Source of the DNA: Candidatus Tectimicrobiota bacterium
GTDB taxonomy: Bacteria; JACPUC01
Reading direction: 5' to 3'
NCBI GenBank assembly: GCA_016192455.1
Contig: JACPUC010000010.1
Location: forward strand, 62,001 to 126,000
Length of the DNA stretch: 64,000 bases
A program made the translations under genes and the position numbers. Below the pieces are notes generated by a model that was given only the letters and a program-made list of their open reading frames with translations, searched no databases and was not told the DNA's origin. This document shows, in pieces, positions 1-64,000 of this stretch (position 1 is the stretch's first letter; each line of letters begins with the position of its first letter).

Positions 1-786
1 AGCGTCTCCGCCGTGGTGTCGGTAACGGTGCGCTCCGGCGTCGAGAACGGCACCCGTCCCGTCATCACCATGGCTGGATTCGGCACCACCGCTGATGCCT
101 TCTCCTCGACGCAGGGCGGCACCATCAAGATGATGGCCCAGGTGGTCGACAACGGCGGTCCCGGCAATCTCACCGTGGAGGTCTTCCTTGGGACGGCGAG
201 CGAGATCGGCACGCGCGTGCAGACGAAATTCTTCGACATGACGGATGCCGACGGCGACGGCATCTTCGAGTTCAGCCAGGCCTTTCCCGGTCTCGGCATC
301 AGCGGCGACATTCCGTTGCCGGGCCTGACGATCCGCGCCACCGATGCCGACGGCAACGTCACCTCCTGGCCGAACCTCGACGTGCGCGGGGTTGCCGCCC
401 CGACCTTCCCCCAGGCCCCCGTTCCCAGCCTGCCCAGCGTCTCGGTCGATACGCCGGTGATCCTCATGGCCGGCTTCGGCACCACGCCCTACACCTACGG
501 CGGCACCAACGGCGGCAGCGGGCGCATCCAGGCGCTGGTGACGGGCGGCGCCGCCCCGGTGCGCGTGGAGGTCTTCATCGAGGTGCGGGACCCGATTAAC
601 ATGACGACGACGCGCGCCCCCATCGTGCCGCTTGCCGACCCGGACGGCGACGGCCTCTACAGCGCGGAGTTCCCGCTCGGCGCCGGCGCATTCTCGCTCG
701 GCGAGCAGGATTTCGGGCTCATCATCGTGGCGACGGGGGCGAATGGACGCTCGGTCACCTGGCCGCACCTCAACATCGTCCGCTGA
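1..786 (+). CDS. Ig-like repeat surface/secreted protein, C-terminal part (partial at left edge)
   Basis: The reading frame is open from base 1, so the gene starts outside the window; only the last 261 codons are seen. The visible part holds two copies of a roughly 120-residue unit. Each opens with a VI(T/L)MAGFGTT-type motif, continues with a strand-rich region, then an acidic DxDGDGxFEF-like turn that resembles a calcium-binding loop, and ends in a (T/S)WPxL(D/N) motif. This is typical of large extracellular beta-sandwich repeat proteins. A clear homologue on the opposite strand runs off the right edge of the window (62361-64000). A strong hairpin follows the stop codon. I infer an exported adhesin-like or structural protein; no enzyme motif is visible and the signal peptide would lie upstream. 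Confidence 0.75.
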   Translation, partial: SVSAVVSVTVRSGVENGTRPVITMAGFGTTADAFSSTQGGTIKMMAQVVDNGGPGNLTVEVFLGTASEIGTRVQTKFFDMTDADGDGIFEFSQAFPGLGISGDIPLPGLTIRATDADGNVTSWPNLDVRGVAAPTFPQAPVPSLPSVSVDTPVILMAGFGTTPYTYGGTNGGSGRIQALVTGGAAPVRVEVFIEVRDPINMTTTRAPIVPLADPDGDGLYSAEFPLGAGAFSLGEQDFGLIIVATGANGRSVTWPHLNIVR

Positions 787-806
787 GGCGGAGCAGCGCC
801 GATGAA

Positions 807-838
807 CAGGGCCGGACCTCCCGGGAGGTCCGGCCCTG
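807..838 (+). terminator. Rho-independent-type terminator hairpin
   Basis: A perfect 32-nt palindrome (half-site CAGGGCCGGACCTCCC) begins 20 bases after the stop of the Ig-like gene and is followed by CCGTTTC. It lies between that gene and the convergent SirB1-like gene, so it may serve both directions. The T-run is weak. Confidence 0.65.
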
Positions 839-953
839 CCGTTTCTGGACACGCTGCCGCCCCAACCCCTCCGTCTGGCCGGAAGCGAGCGTTCCGCACC
901 CCTTTCGGTGCGTCGACGATCAACACGGCGCACCGACCGTCCGCGGAGCAGCC

Positions 954-1817
954 CTAGCGGCGCCGTTTCTCGAGGATTTCCACGAAGCGATGCAGTCGGC
1001 TGGCGCGCTGCTCCTCGCCGCCGTTGGCATAGATTTGCGCCAAGTTGCGCAGCATGCGGATGAGGATCTCGGCGTCACTTGAAGCCTGCAGGTACTCCTC
1101 GCGGAAGGAGAACCCGAAGCTGGCGAGGAGTTGGGCGCAATCGTGCCGAGCGAGGAGGCGGCCGCCGTTGAAGGCGTCGATGTAGACCTGGTAGTCCTCT
1201 GAGTCGTAGCGCAGGAGGAAGTGCGCCGGCATGCCGATGCCCACCACCGGCAAGCCGAGACGGCGGCAGATGAAGAGGTAGAGGGCGGAGAGGCTGATGG
1301 GGATGCCCAGCTTGCGTTCCAGGACGCGGTTCATGAAGCTGTTGTCGGGGTCGTAGTAGTTCTCGCGGTTGCCCCGGAAGCCGAGAACCTCGAAGAGCTG
1401 GAAGTTCACCGCCTCGATCTGCTCGTCCGGCTCGCGCGCCCGGCGCAGACGCTTGCGGATATCCTCGGCCATCTCGTCGAGGCCGCGGCGATGGGGCTGG
1501 CTGTCATAGTCGGGATAGGCGAAACGAGGCAGCAGAAAGACCCCCTCCTCGAGACTCGAGGCGCCGCCGGGGGTTTCGGCCAGCGCCTGAAACTGCCGCT
1601 CGAGCACCTTGGAGTTGATCTCTTCGAGGACGGCGCGGGCGCGCGCGCTGATGAGGGGGTTGGTGTCGTCCGCGGCCCGCAGGAGCGCGGCGGCGGCCCC
1701 CTCGCCGAGCTCCACCAGCTTGCGGCGCACCGACTTCCAGATGCCCGCGTCTTCCTCTTCCATGAGCTGCAGGAGCGCCTGCAGCTCCGCACCGTGACCA
1801 TGGGCGGGCTTACTCAT
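954..1817 (-). CDS. SirB1-family transglutaminase-like protein
   Basis: The product is 287 aa. Residues 1-75 are helical and HEAT-like (KSVRRKLVELGEGAAAALL). They are followed by the SirB1/Transglut_core2 domain with the conserved FRGNRENYYDPDNSFMNRV and GIPISLSALYLFICRRLGL segments and a GMPAHFLLRY motif. In this family the papain-like fold usually lacks a proven transglutaminase activity, and the cellular role is poorly known. The start ATG overlaps the stop of the upstream CoA ligase gene by four bases (ATGA), so the two are translationally coupled. Length and motif order match the usual family size of about 270-290 aa. Confidence 0.8.
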   Translation of the reverse strand: MSKPAHGHGAELQALLQLMEEEDAGIWKSVRRKLVELGEGAAAALLRAADDTNPLISARARAVLEEINSKVLERQFQALAETPGGASSLEEGVFLLPRFAYPDYDSQPHRRGLDEMAEDIRKRLRRAREPDEQIEAVNFQLFEVLGFRGNRENYYDPDNSFMNRVLERKLGIPISLSALYLFICRRLGLPVVGIGMPAHFLLRYDSEDYQVYIDAFNGGRLLARHDCAQLLASFGFSFREEYLQASSDAEILIRMLRNLAQIYANGGEEQRASRLHRFVEILEKRRR

Positions 1818-3199
1818 CTATACAGCTCCAAACGCTCCTCCTTGGGGCGATGGTCGAAGATGCGTTTGCTCTTCAGCTCGTAGCGCGGCAGGGTCTGCGG
1901 CGGCACCACCTCGGTCTCCAGGCGCACGCCGATGGCGTCGCGGTAGACCGCTTCGGCCTGCGCGGCCACGGTGGCATAGTCTGTCGCCGGCACGCTGGGG
2001 TCGACCTCGATCTTCACCAGCATGCGGTCCATCCCCTCCGCCCGCGAGATGTGCAGCTCATAGTGCGGCGAGGCGCCAGGGACCTTGGCCAGGAGGTTCT
2101 CGATGGCGGTGGGATAGATGTTGACGCCGCGGATCGTCACCATGAAGTCGGAGCGCCCCAGGACGCTGCCGTCGAGCCAGCTCCAGGTCCAGCCGCAGCC
2201 GTGCTCGTGGCGGGCGGACCGGCGCACCAGGTCGTGGGTGCGGTACTTGATGAAGACCTGGCCGGTGTGCGCGAAGGTGGAGACGATGTTCTCCCCCACC
2301 TCGCCGTCGGGGACACGCTCCCCGGTGGCCGGATCAGCGCTGAACGAGTGGTAGGCCGACTCGACGGCATGCACGCCGCCGGCGTGCGCCCGGCACTCAA
2401 TGAAGCCGAGGTTCACTTCGCCGATGCCGTAGAAATCGCACACCGTGGCGCCCCAACCCTGTTCCAGGTAGCGGCGCGTGGTGGGGATGTTGAAGCCCGC
2501 CTCGCCGCCGCCGCTGACGAACTTCACGCTGCTGCGGCTCAGGTCGATGCCCTGCTTGCGCGCCAGATCGAGGAGGTGCACGAGGTAGGTCGGTGTCCCC
2601 ACCACGACGGTCGGCTGCAGGTCGAGAATCTGCTGGATGCGCTGCTCGCTGGTCATGCCGCCGCCGGAGTAGACCGTGGCGCCGATGGCGCGCACCCCCC
2701 AGTAGGCGCTCCAGAGGCCGATCCAGAGCCCCCAGTTGAAGCAGAAGTAGAAGCGGTCGCTGGGGCGGATGCCGCAGTCCCAGAACATGATGGCCCACTC
2801 ATCGCCGCAGCGCAGGCTGTCGTAATGGGTGAAGGCTTCGCGCAGGGGCGCCCCCGTGGTTCCGGAGGTCTGGAAGTAGTAGAGGTGGTAGTCCTCGGGC
2901 AGCGCCATGGAGGGGAAGAGGGACGTCTCCTGCTCCTTCAGGAAGTCGGGCTTATCGGTGAACGGCACCTTGGTGTAGAAGTCCTCCCAGGTATGGACAT
3001 CCTCCGGCGTGATCCCGGCCTTGTCGTAGAGGCGGCGATAGAGCGGCGAGTTCCGGTAGGCGTAAGCGAGGAGCAGCTTGATGCGGCGCCAGTGCAGCTC
3101 ATCGAGCTGCTCGCGCGGCAGCGTCATGAGGTACTCGTTCCAGAAACTGTTCCGCGCCGCCCGCGGGCCGAAGATTGGGCGAACGTCGCCTTGGCTCAC
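1814..3199 (-). CDS. Phenylacetate-CoA ligase-like AMP-forming enzyme
   Basis: The product is 461 aa and belongs to the PaaK-like branch of adenylate-forming enzymes. The phosphate-binding loop is visible as YYFQTSGTTGAPLREAF, followed by the adenine-binding region FYGIGEVNLGF and the C-terminal AMP-binding domain with RGVNIYPTAIE. The family activates aryl or acyl acids to CoA thioesters with ATP. The gene starts at GTG 3199, supported by AAGGAGAT nine bases upstream; the nearby ATG is out of frame. It is divergent from the ferredoxin oxidoreductase cluster. In Azoarcus the phenylglyoxylate oxidoreductase genes also sit beside a phenylacetate-CoA ligase, so an aromatic acid substrate is a reasonable inference. 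Confidence 0.8.
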   Translation of the reverse strand: MSQGDVRPIFGPRAARNSFWNEYLMTLPREQLDELHWRRIKLLLAYAYRNSPLYRRLYDKAGITPEDVHTWEDFYTKVPFTDKPDFLKEQETSLFPSMALPEDYHLYYFQTSGTTGAPLREAFTHYDSLRCGDEWAIMFWDCGIRPSDRFYFCFNWGLWIGLWSAYWGVRAIGATVYSGGGMTSEQRIQQILDLQPTVVVGTPTYLVHLLDLARKQGIDLSRSSVKFVSGGGEAGFNIPTTRRYLEQGWGATVCDFYGIGEVNLGFIECRAHAGGVHAVESAYHSFSADPATGERVPDGEVGENIVSTFAHTGQVFIKYRTHDLVRRSARHEHGCGWTWSWLDGSVLGRSDFMVTIRGVNIYPTAIENLLAKVPGASPHYELHISRAEGMDRMLVKIEVDPSVPATDYATVAAQAEAVYRDAIGVRLETEVVPPQTLPRYELKSKRIFDHRPKEERLELYR

Positions 3200-3338
3200 G
3201 AGACCATCTCCTTATAGACAAAGGCATGGCTCGCATGGAGCGGCGCACTCGGCTCGCCCCAAACCAGCGCGCGACTAAGCTCCAGTCCAGTCTAGCACGA
3301 TCCACGTGCTCCTGCCATGAGAGGTGCGGCCCACCGAA

Positions 3339-3401
3339 ATGGTGCAAATCACCATCGCTGTCAGTATAAGCATGGCGCGGGCTAAGTCGTTCTCATATAA
3401 T
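3339..3401 (+). promoter_or_regulatory. Divergent intergenic region with operator-like inverted repeat and TATAAT box
   Basis: The 336-bp gap between the divergent CoA ligase and oxidoreductase genes holds a perfect inverted repeat, ATGGTG-N5-CACCAT (3339-3355), and a consensus TATAAT at 3396-3401 reading toward the oxidoreductase genes. No good -35 box sits 17 bases upstream, so an activator may be needed. No gene was found in the rest of the gap. Confidence 0.4.
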
Positions 3402-3535
3402 ACATTCGTCCCACAGGGACAGGCTGAGGGGTCAACGGCCTGGGTCTTTAACCGGCATGACGCGAGCCGGCGGGTTCCTGGCGGCAGGCGGCGCCGCGCC
3501 GCGGGTGATGCCGACATGGCGCGGGGTAGGGTGCG

Positions 3536-4096
3536 ATGAAGAAAATCCTGATTCATGGTCGCGGCGGCCAGGGCGCCAAGCTGGCCGGCGAACTCATCAT
3601 CGCCACGCTCTTCAAGCAGGGGCGCATGGTCCAGGGCATGCCGCTGTACACCGGCGCCAAGATGGGGCAGCCCCTGGTCTACTCGATCAAGATCGACCCC
3701 AGCGGCGACCGGGCCCTGCCGACCACCGGCATCGACGGCATCGTCGTGCTGCACCCCAACATGCTGACGCCCAACCTGACCAAGAACGCCAACCCCGGCT
3801 GCTACGTCCTCATCAACTGCCCGGAGGGGCCGGAAGCTTACGAGGGGCTGGCCGACATCGTCGCCTGCGTGGACGGCAATCGCATCGCCCGCGAGCACGG
3901 CCTGGTGAAGGCCAACGTGCCCACGGTCAGCACCACCATGGCCGGCGCCTTCACGCGCGTCAGCGAACTCTTTCCCTTCGAGGCCATGACGCAAGCCATT
4001 CGCGAGTATTTCCCCCGCCATGCCGAGGTGAACATCGAGGTTGCCAGGCGCGGCTTCAGTGAAGTTCAGCTCCTTGAGAGAATCCGACATGCGTGA
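3536..4096 (+). CDS. 2-oxoacid:ferredoxin oxidoreductase, gamma subunit
   Basis: The product is 186 aa and shows the gamma-subunit opening GRGGQGAKLAGELI, which is typical of PorC/PadE-type subunits of the pyruvate:ferredoxin oxidoreductase family. The length fits the usual 180-190 aa. It is the first gene of a five-gene cluster (gamma, two FAD/NAD(P)/Fe-S subunits, alpha, beta) and overlaps the next gene by eight bases. Together the subunits should oxidatively decarboxylate a 2-oxoacid to its acyl-CoA. The 2-oxoacid cannot be assigned from sequence; pyruvate, branched-chain oxoacids, phenylglyoxylate and indolepyruvate are all possible. Confidence 0.85.
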   Translation: MKKILIHGRGGQGAKLAGELIIATLFKQGRMVQGMPLYTGAKMGQPLVYSIKIDPSGDRALPTTGIDGIVVLHPNMLTPNLTKNANPGCYVLINCPEGPEAYEGLADIVACVDGNRIAREHGLVKANVPTVSTTMAGAFTRVSELFPFEAMTQAIREYFPRHAEVNIEVARRGFSEVQLLERIRHA

Positions 4097-5810
4097 CGTC
4101 CGCTTTCATTCCGAAGGGGTGTCGCTCGACCTTGACATCAGCTCGCAGCGCACCCTGATTCCAATCTATGATTTCCACGAGAAGACCAGCCCCTGCCGCG
4201 TCGGCTGCCCCGCCGGGCACAACATCGCCTGGGCCCTGAATCAGGTGCGCAACGGCGACTTCAGCGCCGCCCTCGAGCTGTTCCGCGAGGAAAGCCCGTT
4301 CCCGTCCATCACCGGTCGCGTTTGCTACCACCCCTGCGAGCCGGTCTGCAACCGCGGCGCGCACGACGAGCCCCTGGCGATCAACATGCTCGAGCGCGCC
4401 ATGGCGGATCATGGGAAAGCAGCGCTGCCCGAGCCGTTGGCGCGTCATCCCGAGCAGATCGCCGTGATCGGCAGCGGGCCGGCGGGGCTCACCGCCGCCT
4501 ACCACCTGAGGTGGCTCGGCTACCGGGTGACGGTCTACGAGAAGCAGCAAGAGGCCGGCGGCGTGCTGCGCTACGGCATCCCCGACTATCGCCTGCCGAA
4601 GACCATCGTGCGCCGCGAAGTGGCACACCTGGCGCGCATGGGGATCGCGTTCCGCACCGGCGTGGCGGTCGGCTCCGACCTGCCCTTCGAGGAGCTCCTC
4701 GACGATCATGACGCCCTCTTCCTGGGAATCGGGCTGTCGGCGGGGCGCAAGCTGCCGCTGGAGGGGATTGATGCGCTCTCCTCGATGGCCGGCCTCGATT
4801 TCCTCTGGCGCGCCAAGGAGGGGTTGATCACCGAGCTGCGCGGCCGCGTCCTGGTGATCGGCGGCGGCGACGTGGCCATCGACGTGGCGCGTTCGGCGCG
4901 CCGTCTCGGCGCCGCATCGGTGGCTCTCTACTGCCTCGAGGATCGCCAGCACATGCCGGCCCACCCCGAGGAGGTCCACGAGGCCGGGCAGGAGAAGGTG
5001 GCGATCACCCCCGGCTGGGCGCCGGTCGCGCTCGCCTCGCGGCCCGACGGCGTCGTCGTGGAAATGCGCGGGGTGGACCGTCTGGAGAGCGGCCGCCCGG
5101 TCTTCAACGAGGCGCGCACCGAGGTTGCCTGCGACCACATCCTTTACGCCATCGGCCAGCAGGCGGAGGCGGCCTTCTTGCCGGCGGACTGGCTGACGGA
5201 CGGCCGGCTGCGCGTCAACGCCGTGGGCCAGACGGCGCACCCGAAGGTCTTCGCGGGCGGCGACATCGCCGGCAGCTACAACGTCGTGCAGGCCATCGGC
5301 GCCGCCAAGCTGGCCGTCCTTGGCATCGACTGCGCATTGCGCGGCCGCGACTGGCGCGCCTGGCTGCCGCGGATCAAGCTCGGCAACGGCCAGGCCATCT
5401 CGCTGCGCGCCTATCGGCAGCTCATCGTCGGTCAGCAGGCGCCGCAGGCGCGCTCCGTGGTGCCGTACGAAGCGATCAACGCCGACTACTTCCCGCGCCG
5501 CGAGCGCCTCGCCCGGCCGCACCTGGCCGTGGCGGAGCCCCGGAGCTTCGCGGAGGTGAACACCGAGGTCCCGAAGGACATCGCCATCCGCGAGGCGTCG
5601 CGCTGCTTCCACTGCGGCGAGTGCACGGTCTGCGGCAACTGCTTCATCTACTGCCCCGACTCGGCCGTGGTGCAGCGCCAGGACGGTTTCTTCGCCATCA
5701 ACGAGCTGCAGTGCAAGGGCTGCGGCCAGTGCGTGCAGGAGTGCCCGCGCGACGCCATGAGCATGGTGCTGGACCTGAAGCCGGAGAGCCAGGCGGCGGC
5801 GGTCGCCTGA
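4089..5810 (+). CDS. GltD-like FAD/NAD(P) oxidoreductase subunit with C-terminal 2[4Fe-4S] ferredoxin domain (copy 1)
   Basis: The product is 573 aa. The N-terminal Fe-S domain of glutamate synthase beta-type proteins is present (CRVGCPAGHNIAWAL, then GRVCYHPCEPVCNRG). It is followed by the FAD dinucleotide fold IAVIGSGPAGLTAAYHL, the NAD(P) fold VLVIGGGDVAIDVARSARRLG, and a ferredoxin-like tail CFHCGECTVCGNCFIYCPDS...CKGCGQCVQECP that can hold two [4Fe-4S] clusters. The start at 4089 was chosen because the paralogue downstream begins at the same residue; an upstream in-frame ATG at 4041 is less likely. The role is probably electron transfer between the oxoacid oxidoreductase core and NAD(P), as PadH does in phenylglyoxylate dehydrogenase. 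Confidence 0.85.
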   Translation: MRDVRFHSEGVSLDLDISSQRTLIPIYDFHEKTSPCRVGCPAGHNIAWALNQVRNGDFSAALELFREESPFPSITGRVCYHPCEPVCNRGAHDEPLAINMLERAMADHGKAALPEPLARHPEQIAVIGSGPAGLTAAYHLRWLGYRVTVYEKQQEAGGVLRYGIPDYRLPKTIVRREVAHLARMGIAFRTGVAVGSDLPFEELLDDHDALFLGIGLSAGRKLPLEGIDALSSMAGLDFLWRAKEGLITELRGRVLVIGGGDVAIDVARSARRLGAASVALYCLEDRQHMPAHPEEVHEAGQEKVAITPGWAPVALASRPDGVVVEMRGVDRLESGRPVFNEARTEVACDHILYAIGQQAEAAFLPADWLTDGRLRVNAVGQTAHPKVFAGGDIAGSYNVVQAIGAAKLAVLGIDCALRGRDWRAWLPRIKLGNGQAISLRAYRQLIVGQQAPQARSVVPYEAINADYFPRRERLARPHLAVAEPRSFAEVNTEVPKDIAIREASRCFHCGECTVCGNCFIYCPDSAVVQRQDGFFAINELQCKGCGQCVQECPRDAMSMVLDLKPESQAAAVA

Positions 5811-6003
5811 GCGCCGCGCGTCATGGCGCCAGGCAGAAGTGGGGCGTATATTGCTGAACTGGTCCGGAGGCGTCGCCCTCCTCGCCCGGCCGGGAGCCGG
5901 CGCGTCACGGCGAAGCAGACGCCTCGCGGCATCGCCCCGCAACGCCGAGCCACCGTCGCCGGCCGCGCTGTCCACGAAGTTCGCCCCCGGGAGTGAGTTC
6001 AGT

Positions 6004-7725
6004 ATGGGTGACCTGCGCTTCACCTCGAAAGGCTTGTCGTACGAGGTCGACATCAGCTCCCAGCGCACCATGGTGCCCGTCTACGACTTTCCCCAGAAGA
6101 CCAGTCCCTGCCGCGTCGGCTGTCCGGCGGGGCATGACATTGCCTGGGCGCTCTACCTGGTCCGCCAGGGCGAGTTCGGCGCCGCCCTGGCGCTGTTCCG
6201 CGAGGAGAGTCCCTTCCCATCCATCACCGGGCGCGTCTGCTACTACCCCTGCGAGGCAGTCTGCAACCGCGGCGAGCACGACGAGGCGCTGGCCATCAAC
6301 ATGCTCGAACGGGCTCTGGCGGATCACGGCACCATCCCAGCCCCCCGGCCCCTCGCCAGCCATGCCGAGCACATCGCCGTCGTCGGCAGCGGCCCCGCCG
6401 GCTTGACCGCCGCCTACCACCTGGCGTGGCTGGGCTATCGCGTCACGGTCTACGAGAAGGAGCAAGAGATCGGCGGGGTGCTGCGCTACGGCATCCCGGA
6501 CTACCGCCTGCCGCGGCAGGTGGTGCGCGACGTCGAGGCGATGCTGCGCGGCATGGGGGTGGCGTTCCGCACCGGCGCGGCCGTGGGGCCCGAGCTTCCC
6601 TTCAAGACCCTCCTGGCCGAGCATGACGCCCTCTTCCTCGGCGTCGGCCTGTCGGAGGCGCGCGCCCTGACGCTGAAGGGGATCGAGGCGGTCTCCTCGA
6701 TGCCAGGCATCGAGTTCCTCTACCGCGCCAAGGAGGGCCGCGTGCGGAGCATCGAGGGACACGTGCTGGTCATCGGGGCAGGCGACGTGGCCCTCGACGT
6801 AGCGCGCTCGGCCAAGCGCCTGGGCGCCGACAAGGTGAGCATCTACTACCGCGTCCACCTGCGGGCGCATCCGGAGGAGCTGCGCGAGGCGGCGCGGGAG
6901 CGCATCAGCATCGACGGCGGCTGGGAGCCGGTGCGCCTGGCGCCCCAGAAGGATGGCGGCGTCGTGGTGCGCATGCAGGGGGTCGATCACCTCGTGGAGG
7001 GTCGCGCCGTCCACAACGAGCGGCAGACCGAGGTGCGCTGCGACCACATCATCTACGCCGTCGGCCAGCGCGCCAACGCCTCCTTCCTGCCGCCCGAACT
7101 GCTCAGCAACGGCGGCCTGGCCGTCAATGCCCTGGGCCAGACGGCGCACCCCAAGGTGTTCGCCGGCGGCGACATCACCGGATCGTACAACGTCGTTGAG
7201 GCGATCGGCGGAGCGAAGCGCGCCGTCATCGGCATCGACAGCCTGCTGCGGGGACGGGACGGCGCGGCGCTGCTGGCGCGCGTCAGCCTCGGCGAGTCTC
7301 GGCCCGGGGAATCTCCGCCCGTCTCGCTGCGCTCCTATCGCCAGCTCCTGGGCGGCGAGGCGGCGCCCCTGGTGCGGCAGAGCGTGCCATACGCCGCCAT
7401 CAACGCCGACTACTTCCCGCCGCAAGAGCGCGTCGGCCGGCCCCACCTGGGCCTCGACGAGCGCCGCGGCCTATGTGACGAGGTGAACCTCGAGGTGCCG
7501 CGGGAGGTAGCGATCCGCGAGGCGTCGCGCTGCTTCCACTGCGGCGAGTGCACGGTCTGCGGCAACTGCTTCATCTACTGCCCAGACTCGGCCGTGCTGC
7601 AGGGGGAGGATGGCTTCTTCAGCATCAACGGCATGCAGTGCAAGGGCTGCGGCCAGTGCGTGGCGGAGTGCCCGCGCAGCGCCATGAGCATGGTGCCCGA
7701 AGGCGACGCCGTGGCGGTCGCCTAA
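6004..7725 (+). CDS. GltD-like FAD/NAD(P) oxidoreductase subunit with C-terminal 2[4Fe-4S] ferredoxin domain (copy 2)
   Basis: This tandem paralogue of the preceding gene has exactly the same length, 573 aa. It keeps both N-terminal cysteine motifs, the FAD fold (IAVVGSGPAGLTAAYHLAWL), the NAD(P) fold (VLVIGAGDVALDVARSAKRLG) and the eight-cysteine ferredoxin tail. The start ATG 6004 matches the start of copy 1 by alignment (MGDLRFTSKG versus MRDVRFHSEG). The copies differ just after the NAD(P) fold, where CLEDRQHMPAHPEE becomes YYRVHLRAHPEE. A 193-bp non-coding gap separates the two. Whether the copies form one heteromer or serve different partners cannot be told. Confidence 0.85.
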   Translation: MGDLRFTSKGLSYEVDISSQRTMVPVYDFPQKTSPCRVGCPAGHDIAWALYLVRQGEFGAALALFREESPFPSITGRVCYYPCEAVCNRGEHDEALAINMLERALADHGTIPAPRPLASHAEHIAVVGSGPAGLTAAYHLAWLGYRVTVYEKEQEIGGVLRYGIPDYRLPRQVVRDVEAMLRGMGVAFRTGAAVGPELPFKTLLAEHDALFLGVGLSEARALTLKGIEAVSSMPGIEFLYRAKEGRVRSIEGHVLVIGAGDVALDVARSAKRLGADKVSIYYRVHLRAHPEELREAARERISIDGGWEPVRLAPQKDGGVVVRMQGVDHLVEGRAVHNERQTEVRCDHIIYAVGQRANASFLPPELLSNGGLAVNALGQTAHPKVFAGGDITGSYNVVEAIGGAKRAVIGIDSLLRGRDGAALLARVSLGESRPGESPPVSLRSYRQLLGGEAAPLVRQSVPYAAINADYFPPQERVGRPHLGLDERRGLCDEVNLEVPREVAIREASRCFHCGECTVCGNCFIYCPDSAVLQGEDGFFSINGMQCKGCGQCVAECPRSAMSMVPEGDAVAVA

Positions 7726-7862
7726 GCCGCTGGCCGGCGCCCCGCGCCTGGCCCGGCGCCACGCCATTAGGGTAGGCGAGCGTGCCGGCCGCCGCGTGCC
7801 GGTGGGGGGGCCGGCCTCCACAACGTGGCATCCGTGCGTGTCAGTGTCATGAGAGGCGGTCA

Positions 7863-9005
7863 ATGCGTACAATGATGAATGGCGCCGAGGCGATGGCCGA
7901 AGCGGCAAAGCTGTCCGGCGTGAAGGTGACGGCGGTCTTCCCCATCACGCCGCAGACGGAGGTTGCGGAGCTCCTCTGCAACACACCCGGCATCACCACC
8001 TTGCGCGGCAACTCCGAGTACAACGTCATGGCCCTCACCCAGGGGGCGGCGTGGGGTGGGGCGCGCGTCTTCACGGTGACGGCCGGCCAGGGCCTTGTCT
8101 TGATGAGCGAGCTGATGTGGGAGGTGGCGGGGAACCGCCTGCCCATCGTCATGGGGGTCTTCAGCCGCTCCCTGAAGGGTCCCACCTGGAGCCTCGGCTC
8201 ACAGCAGAACGACGCCCTGATGATGCGCGACACCGGCTGGCTGCAGTTCTACTGCGAGTCGGCGCAGGAGATCCTCGACTACATCCTCATCGCCTACAAG
8301 CTCTGCGAGCAGGTGAGCATGCCGGCGATGGTGGTGGGGGACGGCTTCTACCTCAGCCATACGACGGAACCCATCGACCTGCCCGAGCCCGAGCAGGTGG
8401 CGCGCTTCCTGCTTCCGGAGCCGCCGCAGAAGGTCCTGCCGATCGGCCTCGGCGCCACCGATTTCGCCAGCAAACGTCCACCCGTGGACTACTACCACTT
8501 CTACGAAGAGCTGAACGACGAAGTCCGCAATCTCCCCGAGGGTCCCCTGCCGCACGTTTTCGAAGAGTTCGCCCGCCTCTTCGGGCGCGAGCGGGGGCTT
8601 GTGGAGACCCACAACTGCGACCGCGCCAGGACGGTCTTCGTCACCTCCGGCATCACCAGCGGCACGGTGCGGGCCTACATCAACGAACACCCGGAGAGCT
8701 GCGCGGCGGTCGGTCTCATCAAGCTGCTGGGGCTGCGGCCCTTCCCGGAGCGCGAGCTGCTGGCGGCCATCGGCCCGCAGGTGGAGAACCTGGTAGTGAT
8801 CGACCGCAACGTCTCGGTCGGCCGCGGCGGCATCTGGGCGCAGGAGATCGCCGCCACCCTCTTCAACCGACCGGGGCCGCGGCCGACGCTCTTCAACTAC
8901 ATCGTCGGGATCGGCGGCGAGAACGTCGACCAGCAGGTGATCGAGCGCATCCACAAGGACATCATCAGCGGCAACGCGGAGACTGTGCCGCGCTTCATCC
9001 ACTAA
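7863..9005 (+). CDS. 2-oxoacid:ferredoxin oxidoreductase, alpha subunit
   Basis: The product is 380 aa and begins with the alpha-subunit signature NGAEAMAEAAKLSGVKVTAVFPITPQ, cut here to its key part GVKVTAVFPITPQTE, and carries GGARVFTVTAGQGLVLMSE, the segment that contacts the thiamine pyrophosphate site. The C-terminal transketolase-like domain (FVTSGITSGTVRAYI, LIKLLGLRPFPERELLAAI, VVIDRNVSVG) is complete. The start ATG 7863 has AGAGGCGG just upstream. It lies between the second FAD/Fe-S subunit and the beta subunit, in the gene order gamma, FAD-FeS, FAD-FeS, alpha, beta. It lacks its own ferredoxin domain, which fits the ferredoxin domains being fused to the FAD subunits. Confidence 0.87.
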   Translation: MRTMMNGAEAMAEAAKLSGVKVTAVFPITPQTEVAELLCNTPGITTLRGNSEYNVMALTQGAAWGGARVFTVTAGQGLVLMSELMWEVAGNRLPIVMGVFSRSLKGPTWSLGSQQNDALMMRDTGWLQFYCESAQEILDYILIAYKLCEQVSMPAMVVGDGFYLSHTTEPIDLPEPEQVARFLLPEPPQKVLPIGLGATDFASKRPPVDYYHFYEELNDEVRNLPEGPLPHVFEEFARLFGRERGLVETHNCDRARTVFVTSGITSGTVRAYINEHPESCAAVGLIKLLGLRPFPERELLAAIGPQVENLVVIDRNVSVGRGGIWAQEIAATLFNRPGPRPTLFNYIVGIGGENVDQQVIERIHKDIISGNAETVPRFIH

Positions 9006-9115
9006 CAGCCCGACACGGTTGGCAGGCGGCCGCCGCGGCGCTGCTTTCGAGCCCGGCGGCAACCTCCTCAGCCGGCAGCATAGAGCCTCGACCAGCGAGG
9101 CGGGACGAGCAGCGT

Positions 9116-10042
9116 ATGCTTACCTTCCCTCAGTTCAAAGAGCAGATCATGTACGGCGGGCACAGCGCCTGCCCCGGCTGCGGCTCCACGGTGGCGCTGC
9201 GCATGGTGCTGGACGCCATGGGGCCGAACACCACGATGTTCGTGCCGGCGAGCTGCGCCAGCACCTACGTGGGCTTCATGCGCTCGAGCACCGAGGTGCA
9301 CGCCGTGCACTGCCTCTACCCCAGCGCCTTCGGGCAGGCGGCCGGTTTCGTCACGGCGCGGCGCCTGGCCGGCGATGACGTCGAGGTGATGATCTGGGGC
9401 GGCGACGGGGCGTTCTACGACATCGGCATGGACGGCCTGTCGCACGTGGCGGCGCAAGGGTTCGACATCGTGGCGGTGTGCAACGACAACCAGGGCTACA
9501 TGAACACCGGCCACCACAGCTCCAGCTCGACCATCCTGGACACCGATACCAAGCTCACGCCGGGCGGCATGCGGACGGGCCACAAGGAGATCATGGACAT
9601 CATGGTGGCCCACAACATCACCTACGCCGCCACCATCTCCGCCGCCTACCCGGAAGACCTGAAGGCCAAGGTCGCCAAGGCGAAGGGCCTGCCGGGGTTC
9701 AAGTTCCTGCACCTGCTGGCAAGCTGCGTGAACTGGGGCTACGAGGTGGAGATCGGCGTCAAGCTGGCCCGCCTGGTGGTGACCACCCGCATCCACCCCC
9801 TCTACGAAGTGGAGCGCGGCGAGTACCGTTTCACCTGCCTGCCGCCGCAGGCGCCGGTGCAGGAGTACCTGAAGCTGCAGGCGCGCTTCCGCGGCACCAA
9901 CGTGGAGGCGTTCCAGAAGGCCATCGACGACCGCTTCGCGATAATCTGGGAGAAGGCCGCCGGGCGCGTCGCGCCGCTCGTCGATGACCCCGCGGGCACG
10001 CGCATGTTCCTGCAGCAGCAGCCCGTGGCGGCGGGTGCTTGA
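9116..10042 (+). CDS. 2-oxoacid:ferredoxin oxidoreductase, beta (TPP-binding) subunit
   Basis: The product is 308 aa. The cysteine motif GGHSACPGCGSTVALR and the thiamine pyrophosphate motif GGDGAFYDIGMDGLSHVAA...CNDNQGYMNTG (GDG ... NDN) identify the beta subunit. The start ATG 9116 was chosen because it opens the conserved MLTFPQFKEQIMYGGHSACPG segment; the frame is open far upstream only by chance. It closes the oxidoreductase cluster. A truncated methyltransferase gene on the other strand reads into its 3' end. Confidence 0.87.
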   Translation: MLTFPQFKEQIMYGGHSACPGCGSTVALRMVLDAMGPNTTMFVPASCASTYVGFMRSSTEVHAVHCLYPSAFGQAAGFVTARRLAGDDVEVMIWGGDGAFYDIGMDGLSHVAAQGFDIVAVCNDNQGYMNTGHHSSSSTILDTDTKLTPGGMRTGHKEIMDIMVAHNITYAATISAAYPEDLKAKVAKAKGLPGFKFLHLLASCVNWGYEVEIGVKLARLVVTTRIHPLYEVERGEYRFTCLPPQAPVQEYLKLQARFRGTNVEAFQKAIDDRFAIIWEKAAGRVAPLVDDPAGTRMFLQQQPVAAGA

Positions 10043-10578
10043 TTGCTTGCGATCTCGCCTCCTCTCCGCCGGGGCTGGAGGTGAAGAGCGCGGACAGCCC
10101 AAGGAAATCCCCAGGCGCGGGAGCGGCGCCGCAGGCCGCCCGCCGCGGCGTTGACGTGGCGATGGTACGGCCAGTCGGACGACTGCCCCGGCCCGCCGCC
10201 GTCGCGCACGTAGACGCCTGGCTGCTCCAGGGGATGCGGCAGGCTGTGCCGCTCCCGCAGCCCGGCAAGTCGCCAGGCGCGCAGGCGCTCATCGAGCCGC
10301 GGATCGGCGTTCAGGTACGGCAGCGGCCGAAGCCAGGCGAGGTCGGTCGTGGCGATGCGGCACCCATGCGGCCGCAGGGCCTTGTGGATCTCCCGCGCCA
10401 CGAACCCGCGCCCCGCCCCCACCTCGAGGAGGCGGCGCGGCGGCGGCGCCATCCCCTGAATCGCCGCGACCACGTATCCCACCCGCGTCTCCATGCCGGG
10501 CAGGAGGTAGTTCGGCTGACCCCACTGGTGCGGCTCCCACTCCTGCGTCCAGGCCTGGCGGTCAAGCCCGTCCCGCAT
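9802..10578 (-). pseudogene. Truncated SAM-dependent methyltransferase-like gene
   Basis: The first 110 residues look genuine and include the SAM-binding motif RRLLEVGAGRGFVAREI followed by an acidic residue at the end of strand 2 (IATTDLAWL). Beyond about residue 150 the composition becomes arginine- and proline-rich, and the frame has no own stop before it enters the antisense of the beta-subunit gene, ending at 9802. I infer that the 3' part was lost where the oxidoreductase cluster joins. The probable genuine coding segment is about 10100-10578. A functional short protein cannot be excluded. Confidence 0.45.
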
Positions 10579-10601
10579 GAGAACGCGCAGCCCCGCACTC
10601 C

Positions 10602-11045
10602 CTACGGCAGGGGGCGATCTTTCGTGGCGCGCCAGAAGAAGGCCGCCAGGTCCTCGGCATGCATGCGCTTGATGGCGCGGGGGAAATGGGCTTTCCCGTC
10701 AAGGGGAGGTGGCAGCCGCAGCCACTGGAGAATCTTTCGTGGGGTCTGCTGCCGAGCCCAGGTCGTCAGATCGACGGCCTCGGCAAGACGCAGCGCCTCC
10801 AGCGCCTCGAGCCGCTCCGCGCGCTGCTGATCGGAGGGCGCGGAAGCCGGTCCACCGTATCTCACCTCATGGATGACGACGGTGTGACAGGCGGCGCACC
10901 GCGTCTCGAAGACCCGCAGGCCGCGCTTCGGGCTGCCGGCCATCGCCGCCGGCGGGCTTCCCAGCATTGCGGCGCCGCCGGCAAGAAGTCCGAGGAGACC
11001 TCCCCAGAGCAGAACCCGCGCCAAGGAGCCATCCGCCCTACGCAT
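10602..11045 (-). CDS. Exported c-type cytochrome-like protein
   Basis: The product is 147 aa. An N-terminal signal peptide (LLWGGLLGLLAGGAAMLG, cleavage near AMA-G) is followed by a single heme-binding motif CAACH in RVFETRCAACHTVVIHEV. The rest is helical, with no second CxxCH. The start ATG 11045 is supported by GGAGAAG upstream. A methionine axial ligand is not certain; HAEDLAAFF near the C-terminus is typical of cytochrome c helices. It is likely a periplasmic electron carrier. It lies between the truncated methyltransferase and the alcohol dehydrogenase on the same strand. Confidence 0.75.
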   Translation of the reverse strand: MRRADGSLARVLLWGGLLGLLAGGAAMLGSPPAAMAGSPKRGLRVFETRCAACHTVVIHEVRYGGPASAPSDQQRAERLEALEALRLAEAVDLTTWARQQTPRKILQWLRLPPPLDGKAHFPRAIKRMHAEDLAAFFWRATKDRPLP

Positions 11046-11113
11046 TCTACTTCTCCAGCGGCCACGGGCCGACCGCCAGGCCGCGCGAAGGGAGAGGCGC
11101 CGCTCCGCCACCC

Positions 11114-12211
11114 CTACGAGCGCAGATCGAGCACCGTCTTCGAGGGGTAGAGGCCGGAGACCTTGCCCGCCACGGTCTCGACAGCCTGTTGCGCCTCTTC
11201 GAGGCCGTAGCGCTGATCGACGATGTCCTCGATGGGGTACTTGCGCGAGCGCACCAGGTTCGCCGCCAGCGTATGCGCTTCGGTGCCGCTCGACAGCACG
11301 CCGAGCAGGCGCAGCTCCTTGAACTGCAGCTTCTGGAGGAAGAGCGGCGTCACCGTCTCGGTGCCGGAGAGGCCGGCGGCCACGATCGTGCCCAGCGGCG
11401 CGGCGAGGTCGGCGGCGATGCTGACGGCGCGCGGGTCGCCGGTGACCTCGACGACGACGTTCGCCAAGTCGCCGCCGGTGATGTCGCGCACCGTCTGCGC
11501 CAGGTCTTCCTTCTCGATGTCGATGCAGTAGTCGGCGCCGAACCGCCGCGCCAGCTCGAAGCGCCGCGCGTCGCGCGTCAGCCCTGTCACGATCACCGTG
11601 CGGGCGCCGCACTCGCGCGCCACAATGGTGGCGCACAGCCCCTGCTGCCCCACCCCCTCGATGACCACGATGTCCCCCGACTGCACGCGCCCCATGAGGT
11701 GCACCCATTCATAGGCGTTGGCGAGCACGGAGGGCGTCAGCGCGCAGGCTTCGGCGGGCAGGTCGTCGGGCATCTTGTGGAGGACGCTGTTGGGCGCGAG
11801 GTACATGTGCTCCCCGTAGCCGCCCCAGAGGTGCGGGGGCGCGACCGCGTTCGTCAGCGTGCCGTAGCCGATGAGGTGCAGGCAGTGCTTGAAGTGCCCC
11901 AGTCGGCACTGCTTGCAGAAGCCGCAGGGGACGAAGTTCTCGACGATGACGCGGTCCCCCGGCTGCACCCCCCAGCGCTGCGCCGCCAGGTCGCCCGCCG
12001 CCGCCACCCGACCCAAAATCTCATGGCCCAGGATCACCGGGTAGCCGCCGGCCTGCACCTTGCCGTAGAAGATCGACGGGTCGGTGCGGCAGATGCCCAC
12101 CATCTCCACCTTCAGCAAGCCGTCGTCGGCATGCAGCTCCGGCACGGGATACTCCCGCAAGCGCATTTCACCGATCTTCTCCACCACCGCCGAGGTTGTC
12201 TTTTTCGCCAT
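11114..12211 (-). CDS. Zinc-dependent alcohol dehydrogenase (MDR superfamily)
   Basis: The product is 365 aa. The catalytic zinc region is visible as GICRTDPSIFYG and GHEILGRVAAAGD. The structural zinc site has four cysteines in CGFCKQCRLGHFKHC, and a dinucleotide fold follows at VIEGVGQQGLCATIVARECGA. The start ATG 12211 (MAKKTTSAVVEK) was chosen over in-frame upstream codons because homology begins there. The gene is divergent from an aldo/keto reductase, and the two probably share control through the palindromes between them. The substrate is unknown; an alcohol or aldehyde in the catabolic network is likely. Confidence 0.85.
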   Translation of the reverse strand: MAKKTTSAVVEKIGEMRLREYPVPELHADDGLLKVEMVGICRTDPSIFYGKVQAGGYPVILGHEILGRVAAAGDLAAQRWGVQPGDRVIVENFVPCGFCKQCRLGHFKHCLHLIGYGTLTNAVAPPHLWGGYGEHMYLAPNSVLHKMPDDLPAEACALTPSVLANAYEWVHLMGRVQSGDIVVIEGVGQQGLCATIVARECGARTVIVTGLTRDARRFELARRFGADYCIDIEKEDLAQTVRDITGGDLANVVVEVTGDPRAVSIAADLAAPLGTIVAAGLSGTETVTPLFLQKLQFKELRLLGVLSSGTEAHTLAANLVRSRKYPIEDIVDQRYGLEEAQQAVETVAGKVSGLYPSKTVLDLRS

Positions 12212-12291
12212 GGGTCGTCTTCCTACGCCATCGAGTGAGGTCGCCTGCGCCGCGCCAGCAAGCTCCCGCCCGCCCGACTCTGTTGCCTTAC

Positions 12292-12319
12292 AGTATGCCG
12301 CCTGCCTGCGCGTTGTCCA
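12292..12319 (-). promoter_or_regulatory. Promoter of the alcohol dehydrogenase gene
   Basis: On the minus strand TGGACA (12319-12314) and CATACT (12297-12292) are separated by 16 bases, a good sigma70-type match about 80 bases before the ATG at 12211. A GGGAATTCCC palindrome lies one base upstream of the -35 box. Confidence 0.5.
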
Positions 12320-12320
12320 C

Positions 12321-12379
12321 GGGAATTCCCCGCAGACCCTCCGCATCACCGCCCCAGCCGCGCGACCCCGGGAATTCCC
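12321..12379. promoter_or_regulatory. Two identical GGGAATTCCC palindromes in a divergent promoter region
   Basis: The perfect 10-bp palindrome GGGAATTCCC occurs at 12321-12330 and again at 12370-12379, 49 bases apart, between the divergent alcohol dehydrogenase and aldo/keto reductase genes. The first touches the -35 box of the dehydrogenase promoter. The second lies where the -35 region of the reductase gene should be, upstream of TATGCT at 12404-12409, and is nested within CGCGA...TCGCG arms. This arrangement suggests binding sites for a dimeric regulator. Confidence 0.45.
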
Positions 12380-12436
12380 CTCGCGGCAGGCCATGGCAAT
12401 GACTATGCTGTAGCGCACCATGAGTCAGGAGGGCAC

Positions 12437-14038
12437 ATGACCGGGGAACCAACTCGACCGATTGCCGGCCGCGCCAGCGCTGCGGCCACGGCTGCCTTCG
12501 CCCGCCGGCAGGGGGCGGCGCGGCCGCGCCTGGAGCCGACGGCCTTCCGCGAGCTGAGCGGCACGGGCCTCACCGTCTCCAAGGTGGGCTACGGCACCTA
12601 CCGCGTGCACGTCGACGTACCGGAGCACCATGAGACGCTCGCCGAGGCGATCCGCCGCGGCTGCAACTGCATCGACACCTCGAGCAACTATACGGACGGC
12701 GGCAGCGAACGCCTCATCGGCGCGGTGCTGGGCGACCTCATCGGGGCCGGCGAGGCGCGGCGCGAGGAAATCGTGCTGGTCTCGAAGGTGGGCTACCTGC
12801 AAGGGCAGAACCTTGACCTGGCGGTGCAGCGCCAGGCGCGGGGGAACCCCTGGCCGGAGATTGTCCATTACCAAGAGGGTTGCTGGCACTGCATCCACCC
12901 CGATTTCCTCGTGGACCAGCTCGAACGCAGCCTGGCCCGCCTGCGGTGCAGCGCCCTCGATGTCTACCTCCTCCACAACCCGGAGTACTTCTTCGCACAC
13001 GCCCTGCATGACTCCGGCTCCCAGGACCTGCCGGCCCTGCGCGACGAGTTCTATCGCCGCGTGGAGCGCGCCTTCGCGCAGTTCGAGCGCTTCATCCAGG
13101 AGGGGCGGCTGTCATTCTACGGCATCTCCTCGAACACCTTCCCCAATCCGCGGCAGGACGGCGAGACGGTCAGCCTCGACCGCGTCCTGGCGGCGGCCCG
13201 CCGGGCCGCGGCGGAGGTGCTCGGCGACCCTGAACGGCACCACTGCAAGGTCGTGCAGCTCCCCTACAACCTCTTTGAGAGCGGCGCTCTGACGGAGCGC
13301 AACACGCCGCTCAACGGCGCCTCGGCAACCCTCCTCGAGGCCGCGGCCGCCTGGGGCGTCGGCGTCCTCGTCAACCGCCCCCTCAACGCCATCCGCGGCA
13401 ATTCCATGCACCGCCTGGCGCGGCCGGCGCCGCCGCCGGGGAGCGACTATGCCGGCGAGCTCGAGACGACGCTGCGCGCCCTGCAAACAACGGAAGCAGC
13501 GCTGCGCCAGGAGATGGAGGGGTGGCCCCAGCCCCCGCGCGCCTCGGACCTCGGCCCGCAGCAGCAGTTCTTCTTCGACGTCGGCGAGGTGCTGGCCGCC
13601 AACCTCGCGCGCCTGCCGGCGGGCGAGCAGTGGGAGATGATCGTCGGCCGGATCCTCGCCCCGAACATCCAGAAGGCCCTCGAGGAGGCCCTGCGCCGCT
13701 GCCCGATTGAGCGCCGCGAGGCCTGGAAGGGGCGGCAGCCGGCCTACGTTGAGCAGCTCAACGCTCTCCTCGCCGGCATCCGGCGCTACCACGAGTGGCG
13801 CGCCGCCGAGCAGATGGCGCCGCTCGACGACCGCCTGGCGGCCTGCCTGCCGCCCGGCACTCCCCAGGCGACGCTCTCCCAGAAGGCCCTCCAGTTCGTC
13901 GCCTCGTCTCCCGGCGTCGCCGTCGTCCTTAACGGCATGAAGCGCTCCCCGTACGTGGAAGATGCCCTCGCCATCATGGAGATGCCGTCGTATGCTGACG
14001 TGATGGGGCTGGCAGCCGCGGCCTACGAAACCTCCTGA
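12437..14038 (+). CDS. Aldo/keto reductase with long C-terminal extension
   Basis: The product is 533 aa, about 200 residues longer than a standard aldo/keto reductase. The catalytic tetrad can be traced: Asp and Tyr in CIDTSSNYTDGGSE, Lys in VLVSKVGYL, and His in DVYLLHNPEYF. The barrel ends with a VNRPLNAIR segment, after which a helical extension of about 190 residues continues to the end. A GCWHCIHPDFL insertion with two cysteines follows strand 3. The start at ATG 12437 has AGGAGG upstream. The extension and insertion suggest a subfamily with its own substrate or a bound cofactor; I do not recognise a named enzyme. Confidence 0.75.
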   Translation: MTGEPTRPIAGRASAAATAAFARRQGAARPRLEPTAFRELSGTGLTVSKVGYGTYRVHVDVPEHHETLAEAIRRGCNCIDTSSNYTDGGSERLIGAVLGDLIGAGEARREEIVLVSKVGYLQGQNLDLAVQRQARGNPWPEIVHYQEGCWHCIHPDFLVDQLERSLARLRCSALDVYLLHNPEYFFAHALHDSGSQDLPALRDEFYRRVERAFAQFERFIQEGRLSFYGISSNTFPNPRQDGETVSLDRVLAAARRAAAEVLGDPERHHCKVVQLPYNLFESGALTERNTPLNGASATLLEAAAAWGVGVLVNRPLNAIRGNSMHRLARPAPPPGSDYAGELETTLRALQTTEAALRQEMEGWPQPPRASDLGPQQQFFFDVGEVLAANLARLPAGEQWEMIVGRILAPNIQKALEEALRRCPIERREAWKGRQPAYVEQLNALLAGIRRYHEWRAAEQMAPLDDRLAACLPPGTPQATLSQKALQFVASSPGVAVVLNGMKRSPYVEDALAIMEMPSYADVMGLAAAAYETS

Positions 14039-14088
14039 GGGGGAGAAGGTTCCTCCACGCGATCTCATCTTGCGAAAGGGTGGCGGCA

Positions 14089-14607
14089 ATGGCTCTTACG
14101 GTACGCGTCGGTGATCGTTTCCCCGATTTCGAGCTGCCCTCGTCAAGCGGCGAGGTGGCGAGGCTCTCCGAGCTGCTCAAGAAGAAGCCGAGCATCGTCG
14201 CCTTCTATCGCGGCTACTGGTGACCGAAGTGACAGGTCCAACTGCGGGAATTGGTCCAATTCCATGACACGATCGCCCACAGCTACTGCGATGTCGTCGC
14301 GGTGAGCACCGACAGCGTCTCGGAGTGCGCCGCCTTCCGCGCCGGCCTGAACGCGCGCTTCACCTTCCTCAGCGACGCCGAGCGCCAGGCCGTCGAGCGC
14401 CTCGGCATCGTTGATGACTCCGACCCCCGGCGCCCGCGCATCGCCGCGCCCTTCACCTTCGCCCTGCTGCCGGACCTCACCGTGCACCGCATCTACAACG
14501 GCTGGTGGTTCGTCGGCCGGCCGACGCCGCATGAGCTGCGCCTGGATATTCGTGAGATGAGCCGCCGCTGCCGGGAGAACTACGAGGGGCCCTGCGCACC
14601 CGCGTAG
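14089..14607 (+). CDS. Peroxiredoxin-like (AhpC/TSA) selenoprotein with two in-frame TGA codons (UxxU)
   Basis: One frame from ATG 14089 to TAG 14607 encodes 172 aa if TGA at codons 45 (14221) and 48 (14230) are read as selenocysteine. The sequence around them is FYRGYWUPKUQVQLRELVQ, which matches the AhpC/TSA pattern FYRGxWCPxCxxQL, so both redox cysteines are replaced. The upstream half (VGDRFPDFELPSSSGE) and the downstream half (DVVAVSTDSVSECAAFRAGL, then RFTFLSDAE) are both typical of the family and stay in the same frame. A SECIS-like hairpin follows (14247-14263). A hydroperoxide or disulfide reductase role is inferred. A pseudogene with two chance stops is unlikely because both lie exactly at cysteine positions and the frame is otherwise intact. 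Confidence 0.85.
14247..14263 (+). promoter_or_regulatory. Bacterial SECIS-like hairpin of the UxxU peroxiredoxin
   Basis: GGAATT pairs with AATTCC around the pentaloop GGTCC. Counting the T of the second TGA (14230) as 1, the loop begins at base 24, the position where bacterial SECIS loops carry their SelB-binding G and U. The Escherichia coli fdhF SECIS has a very similar GGUCU loop. Relative to the first TGA the loop starts at base 33, so one element may serve both codons. Confidence 0.65.
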
Positions 14608-14614
14608 CCTTGTC

Positions 14615-14637
14615 GGAGCGCGGGCGTCCCGCCCGCA
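14615..14637 (+). repeat. REP-like palindrome, copy shared with cas1
   Basis: A 23-nt element containing GCGGGCGTCCCGCCCGC lies eight bases after the stop of the peroxiredoxin gene. An exact reverse-complement copy is found inside cas1 (60722-60744). It may also act as a terminator for the peroxiredoxin transcript. Confidence 0.7.
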
Positions 14638-14691
14638 CCTGCAAGGCTCCAAGTCTCGGCCGCCGCCCCTTTCGCGGCCACCCCCCGTCAC

Positions 14692-15693
14692 TCAAGCCTG
14701 CGCAATGGCATAGCCGCCGGGGCCCTCGGTCTTCAGGTGGTGGACGAGAAAGCCGTTCGCCTCCAGCAGCCGGCGCAGGCTCAACGGGGTGTGGAAGGTC
14801 CGGCCGGTGAAGCCGTACACCATGGCCTCGAAGAGCAGCGCCCCCATGTTGCCTCGGCGCCCCTCGTCCGGCAGGAACTCCACCACCACGAGGTGGCCGC
14901 CGGGGCGCAGGGCGGTTCGGCAGGCGCCGAGGAGCTGCTGCTGCTCCGTCTCGCTGAGGGTATGGAGGAGTTGGCTCATGAAGACGGCGTCGTACGGCCC
15001 CCCAAGAGGCTCGCGGCGGCAGTCGCCGGGCCGCTCCTGGAGGCGCCCCGCCACGCCGAGCCGCTCGCCGAAGCGGCGCGCCACGGCGGTGAGGTGCGGG
15101 TGATCGAGCAGCGTCAGCTTCGCCCGCGTCAGCCGCAGGAGAGCAGTCAAGCCGAAGGCCCCGGCGCTGCGCCCCAGGTCGAGCAGCCCCCACGCCTCGT
15201 CATGCTCCCCTTTCCAGCCCAGATCGTCGCAGACCTTCTCGGCGATGGGCCGATTGATGCCGAAGAGCCCGGTCGCCAGGCTGGCGGCGTACTCCTTGTC
15301 GTCGACCCACACATCGAGATCGAGCGCCCTGCCCTGCGCGATGACGTGCTCGTAGTGCTCGAAGACGCGGAAATGGTAGGCCGAGCCGCAGCCCGCGGTG
15401 ATGAGATCGCCAAGGTAGCTTGGGCTGTCTTCGACGAGGTAGGTTTCCGCCAGGGGACGCAGGCGGTAGGACTCCCCCTCCTTGCGCAGCAAGCCCAGGG
15501 CGGTGAGGGCGTTGAGGGTGACGCGGATGCCGCCGGCGTCTCCCGCAACGGCGGCGGCGAGCTGCGCTACCGTCGCGTTGCCGCGGGCGATGTGGCTGAA
15601 GAGCCCGGTCGCCACGGCGCCCCGCAGGAGGCCGGCGGTCCAGTGGCCGGTGGCGAGCAGCAGGATGGCATCGGGTCGCAGGCGGGCCGCCAT
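14692..15693 (-). CDS. O-methyltransferase (dimerisation + SAM-binding domains)
   Basis: The product is 333 aa. An N-terminal winged-helix dimerisation domain (ATGLFSHIARGNATVAQLAA, LRKEGESYRLRPLAETYL) is followed by a class I SAM domain. Its glycine-rich motif reads LLDLGRSAGAFGL, slightly different from the usual LDxGGGxG, and the catalytic region shows DAVFMSQLLHTLSE and LRPGGHLVVVEFLPDEG. This is the layout of plant-type O-methyltransferases and bacterial relatives such as hydroxyneurosporene methyltransferase. The start ATG 15693 has GGGGGAG upstream. The acceptor is unknown. It is convergent with the peroxiredoxin gene. Confidence 0.8.
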   Translation of the reverse strand: MAARLRPDAILLLATGHWTAGLLRGAVATGLFSHIARGNATVAQLAAAVAGDAGGIRVTLNALTALGLLRKEGESYRLRPLAETYLVEDSPSYLGDLITAGCGSAYHFRVFEHYEHVIAQGRALDLDVWVDDKEYAASLATGLFGINRPIAEKVCDDLGWKGEHDEAWGLLDLGRSAGAFGLTALLRLTRAKLTLLDHPHLTAVARRFGERLGVAGRLQERPGDCRREPLGGPYDAVFMSQLLHTLSETEQQQLLGACRTALRPGGHLVVVEFLPDEGRRGNMGALLFEAMVYGFTGRTFHTPLSLRRLLEANGFLVHHLKTEGPGGYAIAQA

Positions 15694-15787
15694 CGTCTCC
15701 CCCTGGAGCGAGCATCCTTTTCAGCAGGCCGGCACTCCCATCGCCGCCGGCGCCTGCCCCCCGCGCCAGCGCCCCCGGCGCGCGCCA

Positions 15788-15816
15788 TTGACGACGCCAC
15801 GACGCGCTGCTATCGT
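15788..15816 (+). promoter_or_regulatory. Promoter upstream of solute-binding protein gene
   Basis: TTGACG (15788-15793) and TATCGT (15811-15816) are separated by 17 bases. The 5' leader would be about 170 nt and includes a GGCGG-N6-CCGCC inverted repeat at 15931-15946. The rest of the 300-bp gap shows nothing else. Confidence 0.45.
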
Positions 15817-15993
15817 CCCAGCATACCACAGCTCATGAGCGCGACGGCAGGGCGGCCCCCACACTGCCGCGGCAGGACCTGGCAGAGCCCCCGAGGTGTT
15901 GAACTGCCAGTGCGAACGGCGGGGGGTAGCGGCGGGATATTCCGCCACGGAAGTGCGGACGTCTTCAACGAAGCCACGAGAAGGAGGAGAACG

Positions 15994-17040
15994 ATGACGA
16001 CCTTTTCCTTGCTTGCGAGAAGAAGCGTTCGTTTCGTTGGAGTGTTCGTCGCGGTTGCGGTGATGGCGGTCAGCCTGCATGGAGTGCCGACGGCCACGGC
16101 GGAGCCCGTGAAGGTGCGCATCGGCGCCTCGAGCATCCTGCCGACGGTCATCTTCCCAATGTTCTACAAAAAGCCTGAGCTGCTGAAGCACTACGGCAAG
16201 TCGTACACCGTTGATCTGCCGGTGATCAATTCGACTTCCATCCAGTTGCAGGCGCTGGCCGCCAAGGAGATCGACCTGGGATTCCTGGCGGCCTTGAGCC
16301 TGGGGAACGCCATCCAGAACGCCAAGCTTGACCTCCGGGTGGTGAGCGACCTGGTGCAGGAGGGCATCGAGGGCCGCTCCATCAACCGCTGGCTGGCCTT
16401 GGACTCCTCGGGCATCACCAAGCCGGAGCACCTGAAGGGGAAGAACATCGGGGTTTTGGCCTACGGCACGGCGGTGGACCTCATCCTGCGCACCTACCTG
16501 AAGCAGCACGGCCTGGACCCGAACCGCGATGTGAACATCGTCGAGGCGGCCTTTCCCAATCAGGGTCCGATGATGCGCGCCGGCAAGCTCGATGTGGCGG
16601 GTCTCGTCATCCCCTTCACCGTCATCGAACAGGCCAAGGGGGGAGTCCATACGGTGTTCGGCGGACCGGACGCCATGGGCCGTCATCAGGCGCTCATCAC
16701 GGTGGCGCGCACCGAGTTCCTGCAACAGAACCGGCAGGTCATGAACGATTTCTTCGAGGACTGGTTGAACGCCTGGCGCTGGTTCATTGATCCGAAGAAC
16801 AAGCAAGAGGTGCTGCAGATCGCCTCGAGCATGAGCAAAATTCCGGTGGACAAGCTGCAATGGTACGGCACCACCGATGACTACTACCGCGACCCCGCCG
16901 CCATGCCGCACCTGCCGTCGCTGCAGCGCAACGTCGATACGGCCTTCGAGATGGGCTTCATCAAGGAGCGCCTAGATGTGGCGAAGATCACCGACCTCTC
17001 CTTCCTCGAGGAGGCGAAGCGGCGGCTGGGGGTCAAGTAA
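15994..17040 (+). CDS. NMT1/SsuA-like ABC transporter solute-binding protein
   Basis: The product is 348 aa with a signal peptide (VGVFVAVAVMAVSLHGVPTATA, cut near ATA-EP; no lipobox cysteine). The periplasmic binding fold follows (VKVRIGASSILPTVIFPMFY). A perfect AAGGAGGA precedes ATG 15994. It is a paralogue of the protein at 34613-35665, sharing KPELLKHYGKSYT. The family binds nitrate, sulfonates, taurine, thiamine precursors or aromatic acids; the ligand here is unknown. No permease or ATPase gene is adjacent. It ends just before a strong hairpin and faces the DUF302 gene. Confidence 0.82.
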   Translation: MTTFSLLARRSVRFVGVFVAVAVMAVSLHGVPTATAEPVKVRIGASSILPTVIFPMFYKKPELLKHYGKSYTVDLPVINSTSIQLQALAAKEIDLGFLAALSLGNAIQNAKLDLRVVSDLVQEGIEGRSINRWLALDSSGITKPEHLKGKNIGVLAYGTAVDLILRTYLKQHGLDPNRDVNIVEAAFPNQGPMMRAGKLDVAGLVIPFTVIEQAKGGVHTVFGGPDAMGRHQALITVARTEFLQQNRQVMNDFFEDWLNAWRWFIDPKNKQEVLQIASSMSKIPVDKLQWYGTTDDYYRDPAAMPHLPSLQRNVDTAFEMGFIKERLDVAKITDLSFLEEAKRRLGVK

Positions 17041-17153
17041 GCCGGCCGCTCAGGTTGGCTGACGTCAGGCTGAGGAGGACGTGGCGCTCCGCCCGGCTGC
17101 CACGGCTGCGGCCCGCGGCTGAAGCGAGGTGTCGAGACCCTGGATGGCAAGCA

Positions 17154-17195
17154 GAGCGCGCTGCGGTGGCCGGCGCGGGTCACCGCAGCGCGCTC
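17154..17195. terminator. Strong hairpin between convergent genes
   Basis: A perfect 15-bp inverted repeat (GAGCGCGCTGCGGTG / CACCGCAGCGCGCTC) with a 12-nt loop lies between the solute-binding protein gene and the convergent DUF302 gene. The right arm overlaps the last codons of the DUF302 gene, including its stop. No T-run follows, so it may act as a bidirectional terminator or as an mRNA-stabilising hairpin. Confidence 0.55.
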
Positions 17196-17650
17196 TCGAT
17201 GATGCGCGCAAAGATCGCGTCAAGCTCCTTCGCCATCGTATCCAGCGCCGCATTCTGATACGGCGCGAACACCTCGGAGGGCGTCCGGTACGAAACGGTG
17301 GCGGTGCCGTCGGGATTTTCGGTCACGTAGAGGCGCAGCGGTGCTTCGATGCCCGCCCGCGCGTCGGCCCGCAGCATACGGACCGCGAAGTCGGGACGGA
17401 AGACCATGAACACCTGGTTGCCGGGGATGGTGACCCCGATCGAGCGGGCGCCGTTCTGGGCGTTCGCCAGGCAGACGAGCCCCATTTTGTGGGCGGAGAT
17501 GGCGCGCTCCAGATCAGCCGTGAAGGCGGCGAAGGGTTTGGTGCCGCGGTGGGTTTCCCGCGCCCTCGCCTTGGCCGGGAACAGCCCCGTCACCACGCAC
17601 GTCGCAGCAAGAAGCAGCAGGCCGATGATCCGGCAACTGCGAACCCTCAT
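17180..17650 (-). CDS. Exported DUF302-family protein
   Basis: The product is 156 aa. A signal peptide (IIGLLLLAATCVVTGLFPAKARA) precedes a DUF302 domain, recognisable from FAAFTADLERAISAHKMGLV, the IPGNQVFMVFRPDFAVRML stretch and the late RLYVTENPDGTATVSYRTPS strands. Members of the family are small periplasmic or cytoplasmic proteins of unknown function, often near sulfur or redox genes. Its last codons form one arm of a 15-bp inverted repeat. Confidence 0.75.
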   Translation of the reverse strand: MRVRSCRIIGLLLLAATCVVTGLFPAKARARETHRGTKPFAAFTADLERAISAHKMGLVCLANAQNGARSIGVTIPGNQVFMVFRPDFAVRMLRADARAGIEAPLRLYVTENPDGTATVSYRTPSEVFAPYQNAALDTMAKELDAIFARIIESALR

Positions 17651-17963
17651 GAAGCCTCCCTTCTTTCCCTTGCATCATTCCTGTTGTACGACGCGCGCTC
17701 TGGGTGACGCTTCGGTCCCGCGCTAAGGGTCCCCCCGGACCCGGCAGGCAGCCGATGCCCTCAAGCGCCTCAGCATATTCCTAGCACGCCGTGGTTCCGG
17801 GTGTCGACCGTTCCGCCCCGACGTGCTCTCAGGATGCCCGGCGGAGGGACGCCGTTGCGCAGCCCGACGTCGGTCGGTATCATGGCTGCCAGCGGGGAAA
17901 CATCCCTGAAGCAAGGGAGGCGCCGAACTTTGGAGGCAAGAGACCTCCGAGAAGGGAGGAACC

Positions 17964-18257
17964 ATGCCAACGTACATCACGCTCTTCCGTTACACCCAGC
18001 AGGGGATCGAGAAGATCAAGGAGAGTCCAGCACGGCTTGACCGGGCCAAGCAGATGGTAAAAGCCGCCGGTGGTGAGATCAAAGCCTTCTATCTCACCCT
18101 GGGGACCTACGACATCGTCACGATCAGTGAAGCGCCGAACGATGCAGCATATGCCAAGATCATGCTGACCCTCGCCGCGGCCGGAGCCGTCCGCTCGGAG
18201 ACGCTGCATGCCTTCTCGGAAGCGGAGTACCGGAAGCTCATCGGAGAGCTACCCTAG
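17964..18257 (+). CDS. GYD-domain protein
   Basis: The product is 97 aa and matches the GYD family: MPTYITLFRYTQQGIEKIKE at the start, then GGEIKAFYLTLGTYDIVTIS, in which the usual GxYD motif reads GTYD. These ferredoxin-like folds occur as single-domain proteins near carboxylase and decarboxylase genes; their biochemical role is unsettled. GAAGGGAGG precedes the ATG. It lies 270 bp upstream of a UbiD gene on the same strand. Confidence 0.8.
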   Translation: MPTYITLFRYTQQGIEKIKESPARLDRAKQMVKAAGGEIKAFYLTLGTYDIVTISEAPNDAAYAKIMLTLAAAGAVRSETLHAFSEAEYRKLIGELP

Positions 18258-18527
18258 GTTGTGAACCAGAGAGGATGAGCCAGGCGGCAGGCGCGGGAAC
18301 CACGGCGTCTCCCTCAGCCGTTCTTCGAGACCGCATCACCACGCGGCATGGAAACCTCCATGCTGCTTGGCACCCCGGCGCGAAACGCCGCGGCGAAGCT
18401 TTCGGCGGCGGCCGGGTGGGGTAGCTCGGCGCCTGCATGCGGGCGGTGCGCGCGGCGATCGTCGAGCGTCTCCCCCGCAACGTTCAACGTTCCCCGTCGC
18501 GCCTTTAGGGATGAAAGGGAACCGGAC

Positions 18528-19886
18528 ATGGAATACGATCTGCGCGCGGCGCTCAGGCAATATCAGCAGGTGGGCGAGCTCGTCAGCATCGGCAAAGAGA
18601 TCGACCCCAGGTATGAACTCTCGGCGGTGCTCTGGAAGCTACGCCAGGGCCCGGCCGTCTGCTTCGAGAAGGTGAAAGGCTCGCCCTTCCGCGTCGTGGG
18701 GAACGTCATCAACACCCGGCGCAAGCTCGCCATTGCCCTGGGGATCGACGAGAGCGAGGTCCTGACGCATGGCGTGGAAGCCTTGGAGAACCCGCTGCCG
18801 TGCGAGACCCTGGGCGACGCCCCCTGCAAGGAGGTGAAGATCACCCCGGTTCCCGACCTGAGCAGAATCCTGCCCATCCCGAACGTCTCGGAGCATGACG
18901 GCGGCCCCTACATCACCGCCGGCATCGCCGTTGCCCGGCATCCGGAGACCGGCCAGCGCAACTACTCCATCCACCGCATGCAGTTCCACGGCGGCAACGT
19001 CTGCGGCATCAGCCTGGCGCCGACGCATCTGAGCAAGATCGCCCAGAGCTGCCGGGCCTTAAAAAAGCCCCTCGAGCTGGCGATCTCGATCGGCAATCAC
19101 CCGGTGATCTGCTTCGCCGCATGCATGTACGTGCCGTCGGGCCATGACGAGCTGGAGGTGGCGGGCGGCATGCTGGGCAAGCCGGTGCAGCTCGTGAAAT
19201 GCGAGACGGTGGACCTCGAGGTGCCGGCGGCTTCGGAGATCGTGCTGGAGGGCGAGCTCTGCTACGACGATGTGCGCGACGAAGGCCCCTTCGGCGAGTT
19301 CCACGGCGCCTATGCCGCCCAGGGTCGCAAGCCGACGTTCCACGTCAAGGCCGTCACGCACCGCAAGGATGCGCTCTACCAGACCATCGTCGGCAGCATC
19401 CACCCCGAGCACCTCTTCCTCACCGGCATGCCGCGAGCCATGACCCTCTACCGCGCTCTCAAGGTAGCCAACCCGCGCATTCAGGATATCGCCATGACTA
19501 ACGGCGGTTGCGGCCTCTTCCACGCCGCTATCTCGGTGAAGAACCCCTCCGAGGGGGAGGGCAAGCGCGTCATTTTCAATGCCTTCGGGGTGAATGACCT
19601 GCTGAAGAAGGTGACCGTGGTCGATGACGACATCGACGTGCACGACCCCGTGCAGGTGGAGTGGGCGACGGCCACGCGCATGCACGCCGACCGCGACGTC
19701 TTCATCGTCCCGCACGTGAAGGCCAGCCCCGCCGATCCCCTCAATGAGAACCTCCTCATCTCAAAGATGGGGATTGACGCCACGAAACCACGCACCGATA
19801 ACCCGGAGCGCTTCAAGTTCGCCTTCGTCCCGAAGAGCGTCTACGCCGAGGTGGAGAAGAACTGGGAGAGCTACGTGAAGGGATGA
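18528..19886 (+). CDS. UbiD-family decarboxylase (paralogue 1)
   Basis: The product is 452 aa. UbiD enzymes use prenylated FMN to carboxylate or decarboxylate aromatic or unsaturated acids. Conserved elements include GGPYITAGIAVARHPETG, the arginine in NYSIHRMQFHG, the glutamate-rich segment EIVLEGEL...EGPFGEFHG, and the late VVDDDIDVHDPVQVEWATATR segment. The glutamates of the EGPFGE motif and the upstream Arg are kept, so catalysis is likely. ATG 18528 was chosen because homology starts there; a longer in-frame start at 18348 is unsupported. The gene follows a GYD gene, and a TTGACA promoter for the HyuA gene lies downstream. Confidence 0.88.
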   Translation: MEYDLRAALRQYQQVGELVSIGKEIDPRYELSAVLWKLRQGPAVCFEKVKGSPFRVVGNVINTRRKLAIALGIDESEVLTHGVEALENPLPCETLGDAPCKEVKITPVPDLSRILPIPNVSEHDGGPYITAGIAVARHPETGQRNYSIHRMQFHGGNVCGISLAPTHLSKIAQSCRALKKPLELAISIGNHPVICFAACMYVPSGHDELEVAGGMLGKPVQLVKCETVDLEVPAASEIVLEGELCYDDVRDEGPFGEFHGAYAAQGRKPTFHVKAVTHRKDALYQTIVGSIHPEHLFLTGMPRAMTLYRALKVANPRIQDIAMTNGGCGLFHAAISVKNPSEGEGKRVIFNAFGVNDLLKKVTVVDDDIDVHDPVQVEWATATRMHADRDVFIVPHVKASPADPLNENLLISKMGIDATKPRTDNPERFKFAFVPKSVYAEVEKNWESYVKG

Positions 19887-20018
19887 GGTGGGGCGGCGGC
19901 GCCGGACACTCGGCCGCACCGTCTCGTCGTCTCACGCCATATTCCGGCTGCCGCTTGCAATCGCAGCGATCGGGCGGGGGGACCATCTTCCCTCGCCCGC
20001 CGGCGCTCCGCCCCCTGC

Positions 20019-20047
20019 TTGACACGGTGCGACGCCGATCGCATACT
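20019..20047 (+). promoter_or_regulatory. Promoter of the first HyuA-HyuB module
   Basis: A consensus TTGACA (20019-20024), a 17-base spacer and CATACT (20042-20047) lie 67 bases before the HyuA start. The remainder of the 227-bp gap after the UbiD gene shows nothing else. Confidence 0.55.
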
Positions 20048-20113
20048 CGCCGCACATTCCGGAGAGCATCCTCCTGTCGCGTCGCCGTACCACCCACCTG
20101 AAAGCGCGCCTCC

Positions 20114-22234
20114 ATGGGGTACGCAGTCGGAATTGACATCGGCGGCACGTTCACCGACCTCGTCATGTACGGCGACACAAACCGCCTGCTGATCACCGGC
20201 AAGGTGCTGACGACGCCGGAGAACCCGGCCCTGGGCGCCCTGGAGGGCTTGCGGCGGCTGATGGAGCGCGCCGGCATCGGCGGCCGGGAGATCGAGGTCG
20301 TGGTGCACGGCACCACGCTGGTGGCGAACGCCATCGTCGAACGCAAGGGGGCCACGACCGGCCTCCTTACCACGAACGGCTTCCGCGATATCATCGAGAC
20401 CCGCCGCGAGAAGCGCTACGACCTCTACGACCTCTCCGCTCAGTTCCCCGAGCCCCTGGTCCCGCGCTCGCGGCGCCTCGGGGTTCCCGAGCGCATCGCC
20501 GCCGATGGCGCCATCCTGCAACCCCTCGACAGCCAAGCCGCCGGCGCCGCCGTCGACACGCTGCTGGCGCGCGGCGTCGAGTCCGTGGCCATCTGTCTGC
20601 TCCACGCCTACCGCAATCCCACCCACGAACAGGCCCTGCGCGACCTCCTGGCGGCGCGCGCGGCTCATCTCACGGTCTCGCTCTCCTCGGAGGTGGACCC
20701 CGAGCTCCGCGAGTACGAGCGCTTCTCCACCACCGTCTGCAACGCCTACACGCAACCCGTCATGGCTCGCTACCTGCGCGAGCTGCAGGAGGGCCTGTGG
20801 GCCGCCGGGGTCAGGGCGCCCCTGCACATCATGCTCTCCAGCGGCGGCATCACCACCCCCGCCGTGGCGGCGCGCTTTCCGGTGCGCATCCTCGAGTCGG
20901 GACCGGTGGGCGGCGTACTGGCGGCGGCCCACGTCGGGCGCTCCGCCGGCTCGTCGTCCCTGCTCTCCTTCGACATGGGCGGCACGACCGCCAAGCTCTC
21001 CTTCATCGAAGGCTCGACCCCCACCCTGCTGACGGAGTTCGAGGTTGACCGGGCCTACCGCTTTAAGAAGGGGAGCGGCCTGGTGGTGCGCGTGCCGGTG
21101 GTGGACATCGTCGAGATCGGCGCCGGAGGGGGGAGTATCGCCCAGGTCGGCGGCATGGGACTGCTGAAGGTGGGGCCGGAGAGCGCCGGGTCACGTCCGG
21201 GGCCCGCCTGCTATGGCTTCGGCGGGGTGCTGCCGACGGTCACCGATGCCGATCTCCTCCTGGGCTACATCAACCCGGAGCGCTTCCTGGGAGGCAGGAT
21301 GCCGTTGAACCGCGCCGCCGCCCACCAGGCCATCGAGACGCGCCTCGGCAAACCCCTGGGGATGGAGGCGATCGAGGCGGCCTGGGGCATCCACCGGGTG
21401 GTCAACGAGAACATGGTGAACGCGGCGCGCATCTACATGGCCGAGAAGGGGCGCGACCCGAAGCGCTACGACCTGATCGCCTTCGGCGGCGCGGGTCCCA
21501 TCCATGCCGCCTGGCTGGCGCGCAAGCTGGGAATTGCGCGGGTCACCGTGCCGCCGCGCGCCGGCGTCGCTTCGGCGCTGGGCTTCCTCGTCACCCCCCT
21601 GTCGTTCGACTTCGTGCGCACCTACGTGACCGGGATCGCCGGCGTCGACTGGAGCCACCTGAACCAGCTCTACGCCACGATGGAGGCGGAAGCCCGCGGC
21701 ATGCTCGGCGCCGCCGGCATCGCCGAGCGTGACATCACGCTGCGGCGATACGCGGAGATGCGCTACGTCGGGCAAGGACGGGAGATCTTCGTGCCGCTGC
21801 CTGCCGGCCCCTATGGGCCCGCTGCGCAGCCAGCCCTGACGCAGGCGTTCGATGCGGCCTATGCCGGCATTTACACGCAGACGAATCCGGGGCAAGCCAT
21901 CGAAGCGATCAACTGGCGGCTGCTGGCCAGCGGCCCCACGCCGCGGCGCGCCTTGATCTCCCCCCTGCTCCCCGCCGACGCCGCCAGGAAACCGGGCGCG
22001 GCGCGCCCCGTCGACTACCGCAAGGTGTACCTCGGCGAGGGGATGGGAGGCGAAGGGGTGGGGTTCTGCGAGTGCGCCGTCTATGATCGCGCCACCCTCC
22101 CCGCGGGGGCGCGGATCAGCGGACCGGCCCTGGTGGAAGAGGAGGATACGGTCACCCTCCTGGGGCCGGAGACGAAGGCGGAGATCGACGCCTTCTCCAA
22201 CATCGTCATCACCATCCACACTCACGCGAGGTAA
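20114..22234 (+). CDS. Hydantoinase/oxoprolinase-type subunit A (HyuA), copy 1
   Basis: The product is 706 aa. The N-terminus has the ASKHA phosphate-binding signature GIDIGGTFTDLVMYG. It is followed by VVHGTTLVANAIVERKGATT, the LLSFDMGGTTAKLSF phosphate 2 motif, GAGGGSIA, and AFGGAGPIHAAWLARKLGI, all typical of HyuA, 5-oxoprolinase, acetone carboxylase beta and acetophenone carboxylase subunits. It would couple ATP hydrolysis to ring opening or carboxylation together with the HyuB encoded five bases downstream. Which of these reactions it performs cannot be told. Confidence 0.88.
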   Translation: MGYAVGIDIGGTFTDLVMYGDTNRLLITGKVLTTPENPALGALEGLRRLMERAGIGGREIEVVVHGTTLVANAIVERKGATTGLLTTNGFRDIIETRREKRYDLYDLSAQFPEPLVPRSRRLGVPERIAADGAILQPLDSQAAGAAVDTLLARGVESVAICLLHAYRNPTHEQALRDLLAARAAHLTVSLSSEVDPELREYERFSTTVCNAYTQPVMARYLRELQEGLWAAGVRAPLHIMLSSGGITTPAVAARFPVRILESGPVGGVLAAAHVGRSAGSSSLLSFDMGGTTAKLSFIEGSTPTLLTEFEVDRAYRFKKGSGLVVRVPVVDIVEIGAGGGSIAQVGGMGLLKVGPESAGSRPGPACYGFGGVLPTVTDADLLLGYINPERFLGGRMPLNRAAAHQAIETRLGKPLGMEAIEAAWGIHRVVNENMVNAARIYMAEKGRDPKRYDLIAFGGAGPIHAAWLARKLGIARVTVPPRAGVASALGFLVTPLSFDFVRTYVTGIAGVDWSHLNQLYATMEAEARGMLGAAGIAERDITLRRYAEMRYVGQGREIFVPLPAGPYGPAAQPALTQAFDAAYAGIYTQTNPGQAIEAINWRLLASGPTPRRALISPLLPADAARKPGAARPVDYRKVYLGEGMGGEGVGFCECAVYDRATLPAGARISGPALVEEEDTVTLLGPETKAEIDAFSNIVITIHTHAR

Positions 22235-22239
22235 GGCGC

Positions 22240-23937
22240 GTGTACGATGCCGTGACCTTGGAGGTGCTCTGGAACCGCGTCATCGCCATCTGCGAGGAGC
22301 AGGCGCGCTCGCTCTTCAACGCCTCCTTCTCGACCATCGTGGGCGAGAGCGAGGACTTCGCCAGCGCCCTCTACGACGCCCGCGGCAACCTCCTGGCCCA
22401 GGCGGCGAGCAGCGGCACCGTCGGTATGATGATGGGGATGACGAAAGGCATCAAGGCGTTCCTGCGCAAGATTCCGGCGGCGGCGCTGCAGCCCGGCGAC
22501 GCCCTCATTGCGAACGATCCCTGGCTGCTGTCGGGACACAAGTACGACGTCACCATCGCCTCGCCGGTGTTCCGAAGCGGCGTTCTCATCGGCTTCACGG
22601 CCACCACGCTGCACGCCACCGACATCGGCGGCATCGGCTTCTCCGCCGCCTCGCGGCAGGTCTTCGACGAGGGGCTCACCATCCCGATCATGAAGATCGT
22701 CAAGGCCGGGAGGCCGAACGAGGAGCTCCTCGAGATCATCCGCGAAAACGTCCGCGAGCCCGACCAGGTGATCGCCGACTTCTTCGCGCAGCTTGCCGCG
22801 AACACGCTCGGCAGCCAGAAGCTCCTCGACTTCATGAGCGACTATGATCTCCCCACCCTCGAGCCGCTCGCCGCGGCGATCGTGGACCGCACCGAGCAGG
22901 CCATGCGCGCGGCCATCGCGGCGCTGCCCGATGGCGTCTTCACCTCCACGGTGGATTTCGACGGCTATGAAGCGCCGCTGCGCATCGTCGCCACGGTGCG
23001 CATCAGCGGCGACGAGATGACGGTTGATTTCGCCGGCACCTCGCCGCAGGTGCCGCGTGGCATCAACAGCGTCCTGAACGTCACCGAAGCCTACACAGTG
23101 CACGCCATCAAGTGCGCCCTGGCGCCGGACATCCCCAACACCGAGGGGACCTTCCGCCCCATCCGCGTCCTGGCGCCGGAGGGCTGCCTGCTGAACGCCC
23201 GGCGGCCCGCCGCGGTGATGGCCCGGCACGTCCTCGTGCTCTTCATCTCGGCGGCGGTCTTCGGCGCCCTGGCGCACGCCGTACCGGAGAAGGTCATCGC
23301 CGAAAGCGGCCACCGCATGATCCATGCCCTGAGCGGCATGGCTCCTTCCGGCGAGCCGTTCATCTACTGGTTCCTCGTCAGTTGCGGCGTGGGAGCCACG
23401 GCCGCGCACGACGGCCTCTCCGGCACCAACTTCCCGGCCGCCGTCGGCACGGTTCCAGTCGAGATGATCGAGACGGTATCGCCGGTCTTCATCGAGAGGA
23501 AGGAGCTGCTCCTCGACTCCGGCGGGCCGGGCACGTTCCGCGGCGGCTGCGATCAGGAGGTGGTCTTCCGCATCCACTCGCGGGAGGCCGCGACGCTCTC
23601 GGCGATGTACGACCGCCTCCTCTTCCCGGCGCGGGGCTACGCCGGGGGCGGGGCGGGAAGGCCGGGCCGCTTCAGGATTCGGGGCGCCGCCGGAGAGCGC
23701 GCTCCAGGAGGGAAGGAGCGCTGCTCCATCGCGCCGGGGGAGACGGCGGCGGTTTGCGGGGGTGGCGGCGGCGGCTATGGGCCAGCCGAGCGGCGGGACC
23801 CCGAGCGGGTGCGCCGCGACGTCGAGGATGGCCTGGTGTCGCCGGAAGCCGCCCGCGCCGTCTACCGCGTCGTTCTCGATCCCGAATCCCTGGCGATCAA
23901 CTGGCAAGCCACCACGATGCTTCGCGCGCAGGGGTGA
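22240..23937 (+). CDS. Hydantoinase/oxoprolinase-type subunit B (HyuB), copy 1
   Basis: The product is 565 aa, starting at GTG 22240 five bases after the HyuA stop, so the two are one transcript. HyuB hallmarks include SFSTIVGESEDFASALYDARGNLLAQ, here shortened to EDFASALYDARGNLLAQ, and DALIANDPWLLSGHKYDVT, FAGTSPQVPRGINSV and the glycine-rich end GGGGGGYG. The length is normal. It should form the second subunit of the ATP-dependent hydrolase or carboxylase. A solute-binding protein gene follows on the same strand and may deliver the substrate. Confidence 0.88.
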   Translation: MYDAVTLEVLWNRVIAICEEQARSLFNASFSTIVGESEDFASALYDARGNLLAQAASSGTVGMMMGMTKGIKAFLRKIPAAALQPGDALIANDPWLLSGHKYDVTIASPVFRSGVLIGFTATTLHATDIGGIGFSAASRQVFDEGLTIPIMKIVKAGRPNEELLEIIRENVREPDQVIADFFAQLAANTLGSQKLLDFMSDYDLPTLEPLAAAIVDRTEQAMRAAIAALPDGVFTSTVDFDGYEAPLRIVATVRISGDEMTVDFAGTSPQVPRGINSVLNVTEAYTVHAIKCALAPDIPNTEGTFRPIRVLAPEGCLLNARRPAAVMARHVLVLFISAAVFGALAHAVPEKVIAESGHRMIHALSGMAPSGEPFIYWFLVSCGVGATAAHDGLSGTNFPAAVGTVPVEMIETVSPVFIERKELLLDSGGPGTFRGGCDQEVVFRIHSREAATLSAMYDRLLFPARGYAGGGAGRPGRFRIRGAAGERAPGGKERCSIAPGETAAVCGGGGGGYGPAERRDPERVRRDVEDGLVSPEAARAVYRVVLDPESLAINWQATTMLRAQG

Positions 23938-24028
23938 GGGGCGCGCCATGGCGCACCGCGCCCCCGCTGCCCGCCGTTTCGTCACTCGCCTACGTCCAGA
24001 AGCAGCGCCGTCTGGAGGAGGGTCAGTC

Positions 24029-25030
24029 ATGCAGCACAGGTCGCTCGGGAGGGTGCGGAGGATCAGCGGCGCTGGGCTGGCGCTGCTGGCGTTCGTCCTT
24101 GCCGTCGTGGCGAGCGTCGCGGCCGTGGAGGAGGTGAAGGTCGGCCACCAGCCGACGATCACCACCGCGCCGGTCTACATCGCCGTGGAGAACCGCTACT
24201 TCGCGGAGGAGGGGCTGAATGTTCAGGTGACCGCCTTTGCGTCCAGCGGCAAGCAGATGCCGGCTCTCGCCACGGGGCTGCTCGACGTCGGCACCGGCGC
24301 TCCGGGAGCGGCGCTCTTCAATGCCATCGCGCAAGGGATGGACTTCAAGGTCGTCGCCGATAAGGGGCAGATCCGACCCGGCATGTCGGCCGGCGGCCTG
24401 ATGGTGCGCCAGGACCTCTGGGACTCCGGGGAGGTCCGCTCCCCCAAGGATATGGTCGGCCGCCGCATCCTCTCCTATGCGCCCGGAATTCAGATCGACA
24501 TCCTGATCATCGAGACCCTGAAGAAGTACGGCGCCCAGTGGAAGCCGGAGAACCGCATCTACATGCCGCCGCCGAAGATCATCAGCGCCTTCCAAACCAA
24601 AGTCGTGGACATCGCCACCGCCGTCGAGCCCTGGATCACCCGCACCCAACGCGCCGGGTTGGGGAAAATTTTGATCTCCTACGAAGACCTCGAGCTGACG
24701 CGGGACGCCCAGATCGGCGTGACGATTTACTCCGGCGCCTTCTCCAGGACGCGCAAGGAGGCGGCGAAGAAGTTCATGAAGGCGTACGTCAAAGGGGTGC
24801 GCTTCTACACGGAGCACGGCTTGAAGAACCCCGAGGTGACGAAAATCCTCACCAAGCACACCAAGGTGCCGGTGGAGGACATCGCCGCGACGATCCCGTT
24901 CTACCTCGACAAGGATGGGCGGCCGAACGTTTCGAGCATCATGCGCTTCCAGGACTGGTTCTTTGATAACGGCTACACGAAGAAGAAAGTGCCGCAGGAG
25001 CAGATCATCGACCTGAGCTTCCTGAACTGA
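24029..25030 (+). CDS. NMT1/TauA-like solute-binding protein
   Basis: The product is 333 aa with a signal peptide (GLALLAFVLAVVASVAAVEE) and the NMT1 start VKVGHQPTITTAPVYIAVENRYF, of which VGHQPTITTAPVYIA is the conserved core. It continues with EEGLNVQVTAFASSGKQMPALATG and closes with the helical FMKAYVKGVRFYTEHGLK region. GGAGGAGG lies 10 bases before ATG 24029. It sits between two HyuA-HyuB modules on the same strand. No permease or ATPase genes lie beside it. It is more distant from the other two NMT1-type proteins of the window than they are from each other. Confidence 0.82.
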   Translation: MQHRSLGRVRRISGAGLALLAFVLAVVASVAAVEEVKVGHQPTITTAPVYIAVENRYFAEEGLNVQVTAFASSGKQMPALATGLLDVGTGAPGAALFNAIAQGMDFKVVADKGQIRPGMSAGGLMVRQDLWDSGEVRSPKDMVGRRILSYAPGIQIDILIIETLKKYGAQWKPENRIYMPPPKIISAFQTKVVDIATAVEPWITRTQRAGLGKILISYEDLELTRDAQIGVTIYSGAFSRTRKEAAKKFMKAYVKGVRFYTEHGLKNPEVTKILTKHTKVPVEDIAATIPFYLDKDGRPNVSSIMRFQDWFFDNGYTKKKVPQEQIIDLSFLN

Positions 25031-25192
25031 GCGATCACGGTGGGGCGCGGCCGGCGGGGCGGCGCCTTCGCTCCGCCGCGGCCCGCGCGCCGCGCGAGTT
25101 TCTGAACACCCTCGCTGCTCGGTGCGCCTGCCGGCGCTCCCCGCTGGCGCGACCGCACCGGTGGGGGAGCCGCGTCGTCTGTGGTGCCGCCC

Positions 25193-27259
25193 ATGAGCTT
25201 GCGGATCAGCGTTGATACGGGCGGGACGTTCACCGATTTCGTCTGCCTCGACGACAGCGGCGAGGCTCAGGTGACGAAGATCCTGAGCCTCCCCGAGAAC
25301 CCCGCCGCAGCTGTGTTCGCCGGCTTGCGCCAGATTGCCGCGGCACGCGGTCTGCCCCTGTCGGAGCTGCTGGCCTCGACGACGAACCTGTTTTTCGGCA
25401 CGACCCTCGGCACGAACGCCGTCCTCACCGGCACGGGCGCGCGGCTGGGCCTGCTGACCACGAAGGGGTTCCGCGACCTCCTGGAGATGCGGCGGGGGAC
25501 GCGGGACCACCTCTACGACAACAAGACGCCTCCCCCGTCTCCCCTCGTTCCCCGCTACCTGCGCCTCCCCATCACCGAGCGCGTTGACGCCGCCGGCGAG
25601 GTGATCATCCCCTTGCGCGCGGAGGATGTCGCGCAGGCCTGCGCCACGCTGCGGCGCGAGGAGGCCGAGGCCGTCGCCGTCGCCTTCCTGCACGCCTACT
25701 GCAACCCGAAGCACGAGCGCGAGGCGGCGGCGCTCCTCGCCCGGCTCTGGCCGCAGGCGTTCCTCAGCCTCTCCAGCGAGGTCGCCCCGGCCATCGGCAT
25801 CTACGAGCGCACCTCCACCACCGTCTTAAACGCTTACTGCGGGCCGCTCATGCAGCGCTTCGTCGGCCGCCTCCAGGAGGAGCTGCGCGGCGCCGGTTTC
25901 GGCGGCTCCGCCCTGGTCATGCAATCGAACGGCGGTATGATCTCGCCCGCCGACGCCGGCCGGTTCGCCGCGCGCACGATCCTCTCGGGTCCTGCGGCGG
26001 GGGCCATGGCGGGCCGCGCCTTGGCGCGGCAGACCGGCATCGACACCTGCATCACCCTGGATATGGGGGGGACGAGCACCGACGTCTGCCTCATCGAAGC
26101 GGGCGAGCCGATCGTCACCACCGAGGCGCGCCTCGGGGCGGGACGCTATCGGCTGAACCTGCCGACGCTCGACATCCATACCATCGGCGCCGGCGGCGGC
26201 AGCATCGCCTGGCTCGACCGCGGCGGCCTCCTGCACGTCGGCCCGCAGAGCGCCGGGGCGCAGCCCGGCCCGGCCTGCTACGGCCGCGGCGGCAGGCGGC
26301 CGACGGTCACGGACGCTAATGTCCTGCTCGGCTGCATCGCCCCCGAGCGCTTCTTCGGGGGGAGGATGCAGCTCGATTCGCAGGCCGCCCGGCGCGCCAT
26401 CGAGGAGGAGGTGGCCGGAGCGCTCGGTCTCGATGCGGCGGCGGCGGCGTTCGGGATCATCACCGTCGTGAATACCAACATGGCCGCCGCCGTGCGCGAG
26501 GTGTCGCTCGACCGCGGCTACGATCCGCGCGACTTCGCGCTCGTCGTCGGCGGCGGCGCGGGGCCGCTGCACGCCTGCGCGGTGGCGCGGGAGATCGGCA
26601 TTCCCCGCATCGTCGTGCCGCGCGACGCCTCGGCGTTCAGCGCCCACGGCATGCTGGCCACCGACCTCCGGCACGATTTCGTGGCGACGTTCACCGGGCC
26701 CCTCGACGGCAGCTCCGCCAAGGCGCTGCCGCAGACCTTCGCGGAGCTGCGGCGACAGGCCCACGCGCAACTCGAAGCCGACGGCGTGCCGGAGTCAGGC
26801 CGGCAGCTCGTGCCGTCGCTGGACCTGCGCTACAAGGGCCAGTACCACGAGCTCACCGTGCCGCTGGCTGCCGGCGATGCCGAGAGCGGCGCGTTCCCCG
26901 CCACCGCGGGCGCCTTCCACAGCCGCCACGAGCAGCGCTACGGCTACGCGGTGAAAGAGGATGCCATCGAGATCGTCAACCTGCGGCTCCTCGCCATCGG
27001 CTGCCTGCCGAAGACCGCCGCGCCGGCGAAGGCCGCCCGCGCGCCGTCCACCTTGGCTTCTCCCAGCGGCATGAGAGCGGTCTACCTGGACCGGCGCGGC
27101 GGCTTCCGCGAGGTGCCCCTCTACGATGGCGCGCTGCTTCACCCCGGTTTCACGGCCAACGGCCCGGCCCTCATCGCGCAGCCCTTCACCACCATTCTCG
27201 TCGCCGTCGACTACACGGTGCAGGTCGATCCCTACGGCAACTACCTCCTGTGGCGTTGA
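25193..27259 (+). CDS. Hydantoinase/oxoprolinase-type subunit A (HyuA), copy 2
   Basis: The product is 688 aa with the ASKHA motif SVDTGGTFTDFVCLDD, then FFGTTLGTNAVLTGTGARLG, CITLDMGGTSTDVCLIE, GAGGGSIAW and VVGGGAGPLHACAVAREIG. These match the HyuA/5-oxoprolinase/acetone carboxylase family. The start ATG 25193 was chosen; a GTG twelve bases upstream is also possible. It is clearly distinct in sequence from copy 1, so the two modules probably act on different substrates instead of being recent duplicates. HyuB copy 2 follows after a 58-bp gap. Confidence 0.87.
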   Translation: MSLRISVDTGGTFTDFVCLDDSGEAQVTKILSLPENPAAAVFAGLRQIAAARGLPLSELLASTTNLFFGTTLGTNAVLTGTGARLGLLTTKGFRDLLEMRRGTRDHLYDNKTPPPSPLVPRYLRLPITERVDAAGEVIIPLRAEDVAQACATLRREEAEAVAVAFLHAYCNPKHEREAAALLARLWPQAFLSLSSEVAPAIGIYERTSTTVLNAYCGPLMQRFVGRLQEELRGAGFGGSALVMQSNGGMISPADAGRFAARTILSGPAAGAMAGRALARQTGIDTCITLDMGGTSTDVCLIEAGEPIVTTEARLGAGRYRLNLPTLDIHTIGAGGGSIAWLDRGGLLHVGPQSAGAQPGPACYGRGGRRPTVTDANVLLGCIAPERFFGGRMQLDSQAARRAIEEEVAGALGLDAAAAAFGIITVVNTNMAAAVREVSLDRGYDPRDFALVVGGGAGPLHACAVAREIGIPRIVVPRDASAFSAHGMLATDLRHDFVATFTGPLDGSSAKALPQTFAELRRQAHAQLEADGVPESGRQLVPSLDLRYKGQYHELTVPLAAGDAESGAFPATAGAFHSRHEQRYGYAVKEDAIEIVNLRLLAIGCLPKTAAPAKAARAPSTLASPSGMRAVYLDRRGGFREVPLYDGALLHPGFTANGPALIAQPFTTILVAVDYTVQVDPYGNYLLWR

Positions 27260-27317
27260 AGAAGCGCGTCGGGCCCTTCTCGGCGGAAGGCCCGCCGCGC
27301 ATGGAGCGGCTATCCCC

Positions 27318-29093
27318 ATGAGCGCACCCGCGACCACGGCAGACGCGTCGGTTGATCCCATCCTCGTGTCGGTGATCGGCAAGCACCTCGAGAACATCAC
27401 CCACGAGATGGGCATCGCCATGACGCGCTCGACCAGCAGTCCCTTCTTTCAGGTGAAGGACATGTGCACGGCGATCCTGGACGAGCGGGCCCGCCTGCTG
27501 TGCCAGAAAGAGTACCTGCCGCTCATGGCCTACACCTTCCCGACCATGCTCGAGGCGCTCCTGAAGTTCTTCGGGGACGATGTGGGCCCGGGCGACGTCT
27601 TCATCACCAACGACGTCTTCTACGGCGGCAACCAGGCCCAGGACCTGGCTTTCTTCCGGCCCCTCTTCTGGGAAGGGGCGCTGCGCTACTGGACGGCGAC
27701 AAAAGGCCATCAGGTGGACCTGGGCGGTCCCATCCTGGGCGGCTACAACCCGCGCGCCCGCGAGGTGTGGCAGGAGACCGTGCGCATTCCGCCGCTGAAG
27801 GTCTACGAAGGGGGGAAGCTGCGGCGCGACGTCTGGAACCTGCTGATGGAAAACACCCGCCTGCCGCGGCTGGTGGGGCGCGACTTCCAGGCCATGATCG
27901 GCGGCTGCACGGTGGGCGAGCGCCGCCTCCAGGCGCTCCTGCAGCGCTATGGTCACCCGAGCGTGCACGCGCACATCGACGCCCTCCTCGACTCCTCCGA
28001 GGCGATGATGCGCCTGGAGATCGAGCGCCTGCCGGACGGCGCCTACCAGGCCGAGGCCAGCACGCAGGACGACGGACAGGACAAGGAGGCGGTCTACACG
28101 GCCCGCCTCGCCGTCACCATCGCGGGCAGCTCCATCACCTTCGACTTCAGCGGCAGCGACCCGCAGGCCCCCGGCTGGATCAACGGCGTCTACGCCACCG
28201 CCTTCTCAGCCGCGGTGTGCAGCCTCTTCATGTGCGTCGATCCGCTCATTCCGCGCAACGACGGCGCCATGCGCCCCATCCGCGTGCTGCTGCCCGAGGG
28301 GAGCTTTTTGAACGCACGCTACCCGGCGGCCTCCGTGCGCGGCAACTTCACCTGCAACGACGTCATCGGCGACAGCATCATGAAGGCGCTGGCGCAGGTG
28401 ATGCCGGAGCGCGTCACGGCGGGATGGGCGCGCTCGCTCACCGGCTCGATCGCCGGCATCGACCCGCGGACGGGTGAGAAGTACTACGACGTGATGTTCA
28501 TCTCGAACCGGGGGGGATCAGGGGGGACGCAGGGCACCGACGGCTGGAGCTACATCGGCATCCTGACGCTGGGCGGCGGCATCACGGTGCAGGACCTGGA
28601 AATCCACGAGCGCACCAAGCCGCATTTCTTCCATGAGCTGGAGTTCGCGCCCGATGCGGGAGGGGCTGGGCGGTGGCGGGGCGGTCTCGGCGCCCACAGC
28701 CGCTTCACCGTTTTCGCCCGGGATACCGAGATCGTCATGCGCGGCGACAACTCGAACGCGCCGTTCGGGCTCTTCGGCGGGCGGCCAGGGAGGCGGGGCG
28801 AGTGTCGGCTGGAGCAGGCGAACGGCGAGATCGTCGAAGTGCAGGCCAATGAGCTCTACACCCTGCGGCGAGCCGCGCAGATCGAGTTCTTCGCCGCCGG
28901 CGGCGGCGGCTTTGGAAATCCCCTGGAGCGCGACCTCGACCTCGTTGCCGACGATCTACGCAATGGTTTCATCACTCCCGAGGCCGCCGTGCGCGACTAC
29001 GGCGCCGTCCTGAACGCGGACGGCAGCCTCAATCACGCCGCCAGTGCGGCCCGCCGGGGACAGCTCCGGGCAGAGGTCAAGAGCGGTTGCTGA
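27318..29093 (+). CDS. Hydantoinase/oxoprolinase-type subunit B (HyuB), copy 2
   Basis: The product is 591 aa, starting at ATG 27318. HyuB motifs include SVIGKHLENITHEMGIAMTR, SPFFQVKDMCTAILDERARL, GDVFITNDVFYGGNQAQD, FDFSGSDPQAPGWINGVYAT and the glycine-rich tail AAGGGGFGNPLERD. It pairs with HyuA copy 2. It ends 62 bp before the convergent acyl-CoA synthetase-like gene. Confidence 0.87.
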   Translation: MSAPATTADASVDPILVSVIGKHLENITHEMGIAMTRSTSSPFFQVKDMCTAILDERARLLCQKEYLPLMAYTFPTMLEALLKFFGDDVGPGDVFITNDVFYGGNQAQDLAFFRPLFWEGALRYWTATKGHQVDLGGPILGGYNPRAREVWQETVRIPPLKVYEGGKLRRDVWNLLMENTRLPRLVGRDFQAMIGGCTVGERRLQALLQRYGHPSVHAHIDALLDSSEAMMRLEIERLPDGAYQAEASTQDDGQDKEAVYTARLAVTIAGSSITFDFSGSDPQAPGWINGVYATAFSAAVCSLFMCVDPLIPRNDGAMRPIRVLLPEGSFLNARYPAASVRGNFTCNDVIGDSIMKALAQVMPERVTAGWARSLTGSIAGIDPRTGEKYYDVMFISNRGGSGGTQGTDGWSYIGILTLGGGITVQDLEIHERTKPHFFHELEFAPDAGGAGRWRGGLGAHSRFTVFARDTEIVMRGDNSNAPFGLFGGRPGRRGECRLEQANGEIVEVQANELYTLRRAAQIEFFAAGGGGFGNPLERDLDLVADDLRNGFITPEAAVRDYGAVLNADGSLNHAASAARRGQLRAEVKSGC

Positions 29094-29155
29094 AGCGTTA
29101 CTCCTTTCCGCGCCTGCACCCGCCGCGAGAGCGACGTCTTCCCTGGCGCTCACCC

Positions 29156-30550
29156 CTACCCACCCTCCGCGCTCCTCCCGCGGATGTCCCCGTAGCGGCG
29201 CAGCACGTGCATGGCGTAAGCAGCCTGGTCGGGCGACGTGTAGGCCGGGGCGCCGTGTTTGCGCAGGGTCGTCACCAGCGCCGGCACCTCGTCGCGGCCC
29301 ATGAGGCACCAGGCCGTCGGTTTGCCGGTGCGCTGCACGTGGCCGCGGCAGGCCTCCCACAGCCCCATGATCGTCTCGTCCGTGATGTAGGCGTTCACCA
29401 GGAGGATGAGCAGCACGCCGTCGATGCTCGGGTCCTCGAACATGCCACGCATGGAGACCTGCAGCATCTCCTCGCCGGCGTTGCCGAGATCGACGGGGTT
29501 GGTCTGCCGCAGGAACTCCGGCACGACCCTCTTCAGCTCGGCGCGGGTGGCGTCGCCGAGGCGCGGGAAGCGGAAGCCGAACGCCTCGGCGGCCTCCATG
29601 CAAATGGCCGCCAGGCCGCCGCTCATGGTCACCAAGCCGAGGCGGTCGCCGGTGAAGGGGGGTTGACGCAGCAGCGCGGTGAGGGCTGCCATCATCTCCG
29701 TGGGGGTGTCGAGGCGGATGACGCCGCACGCCTGGAACAGCTTGTCGTAGGCGCGGTCGTCGCCGCAGTCGCTCGCCGTGTTGGTGGAGGAGATGTCCCG
29801 CCCCGCTTCGCTGCGGCCGATCTTCACGGCGACGATCGGCTTGCGGCGCACGACCTCTTTGGCGGCGCGCTCGAACGCCTGCGGGTCCGCCACCGACTCG
29901 AGGAAGAGGGCGACGGCTTTGGTATGCTCGTCTTCAGCGAGGTACTCGAGGAGCTCCGCCTCGTGGACATCGCAGCGGTTGCCCAGGGCCAGGTGCTTGC
30001 CGAAGCCCACGCCCTCCCGCGCGCCGTGCATGTTCATCACCGTGCCGAAGGCGCCGCTCTGCGTCACCAGGCTCACCGGCCCGATCTCCCGCGCCAGGGG
30101 ATTGAATGACAGGTTCAACTTCGCGGCGGCGTTGTAAATGCCGTTAATGTTCGGCCCAAAGATGCGGATGCCGGTGCGCTTGTGGAGATCGACGAGCTGC
30201 TGCTGGAGCCTGGCGCCTTCCTGATCTTTTTCCGCGAAGCCGCCGGCATAGATGACGACCCCTTTCACCCCCTGCTCGGCGCACTCGGCCACCGTCCCGG
30301 GTACGGCCCGCACCGGCACGGCCAGCGCCGCCACGTCGATCTCCTCCTGCACGTCGGTGATCTTCGCGTACGCCGTGAAGCCGCCGACCTCCGGCTCGGA
30401 GGGGTTGATCGGGAAGACCTTCCCTTCGTACCCCTGGCCCATGAGGTTCTGCAGGACCTGGTTGCCGATCTTGCCCGGCTTGTTGCTGGCGCCGATGAGC
30501 GCCACGGAGCGGGGATTGAGGATGTGACGGAGTGTCGCCTGACCTGTCAT
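29156..30550 (-). CDS. ADP-forming acyl-CoA synthetase-like protein, CoA-binding part only
   Basis: The product is 464 aa. It has a CoA-binding domain (LNPRSVALIGASNKPGKIGNQ), then a succinyl-CoA ligase-like domain (GPNINGIYN, GPVSLVTQSGAFGTVM) and the second ligase-like domain (DRLGLVTMSGGLAAI). No ATP-grasp domain follows, whereas many relatives are fused to one. In the loop where the family usually carries the phosphorylated histidine (SHTGxxAGxD), this protein reads SSTNTASDCGDD, so the histidine is absent. A role as a CoA transferase, a partner subunit or a non-catalytic binder is possible. The start ATG 30550 was preferred because homology starts at TLRHILNPRSVA. Confidence 0.8.
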   Translation of the reverse strand: MTGQATLRHILNPRSVALIGASNKPGKIGNQVLQNLMGQGYEGKVFPINPSEPEVGGFTAYAKITDVQEEIDVAALAVPVRAVPGTVAECAEQGVKGVVIYAGGFAEKDQEGARLQQQLVDLHKRTGIRIFGPNINGIYNAAAKLNLSFNPLAREIGPVSLVTQSGAFGTVMNMHGAREGVGFGKHLALGNRCDVHEAELLEYLAEDEHTKAVALFLESVADPQAFERAAKEVVRRKPIVAVKIGRSEAGRDISSTNTASDCGDDRAYDKLFQACGVIRLDTPTEMMAALTALLRQPPFTGDRLGLVTMSGGLAAICMEAAEAFGFRFPRLGDATRAELKRVVPEFLRQTNPVDLGNAGEEMLQVSMRGMFEDPSIDGVLLILLVNAYITDETIMGLWEACRGHVQRTGKPTAWCLMGRDEVPALVTTLRKHGAPAYTSPDQAAYAMHVLRRYGDIRGRSAEGG

Positions 30551-30768
30551 GGGGTACTCCTGCGAACGAAGAGAGAGAGTGATGGGTTCCAGCGCCCGGC
30601 TCGCCCGGCGCGGTGCGGATAAACGTCCTCCTTGGCCGCGGCGGCTCGATGGGGCGCTCATGGCGGCGGGGACGACGGGCGCGAGGCCGCCTTGCCAAGG
30701 CGCACGCCTGCGGTCTCGACTGAGTGCTCTAATTCATAAGTCCGGTGACGTATCCCGGTTCGTTGGGT

Positions 30769-32253
30769 CTATGCCGCCGGCTCCGGCATGCCGTACGCCT
30801 CCCAGGCGGCGCGCACCTGCTCGAGGGCCGCTGCCGCGGGGCGCGACGGAGGCGGCGTGGGACGCGCGCGGCCGGCTTCGCCGGCGGTCTTCCTGGTGGC
30901 GTCGATGCCCAGCTTCGAGCACAGGTTGAAGGAGGTGTAGTTCACCTCCGGGCCGCCCTCGACGCGGGCGCGCGCCGCCGGGTTGAGGGCGTTCACCCCC
31001 ACCGCCGGCAGGATCACCACGTCGAGCTCCGGGTCGACGCGCGTTGAGAGCGCCCAGAGCACGTCCTTCCATTCATAGATGTTGATGTCCTCGTCCACGA
31101 CGATGACCGTATTCACCAGGGTCATGCCGAAGCCCGACCCCAGGGCGGTCATGATCGCCTGCTTGCCCCAGCCGGGGTAACGCTTCTTGATCTGCACCAC
31201 GGCCACGTACATGCGCCCTTCCAGCGGCAGGTAGAGGTCGCGGAAGCCGACGATCTCCTTCTGCATGGCGGCGTACCAGGCGAACGGCTGCGGGTAGGTC
31301 ATGACGTTCGTCTCGCTGTACACGTGCCCCGAGGTGCAGGAGACGTAGATGGGGTCGCGCCGCTGCGTGATGCAGTGGATGCGCAGGTAGGGCTGCTCGA
31401 GCTGCTCGCTGGTGTAGCCGGTGTACTCGCCGAAGGGGCCTTCGCGGCGCTTCTCGTTGAGGAGGAGCTTGCCTTCCAGGACGATCTCCGAGCTTGCCGG
31501 CACCTCCACGTCGATGGTCTCGCAGCGCACCAACTCGACGGGCTTGCCGGTCAGGCCGCCGGTGAAGCGGAACTCGGCGTCGCGCCCCACCTCGGGCATC
31601 TTGGCCGCGCCGGCGAGGTGCAGGATGGGGTCGTAGCCCAGGGCCACGGCGCAGTCCAACTCCGTCTGGCCCCGCTGCCGGGCGCGGGCGCAGAAGACGC
31701 CGGCATCCTGGGTGGCGCTCGCCACCAGGCCGGCGGTGCGCGCGTCATGGATCATGATGCGGTAGATGCCGAGGTTCTGGCGCCACTCCGGGTCCTTCAT
31801 CACCACCCCGGGGAGGGTGATGTAGGGGCCGCCGTCATCGGGGTGCCAACGAAACGCCGGCAGCATGCCGAGGTTCACGTCGTCGCCCTTCAGGATGACC
31901 TCCTTGCAGGGCGCCTCTGCGACGATGACGGGCTTCGGCCAGCTCGCCCGCTGCCGGATGTTCTCCAGGAAGTGGGCGCGGATTTCCTTGATCGTCGTCA
32001 TCCGCCTCCAGTTCGGCAGCCCGCACATCAGCCCCCAGCGCCGGATCGACCCGAAGACATTGATGACGAGGGGCATGGCGCGGCCGACAACGTTCTCGAA
32101 GAGCACCGCCGGCGCGGTCCAGCCATGGCGCTCGTACATCTCCCAGATGAAGGCGCCGATCTCATCGCCGTCGCTCACCGGCTTGGAGATGCGGACGAGC
32201 TCGCCTTCCGCTTCCAGCGCCTCCAGGAAGGCGCGCATCTCGGTATAGACCAT
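30769..32253 (-). CDS. UbiD-family decarboxylase (paralogue 2)
   Basis: The product is 494 aa. Family motifs: GGPYITLPGVVMKDPEW, the arginine in NLGIYRIMIHD, EIVLEGKLLLNEKRREGPFGE followed by YTGYTSEQLE, and VVDEDINIYEWKDVLWALSTR near the end. The catalytic glutamates of the EGPFGE motif are kept. A proline- and alanine-rich linker and a short helical tail extend the C-terminus compared with paralogue 1. The start is ATG 32253. The gene lies upstream of, and on the same strand as, the CoA synthetase-like gene, with a 218-bp gap between them. Confidence 0.88.
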   Translation of the reverse strand: MVYTEMRAFLEALEAEGELVRISKPVSDGDEIGAFIWEMYERHGWTAPAVLFENVVGRAMPLVINVFGSIRRWGLMCGLPNWRRMTTIKEIRAHFLENIRQRASWPKPVIVAEAPCKEVILKGDDVNLGMLPAFRWHPDDGGPYITLPGVVMKDPEWRQNLGIYRIMIHDARTAGLVASATQDAGVFCARARQRGQTELDCAVALGYDPILHLAGAAKMPEVGRDAEFRFTGGLTGKPVELVRCETIDVEVPASSEIVLEGKLLLNEKRREGPFGEYTGYTSEQLEQPYLRIHCITQRRDPIYVSCTSGHVYSETNVMTYPQPFAWYAAMQKEIVGFRDLYLPLEGRMYVAVVQIKKRYPGWGKQAIMTALGSGFGMTLVNTVIVVDEDINIYEWKDVLWALSTRVDPELDVVILPAVGVNALNPAARARVEGGPEVNYTSFNLCSKLGIDATRKTAGEAGRARPTPPPSRPAAAALEQVRAAWEAYGMPEPAA

Positions 32254-32818
32254 CAGGTTACCCTCGCTGAGCCGCACGAGCTGTGGGTTGACACGTCTTC
32301 TTCGGAAATGGGTTTGGGGGAGGAATGAACCTACACCTTCCGCCCGCGTTGCTTGGCGGTCGATTCCGGGCGGCGAGAGCAGACTTGCGCCCAGCCTGGC
32401 GGTTTCCGCGTGGTTCGCCGCGGCACGAACGCGGTTTCTGAAACCGCGACACCGAAGGAACCACGCCGCGCGCGGCATGCGCGCCGCACCCTGGGTGCCT
32501 ACCTGATTTACTGGAGTATGTCAAGAGAGGGAGGGCGTGAGGGGAAGAGCCTCAGCCGGGCAGGCGCCGAAGACGTCAGAGCCTTGCAAATGCCGTGCGG
32601 GGCCTCCCCTTCCGTGCCAACGCGGCGTCGCGCCGTAAGGTTGGAAGGGAGCACCCGCAGCGCGATACAGGGACGCGCCGAAGCGTGGGAGGCGCTCCCA
32701 TTTCGTCCACACAACGTTCGAGCCATTGTTGAACTTGAGGGGGGAGGCTGGGAATAGATCTCGTCCCTTACTGGTTAGGTCAAGGAGAGTCCTTCATCAA
32801 GCGAGGCAAGAGTTACAC
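32254..32818. other. Intergenic region, no gene recognised
   Basis: This 565-bp gap between divergent genes contains a short hairpin, CGCGGTTT-CTG-AAACCGCG, at 32430-32448. No convincing coding sequence, RNA gene or promoter pair was recognised. Short open frames here are arginine- and proline-rich and look like chance. Confidence 0.4.
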
Positions 32819-33193
32819 ATGAAGGCGCCCCACATTTCCAAGGTTTCCCCAGCCGCTGAGCCATCCTCCCCCACCGCGAGGAACCCGCAGGGGGAGTCGA
32901 GCCTTCAAGTCAGTGGAGAAGCCCCTGCCGCACAGCACGACACTCTCCCGGCCCTGCCGCTCCGGCACAATCACAAACAGCGAGGAGTTCTTGGCTACGC
33001 GCTCTTGCTGAGTGGGTTTATCGCCTGCCCCTGTCATGCGCCGCTGCTGCTTGCCGTCTTGGCGGGCACGACGATCGGCTCCCAGCTTCTCGAGCACACG
33101 GTCACCCTTGTCATCGCCATGGGAAGCTACTTCTTCTTCTCGCTGTTTCTCGGACTCCGACTCGTCAAGCGTCGCGAGCAAGCCGCGCGCTAG
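32819..33193 (+). CDS. MerE-like small membrane protein
   Basis: The product is 124 aa. A hydrophilic N-terminus of about 55 residues is followed by two membrane segments. The sequence between them, LLLSGFIACPCHAPLLLAVL and AGTTIGSQLLEH, closely follows the MerE pattern (TCPCHLPIL..VLAGTTAG..xGEH), including the CPC cysteine pair in the first membrane segment that binds Hg(II) or methylmercury in MerE. No merR, merA or merT lies nearby, so a mercury role is uncertain; transport of another soft metal is possible. The N-terminal extension is longer than in plasmid-borne MerE, which has about 78 aa. Confidence 0.7.
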   Translation: MKAPHISKVSPAAEPSSPTARNPQGESSLQVSGEAPAAQHDTLPALPLRHNHKQRGVLGYALLLSGFIACPCHAPLLLAVLAGTTIGSQLLEHTVTLVIAMGSYFFFSLFLGLRLVKRREQAAR

Positions 33194-33413
33194 AGAAAAA
33201 ACCCCCTTTCCCCCACCTCATGCGCCGCACTGGGGGGCGGTGAACAAGCCACGTCACCGGCACGGTGAGCCGCGGGCGAACTCGTTCCTCTTCCCCATAT
33301 CCCTGGGAACACCCCACGGGAGGCGTCACGGCATCCTCTCTGCCGACGCGGCCGGGAATCTCGAACGCCCCACTGTGATCGAGATGACGGCTACGGGTCG
33401 CCCGCCCCGCAGG

Positions 33414-33773
33414 CTATTTCTTCTCCATCACTACCCGCTTGCCTTTGTCCGATACCGTGAAGGAGATTTGATCGCCGGGCGAGAAGCCGAAGTAATCAAC
33501 CATAAGGGGGCGACCAAGCAGGACGGTGCCGTTCTTCCCAACCTTGCGGCTGCTGCTCCCTCTCCTGCCCAAGTCGATGAGCGGCCGCGCTTTCCCCTTA
33601 TCGACCAGGCCGCGAAGATAGAGGGCGTCGACCTGGTTCTTGGTTTGAATCTTCAACTCCTTCTGAATCTCCTGGACGGTTTTCCCGGCATCCACCAACT
33701 CGACAACCTTAAGATGCTTGTCGGTGATTCTGGCCCTTTTGCGTGTGGCTTGCTTCGCCTTCGGCTCGCTCAT
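33414..33773 (-). CDS. Small DNA-binding regulator, HTH-like plus AbrB-like C-terminus
   Basis: The product is 119 aa. Residues 15-60 form a predicted helix-turn-helix (KHLKVVELVDAGKTVQEIQK). The C-terminal 45 residues have the AbrB/MazE swapped-hairpin pattern RKVGKNGTVLLGRPLMVDYF, then GDQISFTVSDKGKRVVME. The start ATG 33773 was chosen because GGAGGA lies six bases before it; that sequence itself would encode part of a longer form starting at 33785. A good promoter precedes it. It may be an antitoxin or a transition-state-type regulator; no toxin gene is adjacent. Confidence 0.6.
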   Translation of the reverse strand: MSEPKAKQATRKRARITDKHLKVVELVDAGKTVQEIQKELKIQTKNQVDALYLRGLVDKGKARPLIDLGRRGSSSRKVGKNGTVLLGRPLMVDYFGFSPGDQISFTVSDKGKRVVMEKK

Positions 33774-33810
33774 AGGTTCCTCCATGAGTGAAGAGAAAAA
33801 GTTAGGGAGA

Positions 33811-33839
33811 AATATAGCAGGTAGAAAGAAGAATCACAA
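33811..33839 (-). promoter_or_regulatory. Sigma70-type promoter of the AbrB-like gene
   Basis: On the minus strand TTGTGA (33839-33834) and TATATT (33816-33811) are separated by exactly 17 bases and followed by the start codon 38 bases later. The -10 box is preceded by TGC, as in an extended -10 promoter. The surroundings are AT-rich compared with the rest of the window. Confidence 0.6.
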
Positions 33840-34612
33840 GCGAGTAAAGAAAAATTCTGAAAATAATTCGCAGCAATTCCGCAGATGCTGGAGCCCAAAG
33901 CTCCGAAACGGTGCACCGCCATTCCTCACGCCGGCTGGTGGTGGCTCGTGGGATTGCCGCGCCGAGGGGAATGTGGCGTCACCTAGTGAGGAACGTGTGG
34001 TAAACGGTGGCGCCCTTCGATCCTCGCCGCGGTGAGGAGGCAGTACCTCTGCAACTCAGTCTTCGTGTTGTATTCAACCAGCAACAGATGATGTCCTTCA
34101 TTGAGCGAAGCTTTGTGAAGTGGAGCGGTTCTTGTTTTCACGAAGACCTGGCGGAAACACCCCGCACCGAACGCCTGCCGCGCCACCTTCGCCTCGCGGC
34201 GCTCCACCCATCACCACGTGGAAGGGCGAAATCAAAGGCGCCGTAGCAACGGCAAGAGCGCAGCCGGACATGAGCATGAAGAGGCGAGGGACACGTACGG
34301 AGCGGCTGCGCCGGCCGTTCGGTGAACCTCGCCCAGCACTACGGAAGGTAACGCGATACCGTTGCGTCGTCATGGCTGGCTTGCTTGGCAATGGACCATG
34401 GAGAGAGTGGCAGGGAGCGCCGCCGCCACATCCGTGGCTGGGCTTGCGCCAGGTAGACCTCGCCTGCCGCAGCCCTGCTCCCTCTTGCCAGGGGCCGCTC
34501 CTGGGAGCCGATCGCCTGGAGCCAGCCCTTGGCAATGTGCGCGGCGCCGCCTCATCACTTTCCGCAAGCTGTAGGCGCCCGGCTCCTCAGTGTTTGTCCT
34601 CCCGTCGCCCCC
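33840..34612. other. Intergenic region, no gene recognised
   Basis: The 770-bp stretch between the AbrB-like promoter and the end of a solute-binding protein gene starts AT-rich and becomes GC-rich. No frame shows a recognisable domain, and no RNA gene was identified. Confidence 0.4.
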
Positions 34613-35665
34613 TTACTTGGAGCCGATTCGCCGATGCGCCTCCTTGAGCCAGGAGAGGTCCACATAATCGCTGACCTTGAACTGCTTCTCCATCAGGCCG
34701 TACTTGTGCAGGGTATCGACGTTGCGCTGGAATGCGTCGATGTTCGGCCAGGCGTTCGGGTCGCGGTACGAGTCCCATTGCCGCAGCAGGAACCAGGAAC
34801 TGAAGGCTGCTTCCGGTCGCTTGGTGAACTTCGCCGCCACCTTCACGGCTTCGTCGCGGTTGGCGGGATCGAGGTACCACTTCCAGGCCCGCAGGAAGTC
34901 TTCCATGAAGTCCTTCGCCACCTCGGGACGGTTGCGTAGGAAATCGCCGCGGCCGTTAAACGCGACGATCTGCGTGGGACCGTCCATGGCGTCCATCATG
35001 GTGAAGATGGTGCGCAGGCCGCCGGTCTTCAGGGCGTTGCTCCAGAACGGCTGTACAAAGATGGCGAGATCGATCTTCCCCTGGCGCAGCATCACCTCTT
35101 GATTAGGGAACATCACTTCCACCACCGTGTAGTCCTTCCCCGCAACCAGGTTGTTCTTCTTCAGCATTACCTGCATGGCGAGGTCGACGGCCGTCCCATG
35201 CGCATTGGTGGCGAGAAGCTTCCCCTTCAGGTCCTTGACGGTCTTGATGGGGGAGCTTTCAAGCACCGTCCATGGCTCGGTGAAGGCGCCATTTGTCCCA
35301 TCCTGCAGGTCGTCGGCGAGGATCTTCAAGTCGAGGCCAGCGTTCGTCACGGCGAGGGGGAAGCTCGAGTACGCCAGCGCCCCGAACTCGACCGCCTTGG
35401 CGGCAAAGCCTTGGATTTGCGGCGTCGAGCCGCGGAAGTTGATGAGCTCCGTGGTGTACGACTTGCCGTAGTGCTTCAGCAGCTCCGGCTTCATGTAGAA
35501 GAGCGTGTGGATTTCGAACGCCGGCACCGTATAGCCGATGCGGATTGGGATGGGCTGGGCGTTGGCCGCTCCGGCAACCACCGCCAGCACCACCGCGCCG
35601 CAAAGCAGGCCTGCCGCCCAGCTCAGGTTCAGCTTGGTGCGCCACGTTCTCTTTCTCCCCTTCAT
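34613..35665 (-). CDS. NMT1/SsuA-like solute-binding protein, paralogue of 15994-17040
   Basis: The product is 350 aa with a signal peptide (LLCGAVVLAVVAGAANAQ) and the binding-protein start IPIRIGYTVPAFEIHTLFYM. It shares KPELLKHYGKSYT and the ending helix pattern (FQRNVDTLHKYGLMEKQFKV versus LQRNVDTAFEMGFIKERLDV) with the protein at 15994, so the two are paralogues. The start ATG 35665 (MKGRKRTW) is preceded by GGGGG. No permease or ATPase lies nearby. It is separated from the UbiD gene by a repeat-rich non-coding stretch. Confidence 0.82.
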   Translation of the reverse strand: MKGRKRTWRTKLNLSWAAGLLCGAVVLAVVAGAANAQPIPIRIGYTVPAFEIHTLFYMKPELLKHYGKSYTTELINFRGSTPQIQGFAAKAVEFGALAYSSFPLAVTNAGLDLKILADDLQDGTNGAFTEPWTVLESSPIKTVKDLKGKLLATNAHGTAVDLAMQVMLKKNNLVAGKDYTVVEVMFPNQEVMLRQGKIDLAIFVQPFWSNALKTGGLRTIFTMMDAMDGPTQIVAFNGRGDFLRNRPEVAKDFMEDFLRAWKWYLDPANRDEAVKVAAKFTKRPEAAFSSWFLLRQWDSYRDPNAWPNIDAFQRNVDTLHKYGLMEKQFKVSDYVDLSWLKEAHRRIGSK

Positions 35666-36126
35666 GTCAACCCCCTCCTCTGACAAGCGCGGGGCGCCAC
35701 GTTCAGCAGCCATGCCTGCGGCGGCGCCAGCCTTGCGCCGTCACCAGGCCGCTGGGCGCACCCCACGCTCTTTGTTCTGGATGGTCGCCGCACCCGCCTG
35801 GGGCCGAACGCCAAGGTCCGCGCCCCGCTGCCCCTCATGGGGTCTCGCGGGCGTAGGTTGTGCGAGCTCGATTCTAGCAAGTTGGGGCGTGGGCGTATAG
35901 GGGAGGTGGAAAAGGGAGGTAGAGGGAGATGGTAACGATGGCGCGCCGCCACGATGGTGTGAAAGGGGGATGCGCCGTGGCGAGATCGGTGAAAGTGGAG
36001 AGGAGTTAAGGTGACAGCGGACTCGCCGGCCGGCCGCTCCCGCTGCCACGAAAAGAGGCGCGTACGTGCTTGATTTTAGGCGATGATGAGGCTGACGGTC
36101 GTGCGCCGGTGTCCTTCATCTCCGCG

Positions 36127-36185
36127 TTCTCTGCGCCTCTGCGGTTCAATGGAGTGCACCGCGGAGACGCAGAGGACGCAGAGAA
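36127..36185. repeat. Imperfect inverted repeat
   Basis: TTCTCTGCG (36127-36135) and CGCAGAGAA (36177-36185) form the outer arms, with CCTCTGCGG and GACGCAGAGG inside. The motif resembles dispersed GCAGAGG-type repeats seen in many environmental genomes. Confidence 0.5.
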
Positions 36186-36270
36186 GGTAGCAGAAGGAAC
36201 CACAGGTGCGCGGGTTCACCCAGCTATCGGTGTCCATCCGTGTGCATCAGTGGTTCCTTGCATCCCGCTG

Positions 36271-36298
36271 GTAGGGGCGGTTCGCGAACCGCCCCTAC
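36271..36298. repeat. Dispersed 28-nt perfect palindrome, copy 1
   Basis: The half-site is GTAGGGGCGGTTCG followed by its exact complement. Further copies lie at 48535-48562 (identical) and 48905-48932 (one mismatch). Confidence 0.8.
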
Positions 36299-36435
36299 GG
36301 TCGATGGGCTGGAAGACTGGCCTCCCATCTCTGCGATCTCTGCGTCTGCCGCGACAATAGGCGTCTAGGTGGTTGATTTCACGACCTTGCAGGTTTGCCA
36401 CCGCGCGTCTCACAGCGAACGGGATGTGCAGAGCC

Positions 36436-36460
36436 GTAGGGGCGGGGCTTGCCCCGCCCG
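36436..36460. repeat. GTAGGGGCG-type palindrome variant
   Basis: It starts GTAGGGGCGGGGCTTGCCCC, sharing the first nine bases with the 28-nt palindrome but with a different core. It is followed 30 bases later by an inverted relative at 36490-36514 ending GGCGCCCCTAC. Confidence 0.55.
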
Positions 36461-36489
36461 CTGAGTCGTCCCCGCTGAGCCGCCACGCC

Positions 36490-36514
36490 GGGGCGCAGCA
36501 AGCGGCGCCCCTAC
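36490..36514. repeat. GGGGCGC...GGCGCCCCTAC palindrome variant
   Basis: The segment reads GGGGCGCAGCAAGCGGCGCC and ends in CCTAC. It is the opposite-strand relative of the GTAGGGGCG elements nearby and may form a paired repeat (BIME-like) with 36436-36460. Confidence 0.5.
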
Positions 36515-36649
36515 ACCCGGGGTGCCGAACCCTTCGACAAGAGAGACGGTTGCTCCTGGTACACCCCATGTTCATCGCTTCGCGGGCGGGCCGGAGGCCC
36601 ATGGGGAACTGCCTCGACTCTTCCCGCCATGCGCCGGATGCCCAGCCCC

Positions 36650-38293
36650 TCAGTGTTCGGTAACCTCCTCCGGGGTGGGCCGGGCCCGCAGCGAGTAGTA
36701 CTCTTTCAGCCAGTCGTCGCGGTCAATCGCCATCACCGGCTTATACGTGATATCGGACAGCCCGTATTCATCCCAGCGCTTCTTGGTGGCCTCGTCGATA
36801 TCGTTCTCAAGCACCTGGATGGGTGGGTAGACGCTGTAGTTCCACTGCTCCCAGCGCTGGAAGTTCCAGTTGCGCGTCGCGTCCACCAGCACGCGACACC
36901 ACTTCCCGGAACCGAATTTCGTAATGTCGCGCTCCTCGAGGCGCGTGCTCGGGTCCAGAGGCGCGCCGTGGCAGCCGGGGCGGAACTCGATGTCGCCGAC
37001 TTCGGCGTTCACCCGCCAGGCATAGGCCCATTCCATTTCTTCCGGGTTGTGAATATCGATGTCTTCCTCGACGACGGTAACGTTCTTGAACATCCATTGG
37101 GCGGCGTTCGAGGCCCACAGGGCGGCGGCCGCCTGTTTGGCCTGACCGCGGTAGGTCTTGTGAATTTGCACCGCGATATTGGCCGCGAAGTTCAGGTGCG
37201 AGGTGAAGACGTCGGTCACGCCCGGCACGCCGGCCGTCTCCAGGATGTTCCAGGCCATGGCGGAAAAGGCGATAGAGGCGAAGGTGCCGGTTTCGTTCGG
37301 CCAGCCTGGACGGAATCCTTCCAGGGAGCCCTCGAAGATGGGATTGTTGCGGTGGCTGATGCAGTCGACGCGGATGGTCGGTTTCAGCGAGGCGGCGCCG
37401 CCGTAGTACCCGGTGTACTCGCCGAAAGGCCCTTCGAGGCGGAGGTCTTTTTGGTCGATGGAGACGATGCCTTCAAGGACGTACTCCGCGTGCGCCGGAA
37501 CGAGCAGGTCCGAGGTTTCACACTTCACGAGTTCGATGGGGCGCCCGCGCATGGCGCTCGCCACCTCGTACTCGTTGGTCCCCGCCGGCAAGGGGGTGCC
37601 GGCGCAGAAGCGCAGGATCGGGTCAAAGCCGATGACGACGGCCGCCGGCATCGGGTAGCGGCCAATCTTGTACTTCGAGTAATGAATGCCCCAGTGTTGC
37701 GCCGCGATCAGCAGGCAGGAGATGAGATTCCTTTCGTTGGGAACGATCATGCCGCGGTACGTCCCAACGTTCAGGATGCCGGTTTCCGGGTCCTTCGTCA
37801 CGACCGAGCACGAGGTGTTGATGTAGCGGCCGCCGTCCCACTTGTGCCACCTCGGCACGGGAAGGGCGTCCAGGTCGATGTCGCGCCCCCGAATGATGTT
37901 CTCTTTCACCGGCCCCCCGCCAACCTGAACGGGGGCGAGACGTTTCTTGAACCCGTCGCGGCACGCCTTGATCATCTCTTTGTTCGTCGTCTCAGGAGAA
38001 AGCCCCAGAAGCGTGGCGATGCGCCGGTACTTCGCCAGCGACCCAGAGACCACCTTGCTGCCCAGCGGGTTCTTCTGGTACCCCTTGATGTTCTCGAACA
38101 GCAGGGCGGGACCCTGCGCGGCCATGACCTTGCGCACGATGGTTCCCAGTTCCTCCTCTGGACTCACCTCCGCCTTGATGCGCCGCAGCTCACCTTCCTT
38201 CTCCAAGAGCTGGATCCAGCTCCGGAGATCCGTAATCTCAGATGCCGAATCCGAGCCGCGCCAACTTCTTAATTCCGCTTCTTTCAGTGCCAT
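36650..38293 (-). CDS. UbiD-family decarboxylase (paralogue 3, long form)
   Basis: The product is 547 aa, the longest UbiD in the window. Motifs: GGRYINTSCSVVTKDPETG, the arginine in NVGTYRGMIVP, EYVLEGIVSIDQKDLRLEGPFGE with the catalytic glutamates, read here as EYVLEG and LRLEGPFGEYTGYYGG, and VVEEDIDIHNPEEMEWAYAWR. The C-terminal 70 residues (WEQWNYSVYPPIQVLENDID onward) are extra and end in a helical tail. The start ATG 38293 has GGAGGAGG six bases away. This longer form resembles the UbiD clade of aromatic acid decarboxylases that includes phenolic and aryl enzymes; the substrate is not assignable. Confidence 0.88.
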   Translation of the reverse strand: MALKEAELRSWRGSDSASEITDLRSWIQLLEKEGELRRIKAEVSPEEELGTIVRKVMAAQGPALLFENIKGYQKNPLGSKVVSGSLAKYRRIATLLGLSPETTNKEMIKACRDGFKKRLAPVQVGGGPVKENIIRGRDIDLDALPVPRWHKWDGGRYINTSCSVVTKDPETGILNVGTYRGMIVPNERNLISCLLIAAQHWGIHYSKYKIGRYPMPAAVVIGFDPILRFCAGTPLPAGTNEYEVASAMRGRPIELVKCETSDLLVPAHAEYVLEGIVSIDQKDLRLEGPFGEYTGYYGGAASLKPTIRVDCISHRNNPIFEGSLEGFRPGWPNETGTFASIAFSAMAWNILETAGVPGVTDVFTSHLNFAANIAVQIHKTYRGQAKQAAAALWASNAAQWMFKNVTVVEEDIDIHNPEEMEWAYAWRVNAEVGDIEFRPGCHGAPLDPSTRLEERDITKFGSGKWCRVLVDATRNWNFQRWEQWNYSVYPPIQVLENDIDEATKKRWDEYGLSDITYKPVMAIDRDDWLKEYYSLRARPTPEEVTEH

Positions 38294-38826
38294 CACTACC
38301 TCCTCCCGTGGATTTCCCCCTTGCCGACCTGCGGCGGCTGTCCGCCCTTCCTTCGCAGCCCGCAGGCGAAGCTGGCCTTCTCACCAGACCTCGCATCTCT
38401 CAGCCCCTGGCGGGATGCCAGAGGGCATCCTGCGCTCGTAACCCAGCCCGCCGTTACCGCAACAGCCCCTTCTTCCAGCTTCGCTCATCGAGGCCGCGTG
38501 ATTAGTCCTGCCCTCGAGCAGCGGGGGAATCTCCGGTCATCGGCGGTCGCCCGATGATTCGACCCCATGCGAGGAGTGATAAAAGGAACGGCTCGCAGCG
38601 CGGACCAAATATATTTTGGATATATTATCCTTCAGGGTGCAGGCAGACGCTGGTTATTTCCATGACCTTTGTCAAGATTTGCGGAAATTTCGGCCCTGCT
38701 TGCGCTGTGGACACCCCTGACTTCAGCGGGAGGGCGGCTCAAGGACGCGCCCGTCAGGAAGGGGAGCGTGCCGGTTCCTGCCCCGAGATTGCAGGGCACC
38801 GGGGCTATCAAGGTGGGCGAGCCGGC
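38294..38826. other. Intergenic region with AT-rich segment
   Basis: The 533-bp gap upstream of UbiD paralogue 3 holds a strikingly AT-rich patch at 38608-38634 (AATATATTTTGGATATATT) in otherwise GC-rich DNA. A TTGACA box reads toward the UbiD gene at 38675-38670, but no -10 box sits at the normal distance. No gene was recognised. Confidence 0.4.
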
Positions 38827-39675
38827 TCAGGCGAGGGCCAGCCCGGCGTACGACGCCAGGCGCACCCCGGCGCGCGCCAGGGCTTCGCGCACGGCCGGAG
38901 CGCACAAGCCACGCAGCTCCTCGACGCGCTGCCAGGAGTAGCTCGTGGGCGGCGCCTCATCCTGCGCCAGCCGGCCTGGGTGGCACATCAGCTCCGTCCA
39001 GCCGGACTGGAGGTTCAGGATGGCGTGGACGAGCTTTGCCTCCGTCCAGGCTGGGGGTTGCTCGCTGCCGCTGAGGAAGTAGTCGCCGAGGAATGCCGTG
39101 GTGTGGCGCACGCCCGCGGCGCGGCACGCCGCGCGCGTGGCGGGGAGGGCCGCGCGCAGCGGCAGGGCATGCAAGCTCGCGCAGCGCAGCATGGCCTCAC
39201 GCACGGCAGGAAAACGATCGAGATGCTTGTGGGCATCGAGATGGGTGGGAAGTCGACCAAGGAGCCGGCTGAAGCGAGCCATCTGCATCCGCAGCTCGCG
39301 CTCGATCTCCTCCGCGGCAGCCGAGGGAAGGAGCGCCTCGGCATCGCGGCTGAACCGCCCGTCGTCCGCCACGAGGCTCGGCACCTCCGCGGCGGGCGAC
39401 AGCGGCTTGCCCAGGGAGAGGTTGAGGTGCAGCCCGACGCCGAGCGGCATGCCAGGCAGGGCCGGGGCGGATCGGCTGCGAGCCTCGGCGTCAGGAAGAG
39501 ACCGGAGCGCGGCCGCGGCGGCTTCCGCACCCGGCAGGGTGACGATCAGCGTGGTGCTGCTCACGATGCCCTGCTCGTACGCCGCCAGGATGCCCGCGTC
39601 GATGGCAGGCGCCAGGCCGAAGTCATCGGCGTTGACGATCAGGAACCGCGCGCGCTCCGCCTCCGCCACCTGCAC
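38827..39675 (-). CDS. YdjC/ChbG/HpnK-family carbohydrate deacetylase
   Basis: The product is 282 aa. The family opening FLIVNADDFGLAPAIDAGI carries the metal-binding Asp (ADD). The later THLDAHKHLDRFP segment supplies the two conserved histidines (HxxxH), and the late ELMCHPGRL motif provides the last one. Members deacetylate N-acetylated sugars such as chitooligosaccharide (ChbG) or an N-acetylglucosaminyl hopanoid (HpnK). The gene begins with GTG 39675; an ATG at 39697 is out of frame. No other hopanoid or chitin gene is in the window. Confidence 0.82.
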   Translation of the reverse strand: MQVAEAERARFLIVNADDFGLAPAIDAGILAAYEQGIVSSTTLIVTLPGAEAAAAALRSLPDAEARSRSAPALPGMPLGVGLHLNLSLGKPLSPAAEVPSLVADDGRFSRDAEALLPSAAAEEIERELRMQMARFSRLLGRLPTHLDAHKHLDRFPAVREAMLRCASLHALPLRAALPATRAACRAAGVRHTTAFLGDYFLSGSEQPPAWTEAKLVHAILNLQSGWTELMCHPGRLAQDEAPPTSYSWQRVEELRGLCAPAVREALARAGVRLASYAGLALA

Positions 39676-39753
39676 GCTCCAGACGCGCCGCGCTCATGGT
39701 CGCCCCGCCGGCGCAGCCTCGCGCCGGCCCGCGGGCTGCCCCGCTGCCGCGCC

Positions 39754-39927
39754 CTACGGCTGCGCCTTGTGCTCCTGCCGATCCCTCTGGATGCCGCGGT
39801 AAATGAGGTAGGCGCCGCCTATCACGATGAAGGTGAGCACGCCCCACCAGAGGAGGTGTCCAATCCACATGGTCGGCCACAGCCAGGAACCACCAAAGCC
39901 AGCACCCATATGCCACTGCGAGAACAT
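39754..39927 (-). CDS. Small single-pass membrane protein
   Basis: The product is 57 aa. A tryptophan-rich N-terminus (GGSWLWPTMWIGHLLWWGVL) leads into one membrane helix (VLTFIVIGGAYLIYRGI) and a short charged tail. AGGGAGG precedes ATG 39927, supporting expression. It lies between the UGSC selenoprotein gene and the deacetylase gene on the same strand. It has no recognised family beyond a general likeness to small SHOCT-less membrane peptides. Confidence 0.6.
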   Translation of the reverse strand: MFSQWHMGAGFGGSWLWPTMWIGHLLWWGVLTFIVIGGAYLIYRGIQRDRQEHKAQP

Positions 39928-40085
39928 CGCATCCTCCCTTGCAGTACCTACATCCGCCGCCCCCCACCCCACGCACCGCGTGCGTTCTAGCTGGAAGACG
40001 ACAGGGGGTTCCGTGGCGGCCGCCTGGAGGATGCCCGGGGCCACCGCCGGTGCGCAGCTCGCCCCCTCCCGTTCGCCGGCGGCGG

Positions 40086-40604
40086 CTACAGGCCAAGGAG
40101 GCGTTCCACCTCTGGAATCACCGCTTCGGCCTTGCGCCGCAGCTCCTCCTCATCCGCGTTGGCGATGGGGTGCGCCGTGCCGGCGAAGGCGTAATCGGCC
40201 TTGCCCCAGCTCGCCGCCATGGCGCGGCCCGTCTCCATGAACGCATCGGTGCAGATCACCGCCGCCGGCGTGCCGCGCTTCTCCAAGAGAATCCCGTCGA
40301 GCACACTGCTCGAGCTGCACGACCCTCAGTCGCCGATGCCGGCGATGACGACATCGCACTGCCGCGCCAGCTCCGCAACCAGCTCATCGCTGGCCGGCAT
40401 GGAGGCCGTGAACTTGCGCCGCTCGATGAGGGCGGCGACGCCGTGCTTCTCCTGCAGCAGCCTCCCCACCAGCCGCAGCAGGCGGTCGCTGTTGGTCTTC
40501 GTGTTGTCGAGCAGGCCCACCACCTTGCCCCGCAAGGAGCCGAGGCGCGCGGCAAGCTCGAAGCCGCCGGTCTCTGGCCCGGCCGTCGGATCGAAGACTT
40601 TCAT
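40086..40604 (-). CDS. UGSC-family selenoprotein (in-frame TGA at codon 93)
   Basis: Reading TGA at 40328-40326 as selenocysteine gives one 172-aa protein from ATG 40604, which has GGAGGAGA upstream. The motif around it is IAGIGDUGSCSSSSVLDGIL, which is the defining UGSC motif of a recognised (seleno)protein family in which U can be Cys. Upstream is DVVIAG; downstream is TDAFMETGRAMAASWG and a late GTAHPIAN segment. A SECIS-like hairpin follows the TGA. The molecular function of the family is unknown; a redox role is inferred. Without Sec recoding the gene would look like two fragments (40329-40604 and 40086-40325). Confidence 0.9.
40297..40313 (-). promoter_or_regulatory. Bacterial SECIS-like hairpin of the UGSC gene
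   Basis: On the minus strand TCGAGC pairs with GCTCGA around the pentaloop AGTGT. With the T of TGA counted as 1, the loop GU falls at bases 23 and 24, the same numbering as the SelB-binding G23 and U24 of the Escherichia coli fdhF element. Confidence 0.75.
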
Positions 40605-40659
40605 GGATTCTCCTCCAAAATTCGGTTGCAAGGGCGGGCGAGTTAATGGTACCCCACTC

Positions 40660-40866
40660 TCAATCGTTTGGCAGCCGAGCACCGCGCTCGCGCTTGTCGA
40701 TACTCTTCAGTTCACGCCGAGCCGTCTGAAGGAGCCTGTCCCTGGCCCATCCTGACAAGCTCAATCCTGCTGCAGCCGCCGCGCGTTGGAAGTATTCCGC
40801 CATCTCAGCGCTGACGCGGACCTGCAAAGGACGATCGTGCTTACGCTTTGGCGGGTTCTTCATCAT
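40660..40866 (-). CDS. Ribbon-helix-helix-like small protein
   Basis: The product is 68 aa: a basic N-terminus (KRKHDRPLQVRVSAEMAEYF) in which PLQVRVS is the probable beta strand, then two helices (YFQRAAAAAGLSLSGWARDR). This layout fits antitoxin-type or CopG-like ribbon-helix-helix regulators. Two adjacent ATG codons (40866 and 40863) can serve as start. It is divergent from the MT-A70 gene; a 25-nt near-perfect palindrome lies in between and could be its operator. No toxin partner is seen next to it. Confidence 0.6.
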   Translation of the reverse strand: MMKNPPKRKHDRPLQVRVSAEMAEYFQRAAAAAGLSLSGWARDRLLQTARRELKSIDKRERGARLPND

Positions 40867-40941
40867 CCGTACGTCTACTGCCAGGGGTACGAAAAGTCAA
40901 GACCAGCAAGGACTTTGCCGGCGCGCCGACATTTGCCTTGC

Positions 40942-40966
40942 AATGTACTGCCAGTGGCATTACATT
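40942..40966. promoter_or_regulatory. 25-nt near-perfect palindrome between divergent genes
   Basis: The element has outer arms AATGTA and TACATT and inner arms TGCCA and TGGCA around a central G; only one base pair and the centre do not match. It lies 75 bases from the start of the RHH gene and 112 bases from the MT-A70 start. The segment TACTGCCAG is repeated at 40876-40884. This looks like an operator for a symmetric dimer. Confidence 0.5.
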
Positions 40967-41078
40967 TTGGAATGGAGGCGGAGCTGCCGCGCCACCCTCT
41001 TGGTCCCACCGGCAATGGGGGCGGGATTCCGACACGTCGCAGGAGCACGCCCCAACTGGTCATGGAGCATAGCAAGCT

Positions 41079-41753
41079 ATGGAACTCTTCCCGCTGACGA
41101 ACAACTGTGAACAAGAGCAATCAGGCAAACGGCCTCTCGAAGCACTCTATGCAGGTGATCAGGACATCAATGAGATTACCGGCCGATTTGGAACCATCCT
41201 CATAGATCCGCCCTGGAGATTCCTGAATAGAACGGGCAAGATGGCCCCAGAACATAAGAGGCTTCGCCGCTACAGAACCATGAGCTTTGCAGAGATCGCT
41301 GCCTTACCAATTGCAAAATTCGCCTGCGAGAAAAGCCACCTATACCTCTGGTGTCCGAATGCCTTGCTTCTCGAAGGCTTGACTATTATGAAATCGTGGG
41401 GCTTCGAGTACAAGACGAATATCGTTTGGTATAAAGTCCGCAAGGATGGTGGCCCCGATGGCCGCGGTGTGGGATTCTACTTTAGAAATGTCACTGAGCT
41501 TGTTCTATTCGGTGTCAAGGGCACTCTGCGAACCCTGAAGCCAGGTAGAAGTCAAGTTAATATTATCGTTTGTCGCAAGAGGGAACACTCACGCAAGCCA
41601 GAGAAAATATACGATGTCATCCAGAGATGCAGCCCGGGCCCTTACCTTGAGCTCTTCGCAAGGGAGAAAGTAACCGGTTGGACGCAGTGGGGTGACGAAT
41701 TGGCGACCTACGAGCGCACGAAACCGAACCACAAAGGGTACAGTTGGTCATGA
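41079..41753 (+). CDS. MT-A70-family adenine methyltransferase
   Basis: The product is 224 aa. The catalytic DPPW motif is in GTILIDPPWRFLN, followed by FACEKSHLYLWCPNALLLEG and the SAM-contacting NVTELVLFGVKG and SRKPEKIYDVIQRCSPGPYL segments, the usual order of MT-A70 (circularly permuted beta class). Bacterial members methylate adenine in DNA. It is convergent with a BglII-like nuclease gene and lies in a lower-GC island, consistent with horizontal transfer as part of a restriction-modification locus. Whether it protects the nuclease's own site is not known. Confidence 0.85.
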   Translation: MELFPLTNNCEQEQSGKRPLEALYAGDQDINEITGRFGTILIDPPWRFLNRTGKMAPEHKRLRRYRTMSFAEIAALPIAKFACEKSHLYLWCPNALLLEGLTIMKSWGFEYKTNIVWYKVRKDGGPDGRGVGFYFRNVTELVLFGVKGTLRTLKPGRSQVNIIVCRKREHSRKPEKIYDVIQRCSPGPYLELFAREKVTGWTQWGDELATYERTKPNHKGYSWS

Positions 41754-41774
41754 AGCTGGATCATTCAACACCAT

Positions 41775-42404
41775 CTAACGGTTTATTCGCTGATGAACTT
41801 TTTCGTAAACCTGACGTACCCGTTGGCGATCAGAAAGATGATAATCATCGCTCTCTAAAGGCATGTCAACCAGGATGATATTAACTGGAACTGAAGGAAA
41901 ATTTTTCGACAAGCGTTCTAAATCGTAAACCAACTGTTCCCCATAGGATACCCCTGAAGACATCTGCCGCTGAAGAAAATGACATGGCACAATCTCCACT
42001 CCAAGACGAATTGTACCCTTATTGTAAAAGTATTGAAACTTAGCCAGATCATAAAACATGAAAGCATATTTCCCAAACTGTACTTCGACGAGCACCGGTT
42101 CCTTATAGAAATCACACTGCTTATATGCCCCGAAGATCTTGTGCGGGTAGTTGGGGATTTCAATATCATAAAAGTCTTTGAGCTCACCCCAACCATAGTG
42201 ATAGAATAGATTCTTGAATAGCTGATTTATTTCTTTTGGAGAGTAAAGTTGCTTATCTAATTTCGTCTTCTCCTTACTCTTTTTGTTGCGACCGGGATTC
42301 TCTACTTGCAGTATTATATTCTTCAGCTGCTCATATACTTCAGGAAACCTGACAAGGAGAATTTCCTCGCCACCAAGATGAGAATAGGTATAAACAATAT
42401 CCAC
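41775..42404 (-). CDS. BglII/BstYI-like type II restriction endonuclease
   Basis: The product is 209 aa, near the 223 aa of BglII. The catalytic pattern D-x8-E-x-Q known from BglII (Asp84, Glu93, Gln95) is found with the same spacing as Asp98, Glu107 and Gln109 in CDFYKEPVLVEVQFGKYAFM. A typical family segment, EIVPCHFLQRQMSSGVSYGE, follows. The gene is clearly lower in GC than its neighbours and lies 30 bases downstream of a methyltransferase gene on the same strand. I infer recognition of an AGATCT- or RGATCY-like site by analogy only. Confidence 0.75.
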   Translation of the reverse strand: MDIVYTYSHLGGEEILLVRFPEVYEQLKNIILQVENPGRNKKSKEKTKLDKQLYSPKEINQLFKNLFYHYGWGELKDFYDIEIPNYPHKIFGAYKQCDFYKEPVLVEVQFGKYAFMFYDLAKFQYFYNKGTIRLGVEIVPCHFLQRQMSSGVSYGEQLVYDLERLSKNFPSVPVNIILVDMPLESDDYHLSDRQRVRQVYEKVHQRINR

Positions 42405-42434
42405 AGTAATGAGTTATCCTTTCTAGGATACTAG

Positions 42435-43355
42435 TTAGGACTGTTGCTTAAAGGGGTTTCTTGTCAAAGAGGTATCCTGAGGAGGTTCGTAGATCTCCCG
42501 CCCCATGGGTCGGACCTGCAAGAGCCCCTCGGCCGCCAAGCCGGCGCGCGCAAGTGCAATTTCTAGATACTTGGCATCGAGCTCGGCCCCCGCCACGCGA
42601 CGCCCATGTCGCACCGCAGCCACTGCGGTTGAGCCAACCCCCATGAACGGATCGAAAACTAGATTATCTTTTTCCGTGAGACCCAAGACTAACCTTTCAA
42701 CCAGTTCAACCGGGAACTGACAGGGGTGCTCAGTCTTTTCAATATGATTGTGTTTCACATTTGGAATAACCCACACGTCTCCTGGATTCTTGCCGAGAGG
42801 ATTGCAGGAGTACTCTCCGGCCTTCGGTCCCTTAAAATATCGCTTCCCCGGATACTTCTGGGGCACACGCAGAGCGTCGAGGTTGAAAATGTAGTCAGCG
42901 GATTTCGTGAACCAGAGAATGACCTCGTACCGTCCGGAAAATCGTCTCGAACAATGCAGTCCATGCTCAAAGTGCCAGACAATACGATTCCTCATCTTCA
43001 AACCATGCCGTTGAAATGCTGGATAAAGAAGCACATCTAAAGGTATGATCGAACCGCGTTCTACGTAGTTCCCAACTTGCCAGCAGATGCTACCGCGTTC
43101 ATTGAGAATTCTGACGCATTCAGTAATCACGCCAGCCTGTTGTGCTACGTAGAGATCAATATCGAGTTTATTCTCATATACTTTGCCCAAGTTATACGGT
43201 GGCGAGGTTACAATGAGTTGTGCACTATTCTCAGGGATCGTGGCAAGAAGGGCGAGGCAGTCGCCGTGAAACAGGGTTACACGGTTCTCAGCTCGGTACT
43301 CCGACATAACGCCGAAAGGGATACCCAATGAGAGGTGAAGCTGTCGTCCTGTCAC
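42435..43355 (-). CDS. Site-specific DNA methyltransferase (SPPY type)
   Basis: The product is 306 aa from GTG 43355; an ATG at 43307 would give 290 aa. The catalytic motif is LIVTSPPYNLGKVYENKLD, and the SAM motif comes later (VFDPFMGVGSTAVAAVRHGR), giving a beta-class arrangement. SPPY is most often seen in N4-cytosine methyltransferases, as in M.BglII, but N6-adenine activity is not excluded. It directly precedes the BglII-like nuclease gene and is the likely cognate protective enzyme. The moderate GC content fits a transferred unit. Confidence 0.85.
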   Translation of the reverse strand: MTGRQLHLSLGIPFGVMSEYRAENRVTLFHGDCLALLATIPENSAQLIVTSPPYNLGKVYENKLDIDLYVAQQAGVITECVRILNERGSICWQVGNYVERGSIIPLDVLLYPAFQRHGLKMRNRIVWHFEHGLHCSRRFSGRYEVILWFTKSADYIFNLDALRVPQKYPGKRYFKGPKAGEYSCNPLGKNPGDVWVIPNVKHNHIEKTEHPCQFPVELVERLVLGLTEKDNLVFDPFMGVGSTAVAAVRHGRRVAGAELDAKYLEIALARAGLAAEGLLQVRPMGREIYEPPQDTSLTRNPFKQQS

Positions 43356-43468
43356 CTTATCATCCCCATGTTAGGCTTGAAGAATTGCTCAAGTGCAACC
43401 TTCTCCCGTTTCAGCACCGTACAGTCACCCCATGTGGAAACTCAGTGTATTGCGTCGCCCGCGGGACG

Positions 43469-44533
43469 TCAACCTTCCCTTTGCGCCACCCGCTTCGTGA
43501 CGCTGTGGGTGCTGAGGCCGCCGGCCCAGCCGGGGACGAAGGCGGAGAAGCGCCCGGCGTCGCCGCCGGCGGCGATGACCATGATCTCCTCCGGCGCCGG
43601 CACGGCGGTCTTCATCGTCCTCTCGTCCTCCGGGGTGATGGGGCCGGGGAGGCGCCCGGCGCGCTTTACCTCGGCGAGGGGGCGGCGGGCCTTCTCGAAG
43701 AGGTAGCCGCGGATGCGCGACTTGTCCCAGCCGGCGCCGGCGATCGTCTGGCGATGCTCGCCGCTGATGACGATGAGGGCCTCGGTGCGTCCCATGATGT
43801 TCGCCGCACCCAGCGTCACCATGGAGTCGGCGATGGTGTCGAGGATGCCCTCCGGGCTGCGGCTGGTGTGGTTGCTCACCGAGTGCGGCGCGTCGGCGGC
43901 GAAGACGGTTACGGCGCTCTCCGCCGCCGCGAAGCCGCGCTCGACGTGCATCGGCGTCCAGGGGCTGTCGGCTTCGTCCTCGGCGATGCAGTAGGTGTAC
44001 TTGCCGGGATGCCCGAGGGTGGCGCGGTCGAGCTGGCCGGGGATGGCCCCGCAGACGTTCATGAGGACGAGGCGCACGGCCCGACCGATGCCGGCGTTAG
44101 CCCGCCAGCCCTGGCCGAACAGATTCGCCTTGCTGTTCACGCCGATGGCCCGGGCGATCGGCCCATGGACGATGACCAGGACCGCCACGCCGGCGGTGCT
44201 TGCCACCGGCCCGTGCAGGCCAAAGCGCGGATCGCACATCGCCTCCATGGCCGCCGCCAGCACCGGCATGTATTCCGGCAGGCACCCCGCCATCACCGCG
44301 TTGATCGCCAGCTTCTCGGCGGTAATGACACGCTGGCGCTCGTGGACCGTGCCCAGCACCCTCTCCGGGGCGAGGTCCGCGGCGGCGAGCATGGCCCGGA
44401 TGCGCGGCTCGGTCGGCGGCACGATGGGCAGCCCATCGGTCCAGCCGCGCTCATGGTAAAGCTCCATGGCCGCCACCTCATCGTGCGCCTCGTAGCTTCT
44501 CGAAGTAAGCGGGGCTTGCGTCCCTTGGCTCAT
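43469..44533 (-). CDS. WTDGLPIVPPT-type conserved protein of unknown function
   Basis: The product is 354 aa. The N-terminal signature ERGWTDGLPIVPPTEPRIRA is followed by ITAEKLAINAVMAGCLPEYM, which is strongly conserved in similar proteins of soil bacteria. The middle part has GVAVLVIVHGPIARAIGVNS and a KYTYCIAEDE segment. The start ATG 44533 was chosen because GGAGAGG lies at the right distance inside the longer frame. No known catalytic motif was recognised. Proteins of this type occur in genomes that also encode UGSC proteins, and one is present here 3 kb away; a link is only an inference. Confidence 0.7.
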   Translation of the reverse strand: MSQGTQAPLTSRSYEAHDEVAAMELYHERGWTDGLPIVPPTEPRIRAMLAAADLAPERVLGTVHERQRVITAEKLAINAVMAGCLPEYMPVLAAAMEAMCDPRFGLHGPVASTAGVAVLVIVHGPIARAIGVNSKANLFGQGWRANAGIGRAVRLVLMNVCGAIPGQLDRATLGHPGKYTYCIAEDEADSPWTPMHVERGFAAAESAVTVFAADAPHSVSNHTSRSPEGILDTIADSMVTLGAANIMGRTEALIVISGEHRQTIAGAGWDKSRIRGYLFEKARRPLAEVKRAGRLPGPITPEDERTMKTAVPAPEEIMVIAAGGDAGRFSAFVPGWAGGLSTHSVTKRVAQREG

Positions 44534-44999
44534 GGGCGTTTCCCTCTCCATGCGGCTCCGCGCCGACGTGGCATGTTTCAGCACAGCCGCTCTGGGCATC
44601 GACGCCCGAGGGCTATGCCGCCGCCCTCCCTTCGTCGGCGGGCAGCTTTATGGTAAGGCGCTGATTCCCTGCGGAAAGGAACTTGTTCGACTGCTGATCC
44701 GGAAGTTTGATCCTTCTTGTTGCCCATCGGCTGACCATCCCGGCCTCCCTCGCACTGACAATCCAGCCTTGCCCGCCGGGCCAGCGGAAAGACGATGCGA
44801 TCGCTTCTTTGATGCCCGCCTTGGTCGTACCCGACCTGTTCCCGCCATCGGAATCCGCATCTTCGCAATGATCAGCGATACACGGTCCAGTTCAACTGCA
44901 TCTAAGAAGTTTCGGCATCATCGGGATACACCGACCAAACTTGTAAGTCTGCTCACACGCACCGCGGGACGCTCTTTCCGCGCCGCTCCTTTCCGCCTC
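44534..44999. other. Intergenic region, no gene recognised
   Basis: The 466-bp gap between two minus-strand genes has somewhat lower GC. Short open frames on the minus strand (for example 44578-44868) show no recognisable domain. It may hold a decayed small gene. Confidence 0.35.
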
Positions 45000-45698
45000 T
45001 CAAGTGGCTGCTTTCTCGGGGCCTGCTGGCTTTGGCTTCCCCGCCGCTTCGCCGCCCAGCCCCTTGCAGCGCGCGTCAGCATGGGGACCCGTGGGCGCCA
45101 TCGTGAAGACGGATTCAACCGACGTGTAGTCGAAGTATCCCAGCCGGGCGAGGGGGCGGATTTTCAGGACGTCTACGCGTCCGTCATCGGTCAAGGCGTC
45201 GTCGCGGATGTGCACCCCGATGACCTTTCCCACCACGACGTACACGACATTCTCCACCGTGTGGCCGGGGAGGACCAGCGACGTGGAGAAGAGGCATTCG
45301 AGATGGACCGGCGAGGCGGCGAGGCGCGGTGGCTTGACGAGCCGCGAGGGGATGGTCTCCAGCCCGGCGAGCACGGTCTCATCGACCTCGGGATCGACGA
45401 GCTGCGAGGAGACGTTGACCGCCTCGCGCAACTCCCAGGTCGCCATGTTGCAGACGAACTCGCCGGTTTCAACGGCGTTCACCACGCTGTCCTTGCGGCT
45501 GCCGTCCGGACGCGCCTGCGCGGAGAACATCACGTAGGGCGGGTCATAGCCAAGGTTGTTGAACTGGCTGTAGGGCGCCAGGTTAACCACGCCGCCGCGG
45601 CTCAGCGTCGTGATCCAGCCGATGGGGCGCGGGATGACGCAGGATTTGTAGGGGTTGTAGGGCAGTCCGTGATCGTTCTTCTCAGTCTCGTAGAACAT
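45000..45698 (-). CDS. Flavin reductase-like (FMN-binding split-barrel) protein
   Basis: The product is 232 aa. The opening YKSCVIPRPIGWITTLSRGG and the phosphate-binding NNLGYDPPYVMFSAQARPDG and SRKDSVVNAVETGEFVCNMA segments are typical of the DIM6/NTAB/flavoredoxin group of FMN-binding proteins. Members reduce flavin with NAD(P)H or act as electron donors to mono-oxygenases. The C-terminal 30 residues are charged and low-complexity. It lies 136 bp downstream of the SDR gene on the same strand, so the pair could be co-transcribed. Confidence 0.82.
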   Translation of the reverse strand: MFYETEKNDHGLPYNPYKSCVIPRPIGWITTLSRGGVVNLAPYSQFNNLGYDPPYVMFSAQARPDGSRKDSVVNAVETGEFVCNMATWELREAVNVSSQLVDPEVDETVLAGLETIPSRLVKPPRLAASPVHLECLFSTSLVLPGHTVENVVYVVVGKVIGVHIRDDALTDDGRVDVLKIRPLARLGYFDYTSVESVFTMAPTGPHADARCKGLGGEAAGKPKPAGPEKAAT

Positions 45699-45834
45699 GG
45701 CGGATGGCGCTCCCTGAAGAAACTTCGCCAGTCCCGACTAGAATCTTCTGCGCCCTCAGTGGTCACCCTGGCGGGCCTCGGGCCGGCCTTCGGCAGCCGC
45801 CGACCCTCCGCTCCGTGCCTGAGGGGGCGCTTCC

Positions 45835-46623
45835 TTACGGCGCCCACTCGACGCCGCAGGTGAGGTTGATGTGCTGGGCGGTGACGCTCTTGGCGGCGTC
45901 GGAGGCCAGCCACAGGGCGCACTCGGCAACCTCGCGCGGATCGGTGACGTGGTGCAGGGGGGACTGATCGATGATCCATTCGCGCACCGCCTCGGGCGTC
46001 TTCTTCTGCACTCGGGCGCGGTTGCGCACCACGCTCTCGAAGCGGTCGCCCGCCACCGGCCCGGGGCAGATGGCGTTGACGCGGATGCCGAAGGCCGCCA
46101 GCTCCACGCCAAGGCTGCGCGCGATGGCGACGTCCGCCGCCTTCGAGGTGGCGTAGGGGAGTCGGTTGGGGTAGGCCCGCAGGCCCCCGCCCAGCGACGA
46201 CAGGTTGATGATGCAGCCGCGGCTCTCCTTCAGCATCGGCACGGCGGCGCGGCAGCAGAGGAAGACCCCGCGCACGTTGACGTTCATCACCTGGTCCCAC
46301 TGCTCGTCGGTGATCTCCGTCACCGGCGCGGTGGGCCCCTCGATGCCGGAGTTGTTGACCAGCACGTCGAGGCGGCCAAGCTCCTGCCGGGTGCGCTCGA
46401 AGAGGTGCCGCACGGCGCTGCTGTCGCAGAGGTCGATGGGCACGCAGAGCGCCTTGCCGCCGAAGCCGCGGATGATCGCCGCCGTCTCCTCCAGCGCCGG
46501 TACCGTGCGCGCGGCGAGCACCGAGGTGGCGCCGGCGCGCGCGAACTCGACGGCGATGGCCCGCCCGATCCCCTTGCCCCCGCCCGTCACCACCGCAACC
46601 TTGCCCGCAAAATCGAAGTTCAT
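45835..46623 (-). CDS. Short-chain dehydrogenase/reductase
   Basis: The product is 262 aa, the standard size for a classical SDR. The cofactor motif VAVVTGGGKGIGRAIAVEFA, the NNSG motif, the catalytic Ser (NLSSLGGG) and the YATSK catalytic pair (YxxxK) are all present. The loop after strand 2 (LAARTVPAL) has an arginine, suggesting NADP preference. The start ATG 46623 has AGGGGG nearby; a GTG six bases upstream is possible. It is divergent from UbiD paralogue 4. The substrate is unknown. Confidence 0.87.
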   Translation of the reverse strand: MNFDFAGKVAVVTGGGKGIGRAIAVEFARAGATSVLAARTVPALEETAAIIRGFGGKALCVPIDLCDSSAVRHLFERTRQELGRLDVLVNNSGIEGPTAPVTEITDEQWDQVMNVNVRGVFLCCRAAVPMLKESRGCIINLSSLGGGLRAYPNRLPYATSKAADVAIARSLGVELAAFGIRVNAICPGPVAGDRFESVVRNRARVQKKTPEAVREWIIDQSPLHHVTDPREVAECALWLASDAAKSVTAQHINLTCGVEWAP

Positions 46624-47039
46624 GATCACGCCCCCTGCTGCCGTACGATCTGTCCCAACCTGTAGGCAGCCCCCATTGGGAGCCTCTCCGTTGACGCGAA
46701 AGGCTCTTCAATCAGGGCCGCCGCCGGCATGCTGACGCCGGCGTTCTTCCTCGCCCGGCATCGCCAGGATGTTTCAGGCGACGGTTTCCCGGACAAGCCC
46801 GATTGTAGCAGAGAGGCGGAGCTTGACTCAACGTCACCTGATACACCGACCCCGCGCCGCCTCCTTCCGCACTGCCTCCGGCAGCGGGCGCGCGAGATGC
46901 CCCACGCCGCGGAGCGCGCGCAGCATGCACAGCCAGAGCGGGCGGCTGCCGGTTGACAGAGTGGCCAGGGATTGCTACGAATCGCCAGAAGCGGGGTGAG
47001 GGCGCCGCCGGCGAATGCAGCGCGGGGAGAGATGACAGC
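46624..47039. other. Divergent intergenic region
   Basis: The 416-bp gap between the SDR gene and UbiD paralogue 4 includes a promoter candidate (46953-46981). No gene or other element was recognised in the rest. Confidence 0.4.
46953..46981 (+). promoter_or_regulatory. Promoter candidate for UbiD paralogue 4
   Basis: A consensus TTGACA (46953-46958) is followed after 17 bases by a weak -10 box TACGAA (46976-46981), about 60 bases before ATG 47040. Confidence 0.4.
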
Positions 47040-48461
47040 ATGGCTTCTGACGGGAATGTCGAGTTCAGTCTGCGCGGTTACGTGATGGACCTCGCCCGCG
47101 AGCTCCCCGGGGCCTGCGAACGTCTGCCTGCGCCGGTCGACCGGCGGCGCCAGCCGGAGGGGCTCGCCGCCGAGCTTGCCGGGCAGGACCGCTGGCCGGT
47201 GCTCTGGGGAGAGCTGCCGGGGAGCAGCCCGTGCGGCGTCGCGGCGAACCTCTTTGCGGACCGCGCCCGCATGGCGGCCTGGTTTGGTGCGCCGCCGGAG
47301 CGGCTCAGCGCGGCGCTCCTCGGTCGTCTGGCGGGAGCCGGGCGCGCCGGGATGCGGCGCGAGGCGGGGCAGGCGCCGGTGCGGCAGGTGATCCTGCACG
47401 GGGAAGAGGTTGATCTCACGGCGCTGGCGATCCCCCGGCACGGCGGCGCGGGCGGCGCCGTGATCACCGGCGGGCTGCTCATCACCTGCGACCCCGGCGA
47501 CGGCAAGGAGCGCATCTGCCAGCAGCGCGCCCTGATCACCTCGCCGACCAGCCTCGCCCTCCCCCTCGACCACCACAGCCAGCTCAGCCGCGCCGCCGAT
47601 GCCGCCCGCCTGCGCGGCGAGCGCCTGCGCGCCGTCCTCTGGATCGGCCACCACCCCGCCCTGGTGCTGGCGGCGGCCTGCCTGGGGGAGCGGGCTGAGG
47701 TTTGGGAGCGTCTCGGCGCGGCGATCAACCGCGACCTGGCCGTCACCCCGTCGCTGAGCTTCGGCAAGGCGCTGTGCGTCCCCGCCGAGGCGGAGCTGGC
47801 GCTGGAGGGGGAGATCGACCCGAGCGCCCGCGAGGAGCACGCCGGCTTCCCCGCCGGCAACGGCTGCACGGCCGGCCCCACGCCGGCCCTGCGGATGGAG
47901 GTGCGCTGCCTGAGCCGGCGGGCGGAAGCCTGGTGGTGCGACGTAGTGCCGGAGCAGCTTGATGCCTACCAGCTCTCGGGCGTGCCCCTCGAGGTCGCCC
48001 TCCTCGACGAGGTGGGACGCCGGGCGCCGTCGCTGCGCAACGTCCACGTGCCGCCCACCGCCGGCGGCGCCCTGCACGCCTATCTGCAACTCAAGGAGCC
48101 CCGCAAGGGAGAGGCCCGCGAGGCCATCCTCACCGCCTTGCCGGTGGACGCGCGCCTGAAACACGTCTTCGTCGTCGATGACGACGTGAACATCTTCGAC
48201 GACCGCGAGGTGCTGTGGGCGCTGGCCACGCGCTCGCAGTGGGAGCGCGATGTCCTCATCATGCCAGGGCTGCGCGGCTCGCGCCTCGACCCGCTGGCCG
48301 AGGGGGGCGTGGGGGTGAAGGGGGGTTTCGACTGCACCCGCCCGGCAGGCGAGAGCTACAGCGAGCGCAACGCCGTGTCACCGTCGGTCTACGCCGAGGT
48401 GCGCATCGAGGATTACCTCGACGCGGCGCACCTGGCGCGCATCCCCGTCGAGCGGCAGTAG
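47040..48461 (+). CDS. UbiD-family protein lacking the catalytic glutamate motif (paralogue 4)
   Basis: The product is 473 aa. Overall UbiD architecture is clear: an ALRGERLRAVLWIGHHPALVL-type core, of which RAVLWIGHHPALVLAAA is the visible part, ELALEGEIDPSAREEHAGFP, and the late VVDDDVNIFDDREVLWALATR segment. But where active paralogues read EGPFGE, this protein reads HAGFPAGNG, so the conserved glutamates are lost. The N-terminal domain is also more divergent and alanine-rich. It may be an inactive partner, or it may use different residues. It is followed by a small zinc-ribbon gene and UbiD paralogue 5. Confidence 0.8.
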   Translation: MASDGNVEFSLRGYVMDLARELPGACERLPAPVDRRRQPEGLAAELAGQDRWPVLWGELPGSSPCGVAANLFADRARMAAWFGAPPERLSAALLGRLAGAGRAGMRREAGQAPVRQVILHGEEVDLTALAIPRHGGAGGAVITGGLLITCDPGDGKERICQQRALITSPTSLALPLDHHSQLSRAADAARLRGERLRAVLWIGHHPALVLAAACLGERAEVWERLGAAINRDLAVTPSLSFGKALCVPAEAELALEGEIDPSAREEHAGFPAGNGCTAGPTPALRMEVRCLSRRAEAWWCDVVPEQLDAYQLSGVPLEVALLDEVGRRAPSLRNVHVPPTAGGALHAYLQLKEPRKGEAREAILTALPVDARLKHVFVVDDDVNIFDDREVLWALATRSQWERDVLIMPGLRGSRLDPLAEGGVGVKGGFDCTRPAGESYSERNAVSPSVYAEVRIEDYLDAAHLARIPVERQ

Positions 48462-48534
48462 ATCATGTGCTGTTTCTTCAATCAGATCGCAGAGAGGCGC
48501 GAGGGAGCCTCGCCCCCTCGCGCACCCTTCATCG

Positions 48535-48562
48535 GTAGGGGCGGTTCGCGAACCGCCCCTAC
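48535..48562. repeat. Dispersed 28-nt perfect palindrome, copy 2
   Basis: This copy is identical to the one at 36271-36298 (half-site GTAGGGGCGGTTCG). It lies 73 bases after the stop of UbiD paralogue 4 and may act as a terminator. Confidence 0.8.
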
Positions 48563-48691
48563 GGCTCGCGGGGAGTGGGGGGCAAGGGTCTCCTCCAAAA
48601 GATTCCCCTCTCGCCTGGCACGAAGAAGGCGTCGAATTTAGGTTGGAACTTGTGCGAGGTGACGCCAGGCGATGCCGCAGGAGAACCGCGC

Positions 48692-48850
48692 ATGCCCATG
48701 GTGAAGGTGTACTGGCTGACCTGCCCGAAATGCGGCTGGCGCTACTACGTGGGAGAGTCGCTGCTGCGCATCAAGGACTTCCCCACCGTCTGCCCGAAGT
48801 GCAAGCATGAGTACCTGCCGGAGCAGTCGAGCACCGGCATCGAGGGGTAG
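48692..48850 (+). CDS. Small zinc-ribbon protein
   Basis: The product is 52 aa. Two CPKC knuckles (YWLTCPKCGWRYYVGESLL and FPTVCPKCKHEYLPEQ) form a complete four-cysteine zinc ribbon. The start ATG 48692 has AGGAGA upstream; a longer frame from 48575 is not supported. It sits between two UbiD genes on the same strand. Small zinc ribbons beside decarboxylase genes may serve as accessory subunits, as the small D proteins do in phenolic acid decarboxylases, but this is inference. Confidence 0.7.
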   Translation: MPMVKVYWLTCPKCGWRYYVGESLLRIKDFPTVCPKCKHEYLPEQSSTGIEG

Positions 48851-48904
48851 CGGGCAGGCTGCCATTTTTTTTTGGGGGACCATTGCTCCCCCACACCCCC
48901 ATCC

Positions 48905-48932
48905 GTAGGGGCGGTTCGCGAACCGCCCTTAC
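48905..48932. repeat. Dispersed 28-nt palindrome, copy 3 (one mismatch)
   Basis: It follows the 28-nt palindrome at 48535 with one change in the right arm (CCCTTAC for CCCCTAC). It lies 54 bases after the zinc-ribbon stop. A TGGGGGACCATTGCTCCCCCA hairpin directly upstream (48874-48893) with a preceding T-run resembles the hairpin at 54566-54588. Confidence 0.7.
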
Positions 48933-49005
48933 AAAGCGGGGTGCGCGAGGGGGCACTGCTCCCTCGCAGCTCTCCTGCTTAGAGCGCGCGGTTCGAGGAG
49001 CGGCG

Positions 49006-50352
49006 ATGCAGGTAGACCTCCAGAGCTTTCTGCGGGAGTACGAGAAGGAGCACCCGGAGGACGTGGTGCGGATCGATAAGGAGATCGGCATCGAGGAGGA
49101 GGTCTCCACCCTCTGCGTCAAGCTCGAGGAGCAGTGCCGCTACCCGATCATCTACTGCACCAACGTCGTCAACCGCATGGGGCGCCGCTACGAGATGCCG
49201 CTCGTCTTCAACCTGCTGGCCAGCCGCAGCCGCTGCGCGCGCGCCCTGGGCTCGGACGTGCGCAGCGTCGGGCGGGACTTCTACAACCTGTCGCGGCTGC
49301 AGACGATCCCGCCGGTGGTGGTGCGGCGCGAGGAGGCCTTGGTGAAGCAGCGGGTGCTGCGCGGCGAGGCCATCGACCTGTTCTCGCTGCCGGCCCTGGT
49401 GCACCATCGCCAGGACCCCGGCCAGTACTTCACCGCCGGTTTCCTCACCACCATCGATCCCGACAGCGGCGTCGACAACTGCTCGCTGCAGCGCGGCTGG
49501 ATCGTCGGGCCGCGCACCATGCGCTGCCTGCTCAGCCCCTACTCGCACAACCGCTACAACTACGACAAGCTGGAGGCGCGCGGCGAGGACACGCGCATGG
49601 CCTACTGGATCGGCCATCACCCCCTGGTGTGCCTGGGTGCGCAGGTGCGCCTCGGCTATCCGGAGAGCCACTACGGCGCCATCGGCGGCATCCTGCGCCA
49701 GCCGCTGCGGCTCGTCCCCTCGGAGACCCTCGGCAATGACTTCCTCGTCCCCGCCGACGCGGAGGTCGTCATCGAGGGGCGGCTCATCGCCAACAAGCGC
49801 GTGCCGGAGGGGCCGTTCGGCGAGTACACCGGTTACACCGGCCCGCAGGTGCCGAGCCTCGAGTTGCAGGTCTCCTGCATGACACACCGCCAGGGCGCCC
49901 ACTGGCACGATATCTTTACTGGCCACGCCGACACGCTGATTATGGGCTCGTTCGCCCTCGAAGGAGTGACGTACGAGGCCGTGAAGCAGCGCGTGCCGTC
50001 GCTGAAGAACGTCTACCTGCCGCTCTCCGGCGCCAGCCGCTTCAACATCTACCTGCAGCTCGAGGGGGCGCGGCGCGGCGATGCCCGCGAGGCGATCATG
50101 ACGGCGCTGCCGCTCGACTACCGCCACAAGCACGTCTTCGTCTTCGATGAGGACATTGACATCTTCGACGAGCGGCAGGTGATGTGGGCCCTGGCGACGC
50201 GCAGCCGCCTGGACCGCGATATGATGATCTTTCCGAAGGTGCGCGGCTCCGTCCTTGACCCGAGCATCGTCGATGAGCTGACAACCAAGGGCGGCATCGA
50301 CTGCACCATCCCGCCCGGCGACACGCGGCCGCCGCGCTACAGCGTCCGCTAG
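49006..50352 (+). CDS. UbiD-family decarboxylase (paralogue 5)
   Basis: The product is 448 aa. Motifs: PGQYFTAGFLTTIDPDSGVD, the arginine in NCSLQRGWIVG, EVVIEGRLIANKRVPEGPFGE read here as EVVIEG and VPEGPFGEYTGYTG, and VFDEDIDIFDERQVMWALATR. The catalytic glutamates are kept, unlike the paralogue just upstream. ATG 49006 has GAGGAGCGG upstream. The gene arrangement UbiD4, zinc ribbon, UbiD5 suggests that a catalytic and a non-catalytic UbiD protein may form a complex. Confidence 0.88.
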   Translation: MQVDLQSFLREYEKEHPEDVVRIDKEIGIEEEVSTLCVKLEEQCRYPIIYCTNVVNRMGRRYEMPLVFNLLASRSRCARALGSDVRSVGRDFYNLSRLQTIPPVVVRREEALVKQRVLRGEAIDLFSLPALVHHRQDPGQYFTAGFLTTIDPDSGVDNCSLQRGWIVGPRTMRCLLSPYSHNRYNYDKLEARGEDTRMAYWIGHHPLVCLGAQVRLGYPESHYGAIGGILRQPLRLVPSETLGNDFLVPADAEVVIEGRLIANKRVPEGPFGEYTGYTGPQVPSLELQVSCMTHRQGAHWHDIFTGHADTLIMGSFALEGVTYEAVKQRVPSLKNVYLPLSGASRFNIYLQLEGARRGDAREAIMTALPLDYRHKHVFVFDEDIDIFDERQVMWALATRSRLDRDMMIFPKVRGSVLDPSIVDELTTKGGIDCTIPPGDTRPPRYSVR

Positions 50353-50419
50353 CGCCGGCGGGGGGCCCTGGAGGGGCCGATCCTCAGCACGCGGCCAGCC
50401 GGGCGGCGAAGGAGGCGAC

Positions 50420-50983
50420 GTGGAACACGAATTTCGGATGAAGCGCGGCCATCGTCTGCTCCTCGTGGCTCTCATGGTGGTGGTGGCGGCCTGCGTGGTC
50501 TACTTCGTGGCGCTCGCCCTGAGGCTGCTGGACTCCGCCACCCTCCTCGATCTGCCGCGCGACTCGGTGCAGGTCCTCTACGGCGCCTTCTTCCTCTATG
50601 CCATCCCGGTGCTCTTCCTGGTCCTCTACGTGCTCAGTCTGATCACCTTGCGTCTTACGTACAACGAGGAAGGGCTGGAGCTGCGCAGCCTCTTCCGCCG
50701 TTTCCGGGCCTCCTGGGCGGAGGTGCGCCACGCCTTCGTCATCAACCGCAACCTCCACGTGGCCACGCGGCAGGGGTCCTTCAAGCTGCCCCTCGGCATG
50801 TTCCGCGGCGACGCGGAGAGCCTGCGCCCCTTCATCCCCGGCGAGCGCTGGCTGGAAGGCGAGGCGGCGCGGCGTCTGCGCCTGCGCAAGCTCCTGCCCT
50901 ACCTCCTGGGCTGCATTCTCCTGGCGCTGCTCCTCCTCATCTTCCTGCAGCGCTACCTCAACAGCCTGCTCAAGGCGATGTAA
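50420..50983 (+). CDS. Membrane protein with PH-like (bPH2) domain
   Basis: The product is 187 aa, starting at GTG 50420 with GAAGGAGG upstream. Two membrane helices lie near residues 12-34 (LLLVALMVVVAACVVYFVAL) and 50-74, followed by a cytoplasmic beta-rich domain (ITLRLTYNEEGLELRSLFRR, then SFKLPLGMFRGDAESLRPF). A third membrane helix ends the protein (LLPYLLGCILLALLLLIFLQ). This layout is that of bacterial PH-domain membrane proteins of unknown function. It follows UbiD paralogue 5 closely and may be in its operon. Confidence 0.65.
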   Translation: MEHEFRMKRGHRLLLVALMVVVAACVVYFVALALRLLDSATLLDLPRDSVQVLYGAFFLYAIPVLFLVLYVLSLITLRLTYNEEGLELRSLFRRFRASWAEVRHAFVINRNLHVATRQGSFKLPLGMFRGDAESLRPFIPGERWLEGEAARRLRLRKLLPYLLGCILLALLLLIFLQRYLNSLLKAM

Positions 50984-51073
50984 GCCTGGCGCGCCTCCAG
51001 CCCGGCCCGCAACCGCGCGGGACGCCTCCCGCCGGCCTCCCGTCCCACCCACCTCCATGCGCCGAGCCGATGA

Positions 51074-52060
51074 TTACCGCGGTTTGATCTTCGTCGAGGT
51101 GTAGAGCGCCGCGGCGTTCTTGTGGTAGATGCGCTCGCGCTCCTCGGCGCCGCACGCGAGCCCTTCAATCACCTTCAAGGTGATCGGGTACTGCGCGTAA
51201 GGGTAATCCGAGCCGTAGAGCAGCCGGTCGGCGCCGAACATGCGGTAGCACATGTCCATCGCCTCCTGGTGGTAGGTGACGGTATCCAGGTAGAAGTTCT
51301 TGAACTGCTCGCTCACCGGCCCCTTGATCATCGACTTGCTGCCGGGCACCGCGGCGATGTTGTCGATGCGCCCCAAGACGTAGGGGATGATGCTGCCGAT
51401 GTGCGGCAGGACGATCTTGATGCCCGGGAACTCCTCGAAGATGCCGGCGTGGATGATGCGCAGCGCCGCAAGCGTGGTGTCGAAGAGGAAACCGACGCAG
51501 GCCATGAGGTGGAACTCCTGCATGCCGGCCATGTTGAGCGGGCGGGTGGGGTGCAGGAAGATGGGCAGGTCGTACTCGTGCATGCGGGCGAAGAAGGGGC
51601 GCAGTTCGGCATGGTCGACGGTGCGGCCGTTGATGTTGGCGAAGAGCTGCGCGCCGCGGAAGCCGAGCTGCCGGATGCAGCGGTCGAGCTCCTTCAGGGA
51701 GCTGTCCATGTCGCCGAAGCCGAGGGTGGCGTAGCCCCAGTAGTGCGCGGGGTCCTGCTTGATGATCGCGGCCAGGGCATCGTGGCCATAGGCGGCCATG
51801 TCCTCCGCCTCCTGGCCCCCCAGCAGCTCCGGCCCCGGCATGCTGATGCTGAGGATGGCGACGTCCACGCCCCGCGCCAGCATCTCCTTGGTCTTCTTCT
51901 CCATGTCGATGAGCTGCGGGGTGAACGGGATGATCAGGCCGTCCGCCAGCTTCGACCACCACATGCCGTTGCGGTGCTCGAACGTGGGGAGGCTGGTGCG
52001 CTTTGCCAACCGCGCCGCGAACTCCGCGGCCTGAAAGTGGTTCTGCACGTCAATTCGCAT
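51074..52060 (-). CDS. Amidohydrolase 2-family protein (ACMSD-like)
   Basis: The product is 328 aa. The order of segments fits the ACMSD/amidohydrolase 2 family: RIDVQNHFQAAEF at the start, LPIFLHPTRPLNMAG, GIKIVLPHIGSIIPY and RLLYGSDYPYAQYP with the late conserved Asp. The first metal motif, usually HxH, reads QNH here, so the first metal-binding His is replaced by Gln. The family decarboxylates or hydrolyses aromatic-type acids with one Zn(II). The start ATG 52060 has AAGGAG upstream. It is divergent from a TetR-type regulator gene. Confidence 0.82.
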   Translation of the reverse strand: MRIDVQNHFQAAEFAARLAKRTSLPTFEHRNGMWWSKLADGLIIPFTPQLIDMEKKTKEMLARGVDVAILSISMPGPELLGGQEAEDMAAYGHDALAAIIKQDPAHYWGYATLGFGDMDSSLKELDRCIRQLGFRGAQLFANINGRTVDHAELRPFFARMHEYDLPIFLHPTRPLNMAGMQEFHLMACVGFLFDTTLAALRIIHAGIFEEFPGIKIVLPHIGSIIPYVLGRIDNIAAVPGSKSMIKGPVSEQFKNFYLDTVTYHQEAMDMCYRMFGADRLLYGSDYPYAQYPITLKVIEGLACGAEERERIYHKNAAALYTSTKIKPR

Positions 52061-52246
52061 GCTGCGCTCCTTCTCGCTGGCGCTGTCGCAGGTTTCTGCG
52101 GTGGGGTCCCCCGGGTGGTCCACGATGCCGCCCCAGCGGCGGCCTGATCGGCGGAGAGATGACTACCAGAGAAGCCCGGGGGACGCAAGGCGATGGCGGC
52201 GCGCGGCAGGCGCTCCGCGCCGCCAGGGCGCGACCAGGACGGACCG

Positions 52247-52276
52247 TTGACGGAGGCTCGAACTATCGCTAGATAG
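52247..52276 (+). promoter_or_regulatory. Promoter and operator-like site of the TetR gene
   Basis: TTGACG (52247-52252), a 17-base spacer and TAGATA (52270-52275) form a good promoter 68 bases before the GTG start at 52343. A palindrome CTATC-GCTA-GATAG (52263-52276) overlaps the -10 box and fits autoregulation. The sequence GAACTATCGC recurs at 53254 downstream of the binding-protein promoter. Confidence 0.5.
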
Positions 52277-52342
52277 AGAGCTCATGCGCCGCCGCTCTCC
52301 CTGGAGCGTCGCTCACGGTCCCATGTCGTCAGGAGTGCCGCC

Positions 52343-53116
52343 GTGCCCTCGCCCACCCCGCGCCGACGCGCCCTCCCCGCCCGCCTCGAGGAGCTCTTCA
52401 CGATTGCGCTGCGGCTCATCTCGGAGAAGGGCTTCCGCGGCGTCACCATGCGCGACCTCGCCCAGAGCATGGGGATCAAGGAACCGAGCCTCTACAACTA
52501 CATCAGCGAGAAGGATGAGCTGCTGGTGCGCCTGCTGCGGCCCCACATCCGCCGGCTCTGCGTCTCGGCGCAAGCGATCGTCGACTCCGAGCAGCCTGGG
52601 CCGGCGAAGTTGCGCGCCTTCATCCGCAACCATATGGAGCAGTACCGCACGCATCACTTACCGCTGACCATCCTTTTTCAAGAGAAGGTCTATCTGCTCA
52701 ACTCGAAGCATCGCGCCTGGTACCGCACCTCGTCGCGGCGCTACGAGGAAATCTTGCAGCGCCTGCTGCGCGACGGCATGGCGCGGGGGGAGTTTGTGGA
52801 GGATGACCCGCGCCTCTGCGCCTACCTGGTGCTGGGGGCCTGCAACTCCAGCCTGAGCTGGTACCGCAGCGAAGGCTCCCTTTCGCTCGAGCGCATGATC
52901 ACGCGCTTCACCGAGACCCTGGTGCGGGGGCTGCTGCCTGCCACGGGGATGCCGGAGGCGGCGCATCCCCCGGCGGCTTCTTCGGACCCTGCCGGAACGT
53001 CGCCGCGGAGGAGGGCGGCGCGGCGGCGCGGAACCACCGCCAGCGGCGCACCGGCAAGGCGCCGACGACCCGGGCGCGCTGCCGGCGGGCAAGGTGATGA
53101 CGCAGGGGCCGCCTGA
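52343..53116 (+). CDS. TetR/AcrR-family transcriptional regulator
   Basis: The product is 257 aa, starting at GTG 52343. The N-terminal DNA-binding domain is typical: ELFTIALRLISEKGFRGVTM then RDLAQSMGIKEPSLYNYISEKDEL. The ligand-binding domain is helical (RTSSRRYEEILQRLLRDGMA). About 60 C-terminal residues are arginine-, alanine- and proline-rich and look disordered. It is divergent from the amidohydrolase gene and upstream of a LivK-type binding protein gene, so it may control one or both. Confidence 0.82.
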   Translation: MPSPTPRRRALPARLEELFTIALRLISEKGFRGVTMRDLAQSMGIKEPSLYNYISEKDELLVRLLRPHIRRLCVSAQAIVDSEQPGPAKLRAFIRNHMEQYRTHHLPLTILFQEKVYLLNSKHRAWYRTSSRRYEEILQRLLRDGMARGEFVEDDPRLCAYLVLGACNSSLSWYRSEGSLSLERMITRFTETLVRGLLPATGMPEAAHPPAASSDPAGTSPRRRAARRRGTTASGAPARRRRPGRAAGGQGDDAGAA

Positions 53117-53217
53117 AGGCGCGGCGCCGGCTGGGCAGGGGTTGCGTCCCGGTGGGTCCGGCGGCTCGCCCCGCCGCCGGGCGCGCTGGAGCCGGGCCGT
53201 CCCGACCTCGTCCCGCT

Positions 53218-53246
53218 TTGACGAAAGGCGCGCGCCGTGCTATGAG
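53218..53246 (+). promoter_or_regulatory. Promoter of the LivK-type binding protein gene
   Basis: TTGACG (53218-53223), a 17-base spacer and TATGAG (53241-53246) lie about 105 bases before the start. GAACTATCGC at 53254-53263, just downstream, matches ten bases of the TetR gene's promoter region (52260-52269). Confidence 0.45.
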
Positions 53247-53351
53247 CTGGAGAGAACTATCGCCGTTTCACCATCCACACGTACGCTGCGGCGCCATCGA
53301 GCGTGGCCACGCACGGCGCCGAACAACGCTCACGTGACGAGGAGGGAGGAG

Positions 53352-54524
53352 ATGAAACTTCTATCCCGCGGTTTCGTTGGCATGCTGCTGCTCGGGTTCA
53401 TTCTCAGTCTGGCGGGAAGTTCGCCGGTTCAGGCGCAGGAGGGCGAGGCGGTCCTTGGCCTCCTGCTGCCGACCACCGGCTTCGTCGCTTACTACGGCAA
53501 GCAGATGCGTCTCTCGGCGGATATGGCCGTGGAGGACATCAACAAGGCCGGCGGCATCAACGGCAAGAAGATTCGCCTCGTCTTCTACGACACCGGCGGC
53601 AAGCCTGAGGAGGCCATCAACTCGACGCGGCGCTTGGCGACCTCCGACAACGTCGTGGCCATCATGGGGCCGATGACCAGCAGCGAGTGCCGGGTGGCCT
53701 ATCCGCTGGCGAACCGCCTCGGCATTCCCATCGTCGCTTCGGCCTGCTCGGCCCCTGGGCTGGGCGCCGCCAACCGCCCGTGGGCCTTCCGCAACACCGT
53801 GCTCGAGGCGGACGTGGCCGCCCCGTCTCTCACTTACTGGGCCAAGAAGCACAACGTCAAGAGCGTCGTGGTGTTCTACGATAACAAGGACATCGTCAGC
53901 AAGTCCTTCGGCCTGGAAGTGATGCCAGCCCTCCTGAAAGATAACGGCATCAAGCTCGTCGACTCGATCTCGGTGGTGACGGGAGATATGGACTACAGCG
54001 CCCAGGTCACCAAAGCCAAGTCGCTGAACGCGGAGGGGCTGGTCCTCTCCGCCCTGGCGAACGAGTCGGCGGGGATTGCCCGCGAGGCGCGCCGCCAGGG
54101 GCTGAAGCAGCCGATGTTCGGCGGCAGCTTCCTGGCCGGGCCGCAGTTCATCTCCAAGGGCGGCAGCGCGGTGGAAGGCGTGATCATGGGGAGCGGCTTC
54201 TGGCAGGATAACCCCGACCCGACCATCGCCGCCTTCGTGAAGCGCTTCAAGGAGCGCGAACCGAGCAAGGAGCCGCCACACCAGGTGACGGTCTATCAGT
54301 ACGAAACGATCACCATCATGAAGTATTGTTCCGAGAAGACGGGCGTGCAGTTCAAGCCTGAAACGCTGAAACAAGACCGCGAGAAAATCCGCGATTGCTG
54401 GCAGAACCTGCGCAACCACAAGGTGCTTAGCAGCACCATGTCGATGATCGAAGGCGACGGCAAACGCCCACCCCTCATCATCGAAGTCAAAGGCGGCACC
54501 TTCGAGCTCCTGAAGACGAACTAA
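53352..54524 (+). CDS. LivK-type (branched-chain amino acid family) solute-binding protein
   Basis: The product is 390 aa with a signal peptide (FVGMLLLGFILSLAGSSPVQAQ) and the type I periplasmic fold: GLLLPTTGFVAYYGKQMRLS, ADMAVEDINKAGGINGKKIR, VAIMGPMTSSECRVAYPLAN. GGAGGGAGGAG precedes ATG 53352. Such proteins in catabolic regions often bind aromatic acids or amino acid derivatives. No permease or ATPase gene is adjacent; two hairpins and an IS element follow. The TetR gene upstream is on the same strand. Confidence 0.85.
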   Translation: MKLLSRGFVGMLLLGFILSLAGSSPVQAQEGEAVLGLLLPTTGFVAYYGKQMRLSADMAVEDINKAGGINGKKIRLVFYDTGGKPEEAINSTRRLATSDNVVAIMGPMTSSECRVAYPLANRLGIPIVASACSAPGLGAANRPWAFRNTVLEADVAAPSLTYWAKKHNVKSVVVFYDNKDIVSKSFGLEVMPALLKDNGIKLVDSISVVTGDMDYSAQVTKAKSLNAEGLVLSALANESAGIAREARRQGLKQPMFGGSFLAGPQFISKGGSAVEGVIMGSGFWQDNPDPTIAAFVKRFKEREPSKEPPHQVTVYQYETITIMKYCSEKTGVQFKPETLKQDREKIRDCWQNLRNHKVLSSTMSMIEGDGKRPPLIIEVKGGTFELLKTN

Positions 54525-54565
54525 GCCAGGAGACGAAGCCCCGGCTATCTTGAGGGGAGGAGAAG

Positions 54566-54588
54566 GTGGGGGATCATTGATCCCCCAC
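54566..54588. terminator. Hairpin after the binding-protein gene (1)
   Basis: GTGGGGGATCA and TGATCCCCCAC form an 11-bp inverted repeat, 41 bases after the stop codon. A related hairpin lies at 48874-48893. Confidence 0.55.
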
Positions 54589-54636
54589 AAATAGACCCCG
54601 CAACAGCTCGACCTTAGCTCAGAAGTCTCGACAGGG

Positions 54637-54662
54637 CAAGGGGATACGCAAGTATCCCCTTG
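54637..54662 (+). terminator. Hairpin after the binding-protein gene (2)
   Basis: A perfect 11-bp stem (CAAGGGGATAC / GTATCCCCTTG) with a GCAA tetraloop is followed by TTTCG. The GNRA loop makes it stable. With the preceding hairpin it fills much of the 315-bp gap before the IS element; no gene was seen there. Confidence 0.55.
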
Positions 54663-54892
54663 TTTCGTAAGGAGTAAGTCCGCTAACACCTCGCCTTGAT
54701 GGTGGGCTGGAAGGAGACGAAGCAACACGAGCAGAGCCCCGGGTGGAGGAAAAAACTGGCACAGAATCTTGCACAAACGACCCGCAAAAGACTCCTGGCG
54801 GTCGGGCCGAGAAGCCTGCCGCTCCGTCATGGGTGCACTGGAGTTGACCCGTTTTCGTGGACACGCGATGCTTTGAGCAGGAGGTGTTCACG

Positions 54893-55204
54893 ATGCCCAA
54901 GACAAGACGACCGTATCCCCCGGAGTTCCGCCGTCAGATGGTGGAGCTGGTGCGTGCCGGCCGCAGCCCGGATGAGCTGGCACGTGAGTTCGAGCCCTCC
55001 GGCCAGTCCATCCGCAATTGGGTGCGCCAAGCGGCGCGTGAAGCTGGCGCTGGCGACGGGTTGAGCGCCGATGAGCGCCAGGAGTTGCGCCGGCTGCGCC
55101 GCGAGGTGCGGCAGCTGCGCACGGAACGGGAGATTCTGGCAAAAGCCGCGGCCTGGTTCGCTCGGGAGACCGACTCGCTCACCTCGAGGCCTTCGAGTTC
55201 GTGA
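54893..55204 (+). CDS. IS3-family OrfA (HTH protein)
   Basis: The product is 103 aa. An N-terminal helix-turn-helix (YPPEFRRQMVELVRAGRSPD, ELAREFEPSGQSIRNWVRQA) is followed by a leucine-zipper-like stretch (ELRRLRREVRQLRTEREILA) typical of IS3 OrfA. The start ATG 54893 was chosen by homology. It overlaps OrfB by four bases, and an AAAAG tract near 55140 could promote -1 frameshifting to make the OrfAB transposase. Confidence 0.87.
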   Translation: MPKTRRPYPPEFRRQMVELVRAGRSPDELAREFEPSGQSIRNWVRQAAREAGAGDGLSADERQELRRLRREVRQLRTEREILAKAAAWFARETDSLTSRPSSS

Positions 55205-56049
55205 AGGCGCACCAGGTCCGCTATCCGGTGGCCACCATGTGTCGCCTGCTGGGTGTCTCCGCCAGCGGCTACCATGCGTGGCGGAAACGCCTGCCGTCGG
55301 GACGGGCGCGGGCCGATCGGGAGCTGACTATGCAGATTCGGGCCATCCACGCGCGCTCGCGCGGCACCTACGGGGCGCCACGGGTACAGGCTGAACTCGC
55401 CGCCCAGGGCATCCGCGTGGGCCAGAAACGGGTGGCGCGCCTGATGCGGGCCGCGGGCTTGGCAGGCGTCAGTCGCCGGCGCCGCGTGCGCACGACCACG
55501 CGCGGCTCCGCGGCTCACCCCGCCGCCGACCTGGTGGCACGCGACTTCACGGCAGCGGCCCCCGACCGCCTGTGGGTGGCCGACATCACGTATCTCCCCA
55601 CCGGCGCGGGATTCCTCTACCTCGCCGTCGTCCTCGACGCCTTCAGCCGCCGCATCATCGGCTGGGCCATGGAAGGGCACCGGCGCACCGAGCTCGTCCT
55701 CCAGGCGCTCGATATGGCCCTCCGCCAGCGCTGCCCGCGGGGCGTCGTGCATCATTCCGACCACGGCACCCAATACACCTCCCTCGCCTTTGGAACGCGC
55801 TGCCGAGAGGCCGGCGTGCGCCCCTCCAGGGGACCGGTGGGGGACTGCTACGACAACGCCCTGTGCGAGAGCTTCTTTGCCACCCTGGAGTGCGAGCTGC
55901 TGGACCGCCACCGCTTCCGCACCCACGGGGAAGCGCGGCGGGCGGTGTTCGAGTTCATCGAAGGGTGGTACAACACCCATCGTCGCCACTCGTCCCTCGG
56001 CCACCTCTCTCCCCTCGACTACGAAAGGACCTACTCACCTGCGGCCTAA
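55201..56049 (+). CDS. IS3-family OrfB (DDE transposase)
   Basis: The product is 282 aa from GTG 55201. The HTH_21 segment (IRAIHARSRGTYGAPRVQAE) precedes the integrase core, whose DDE residues are seen in LWVADITYLPTGAGFLYLA (Asp), VVHHSDHGTQYTS (Asp) and NALCESFFATLECE (Glu). The end YNTHRRHSSLGHLSPLDYER is also conserved. All catalytic residues are present, so the element may be active. Confidence 0.9.
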   Translation: MKAHQVRYPVATMCRLLGVSASGYHAWRKRLPSGRARADRELTMQIRAIHARSRGTYGAPRVQAELAAQGIRVGQKRVARLMRAAGLAGVSRRRRVRTTTRGSAAHPAADLVARDFTAAAPDRLWVADITYLPTGAGFLYLAVVLDAFSRRIIGWAMEGHRRTELVLQALDMALRQRCPRGVVHHSDHGTQYTSLAFGTRCREAGVRPSRGPVGDCYDNALCESFFATLECELLDRHRFRTHGEARRAVFEFIEGWYNTHRRHSSLGHLSPLDYERTYSPAA

Positions 56050-56225
56050 AGGCGAAAGCTGTTTACCGTCTACGAAAGCGGGTGAACTTCACCCAAAGCC
56101 GCCTGGTCGAGACTGGTGATGAAATTCGGCCTGCGCCCTTGGCGATCCCGCAAGGAGGCGAATCACTTCGCGAAAGACCTCGACAACGTTGTCTCAAACG
56201 ACGAAACCGGGTCAACTCCCTCTCA

Positions 56226-57989
56226 TCACCATTGGGTGCGTTCGAGCAGCTTCATGAAATTCCGCTTGGGCTTGTGCGCCGCGCGGACCGACGCGAGGTA
56301 TTGCGCAAACTCGGACTCCCGGCCCAGACGCGCCATCAACTCCTGGACCTTCTTCAGCAGCCCGACGGCCTCCCGGTACGCTTCGTTGTTCTTCCGGCTC
56401 AGCGTGGGCTCGATCCGCCGCTGGTAGAGCGGCAGGGCGTCCTCAGGATGGCTCTTCTCTCGTTTCTTGGCGAGCTCCATCCACTGGTCGTCGGCGCAGC
56501 CGCCCTCGGTGGCCTCCCGCCAGGCCGCCTTGATGTCCTTCTCCCAGAGGAAGACCCGCACGAGTTCCGTGTGGTCCGACCGCCGCTCCCAGGCCCATCG
56601 GTCGCCGCTGGCCTGGCGCTTCGCCGCGGCGATTGATTGCCGAAGGAGATCCAGCGCCTTCGCTCGCCACGTCGTCCACTGGCCGATCTTGTCGGCGTGG
56701 CGTTTCAGGTTTTGGTACCGGTCGAGTGTGGGCGACTCCGCGAACTCTGCCCAGGCGAGGGCCATCGCGTCGTCGTGGCGCCCGCGGCGGTGATACTCGG
56801 CGGCCAGGAACTCCCGCAGCCGCGGGTCGGTCCGCGTGGGGAAGGCCGTGACGCCGCGCTCCGCCCAGTCGAGCGCCAAGTCGTGCTTCCCGGCCTGCTG
56901 GTACGTCTCGGCGATCTGGAGATAGTCGTAGGCCGTGGAGAGGTCGCGGGTCTTGACCGCGACGACCGCCTCCACGTCGCCCGTCCGCCGCGCCAGCGTC
57001 TCCATGATGTGGGTGATGCGGAAGCGTGTTCCATACTTCGCCGGGTCGTCGCGGCCGGGGCCGAGGGGGCGCACCTTGGCCCATTCGGCCTCCGCCAGCG
57101 TCCGGTACACTGCCAGTCCCTTCTCGCCGAGAACATCCGCGTAGGTGTCCGCCGCGCCGTAGAAGGTGTCCCACTCGGCGCGCAGCTCCCACGCGAAGAG
57201 GCGCCTGGCCAGCTCTTCAGGGTCGGGCATAGCTTTCCGGCACGCCTTGAGGTGGAGCTCCTGCAGGCGTTCAAGGATGCCGCCCATGTGGCCGTCCGAA
57301 TCGTCGACGGACTCGATCGCCGCTTCCACGTCTTCCAGCGCATGCTCGGTCAGGTCGATGACCTCGGAGGCATATCCCCCTTTGAGGATGTCCTCTACCG
57401 CATCGATCACTTCTTCAATCCGCGAAGCGTAGTCGTAGGCGCCCCGGTAATCGACGAAGCCGCCCCCATCCACGGCCTCATCGATCGCCAGCCGATAGGT
57501 GGCGAGGTCGAGCCCCTTGGCACGCTCCTTCGCGGCCTTCATGAGCAGCCGCTGGCGCAGTCGATCGTCGTCCATGCCTTGCTCCATGAGCAGGTCGACG
57601 AGCGCATTCTTGTCCTGACCGGCGAGGTAGGCGCGGACATCCTTCATGGTCACCACTGGCTTGGCGAGTTTCTTTTCCCCGGCGTGATCCGGTCGCGCTT
57701 GGTCCAGCCACGCCAAGCCCACGGCCACGCAGTGCTTGCAGAAGGCGCCGTCCTGGCCAACCGGACAGGTGCACGAGTACCGGACCTTGCCGTCTTCGAT
57801 CCAAAACTTGACCCGATACGGCAGGGTCCCCCGAACCTTCGCGGTGACCGTTCCCCCATGCTCGGCCAGGGATCCGACCCGCCCGCCGGCGAAATACCCT
57901 TCGCCGCGCTCGAATGACCGCGCCCCCGCCGCGCGTTGGAGCATGCGGCGATCCAGGACTGCCGTGAGGTCCCGTGCCTTCGACGTCAT
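56226..57989 (-). CDS. SWIM zinc-finger protein with TPR-like helical C-terminus, overlapping cas6
   Basis: The product is 587 aa. The SWIM motif is CTCPVGQDGAFCKHCVAVGL (CxC-x8-CxH), near residue 70 after a beta-rich lead (FERGEGYFAGGRV). The remaining 450 residues are helical with TPR-like pairs (LQIAETYQQAGKHDLALDWA, EYHRRGRHDDAMALAWAEFA). The start ATG 57989 overlaps the cas6 stop by four bases, so it is the last gene of the CRISPR locus as it stands. SWIM proteins bind DNA or protein; helicase-linked ones are known, but this one has no helicase domain. A role in CRISPR function or regulation is inferred from position only. Confidence 0.75.
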   Translation of the reverse strand: MTSKARDLTAVLDRRMLQRAAGARSFERGEGYFAGGRVGSLAEHGGTVTAKVRGTLPYRVKFWIEDGKVRYSCTCPVGQDGAFCKHCVAVGLAWLDQARPDHAGEKKLAKPVVTMKDVRAYLAGQDKNALVDLLMEQGMDDDRLRQRLLMKAAKERAKGLDLATYRLAIDEAVDGGGFVDYRGAYDYASRIEEVIDAVEDILKGGYASEVIDLTEHALEDVEAAIESVDDSDGHMGGILERLQELHLKACRKAMPDPEELARRLFAWELRAEWDTFYGAADTYADVLGEKGLAVYRTLAEAEWAKVRPLGPGRDDPAKYGTRFRITHIMETLARRTGDVEAVVAVKTRDLSTAYDYLQIAETYQQAGKHDLALDWAERGVTAFPTRTDPRLREFLAAEYHRRGRHDDAMALAWAEFAESPTLDRYQNLKRHADKIGQWTTWRAKALDLLRQSIAAAKRQASGDRWAWERRSDHTELVRVFLWEKDIKAAWREATEGGCADDQWMELAKKREKSHPEDALPLYQRRIEPTLSRKNNEAYREAVGLLKKVQELMARLGRESEFAQYLASVRAAHKPKRNFMKLLERTQW

Positions 57990-58876
57990 CCCGCCTGCCT
58001 CCCTTCCGCCGGCTCCAACGGCTCCACCACAAGCTGCCCCAAGCCCACCACGGCGCCCTTGCCGAGGTGCAGCCATTGGGCGGCGGCGAGCAGGGGCCAG
58101 AGATCGCCGGGGCCCTCTGGCAGATCGAGGTGTCCGGTTACGCCGCGCATCTCGATCTCGCTCTGCTGGCGGGCGGAGTAACGCACCAAATCGAGGCGCT
58201 CACCCTGCCAGGGCAACGTGGCGATACTCTGCGCCAGGTCGAGGAGCTGCGGGCGCAAGGCTGCAAGCTGTTCCTGGTCTTCCGGGGTGAGAAGGGGCTG
58301 GAGGCGGCGGGCGCCGGCCACCACGAGGTCGGCCAGAGTGGGATGGGCGAGCAGACGGTGACGGCGCAGCAGCCGCAGCGGGGCGGGAAAGGTGAGGCGG
58401 CAGGGGGTGCTTGCGGGTGGACCAGCGAGGGGCCAGGCGGCTTCGCTGAGGGGCCAGGCGGTGTCGGCGCCACTGCTTTCGCAAGGCTGGCCATCAGGAC
58501 CAAGCAGCCGTAACACCCGGACGTGGAACCGCTGGCGGTCGGGACCAAGCCCCATGCCGGAGGCGATGTCCCAGGCGCGCAGTAAAAGGGCATCGTGCCG
58601 CAGGCCGGCGCCGAAGGAGACCCACTCCAGGGCCGGCGCATCCTCTGGATCGTACGGGGCGGGACGCAGGATAAACGCCGGCGAGCGCCGCGTGGACCGG
58701 CCCTCACCTTCGAAGACAGTGAGATAGGCTTGAGAATCGAGGTCGTGCAGCGCTGCCCCCCAGACGCCGCGCAACATCGGCGCCGTGGCCTGCACGCCTG
58801 GGGTGCTCAGCGACAGGCGACGCGGCAGGACACGGATGCCGGTAAGCAACCTGCGCAGCGAGGATTCAAGCGTCAC
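57986..58876 (-). CDS. cas6: CRISPR pre-crRNA endonuclease Cas6
   Basis: The product is 296 aa. The C-terminal half carries the Cas6 signature: GVTGHLDLPEGPGDLWPLLA, then AAQWLHLGKGAVVGLGQLVV with the glycine-rich loop GKGAVVGLG near the C-terminus. The N-terminal ferredoxin-like half (GVWGAALHDLDSQAYLTVFE) fits the RAMP fold. The start is GTG 58876. Its gene lies between the array and the SWIM gene, all on the minus strand. Cas6 would cut the repeat transcript to leave an 8-nt ATTGAAAC handle on each crRNA. A catalytic His cannot be assigned with confidence. Confidence 0.8.
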   Translation of the reverse strand: MTLESSLRRLLTGIRVLPRRLSLSTPGVQATAPMLRGVWGAALHDLDSQAYLTVFEGEGRSTRRSPAFILRPAPYDPEDAPALEWVSFGAGLRHDALLLRAWDIASGMGLGPDRQRFHVRVLRLLGPDGQPCESSGADTAWPLSEAAWPLAGPPASTPCRLTFPAPLRLLRRHRLLAHPTLADLVVAGARRLQPLLTPEDQEQLAALRPQLLDLAQSIATLPWQGERLDLVRYSARQQSEIEMRGVTGHLDLPEGPGDLWPLLAAAQWLHLGKGAVVGLGQLVVEPLEPAEGRQAG

Positions 58877-59029
58877 GCCACAATCCCCTCAAGAACGGGG
58901 CTCCCTTCTCATTTGCTGAATACCCACCCGGCTGACCGGCTCCATTCTCCCCGCTTGTAGTCTCCTCTAAACCTGTCTAAACCTGGCTTTCTTTCAAGGG
59001 CCCGCCGCGGGGCGCCGCCCCGCACCCCG

Positions 59030-59048
59030 CTGGGGTCATCGACCCCAG
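59030..59048. terminator. Hairpin at the distal end of the CRISPR array
   Basis: CTGGGGTC-ATC-GACCCCAG is an 8-bp stem ten bases from the oldest repeat, next to a very GC-rich hairpin (CGGGGCGCCGCCCCG at about 59008-59022). For minus-strand transcription this would come right after the array. No T-run follows. Confidence 0.4.
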
Positions 59049-59057
59049 ACCCCACTA

Positions 59058-59554
59058 CTTTCAATCCCCTCTAAAGCGGGGCATCTTCTGCAACGACATC
59101 AAAAAGCAGCTTTCAATGACGCTGGAACTTCTGGAAGAGTTTCAATCCCCTCTAAAGCGGGGCATCTTCTGCAACGAAAATAGCCCGCTGGGAACGATTA
59201 GCTGACGATTTCAGTTTCAATCCCCTCTAAAGCGGGGCATCTTCTGCAACGGAACGAAGGAGCTGTCCAAGGGTTCATCAGCTCGTGGACGTTTCAATCC
59301 CCTCTAAAGCGGGGCATCTTCTGCAACCGGGATCAGCACTGCTCCGCCCCGTCCGAAGAGCTCCTGCGTTTCAATCCCCTCTAAAGCGGGGCATCTTCTG
59401 CAACCTGGGCGATACGAACTTGGTTCGCCGCCAACTGCCGGGTTTCAATCCCCTCTAAAGCGGGGCATCTTCTGCAACAAGACCTAGCAGGGATGGGAAG
59501 GACATGAGAGCGACTGAGTTTCAATCCCCTCTAAAGCGGGGCATCTTCTGCAAC
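59058..59554 (-). CRISPR. CRISPR array, seven 37-nt repeats and six spacers
   Basis: Repeats start at 59058, 59139, 59214, 59291, 59368, 59442 and 59518. On the minus strand each begins GTTGCAGAAGATGCCCCGC and ends AGAGGGGATTGAAAC, with a CCCC...GGGG hairpin core. Spacers are 44, 38, 40, 40, 37 and 39 nt from left to right. The leftmost repeat has one altered terminal base, which marks it as the distal (oldest) end; the leader is therefore on the cas2 side. The ATTGAAAC end is the usual 5' handle of Cas6-processed type I and III crRNAs. All repeats but the first are identical. Confidence 0.97.
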
Positions 59555-59837
59555 CGCGGTTCCTGGAATCCCTTGCTTGCAAAAGGGTTGGGGAGACGAT
59601 TTCCGTAACCATCCGAAAACCCTTCTTGAAGGGCCGGCATCCTCCTCGACGCGGCTCCTCAAGATTTCGGCAAGCCATTAATTCGCATCCGCTTCCGCCG
59701 TTTCCGTAACCTCCCCCCGAAAACGGGGCTGAAGAGGTTACGGAAGTGTTGCAGGTTACCCCACCCGGGGCAACTCGTGGCGGCCTTCTTCACGCGCACG
59801 GCACGCCACGCTTCTTCTCGTTCCCTTCACCAATACG
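59555..59837 (-). promoter_or_regulatory. Presumed CRISPR leader, with hairpin and repeated TTTCCGTAACC
   Basis: The 283-bp region between cas2 and the array should hold the leader and array promoter. It contains TTTCCGTAACC twice (59600-59610 and 59701-59711), each followed by a CCGAAAAC sequence, 101 bases apart. The second copy forms a strong nested hairpin: outer arms TTCCGTAACCTC and GAGGTTACGGAA (59702-59745) and inner arms CCCCG and CGGGG around AAAA. A GTTGCAG matching the repeat start lies at 59749-59755 (read on the plus strand). Confidence 0.55.
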
Positions 59838-60134
59838 CTACACGATGAAGACGATCTCCTCGCCCGGCGCCTCGTCGCTCCCTTGTCCGACCCGCCAGCT
59901 CTTGCGGGCGCAGGCCGCGCAGAGGGGGTAGATGGCGAGGCGATCCTCTTCCAGGTTGATGAGCTTCGCTGCCTGCTGGCGCATCTTGTCAAAGAGCGCG
60001 CGGTCGAGGACCGCCTCGAAGATGCTATACTGCACCCGGTCGCCGTAGGCGTCAAGCAGTTTTGCCAGGCTGGCGCGGCGCTTGTCGTCGGGTACGTCGT
60101 AGCAGATGACGTAGCGCGTGGCGTCATCGGTCAT
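59838..60134 (-). CDS. cas2: CRISPR-associated endonuclease Cas2
   Basis: The product is 98 aa, within the usual 85-100. The opening RYVICYDVPDDKRRASLAKL holds the conserved Asp after strand 1 (YDVPDDKRR), followed by LDAYGDRVQYSIFEAVLDRA, the typical Cas2 helix-strand. The start ATG 60134 is five bases from the cas1 stop, so the two are co-transcribed. Cas2 forms the integration complex with Cas1. Confidence 0.95.
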   Translation of the reverse strand: MTDDATRYVICYDVPDDKRRASLAKLLDAYGDRVQYSIFEAVLDRALFDKMRQQAAKLINLEEDRLAIYPLCAACARKSWRVGQGSDEAPGEEIVFIV

Positions 60135-60139
60135 GGCGC

Positions 60140-61189
60140 TCAGCCCCCATAGCGGAACGGCTGGTAGGGTTCGCCGCCGCGCAGGCTGACGGCGAGGCGC
60201 TCCACCTGGCGGCGCAGCAGGGCGGTGGGTTCAATCTTTGCGTCGCTCTCCTGTTCGCGCAGGGGGCGCAGGAGGTGTTTCTCCCACTCGCGGAAGAAGA
60301 GGCGCAGGCCGTCGCGCGTCAGGCGCACGCCGCCGGGGCGCTCGGCATCGGCCTCGAAGTGCTCCGGACGAAGAATGCGCAGATTGCAGGCGCGCAGCAC
60401 GAAGCGGTCCACGAGGGGATGGCGCAGCTCTTCGAGCAGGTCGAGGGCAAGGCTGGGGCGGCCGGGCCGCACCTCGTGGAAGAAGCCGAGGGCGGGGTCG
60501 AGACCGCGCGCCTCGATCAGTCCCGCCAGCAGATTGCCGAGCAGCACGTAGCCGAAGGAAAGGAGGGCGTTGGCCGGGTCGGGGGGCGGGCGGCGCTGGC
60601 GCCCGGTGAAGGGGATGTCGGCGCGGAAGGCGTTGCCGAGGGCCTGGAAGTAGGTGTGGGCGCCGGCGCCCTCGAGGCCGAGGAGCCTGCCGCTCTCGTC
60701 CTGCGCGGCATCTTCTCTGGATGCGGGCGGGACGCCCGCGCTCCCGCCACTTTCGACCTGGTCGACCATCTCCTTGAGCCGGGCGATGGCGTCGGCGAGG
60801 CTGGGGGCGTCGGCCTCGTTGCTCTGGATGTCGCGCAGCACCTCGCGGGCGTTGGCCAGCTTGGCGGCGACCACGGCGCGGGCGCGGCGCAGGCGGCGGG
60901 CGGGATCGTACGCGGTTTCGTACTGGCGCAGGCGCAGGTCGGCGGAGCGCGGCATCTCCGGCGCGAGGCGGCCGAGGTAGCCGCCGTCCCAGGCGAACCA
61001 GGCGACGCCGATGCCGCGTTGCAGGCAGAAGCGGGTGGCGTCGGCGGTGATGTGGACGCGCACGACGAGGGCGATGATCTCCAGGCGGTGCGGCTCCACC
61101 TCGATGAGGGTGCGGCGGCGTTCCGGCTCGGGGCCGGCGGGGCCGTCGGGGTTCACCTCGGCGGTGACGACGAGGCGCAGCGCCGCCAC
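60140..61189 (-). CDS. cas1: CRISPR-associated integrase Cas1, with REP-derived in-frame insertion
   Basis: The product is 349 aa from GTG 61189, the start being uncertain because an IS1380 remnant abuts it. The N-terminal domain (LIEVEPHRLEIIALVVRVHI, CLQRGIGVAWFAWDGGYLGR) leads to the helical catalytic domain with LLGLEGAGAHTYFQALGNAF (Glu), FFHEVRPGRPSLALDLLEEL (His and acidic residues). All metal ligands seem present. Between the domains lies ESGGSAGVPPASREDAAQDE, encoded by a REP-like palindrome that also occurs at 14615-14637. The insertion sits in a linker before LLGLEG and may be tolerated. No effector gene follows upstream. Confidence 0.9.
   Translation of the reverse strand: MAALRLVVTAEVNPDGPAGPEPERRRTLIEVEPHRLEIIALVVRVHITADATRFCLQRGIGVAWFAWDGGYLGRLAPEMPRSADLRLRQYETAYDPARRLRRARAVVAAKLANAREVLRDIQSNEADAPSLADAIARLKEMVDQVESGGSAGVPPASREDAAQDESGRLLGLEGAGAHTYFQALGNAFRADIPFTGRQRRPPPDPANALLSFGYVLLGNLLAGLIEARGLDPALGFFHEVRPGRPSLALDLLEELRHPLVDRFVLRACNLRILRPEHFEADAERPGGVRLTRDGLRLFFREWEKHLLRPLREQESDAKIEPTALLRRQVERLAVSLRGGEPYQPFRYGG
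60722..60744 (-). repeat. REP-like palindrome inside cas1
   Basis: A 23-nt sequence containing GCGGGCGGGACGCCCGC is an exact reverse complement of 14615-14637. It encodes the SAGVPPAS peptide in cas1 without shifting the frame. Confidence 0.75.
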
Positions 61190-61192
61190 GGG

Positions 61193-62103
61193 GTGGAGCC
61201 GACCTACCGCAGCGTGAAGGGCTTCCAGCCGCTGCACCTCACCTGGGGGCGCTTCATCATCGACGTCGTCTTCCGCGGCGGCAGCAAGCACAGCAACCAC
61301 GCCGACACCGCGGCGCACCTGCTGCGCCACGTCGTGCAGCTCATCCACGGCGCTACCGGCGGAACGTCTCCATCATCGTGCGCAGCGACAGCGGCTTCTT
61401 CGACCAGAAGCTCTTCCGCCTCTGCGAGGACCTCGGCATCGGCTACGTCTGCGTCGGCAGGCTCTTCGACGGCCTGAAGGAGCGCCTCGCCGGCCTCGAC
61501 CCCTCTGCCTGGCGCCACTACCAGAACCGCTCCCAGGCCTGGGACTACGTCGAGGTCGCCGACCGCCGCGGCTCCTGGCGTCGGATTCGCCGCGCCCTCT
61601 ACTGCCGCCCGCGCTACGACGGCGCCCAGCTCCTGCTGGAGTTCGCGCGCCCCGAGACCCTCCTCTACACCAACCTCGGCCAGGAGCAGGTCATCGACGC
61701 GCACCTCAAGGACGCCGGCCTTGCGAGCTGGACCGCCGCCGAGCAGGTCATCGAGCTGGCCCACGGACGCGGCCGCGACGAGCTCGCGCGCCGGGCGCTG
61801 AAGGACTTCGCCAGCGAGACGCTCCCCTTCCTGCGCTTCGCCCCCAACGCCGCCTTCTACGCGACGATGCTCCTCGCCTTCGCCCTCTCCGAAGCCTTCA
61901 AGGAGGACGTCACCGCCCCCGTCGTGCCGGTCACCGCCTACCCCACGACGCTGCGCCGCACCCTCATCGACATCGCCGCCAAGATCGTCCGCCGCGGCGG
62001 CAGGATCATCCTCAAGGTCACCCCGGCTGCCTGGCAGCGCCTGCGCATAGCCGACCTCTGGCGCCGCAGCGGCAGCCCGCCGCGCTTCGCCTGGACGACG
62101 TAG
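61193..62103 (+). pseudogene. IS1380-family transposase remnant (5'-truncated, frameshifted)
   Basis: The C-terminal two thirds of an IS1380-type transposase are readable in two frames: VEPTYRSVKGFQPLHLTWGR and VFRGGSKHSNHADTAAHLLR up to about 61345, then RYRRNVSIIVRSDSGFFDQK to the end at 62103. One base change near 61345-61352 shifts the frame. The N-terminal third is missing; the remnant begins right where cas1 starts. Family features include VRSDSGFFD with the catalytic Asp and the late AFYATMLLAFALSEAF segment. No terminal inverted repeats were resolved. It probably inserted upstream of cas1 and then decayed. Confidence 0.82.
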
Positions 62104-62360
62104 CCCGCGGCGCAGCACCCCACCACGATCCAGGAGGCTGAACCAGGAGCCTCTAGAGGGAGTGATCTGCCTCGCAAGGCAGCTCCGCGCTCATCTCGCC
62201 CTCTCGGCGCTCCTCTGCGGGGCGCCGGGATCACCCAAAAGGCGAATCCTCGCTCCTCACGCGCCGGCACCTGCTGCCATGGCGCCGCACAAGCCTCTCT
62301 CTACTACCTGTGCGCAGGAATCGCTCAATTTAGGATCGTAGCTCGTCTCCTTGGTCAAGG

Positions 62361-64000
62361 CTATTCTCTAATATCAATGTTCGGCCAATAGGCAACGTTT
62401 CCGGTGGAGTCGGTGGCTTTGATTCCGAAGCCGGGAACGCTGAATTCACCAGCGGGCAATGCAGCAGCTGGAATTCCTGGAATGATTACCGTGTAGGTGC
62501 CATCGCCGTCCTCATCGAGCAATTCGAGGAGTTCCTGGTCCGGCTCACTACCGCTTCCTTGCAAGATAGCAGCAACTCTCAAGGGATGTGTACCGCCGAG
62601 GACCTGTGCCTGGATCGTAAGAATACCACCCGCGGAATCAGTAAGTTGGTAGGGGCTGCGCCCGAAGCCAGCGTTCAAGATAACAGGCAACTCTAGTGTT
62701 TCGTCAGGCAGTGGCAGCGGCTGAACGCTAGGCAAGAACGCTGGTTGGCTTTCACTGACGTTGAGGGCGGGCCACGTGCCCTTATTTCCATCCCGGTCGA
62801 TGGCACGAATGGTCAGGCCTGGCACTTGCAAGCGTCCAATAGGCAAGCCAGGTGGCAGGTCGAGCTTGAACTCAAAGATGCCGTCATCATCCGTGACGGT
62901 CAGCTCTCCAAAGTTCTGCTGTACGAAGTTGCCGAAGGGACCTTGTACGTCCAGGAAGAACTCGACACTTAGTTCCGAGGTGGGGGCGTCATCAGCTACT
63001 TGGGCCTGGAGGGTAATGGTGCCGCCGGCCGTTGAACTGTACATCAGCGGAGATAGTCCCCAGCCCGCCGTGGTGATCACCGGTATCTGCTCCGCCGGTG
63101 TCGCCGCGGCCACGGTAATGCGTGTGCCGGTAGTGAGGCCGGGGTTGTTACGATCGATGACCACTAACGTAGCTGCTCCCGTTCCTTGCCCGGCAATGAA
63201 CAGGTTGGTGCGGCCTTCGGTACTCTGAAGGCTGCCGAGGGCCACGTCACCTTCAAACGTCCAACGGAACGAGCCGCTGCCGCCGCTGACCGTGAACGTA
63301 ATCGTTCGGCCTACCAGCAGCGTCGGGTCGGAGGGGCTGAGGACGAGCTGCCCTGTCGGGGCGCCGACATCGATCCTGGCGCTGCCTGTTTCACCAGAGC
63401 TGTCGTGGACGACCAGGTCATACGTGCCGGGGAAGTTCGGCGCCGTATACAGAACAGTGGCATTTGACGTTGTAGTAATGGCGCCGGCGTCCGCGGTCCA
63501 TGCGTAGGGGAGGAGGCCGCCGACGCCCAAGAATTCTATCTGTTGGCCCACGCTGAGCTCGGTGAATGCCGGGCTGATCTGCACCGCATTCGTCACCACC
63601 CGGATGACAGCCGCCACTTGGCGCCCAGCCGAATCGTTGAGGAACAGACTGAAGAGGCCGGCGCGTTCCGGGGCCGTATAGACCACGCGTGCGCCGGTCA
63701 CCGCATCAAGGTTGCCGGCTTGCACGGTCCAGGTGTAGTCGCCGCTGCCGCCCAGGGCAGCGAAGGTGCGTTCTTCGTGCGGGCGCAGACTGGCGCTCGC
63801 CGGTGTAACCCGGAGGTCGCCTACCACGGTGTTGGTGGCGAAGGCGGCGTTGCCCGCCGTGTCGGTGACAGTGAGGAGGAATCCGCCGATGATTCGTGGG
63901 GCCGTGTAAGTGACGAGCGTGCCGCTTGTCGTGTTGAGGTCTCCCCGCTGCGCCGACCACGAGTATGATCCAGTGCCACCAAGCGCCGTGAAGTGTGCCT
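62361..64000 (-). CDS. Ig-like repeat surface/secreted protein (partial at right edge)
   Basis: The frame is open to the window's right edge, so only the C-terminal 546 codons or so are seen. The distal part has Ig-like (BIG2/PKD-like) repeats with the pattern LGGSGDYTWTVQAGNLDAVT and FTVSGGSGSFRWTFEGDVAL. The last 260 residues carry two copies of the unit seen at the left edge (ITTAGWGLSPLMYSSTAGGT and ILNAGFGRSPYQLTDSAGGI), each ending in a WPxL/I-type motif (KGTWPALNVSE, AYWPNIDIRE). It is likely a large exported protein; the signal peptide lies outside. It is a homologue, not a copy, of the left-edge protein. Confidence 0.75.
   Translation of the reverse strand, partial: AHFTALGGTGSYSWSAQRGDLNTTSGTLVTYTAPRIIGGFLLTVTDTAGNAAFATNTVVGDLRVTPASASLRPHEERTFAALGGSGDYTWTVQAGNLDAVTGARVVYTAPERAGLFSLFLNDSAGRQVAAVIRVVTNAVQISPAFTELSVGQQIEFLGVGGLLPYAWTADAGAITTTSNATVLYTAPNFPGTYDLVVHDSSGETGSARIDVGAPTGQLVLSPSDPTLLVGRTITFTVSGGSGSFRWTFEGDVALGSLQSTEGRTNLFIAGQGTGAATLVVIDRNNPGLTTGTRITVAAATPAEQIPVITTAGWGLSPLMYSSTAGGTITLQAQVADDAPTSELSVEFFLDVQGPFGNFVQQNFGELTVTDDDGIFEFKLDLPPGLPIGRLQVPGLTIRAIDRDGNKGTWPALNVSESQPAFLPSVQPLPLPDETLELPVILNAGFGRSPYQLTDSAGGILTIQAQVLGGTHPLRVAAILQGSGSEPDQELLELLDEDGDGTYTVIIPGIPAAALPAGEFSVPGFGIKATDSTGNVAYWPNIDIRE

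Follow-up and report, generated by a model that had tools for sequence, protein, structure and literature searches.

The selenoprotein SelL reportedly carries a UxxU motif in a thioredoxin-like fold, with one SECIS element for both selenocysteine (Sec) residues. Its diselenide redox motif occurs in fish, invertebrates and marine bacteria (Shchedrina et al., 2007, PMID 17715293, as cited in PMC2397514). The UxxU motif is already known: a diselenide bond has been demonstrated in SelL (cited in PMC2397514), and UxxU Prx-like sequences have been reported from ocean metagenomes (PMC2398784). Among AhpC/TSA (PF00578) proteins, reviews record both UxxC and UxxU, with one to two Sec (PMC9312934; PMC13188914, Table 1). 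Prx-like 2 of the Global Ocean Sampling data, of which some members have UxxU, shows weak similarity to pfam04592 and is only distantly related to known peroxiredoxins (PMC2398784). A paper on the Asgard selenoproteome names a Prx-like family, the terms "UxxU" and "two Sec" being absent from its text (PMC11227280). The first-pass annotation of the locus described here had called a double-Sec active site rare, which stands, and had known of no characterised example in the family, which has to be amended, SelL being a UxxU diselenide precedent as cited in PMC2397514.

The locus lay in a window of 64,000 nucleotides (the whole stretch of DNA analysed), which belonged to a draft assembly of 4.46 Mb in 31 contigs with 88% completeness. 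Of the 172 codons of the frame, numbers 45 and 48 were TGA; the frame read FYRGYWUPKU through these codons and ended with the stop codon TAG at 14605–14607. Besides the two TGAs there were no internal stops or frameshifts. The double-TGA frame is confirmed as an observation, with the intact frame and both codons as they had been annotated. With the TGAs read through, the protein matched Pfam AhpC-TSA (PF00578) with 83.9 bits (E 1e-23, gathering cut-off 26). The match covered residues 7–126, spanning both TGAs. Third-codon-position GC was 0.87, similar to that of neighbouring genes. The upstream neighbour was not kept beside the orthologues described below, and no conserved gene neighbours of these orthologues were found within 6 kb, where flanks exist. 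The features of the locus are listed in Table 1.

Table 1. Coordinates of the predicted double-Sec gene and of the features in and around it (window positions).
Feature	Position	Strand	Basis or remark
Predicted Prx-like selenoprotein gene, 172 aa, WUPKU active site	14089..14607	+	Frame, Pfam, orthologue alignment, AlphaFold pLDDT 91
Predicted first Sec codon TGA, residue 45	14221..14223	+	Cys or Sec in every aligned relative
Predicted second Sec codon TGA, residue 48	14230..14232	+	Sec, Cys, Asp or Glu in relatives
Candidate SECIS hairpin GGAATTG-GTC-CAATTCC, loop 14254–14256	14247..14263	+	30 nt after first TGA, 21 nt after second
Possible ribosome-binding site AAAGG, 9 nt before ATG	14075..14079	+	By eye
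Upstream gene, 50 nt away, TGA stop; putative aldo/keto-reductase-like by eye	12437..14038	+	

The first-pass annotation had read both TGAs as selenocysteine and had named selA, selB, selC and selD as the genes to look for; all four were found in the genome that holds the window. The selA gene (596 bits) adjoined selB (366 bits), selD (389 bits) was located on contig C3 and had an in-frame TGA of its own, and the tRNA-Sec (75.5 bits) had the anticodon UCA. Three more Prx-like genes, each having one TGA that forms part of a UxxC motif, were present in the same genome at C23:22739-22984 (-), C30:65874-66260 (+) and C31:75967-76320 (+), and all three had downstream hairpins. Judging from the Prx-like UxxC genes and the TGA-containing selD, the genome appears rich in selenoproteins.

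Scanning 84,980 species genomes with the pattern FYRGxWUxxUxx[QE]L, both TGAs being required, gave 28 matches, made up of ten orthologues, eleven other UxxU Prx-like proteins and seven sequences that were read and judged to be chance matches (L062, L067, L070, L072, L074, L075, and L076). The ten orthologues were full-length, about 170 aa long, and had the TGA pair at the same two codons, all within WUPKU, so that a chance origin of the pair is excluded. They were 45–52% identical to the window protein, had a mean column identity of 74% and shared the C-terminal motif NGW[WY]..GRPTP.ELR; for the subfamily the conserved form is NGW[WY]..GRP[TS]..ELR. Their records were labelled Actinomycetota, Acidimicrobiia, Latescibacteria, SAR324 (n = 3), Myxococcota, and Deltaproteobacteria (n = 3). 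Close homologues showed neither stops at non-cysteine positions nor frame decay. With the machinery present and the TGA pair conserved in ten orthologues, the double-selenocysteine reading is strongly supported.

SelA scored above the cut-off in all 14 bacterial genomes with a UxxU relative, compared with one of 14 control genomes. It was below the cut-off in two Lokiarchaea with a UxxU relative, as expected, because archaea make Sec-tRNA by another route. The eleven other UxxU Prx-like proteins came from Lokiarchaeota (n = 7), Nitrospinaceae, Bacillota (n = 2), and Clostridia. Those of Lokiarchaeota (L063, L065, L066, L069, L071, L078, and L085) were a separate group with the motif FFRGxWUxYU, and those of Nitrospinaceae, the two Bacillota and Clostridia (L079, L082, L084, and L083) were distinct UxxU Prx-like proteins, all accompanied by SelA. 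No UxxU match to the pattern was obtained in a viral scan, and phage records gave only two partial matches.

A profile search without the TGA requirement, with stops read through, covered 1,733 genomes around five UxxU organisms. The homologues that the first-pass annotation had suggested looking for were recovered, having TGA at the same two codons or TGA at codon 45 and Cys at 48. The close clade (n = 14) contained only UxxU, plus UxxC in three genomes related to the Acidimicrobiia one, and more distant relatives had UPKD (n = 5) or CPKE/CPKD. Residue 45 was Sec or Cys in 37/37 aligned sequences. Residue 48 was Sec, Cys (three relatives) or, in the remainder, Asp/Glu; the in-frame UGA of the redox site was kept as UGA or Cys throughout the close clade of 14, codon 48 being acidic further out. 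The UxxD relatives (L091, L092, L093, L121, and L122) would have Sec only at codon 45, codon 48 being Asp. No all-Cys CxxC member of the subfamily was seen among the aligned relatives. The annotation had placed TGA at "both CxxC cysteines", which holds for the wider AhpC/TSA and ResA-type proteins but not for this subfamily, where the nearest non-Sec forms have Cys45 and Asp/Glu48. The four plasmid relatives that were read were CxxD; in a Calothrix plasmid (L129:301-1134), the CxxD relative made up the N-terminal portion of a longer protein that carried the annotation cold shock protein.

In a tree built without the two active-site columns, the window protein branched off first within the UxxU/UxxC clade (95/92). 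The UxxC members were nested inside this clade (99/93), which suggests that they lost the second Sec later. The same tree, unrooted, placed UxxU beside a CxxE clade. When the tree was rooted with distant UxxC/UxxU relatives (active-site columns kept), the acidic forms grouped together, and the alternative topology for the polarity of Sec48 was not rejected (AU p 0.26). The claim that Sec48 replaced Asp/Glu, considered in view of the unrooted tree, was accordingly left aside.

In the published model of bacterial SECIS elements (PMC13188914), the hairpin follows the UGA at a distance of 16–37 nt, G occurs in the first two positions of its loop, and the energy limit is -7.5 kcal/mol. The candidate hairpin (Table 1) agreed with the geometry of this model and its pairs were conserved, its core of -5.3 kcal/mol being weaker than the limit if that limit applies to the core alone. 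The six outer pairs formed in 14/14 UxxU/UxxC genes (84/84 cells paired). Two of the six showed compensatory changes (GC/AU and CG/UA), with nine double-changed cells, a level reached in 0/500 shuffles; this covariation represents few evolutionary events. In the single-sequence comparison with shuffles, the folding energy of the window hairpin was not unusual. Back-translation of the peptide ELVQF gives a near-palindrome, and synonymous resampling of each gene therefore formed all six pairs in 16–78% of trials; the UxxU genes did not reach significance in this test. The evidence for the hairpin is consequently joint and moderate. Some Cys relatives with an ELVQ-like peptide had similar hairpins, indicating that the peptide itself dictates part of the hairpin. 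Hairpins were stronger in Sec-containing than in Cys-containing genes of the family (Mann-Whitney p 8e-5, on related sequences with one duplicate row).

The same hairpin was found in the UxxC relatives, 29–30 nt from their sole TGA. The same-genome UxxC paralogues on C23 and C31 had strong hairpins with the loop about 21 nt after the single TGA (counted by hand), and the UxxD genes L091–L093 had a different hairpin, 16 nt from the only TGA, that was unlikely to arise by codon choice (p 0.001–0.02). Another hairpin, closer to the first TGA (A2 columns 21–36), was considered and rejected, as only 33% of its cells were paired and it was not conserved; RNAalifold gave a 3-bp CAG/CUG helix there, without covariation. 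The hairpin at 14247–14263 as a single SECIS for both UGAs is thus a candidate that is supported but not proven.

The AlphaFold model, computed from a 37-row alignment, gave a confident peroxiredoxin fold (pLDDT 91.1, pTM 0.88), in agreement with the Pfam assignment. The nearest solved folds were all peroxiredoxins, namely Bcp4 (Z 24.0), BcpB (Z 22.2), and AhpE (Z 21.8). Homology and fold suggest a redox function for the predicted protein, which very probably contains two selenocysteines at U45-P-K-U48, selenium insertion being predicted from the sequence. In the proposed mechanism, both UGAs would be decoded by SelB with Sec-tRNA(UCA), directed by the one in-frame hairpin, which lies within the known working range of both codons. 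The U45-P-K-U48 motif would be situated at the N-terminus of the first active-site helix. U45 is taken as the most likely attacking nucleophile because residue 45 is the invariant one, and U48 would be the resolving residue. The enzyme would then cycle between a di-selenol and an intramolecular diselenide (a selenosulfide in the UxxC relatives), reducing a peroxide, a disulfide or another oxidised molecule with electrons probably drawn from a thioredoxin-type donor. Taken by itself, this cycle with U45 as nucleophile appears rather more plausible than not.

Several other explanations of the TGA pair and of its chemistry were weighed against this reading. The draft state of the assembly, in 31 contigs and at 88% completeness, would allow the two stops to come from a pseudogene or from a sequencing or assembly error, but ten independent assemblies carry both TGAs in the same places, the frame is otherwise uninterrupted and its third-position GC is typical; the orthologues rule this explanation out, leaving it a negligible chance. 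Still smaller is the probability that this genome reads TGA as sense, for Trp, Gly or Cys. No evidence in support of it was found, the genome has dedicated Sec machinery, and reassignment is ruled out since 14 of 29 long ORFs in the window, including the gene just upstream, terminate at TGA, making it an ordinary stop in an unchanged code. It is also conceivable that one UGA is efficiently read as Sec and that the other mostly terminates or is misread, the main product being short or single-Sec. A single candidate hairpin shared by two UGAs nine bases apart would fit this, as would the spacing, since the 21 nt to the second TGA equal the distance in the single-Sec paralogues of the same genome and the first TGA is 30 nt away. 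Both codons, however, are TGA in ten orthologues from several phyla, 21 and 30 nt both fall inside the published range of 16–37 nt, and the UxxC relatives keep their hairpin 29–30 nt from the only TGA, a spacing that is evidently used; a mainly short or single-Sec product is accordingly improbable.

A different assignment of roles accepts both Sec residues and has the protein act as a peroxidase through U48, at the position of the peroxidatic Cys, while U45, which occupies the position of the catalytic Thr, would be the resolver. Profile alignment to solved peroxiredoxins does match residue 45 to the Thr and residue 48 to the peroxidatic Cys of TxxC, and the fold matches BcpB, Bcp4 and AhpE. 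The peroxiredoxin motif PxxxT/SxxC itself, though, was absent, with RGYWUPKU in the window protein, CPKE/CPKD in relatives, and the Pro of PxxxTxxC replaced by Arg41. The invariant residue is moreover 45 and not 48, and with Asp/Glu at 48 most relatives have no peroxidatic residue there. Catalysis through U48 is therefore possible but unlikely, and the cycle with U45 as nucleophile is retained as the working model. A further proposal, doubtful as a whole, is that of a distinct subfamily in which Sec48 stands for an acidic residue (as in the CPKD/CPKE relatives) and not for an ancestral Cys, no CxxC stage preceded UxxU, and a single weak hairpin serves both UGAs, which are nine bases apart. If true, it would run counter to the rule by which Sec takes the place of Cys, and it could be tested on the natural UxxU/UxxC/UxxD/CxxD/CxxE series.

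Bacterial double-Sec active sites are few and almost uncharacterised. The subfamily offers a compact protein of 170 aa with a predicted UxxU site across several phyla, together with close natural variants having UxxC, UxxD, CxxD and CxxE. Such a series would allow the contributions of the first and the second selenium to be measured directly, and would show how one SECIS can act on two neighbouring UGAs, 21 and 30 nt away.

Compared with the systems described so far, the window protein resembles SelL in its UxxU motif, but its score with NF040769, the SelL-related model of NCBIfam, was only 43.7 bits (cut-off 120), the comparison being by model only. This was the best subfamily-level hit among the NCBIfam models, none of which matched at its cut-off, and no gene of the genome passed the cut-off of NF040769. 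The Prx-like thiol:disulfide oxidoreductases of PMC13188914 have the same Pfam domain, motif and number of Sec, a likeness by description only, as that row is a domain-level category (representative WP_010940744.1); the present subfamily differs from it in the C-terminal motif given above and in the Asp/Glu at 48 of its Cys relatives. Prx-like 2 is likewise Prx-like with some UxxU members, yet the window protein had no match to pfam04592 at E 0.1 and, unlike Prx-like 2, matched PF00578 strongly. Sec-containing peroxiredoxins of the TxxU type share the fold and have Sec at the position of residue 48, but their Thr corresponds to the predicted Sec at residue 45. ResA/TlpA proteins (CxxC) have the WCxxC layout and a related fold, with only about 20% sequence identity; ResA is extracytoplasmic, and no N-terminal extension was visible in the window protein. 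What is added to these known systems is a defined, unnamed subfamily that, as read from its genes, keeps WUPKU across phyla, together with its relatives of the UxxC, UxxD and CxxD/E types and one hairpin that is a candidate SECIS for the two codons.
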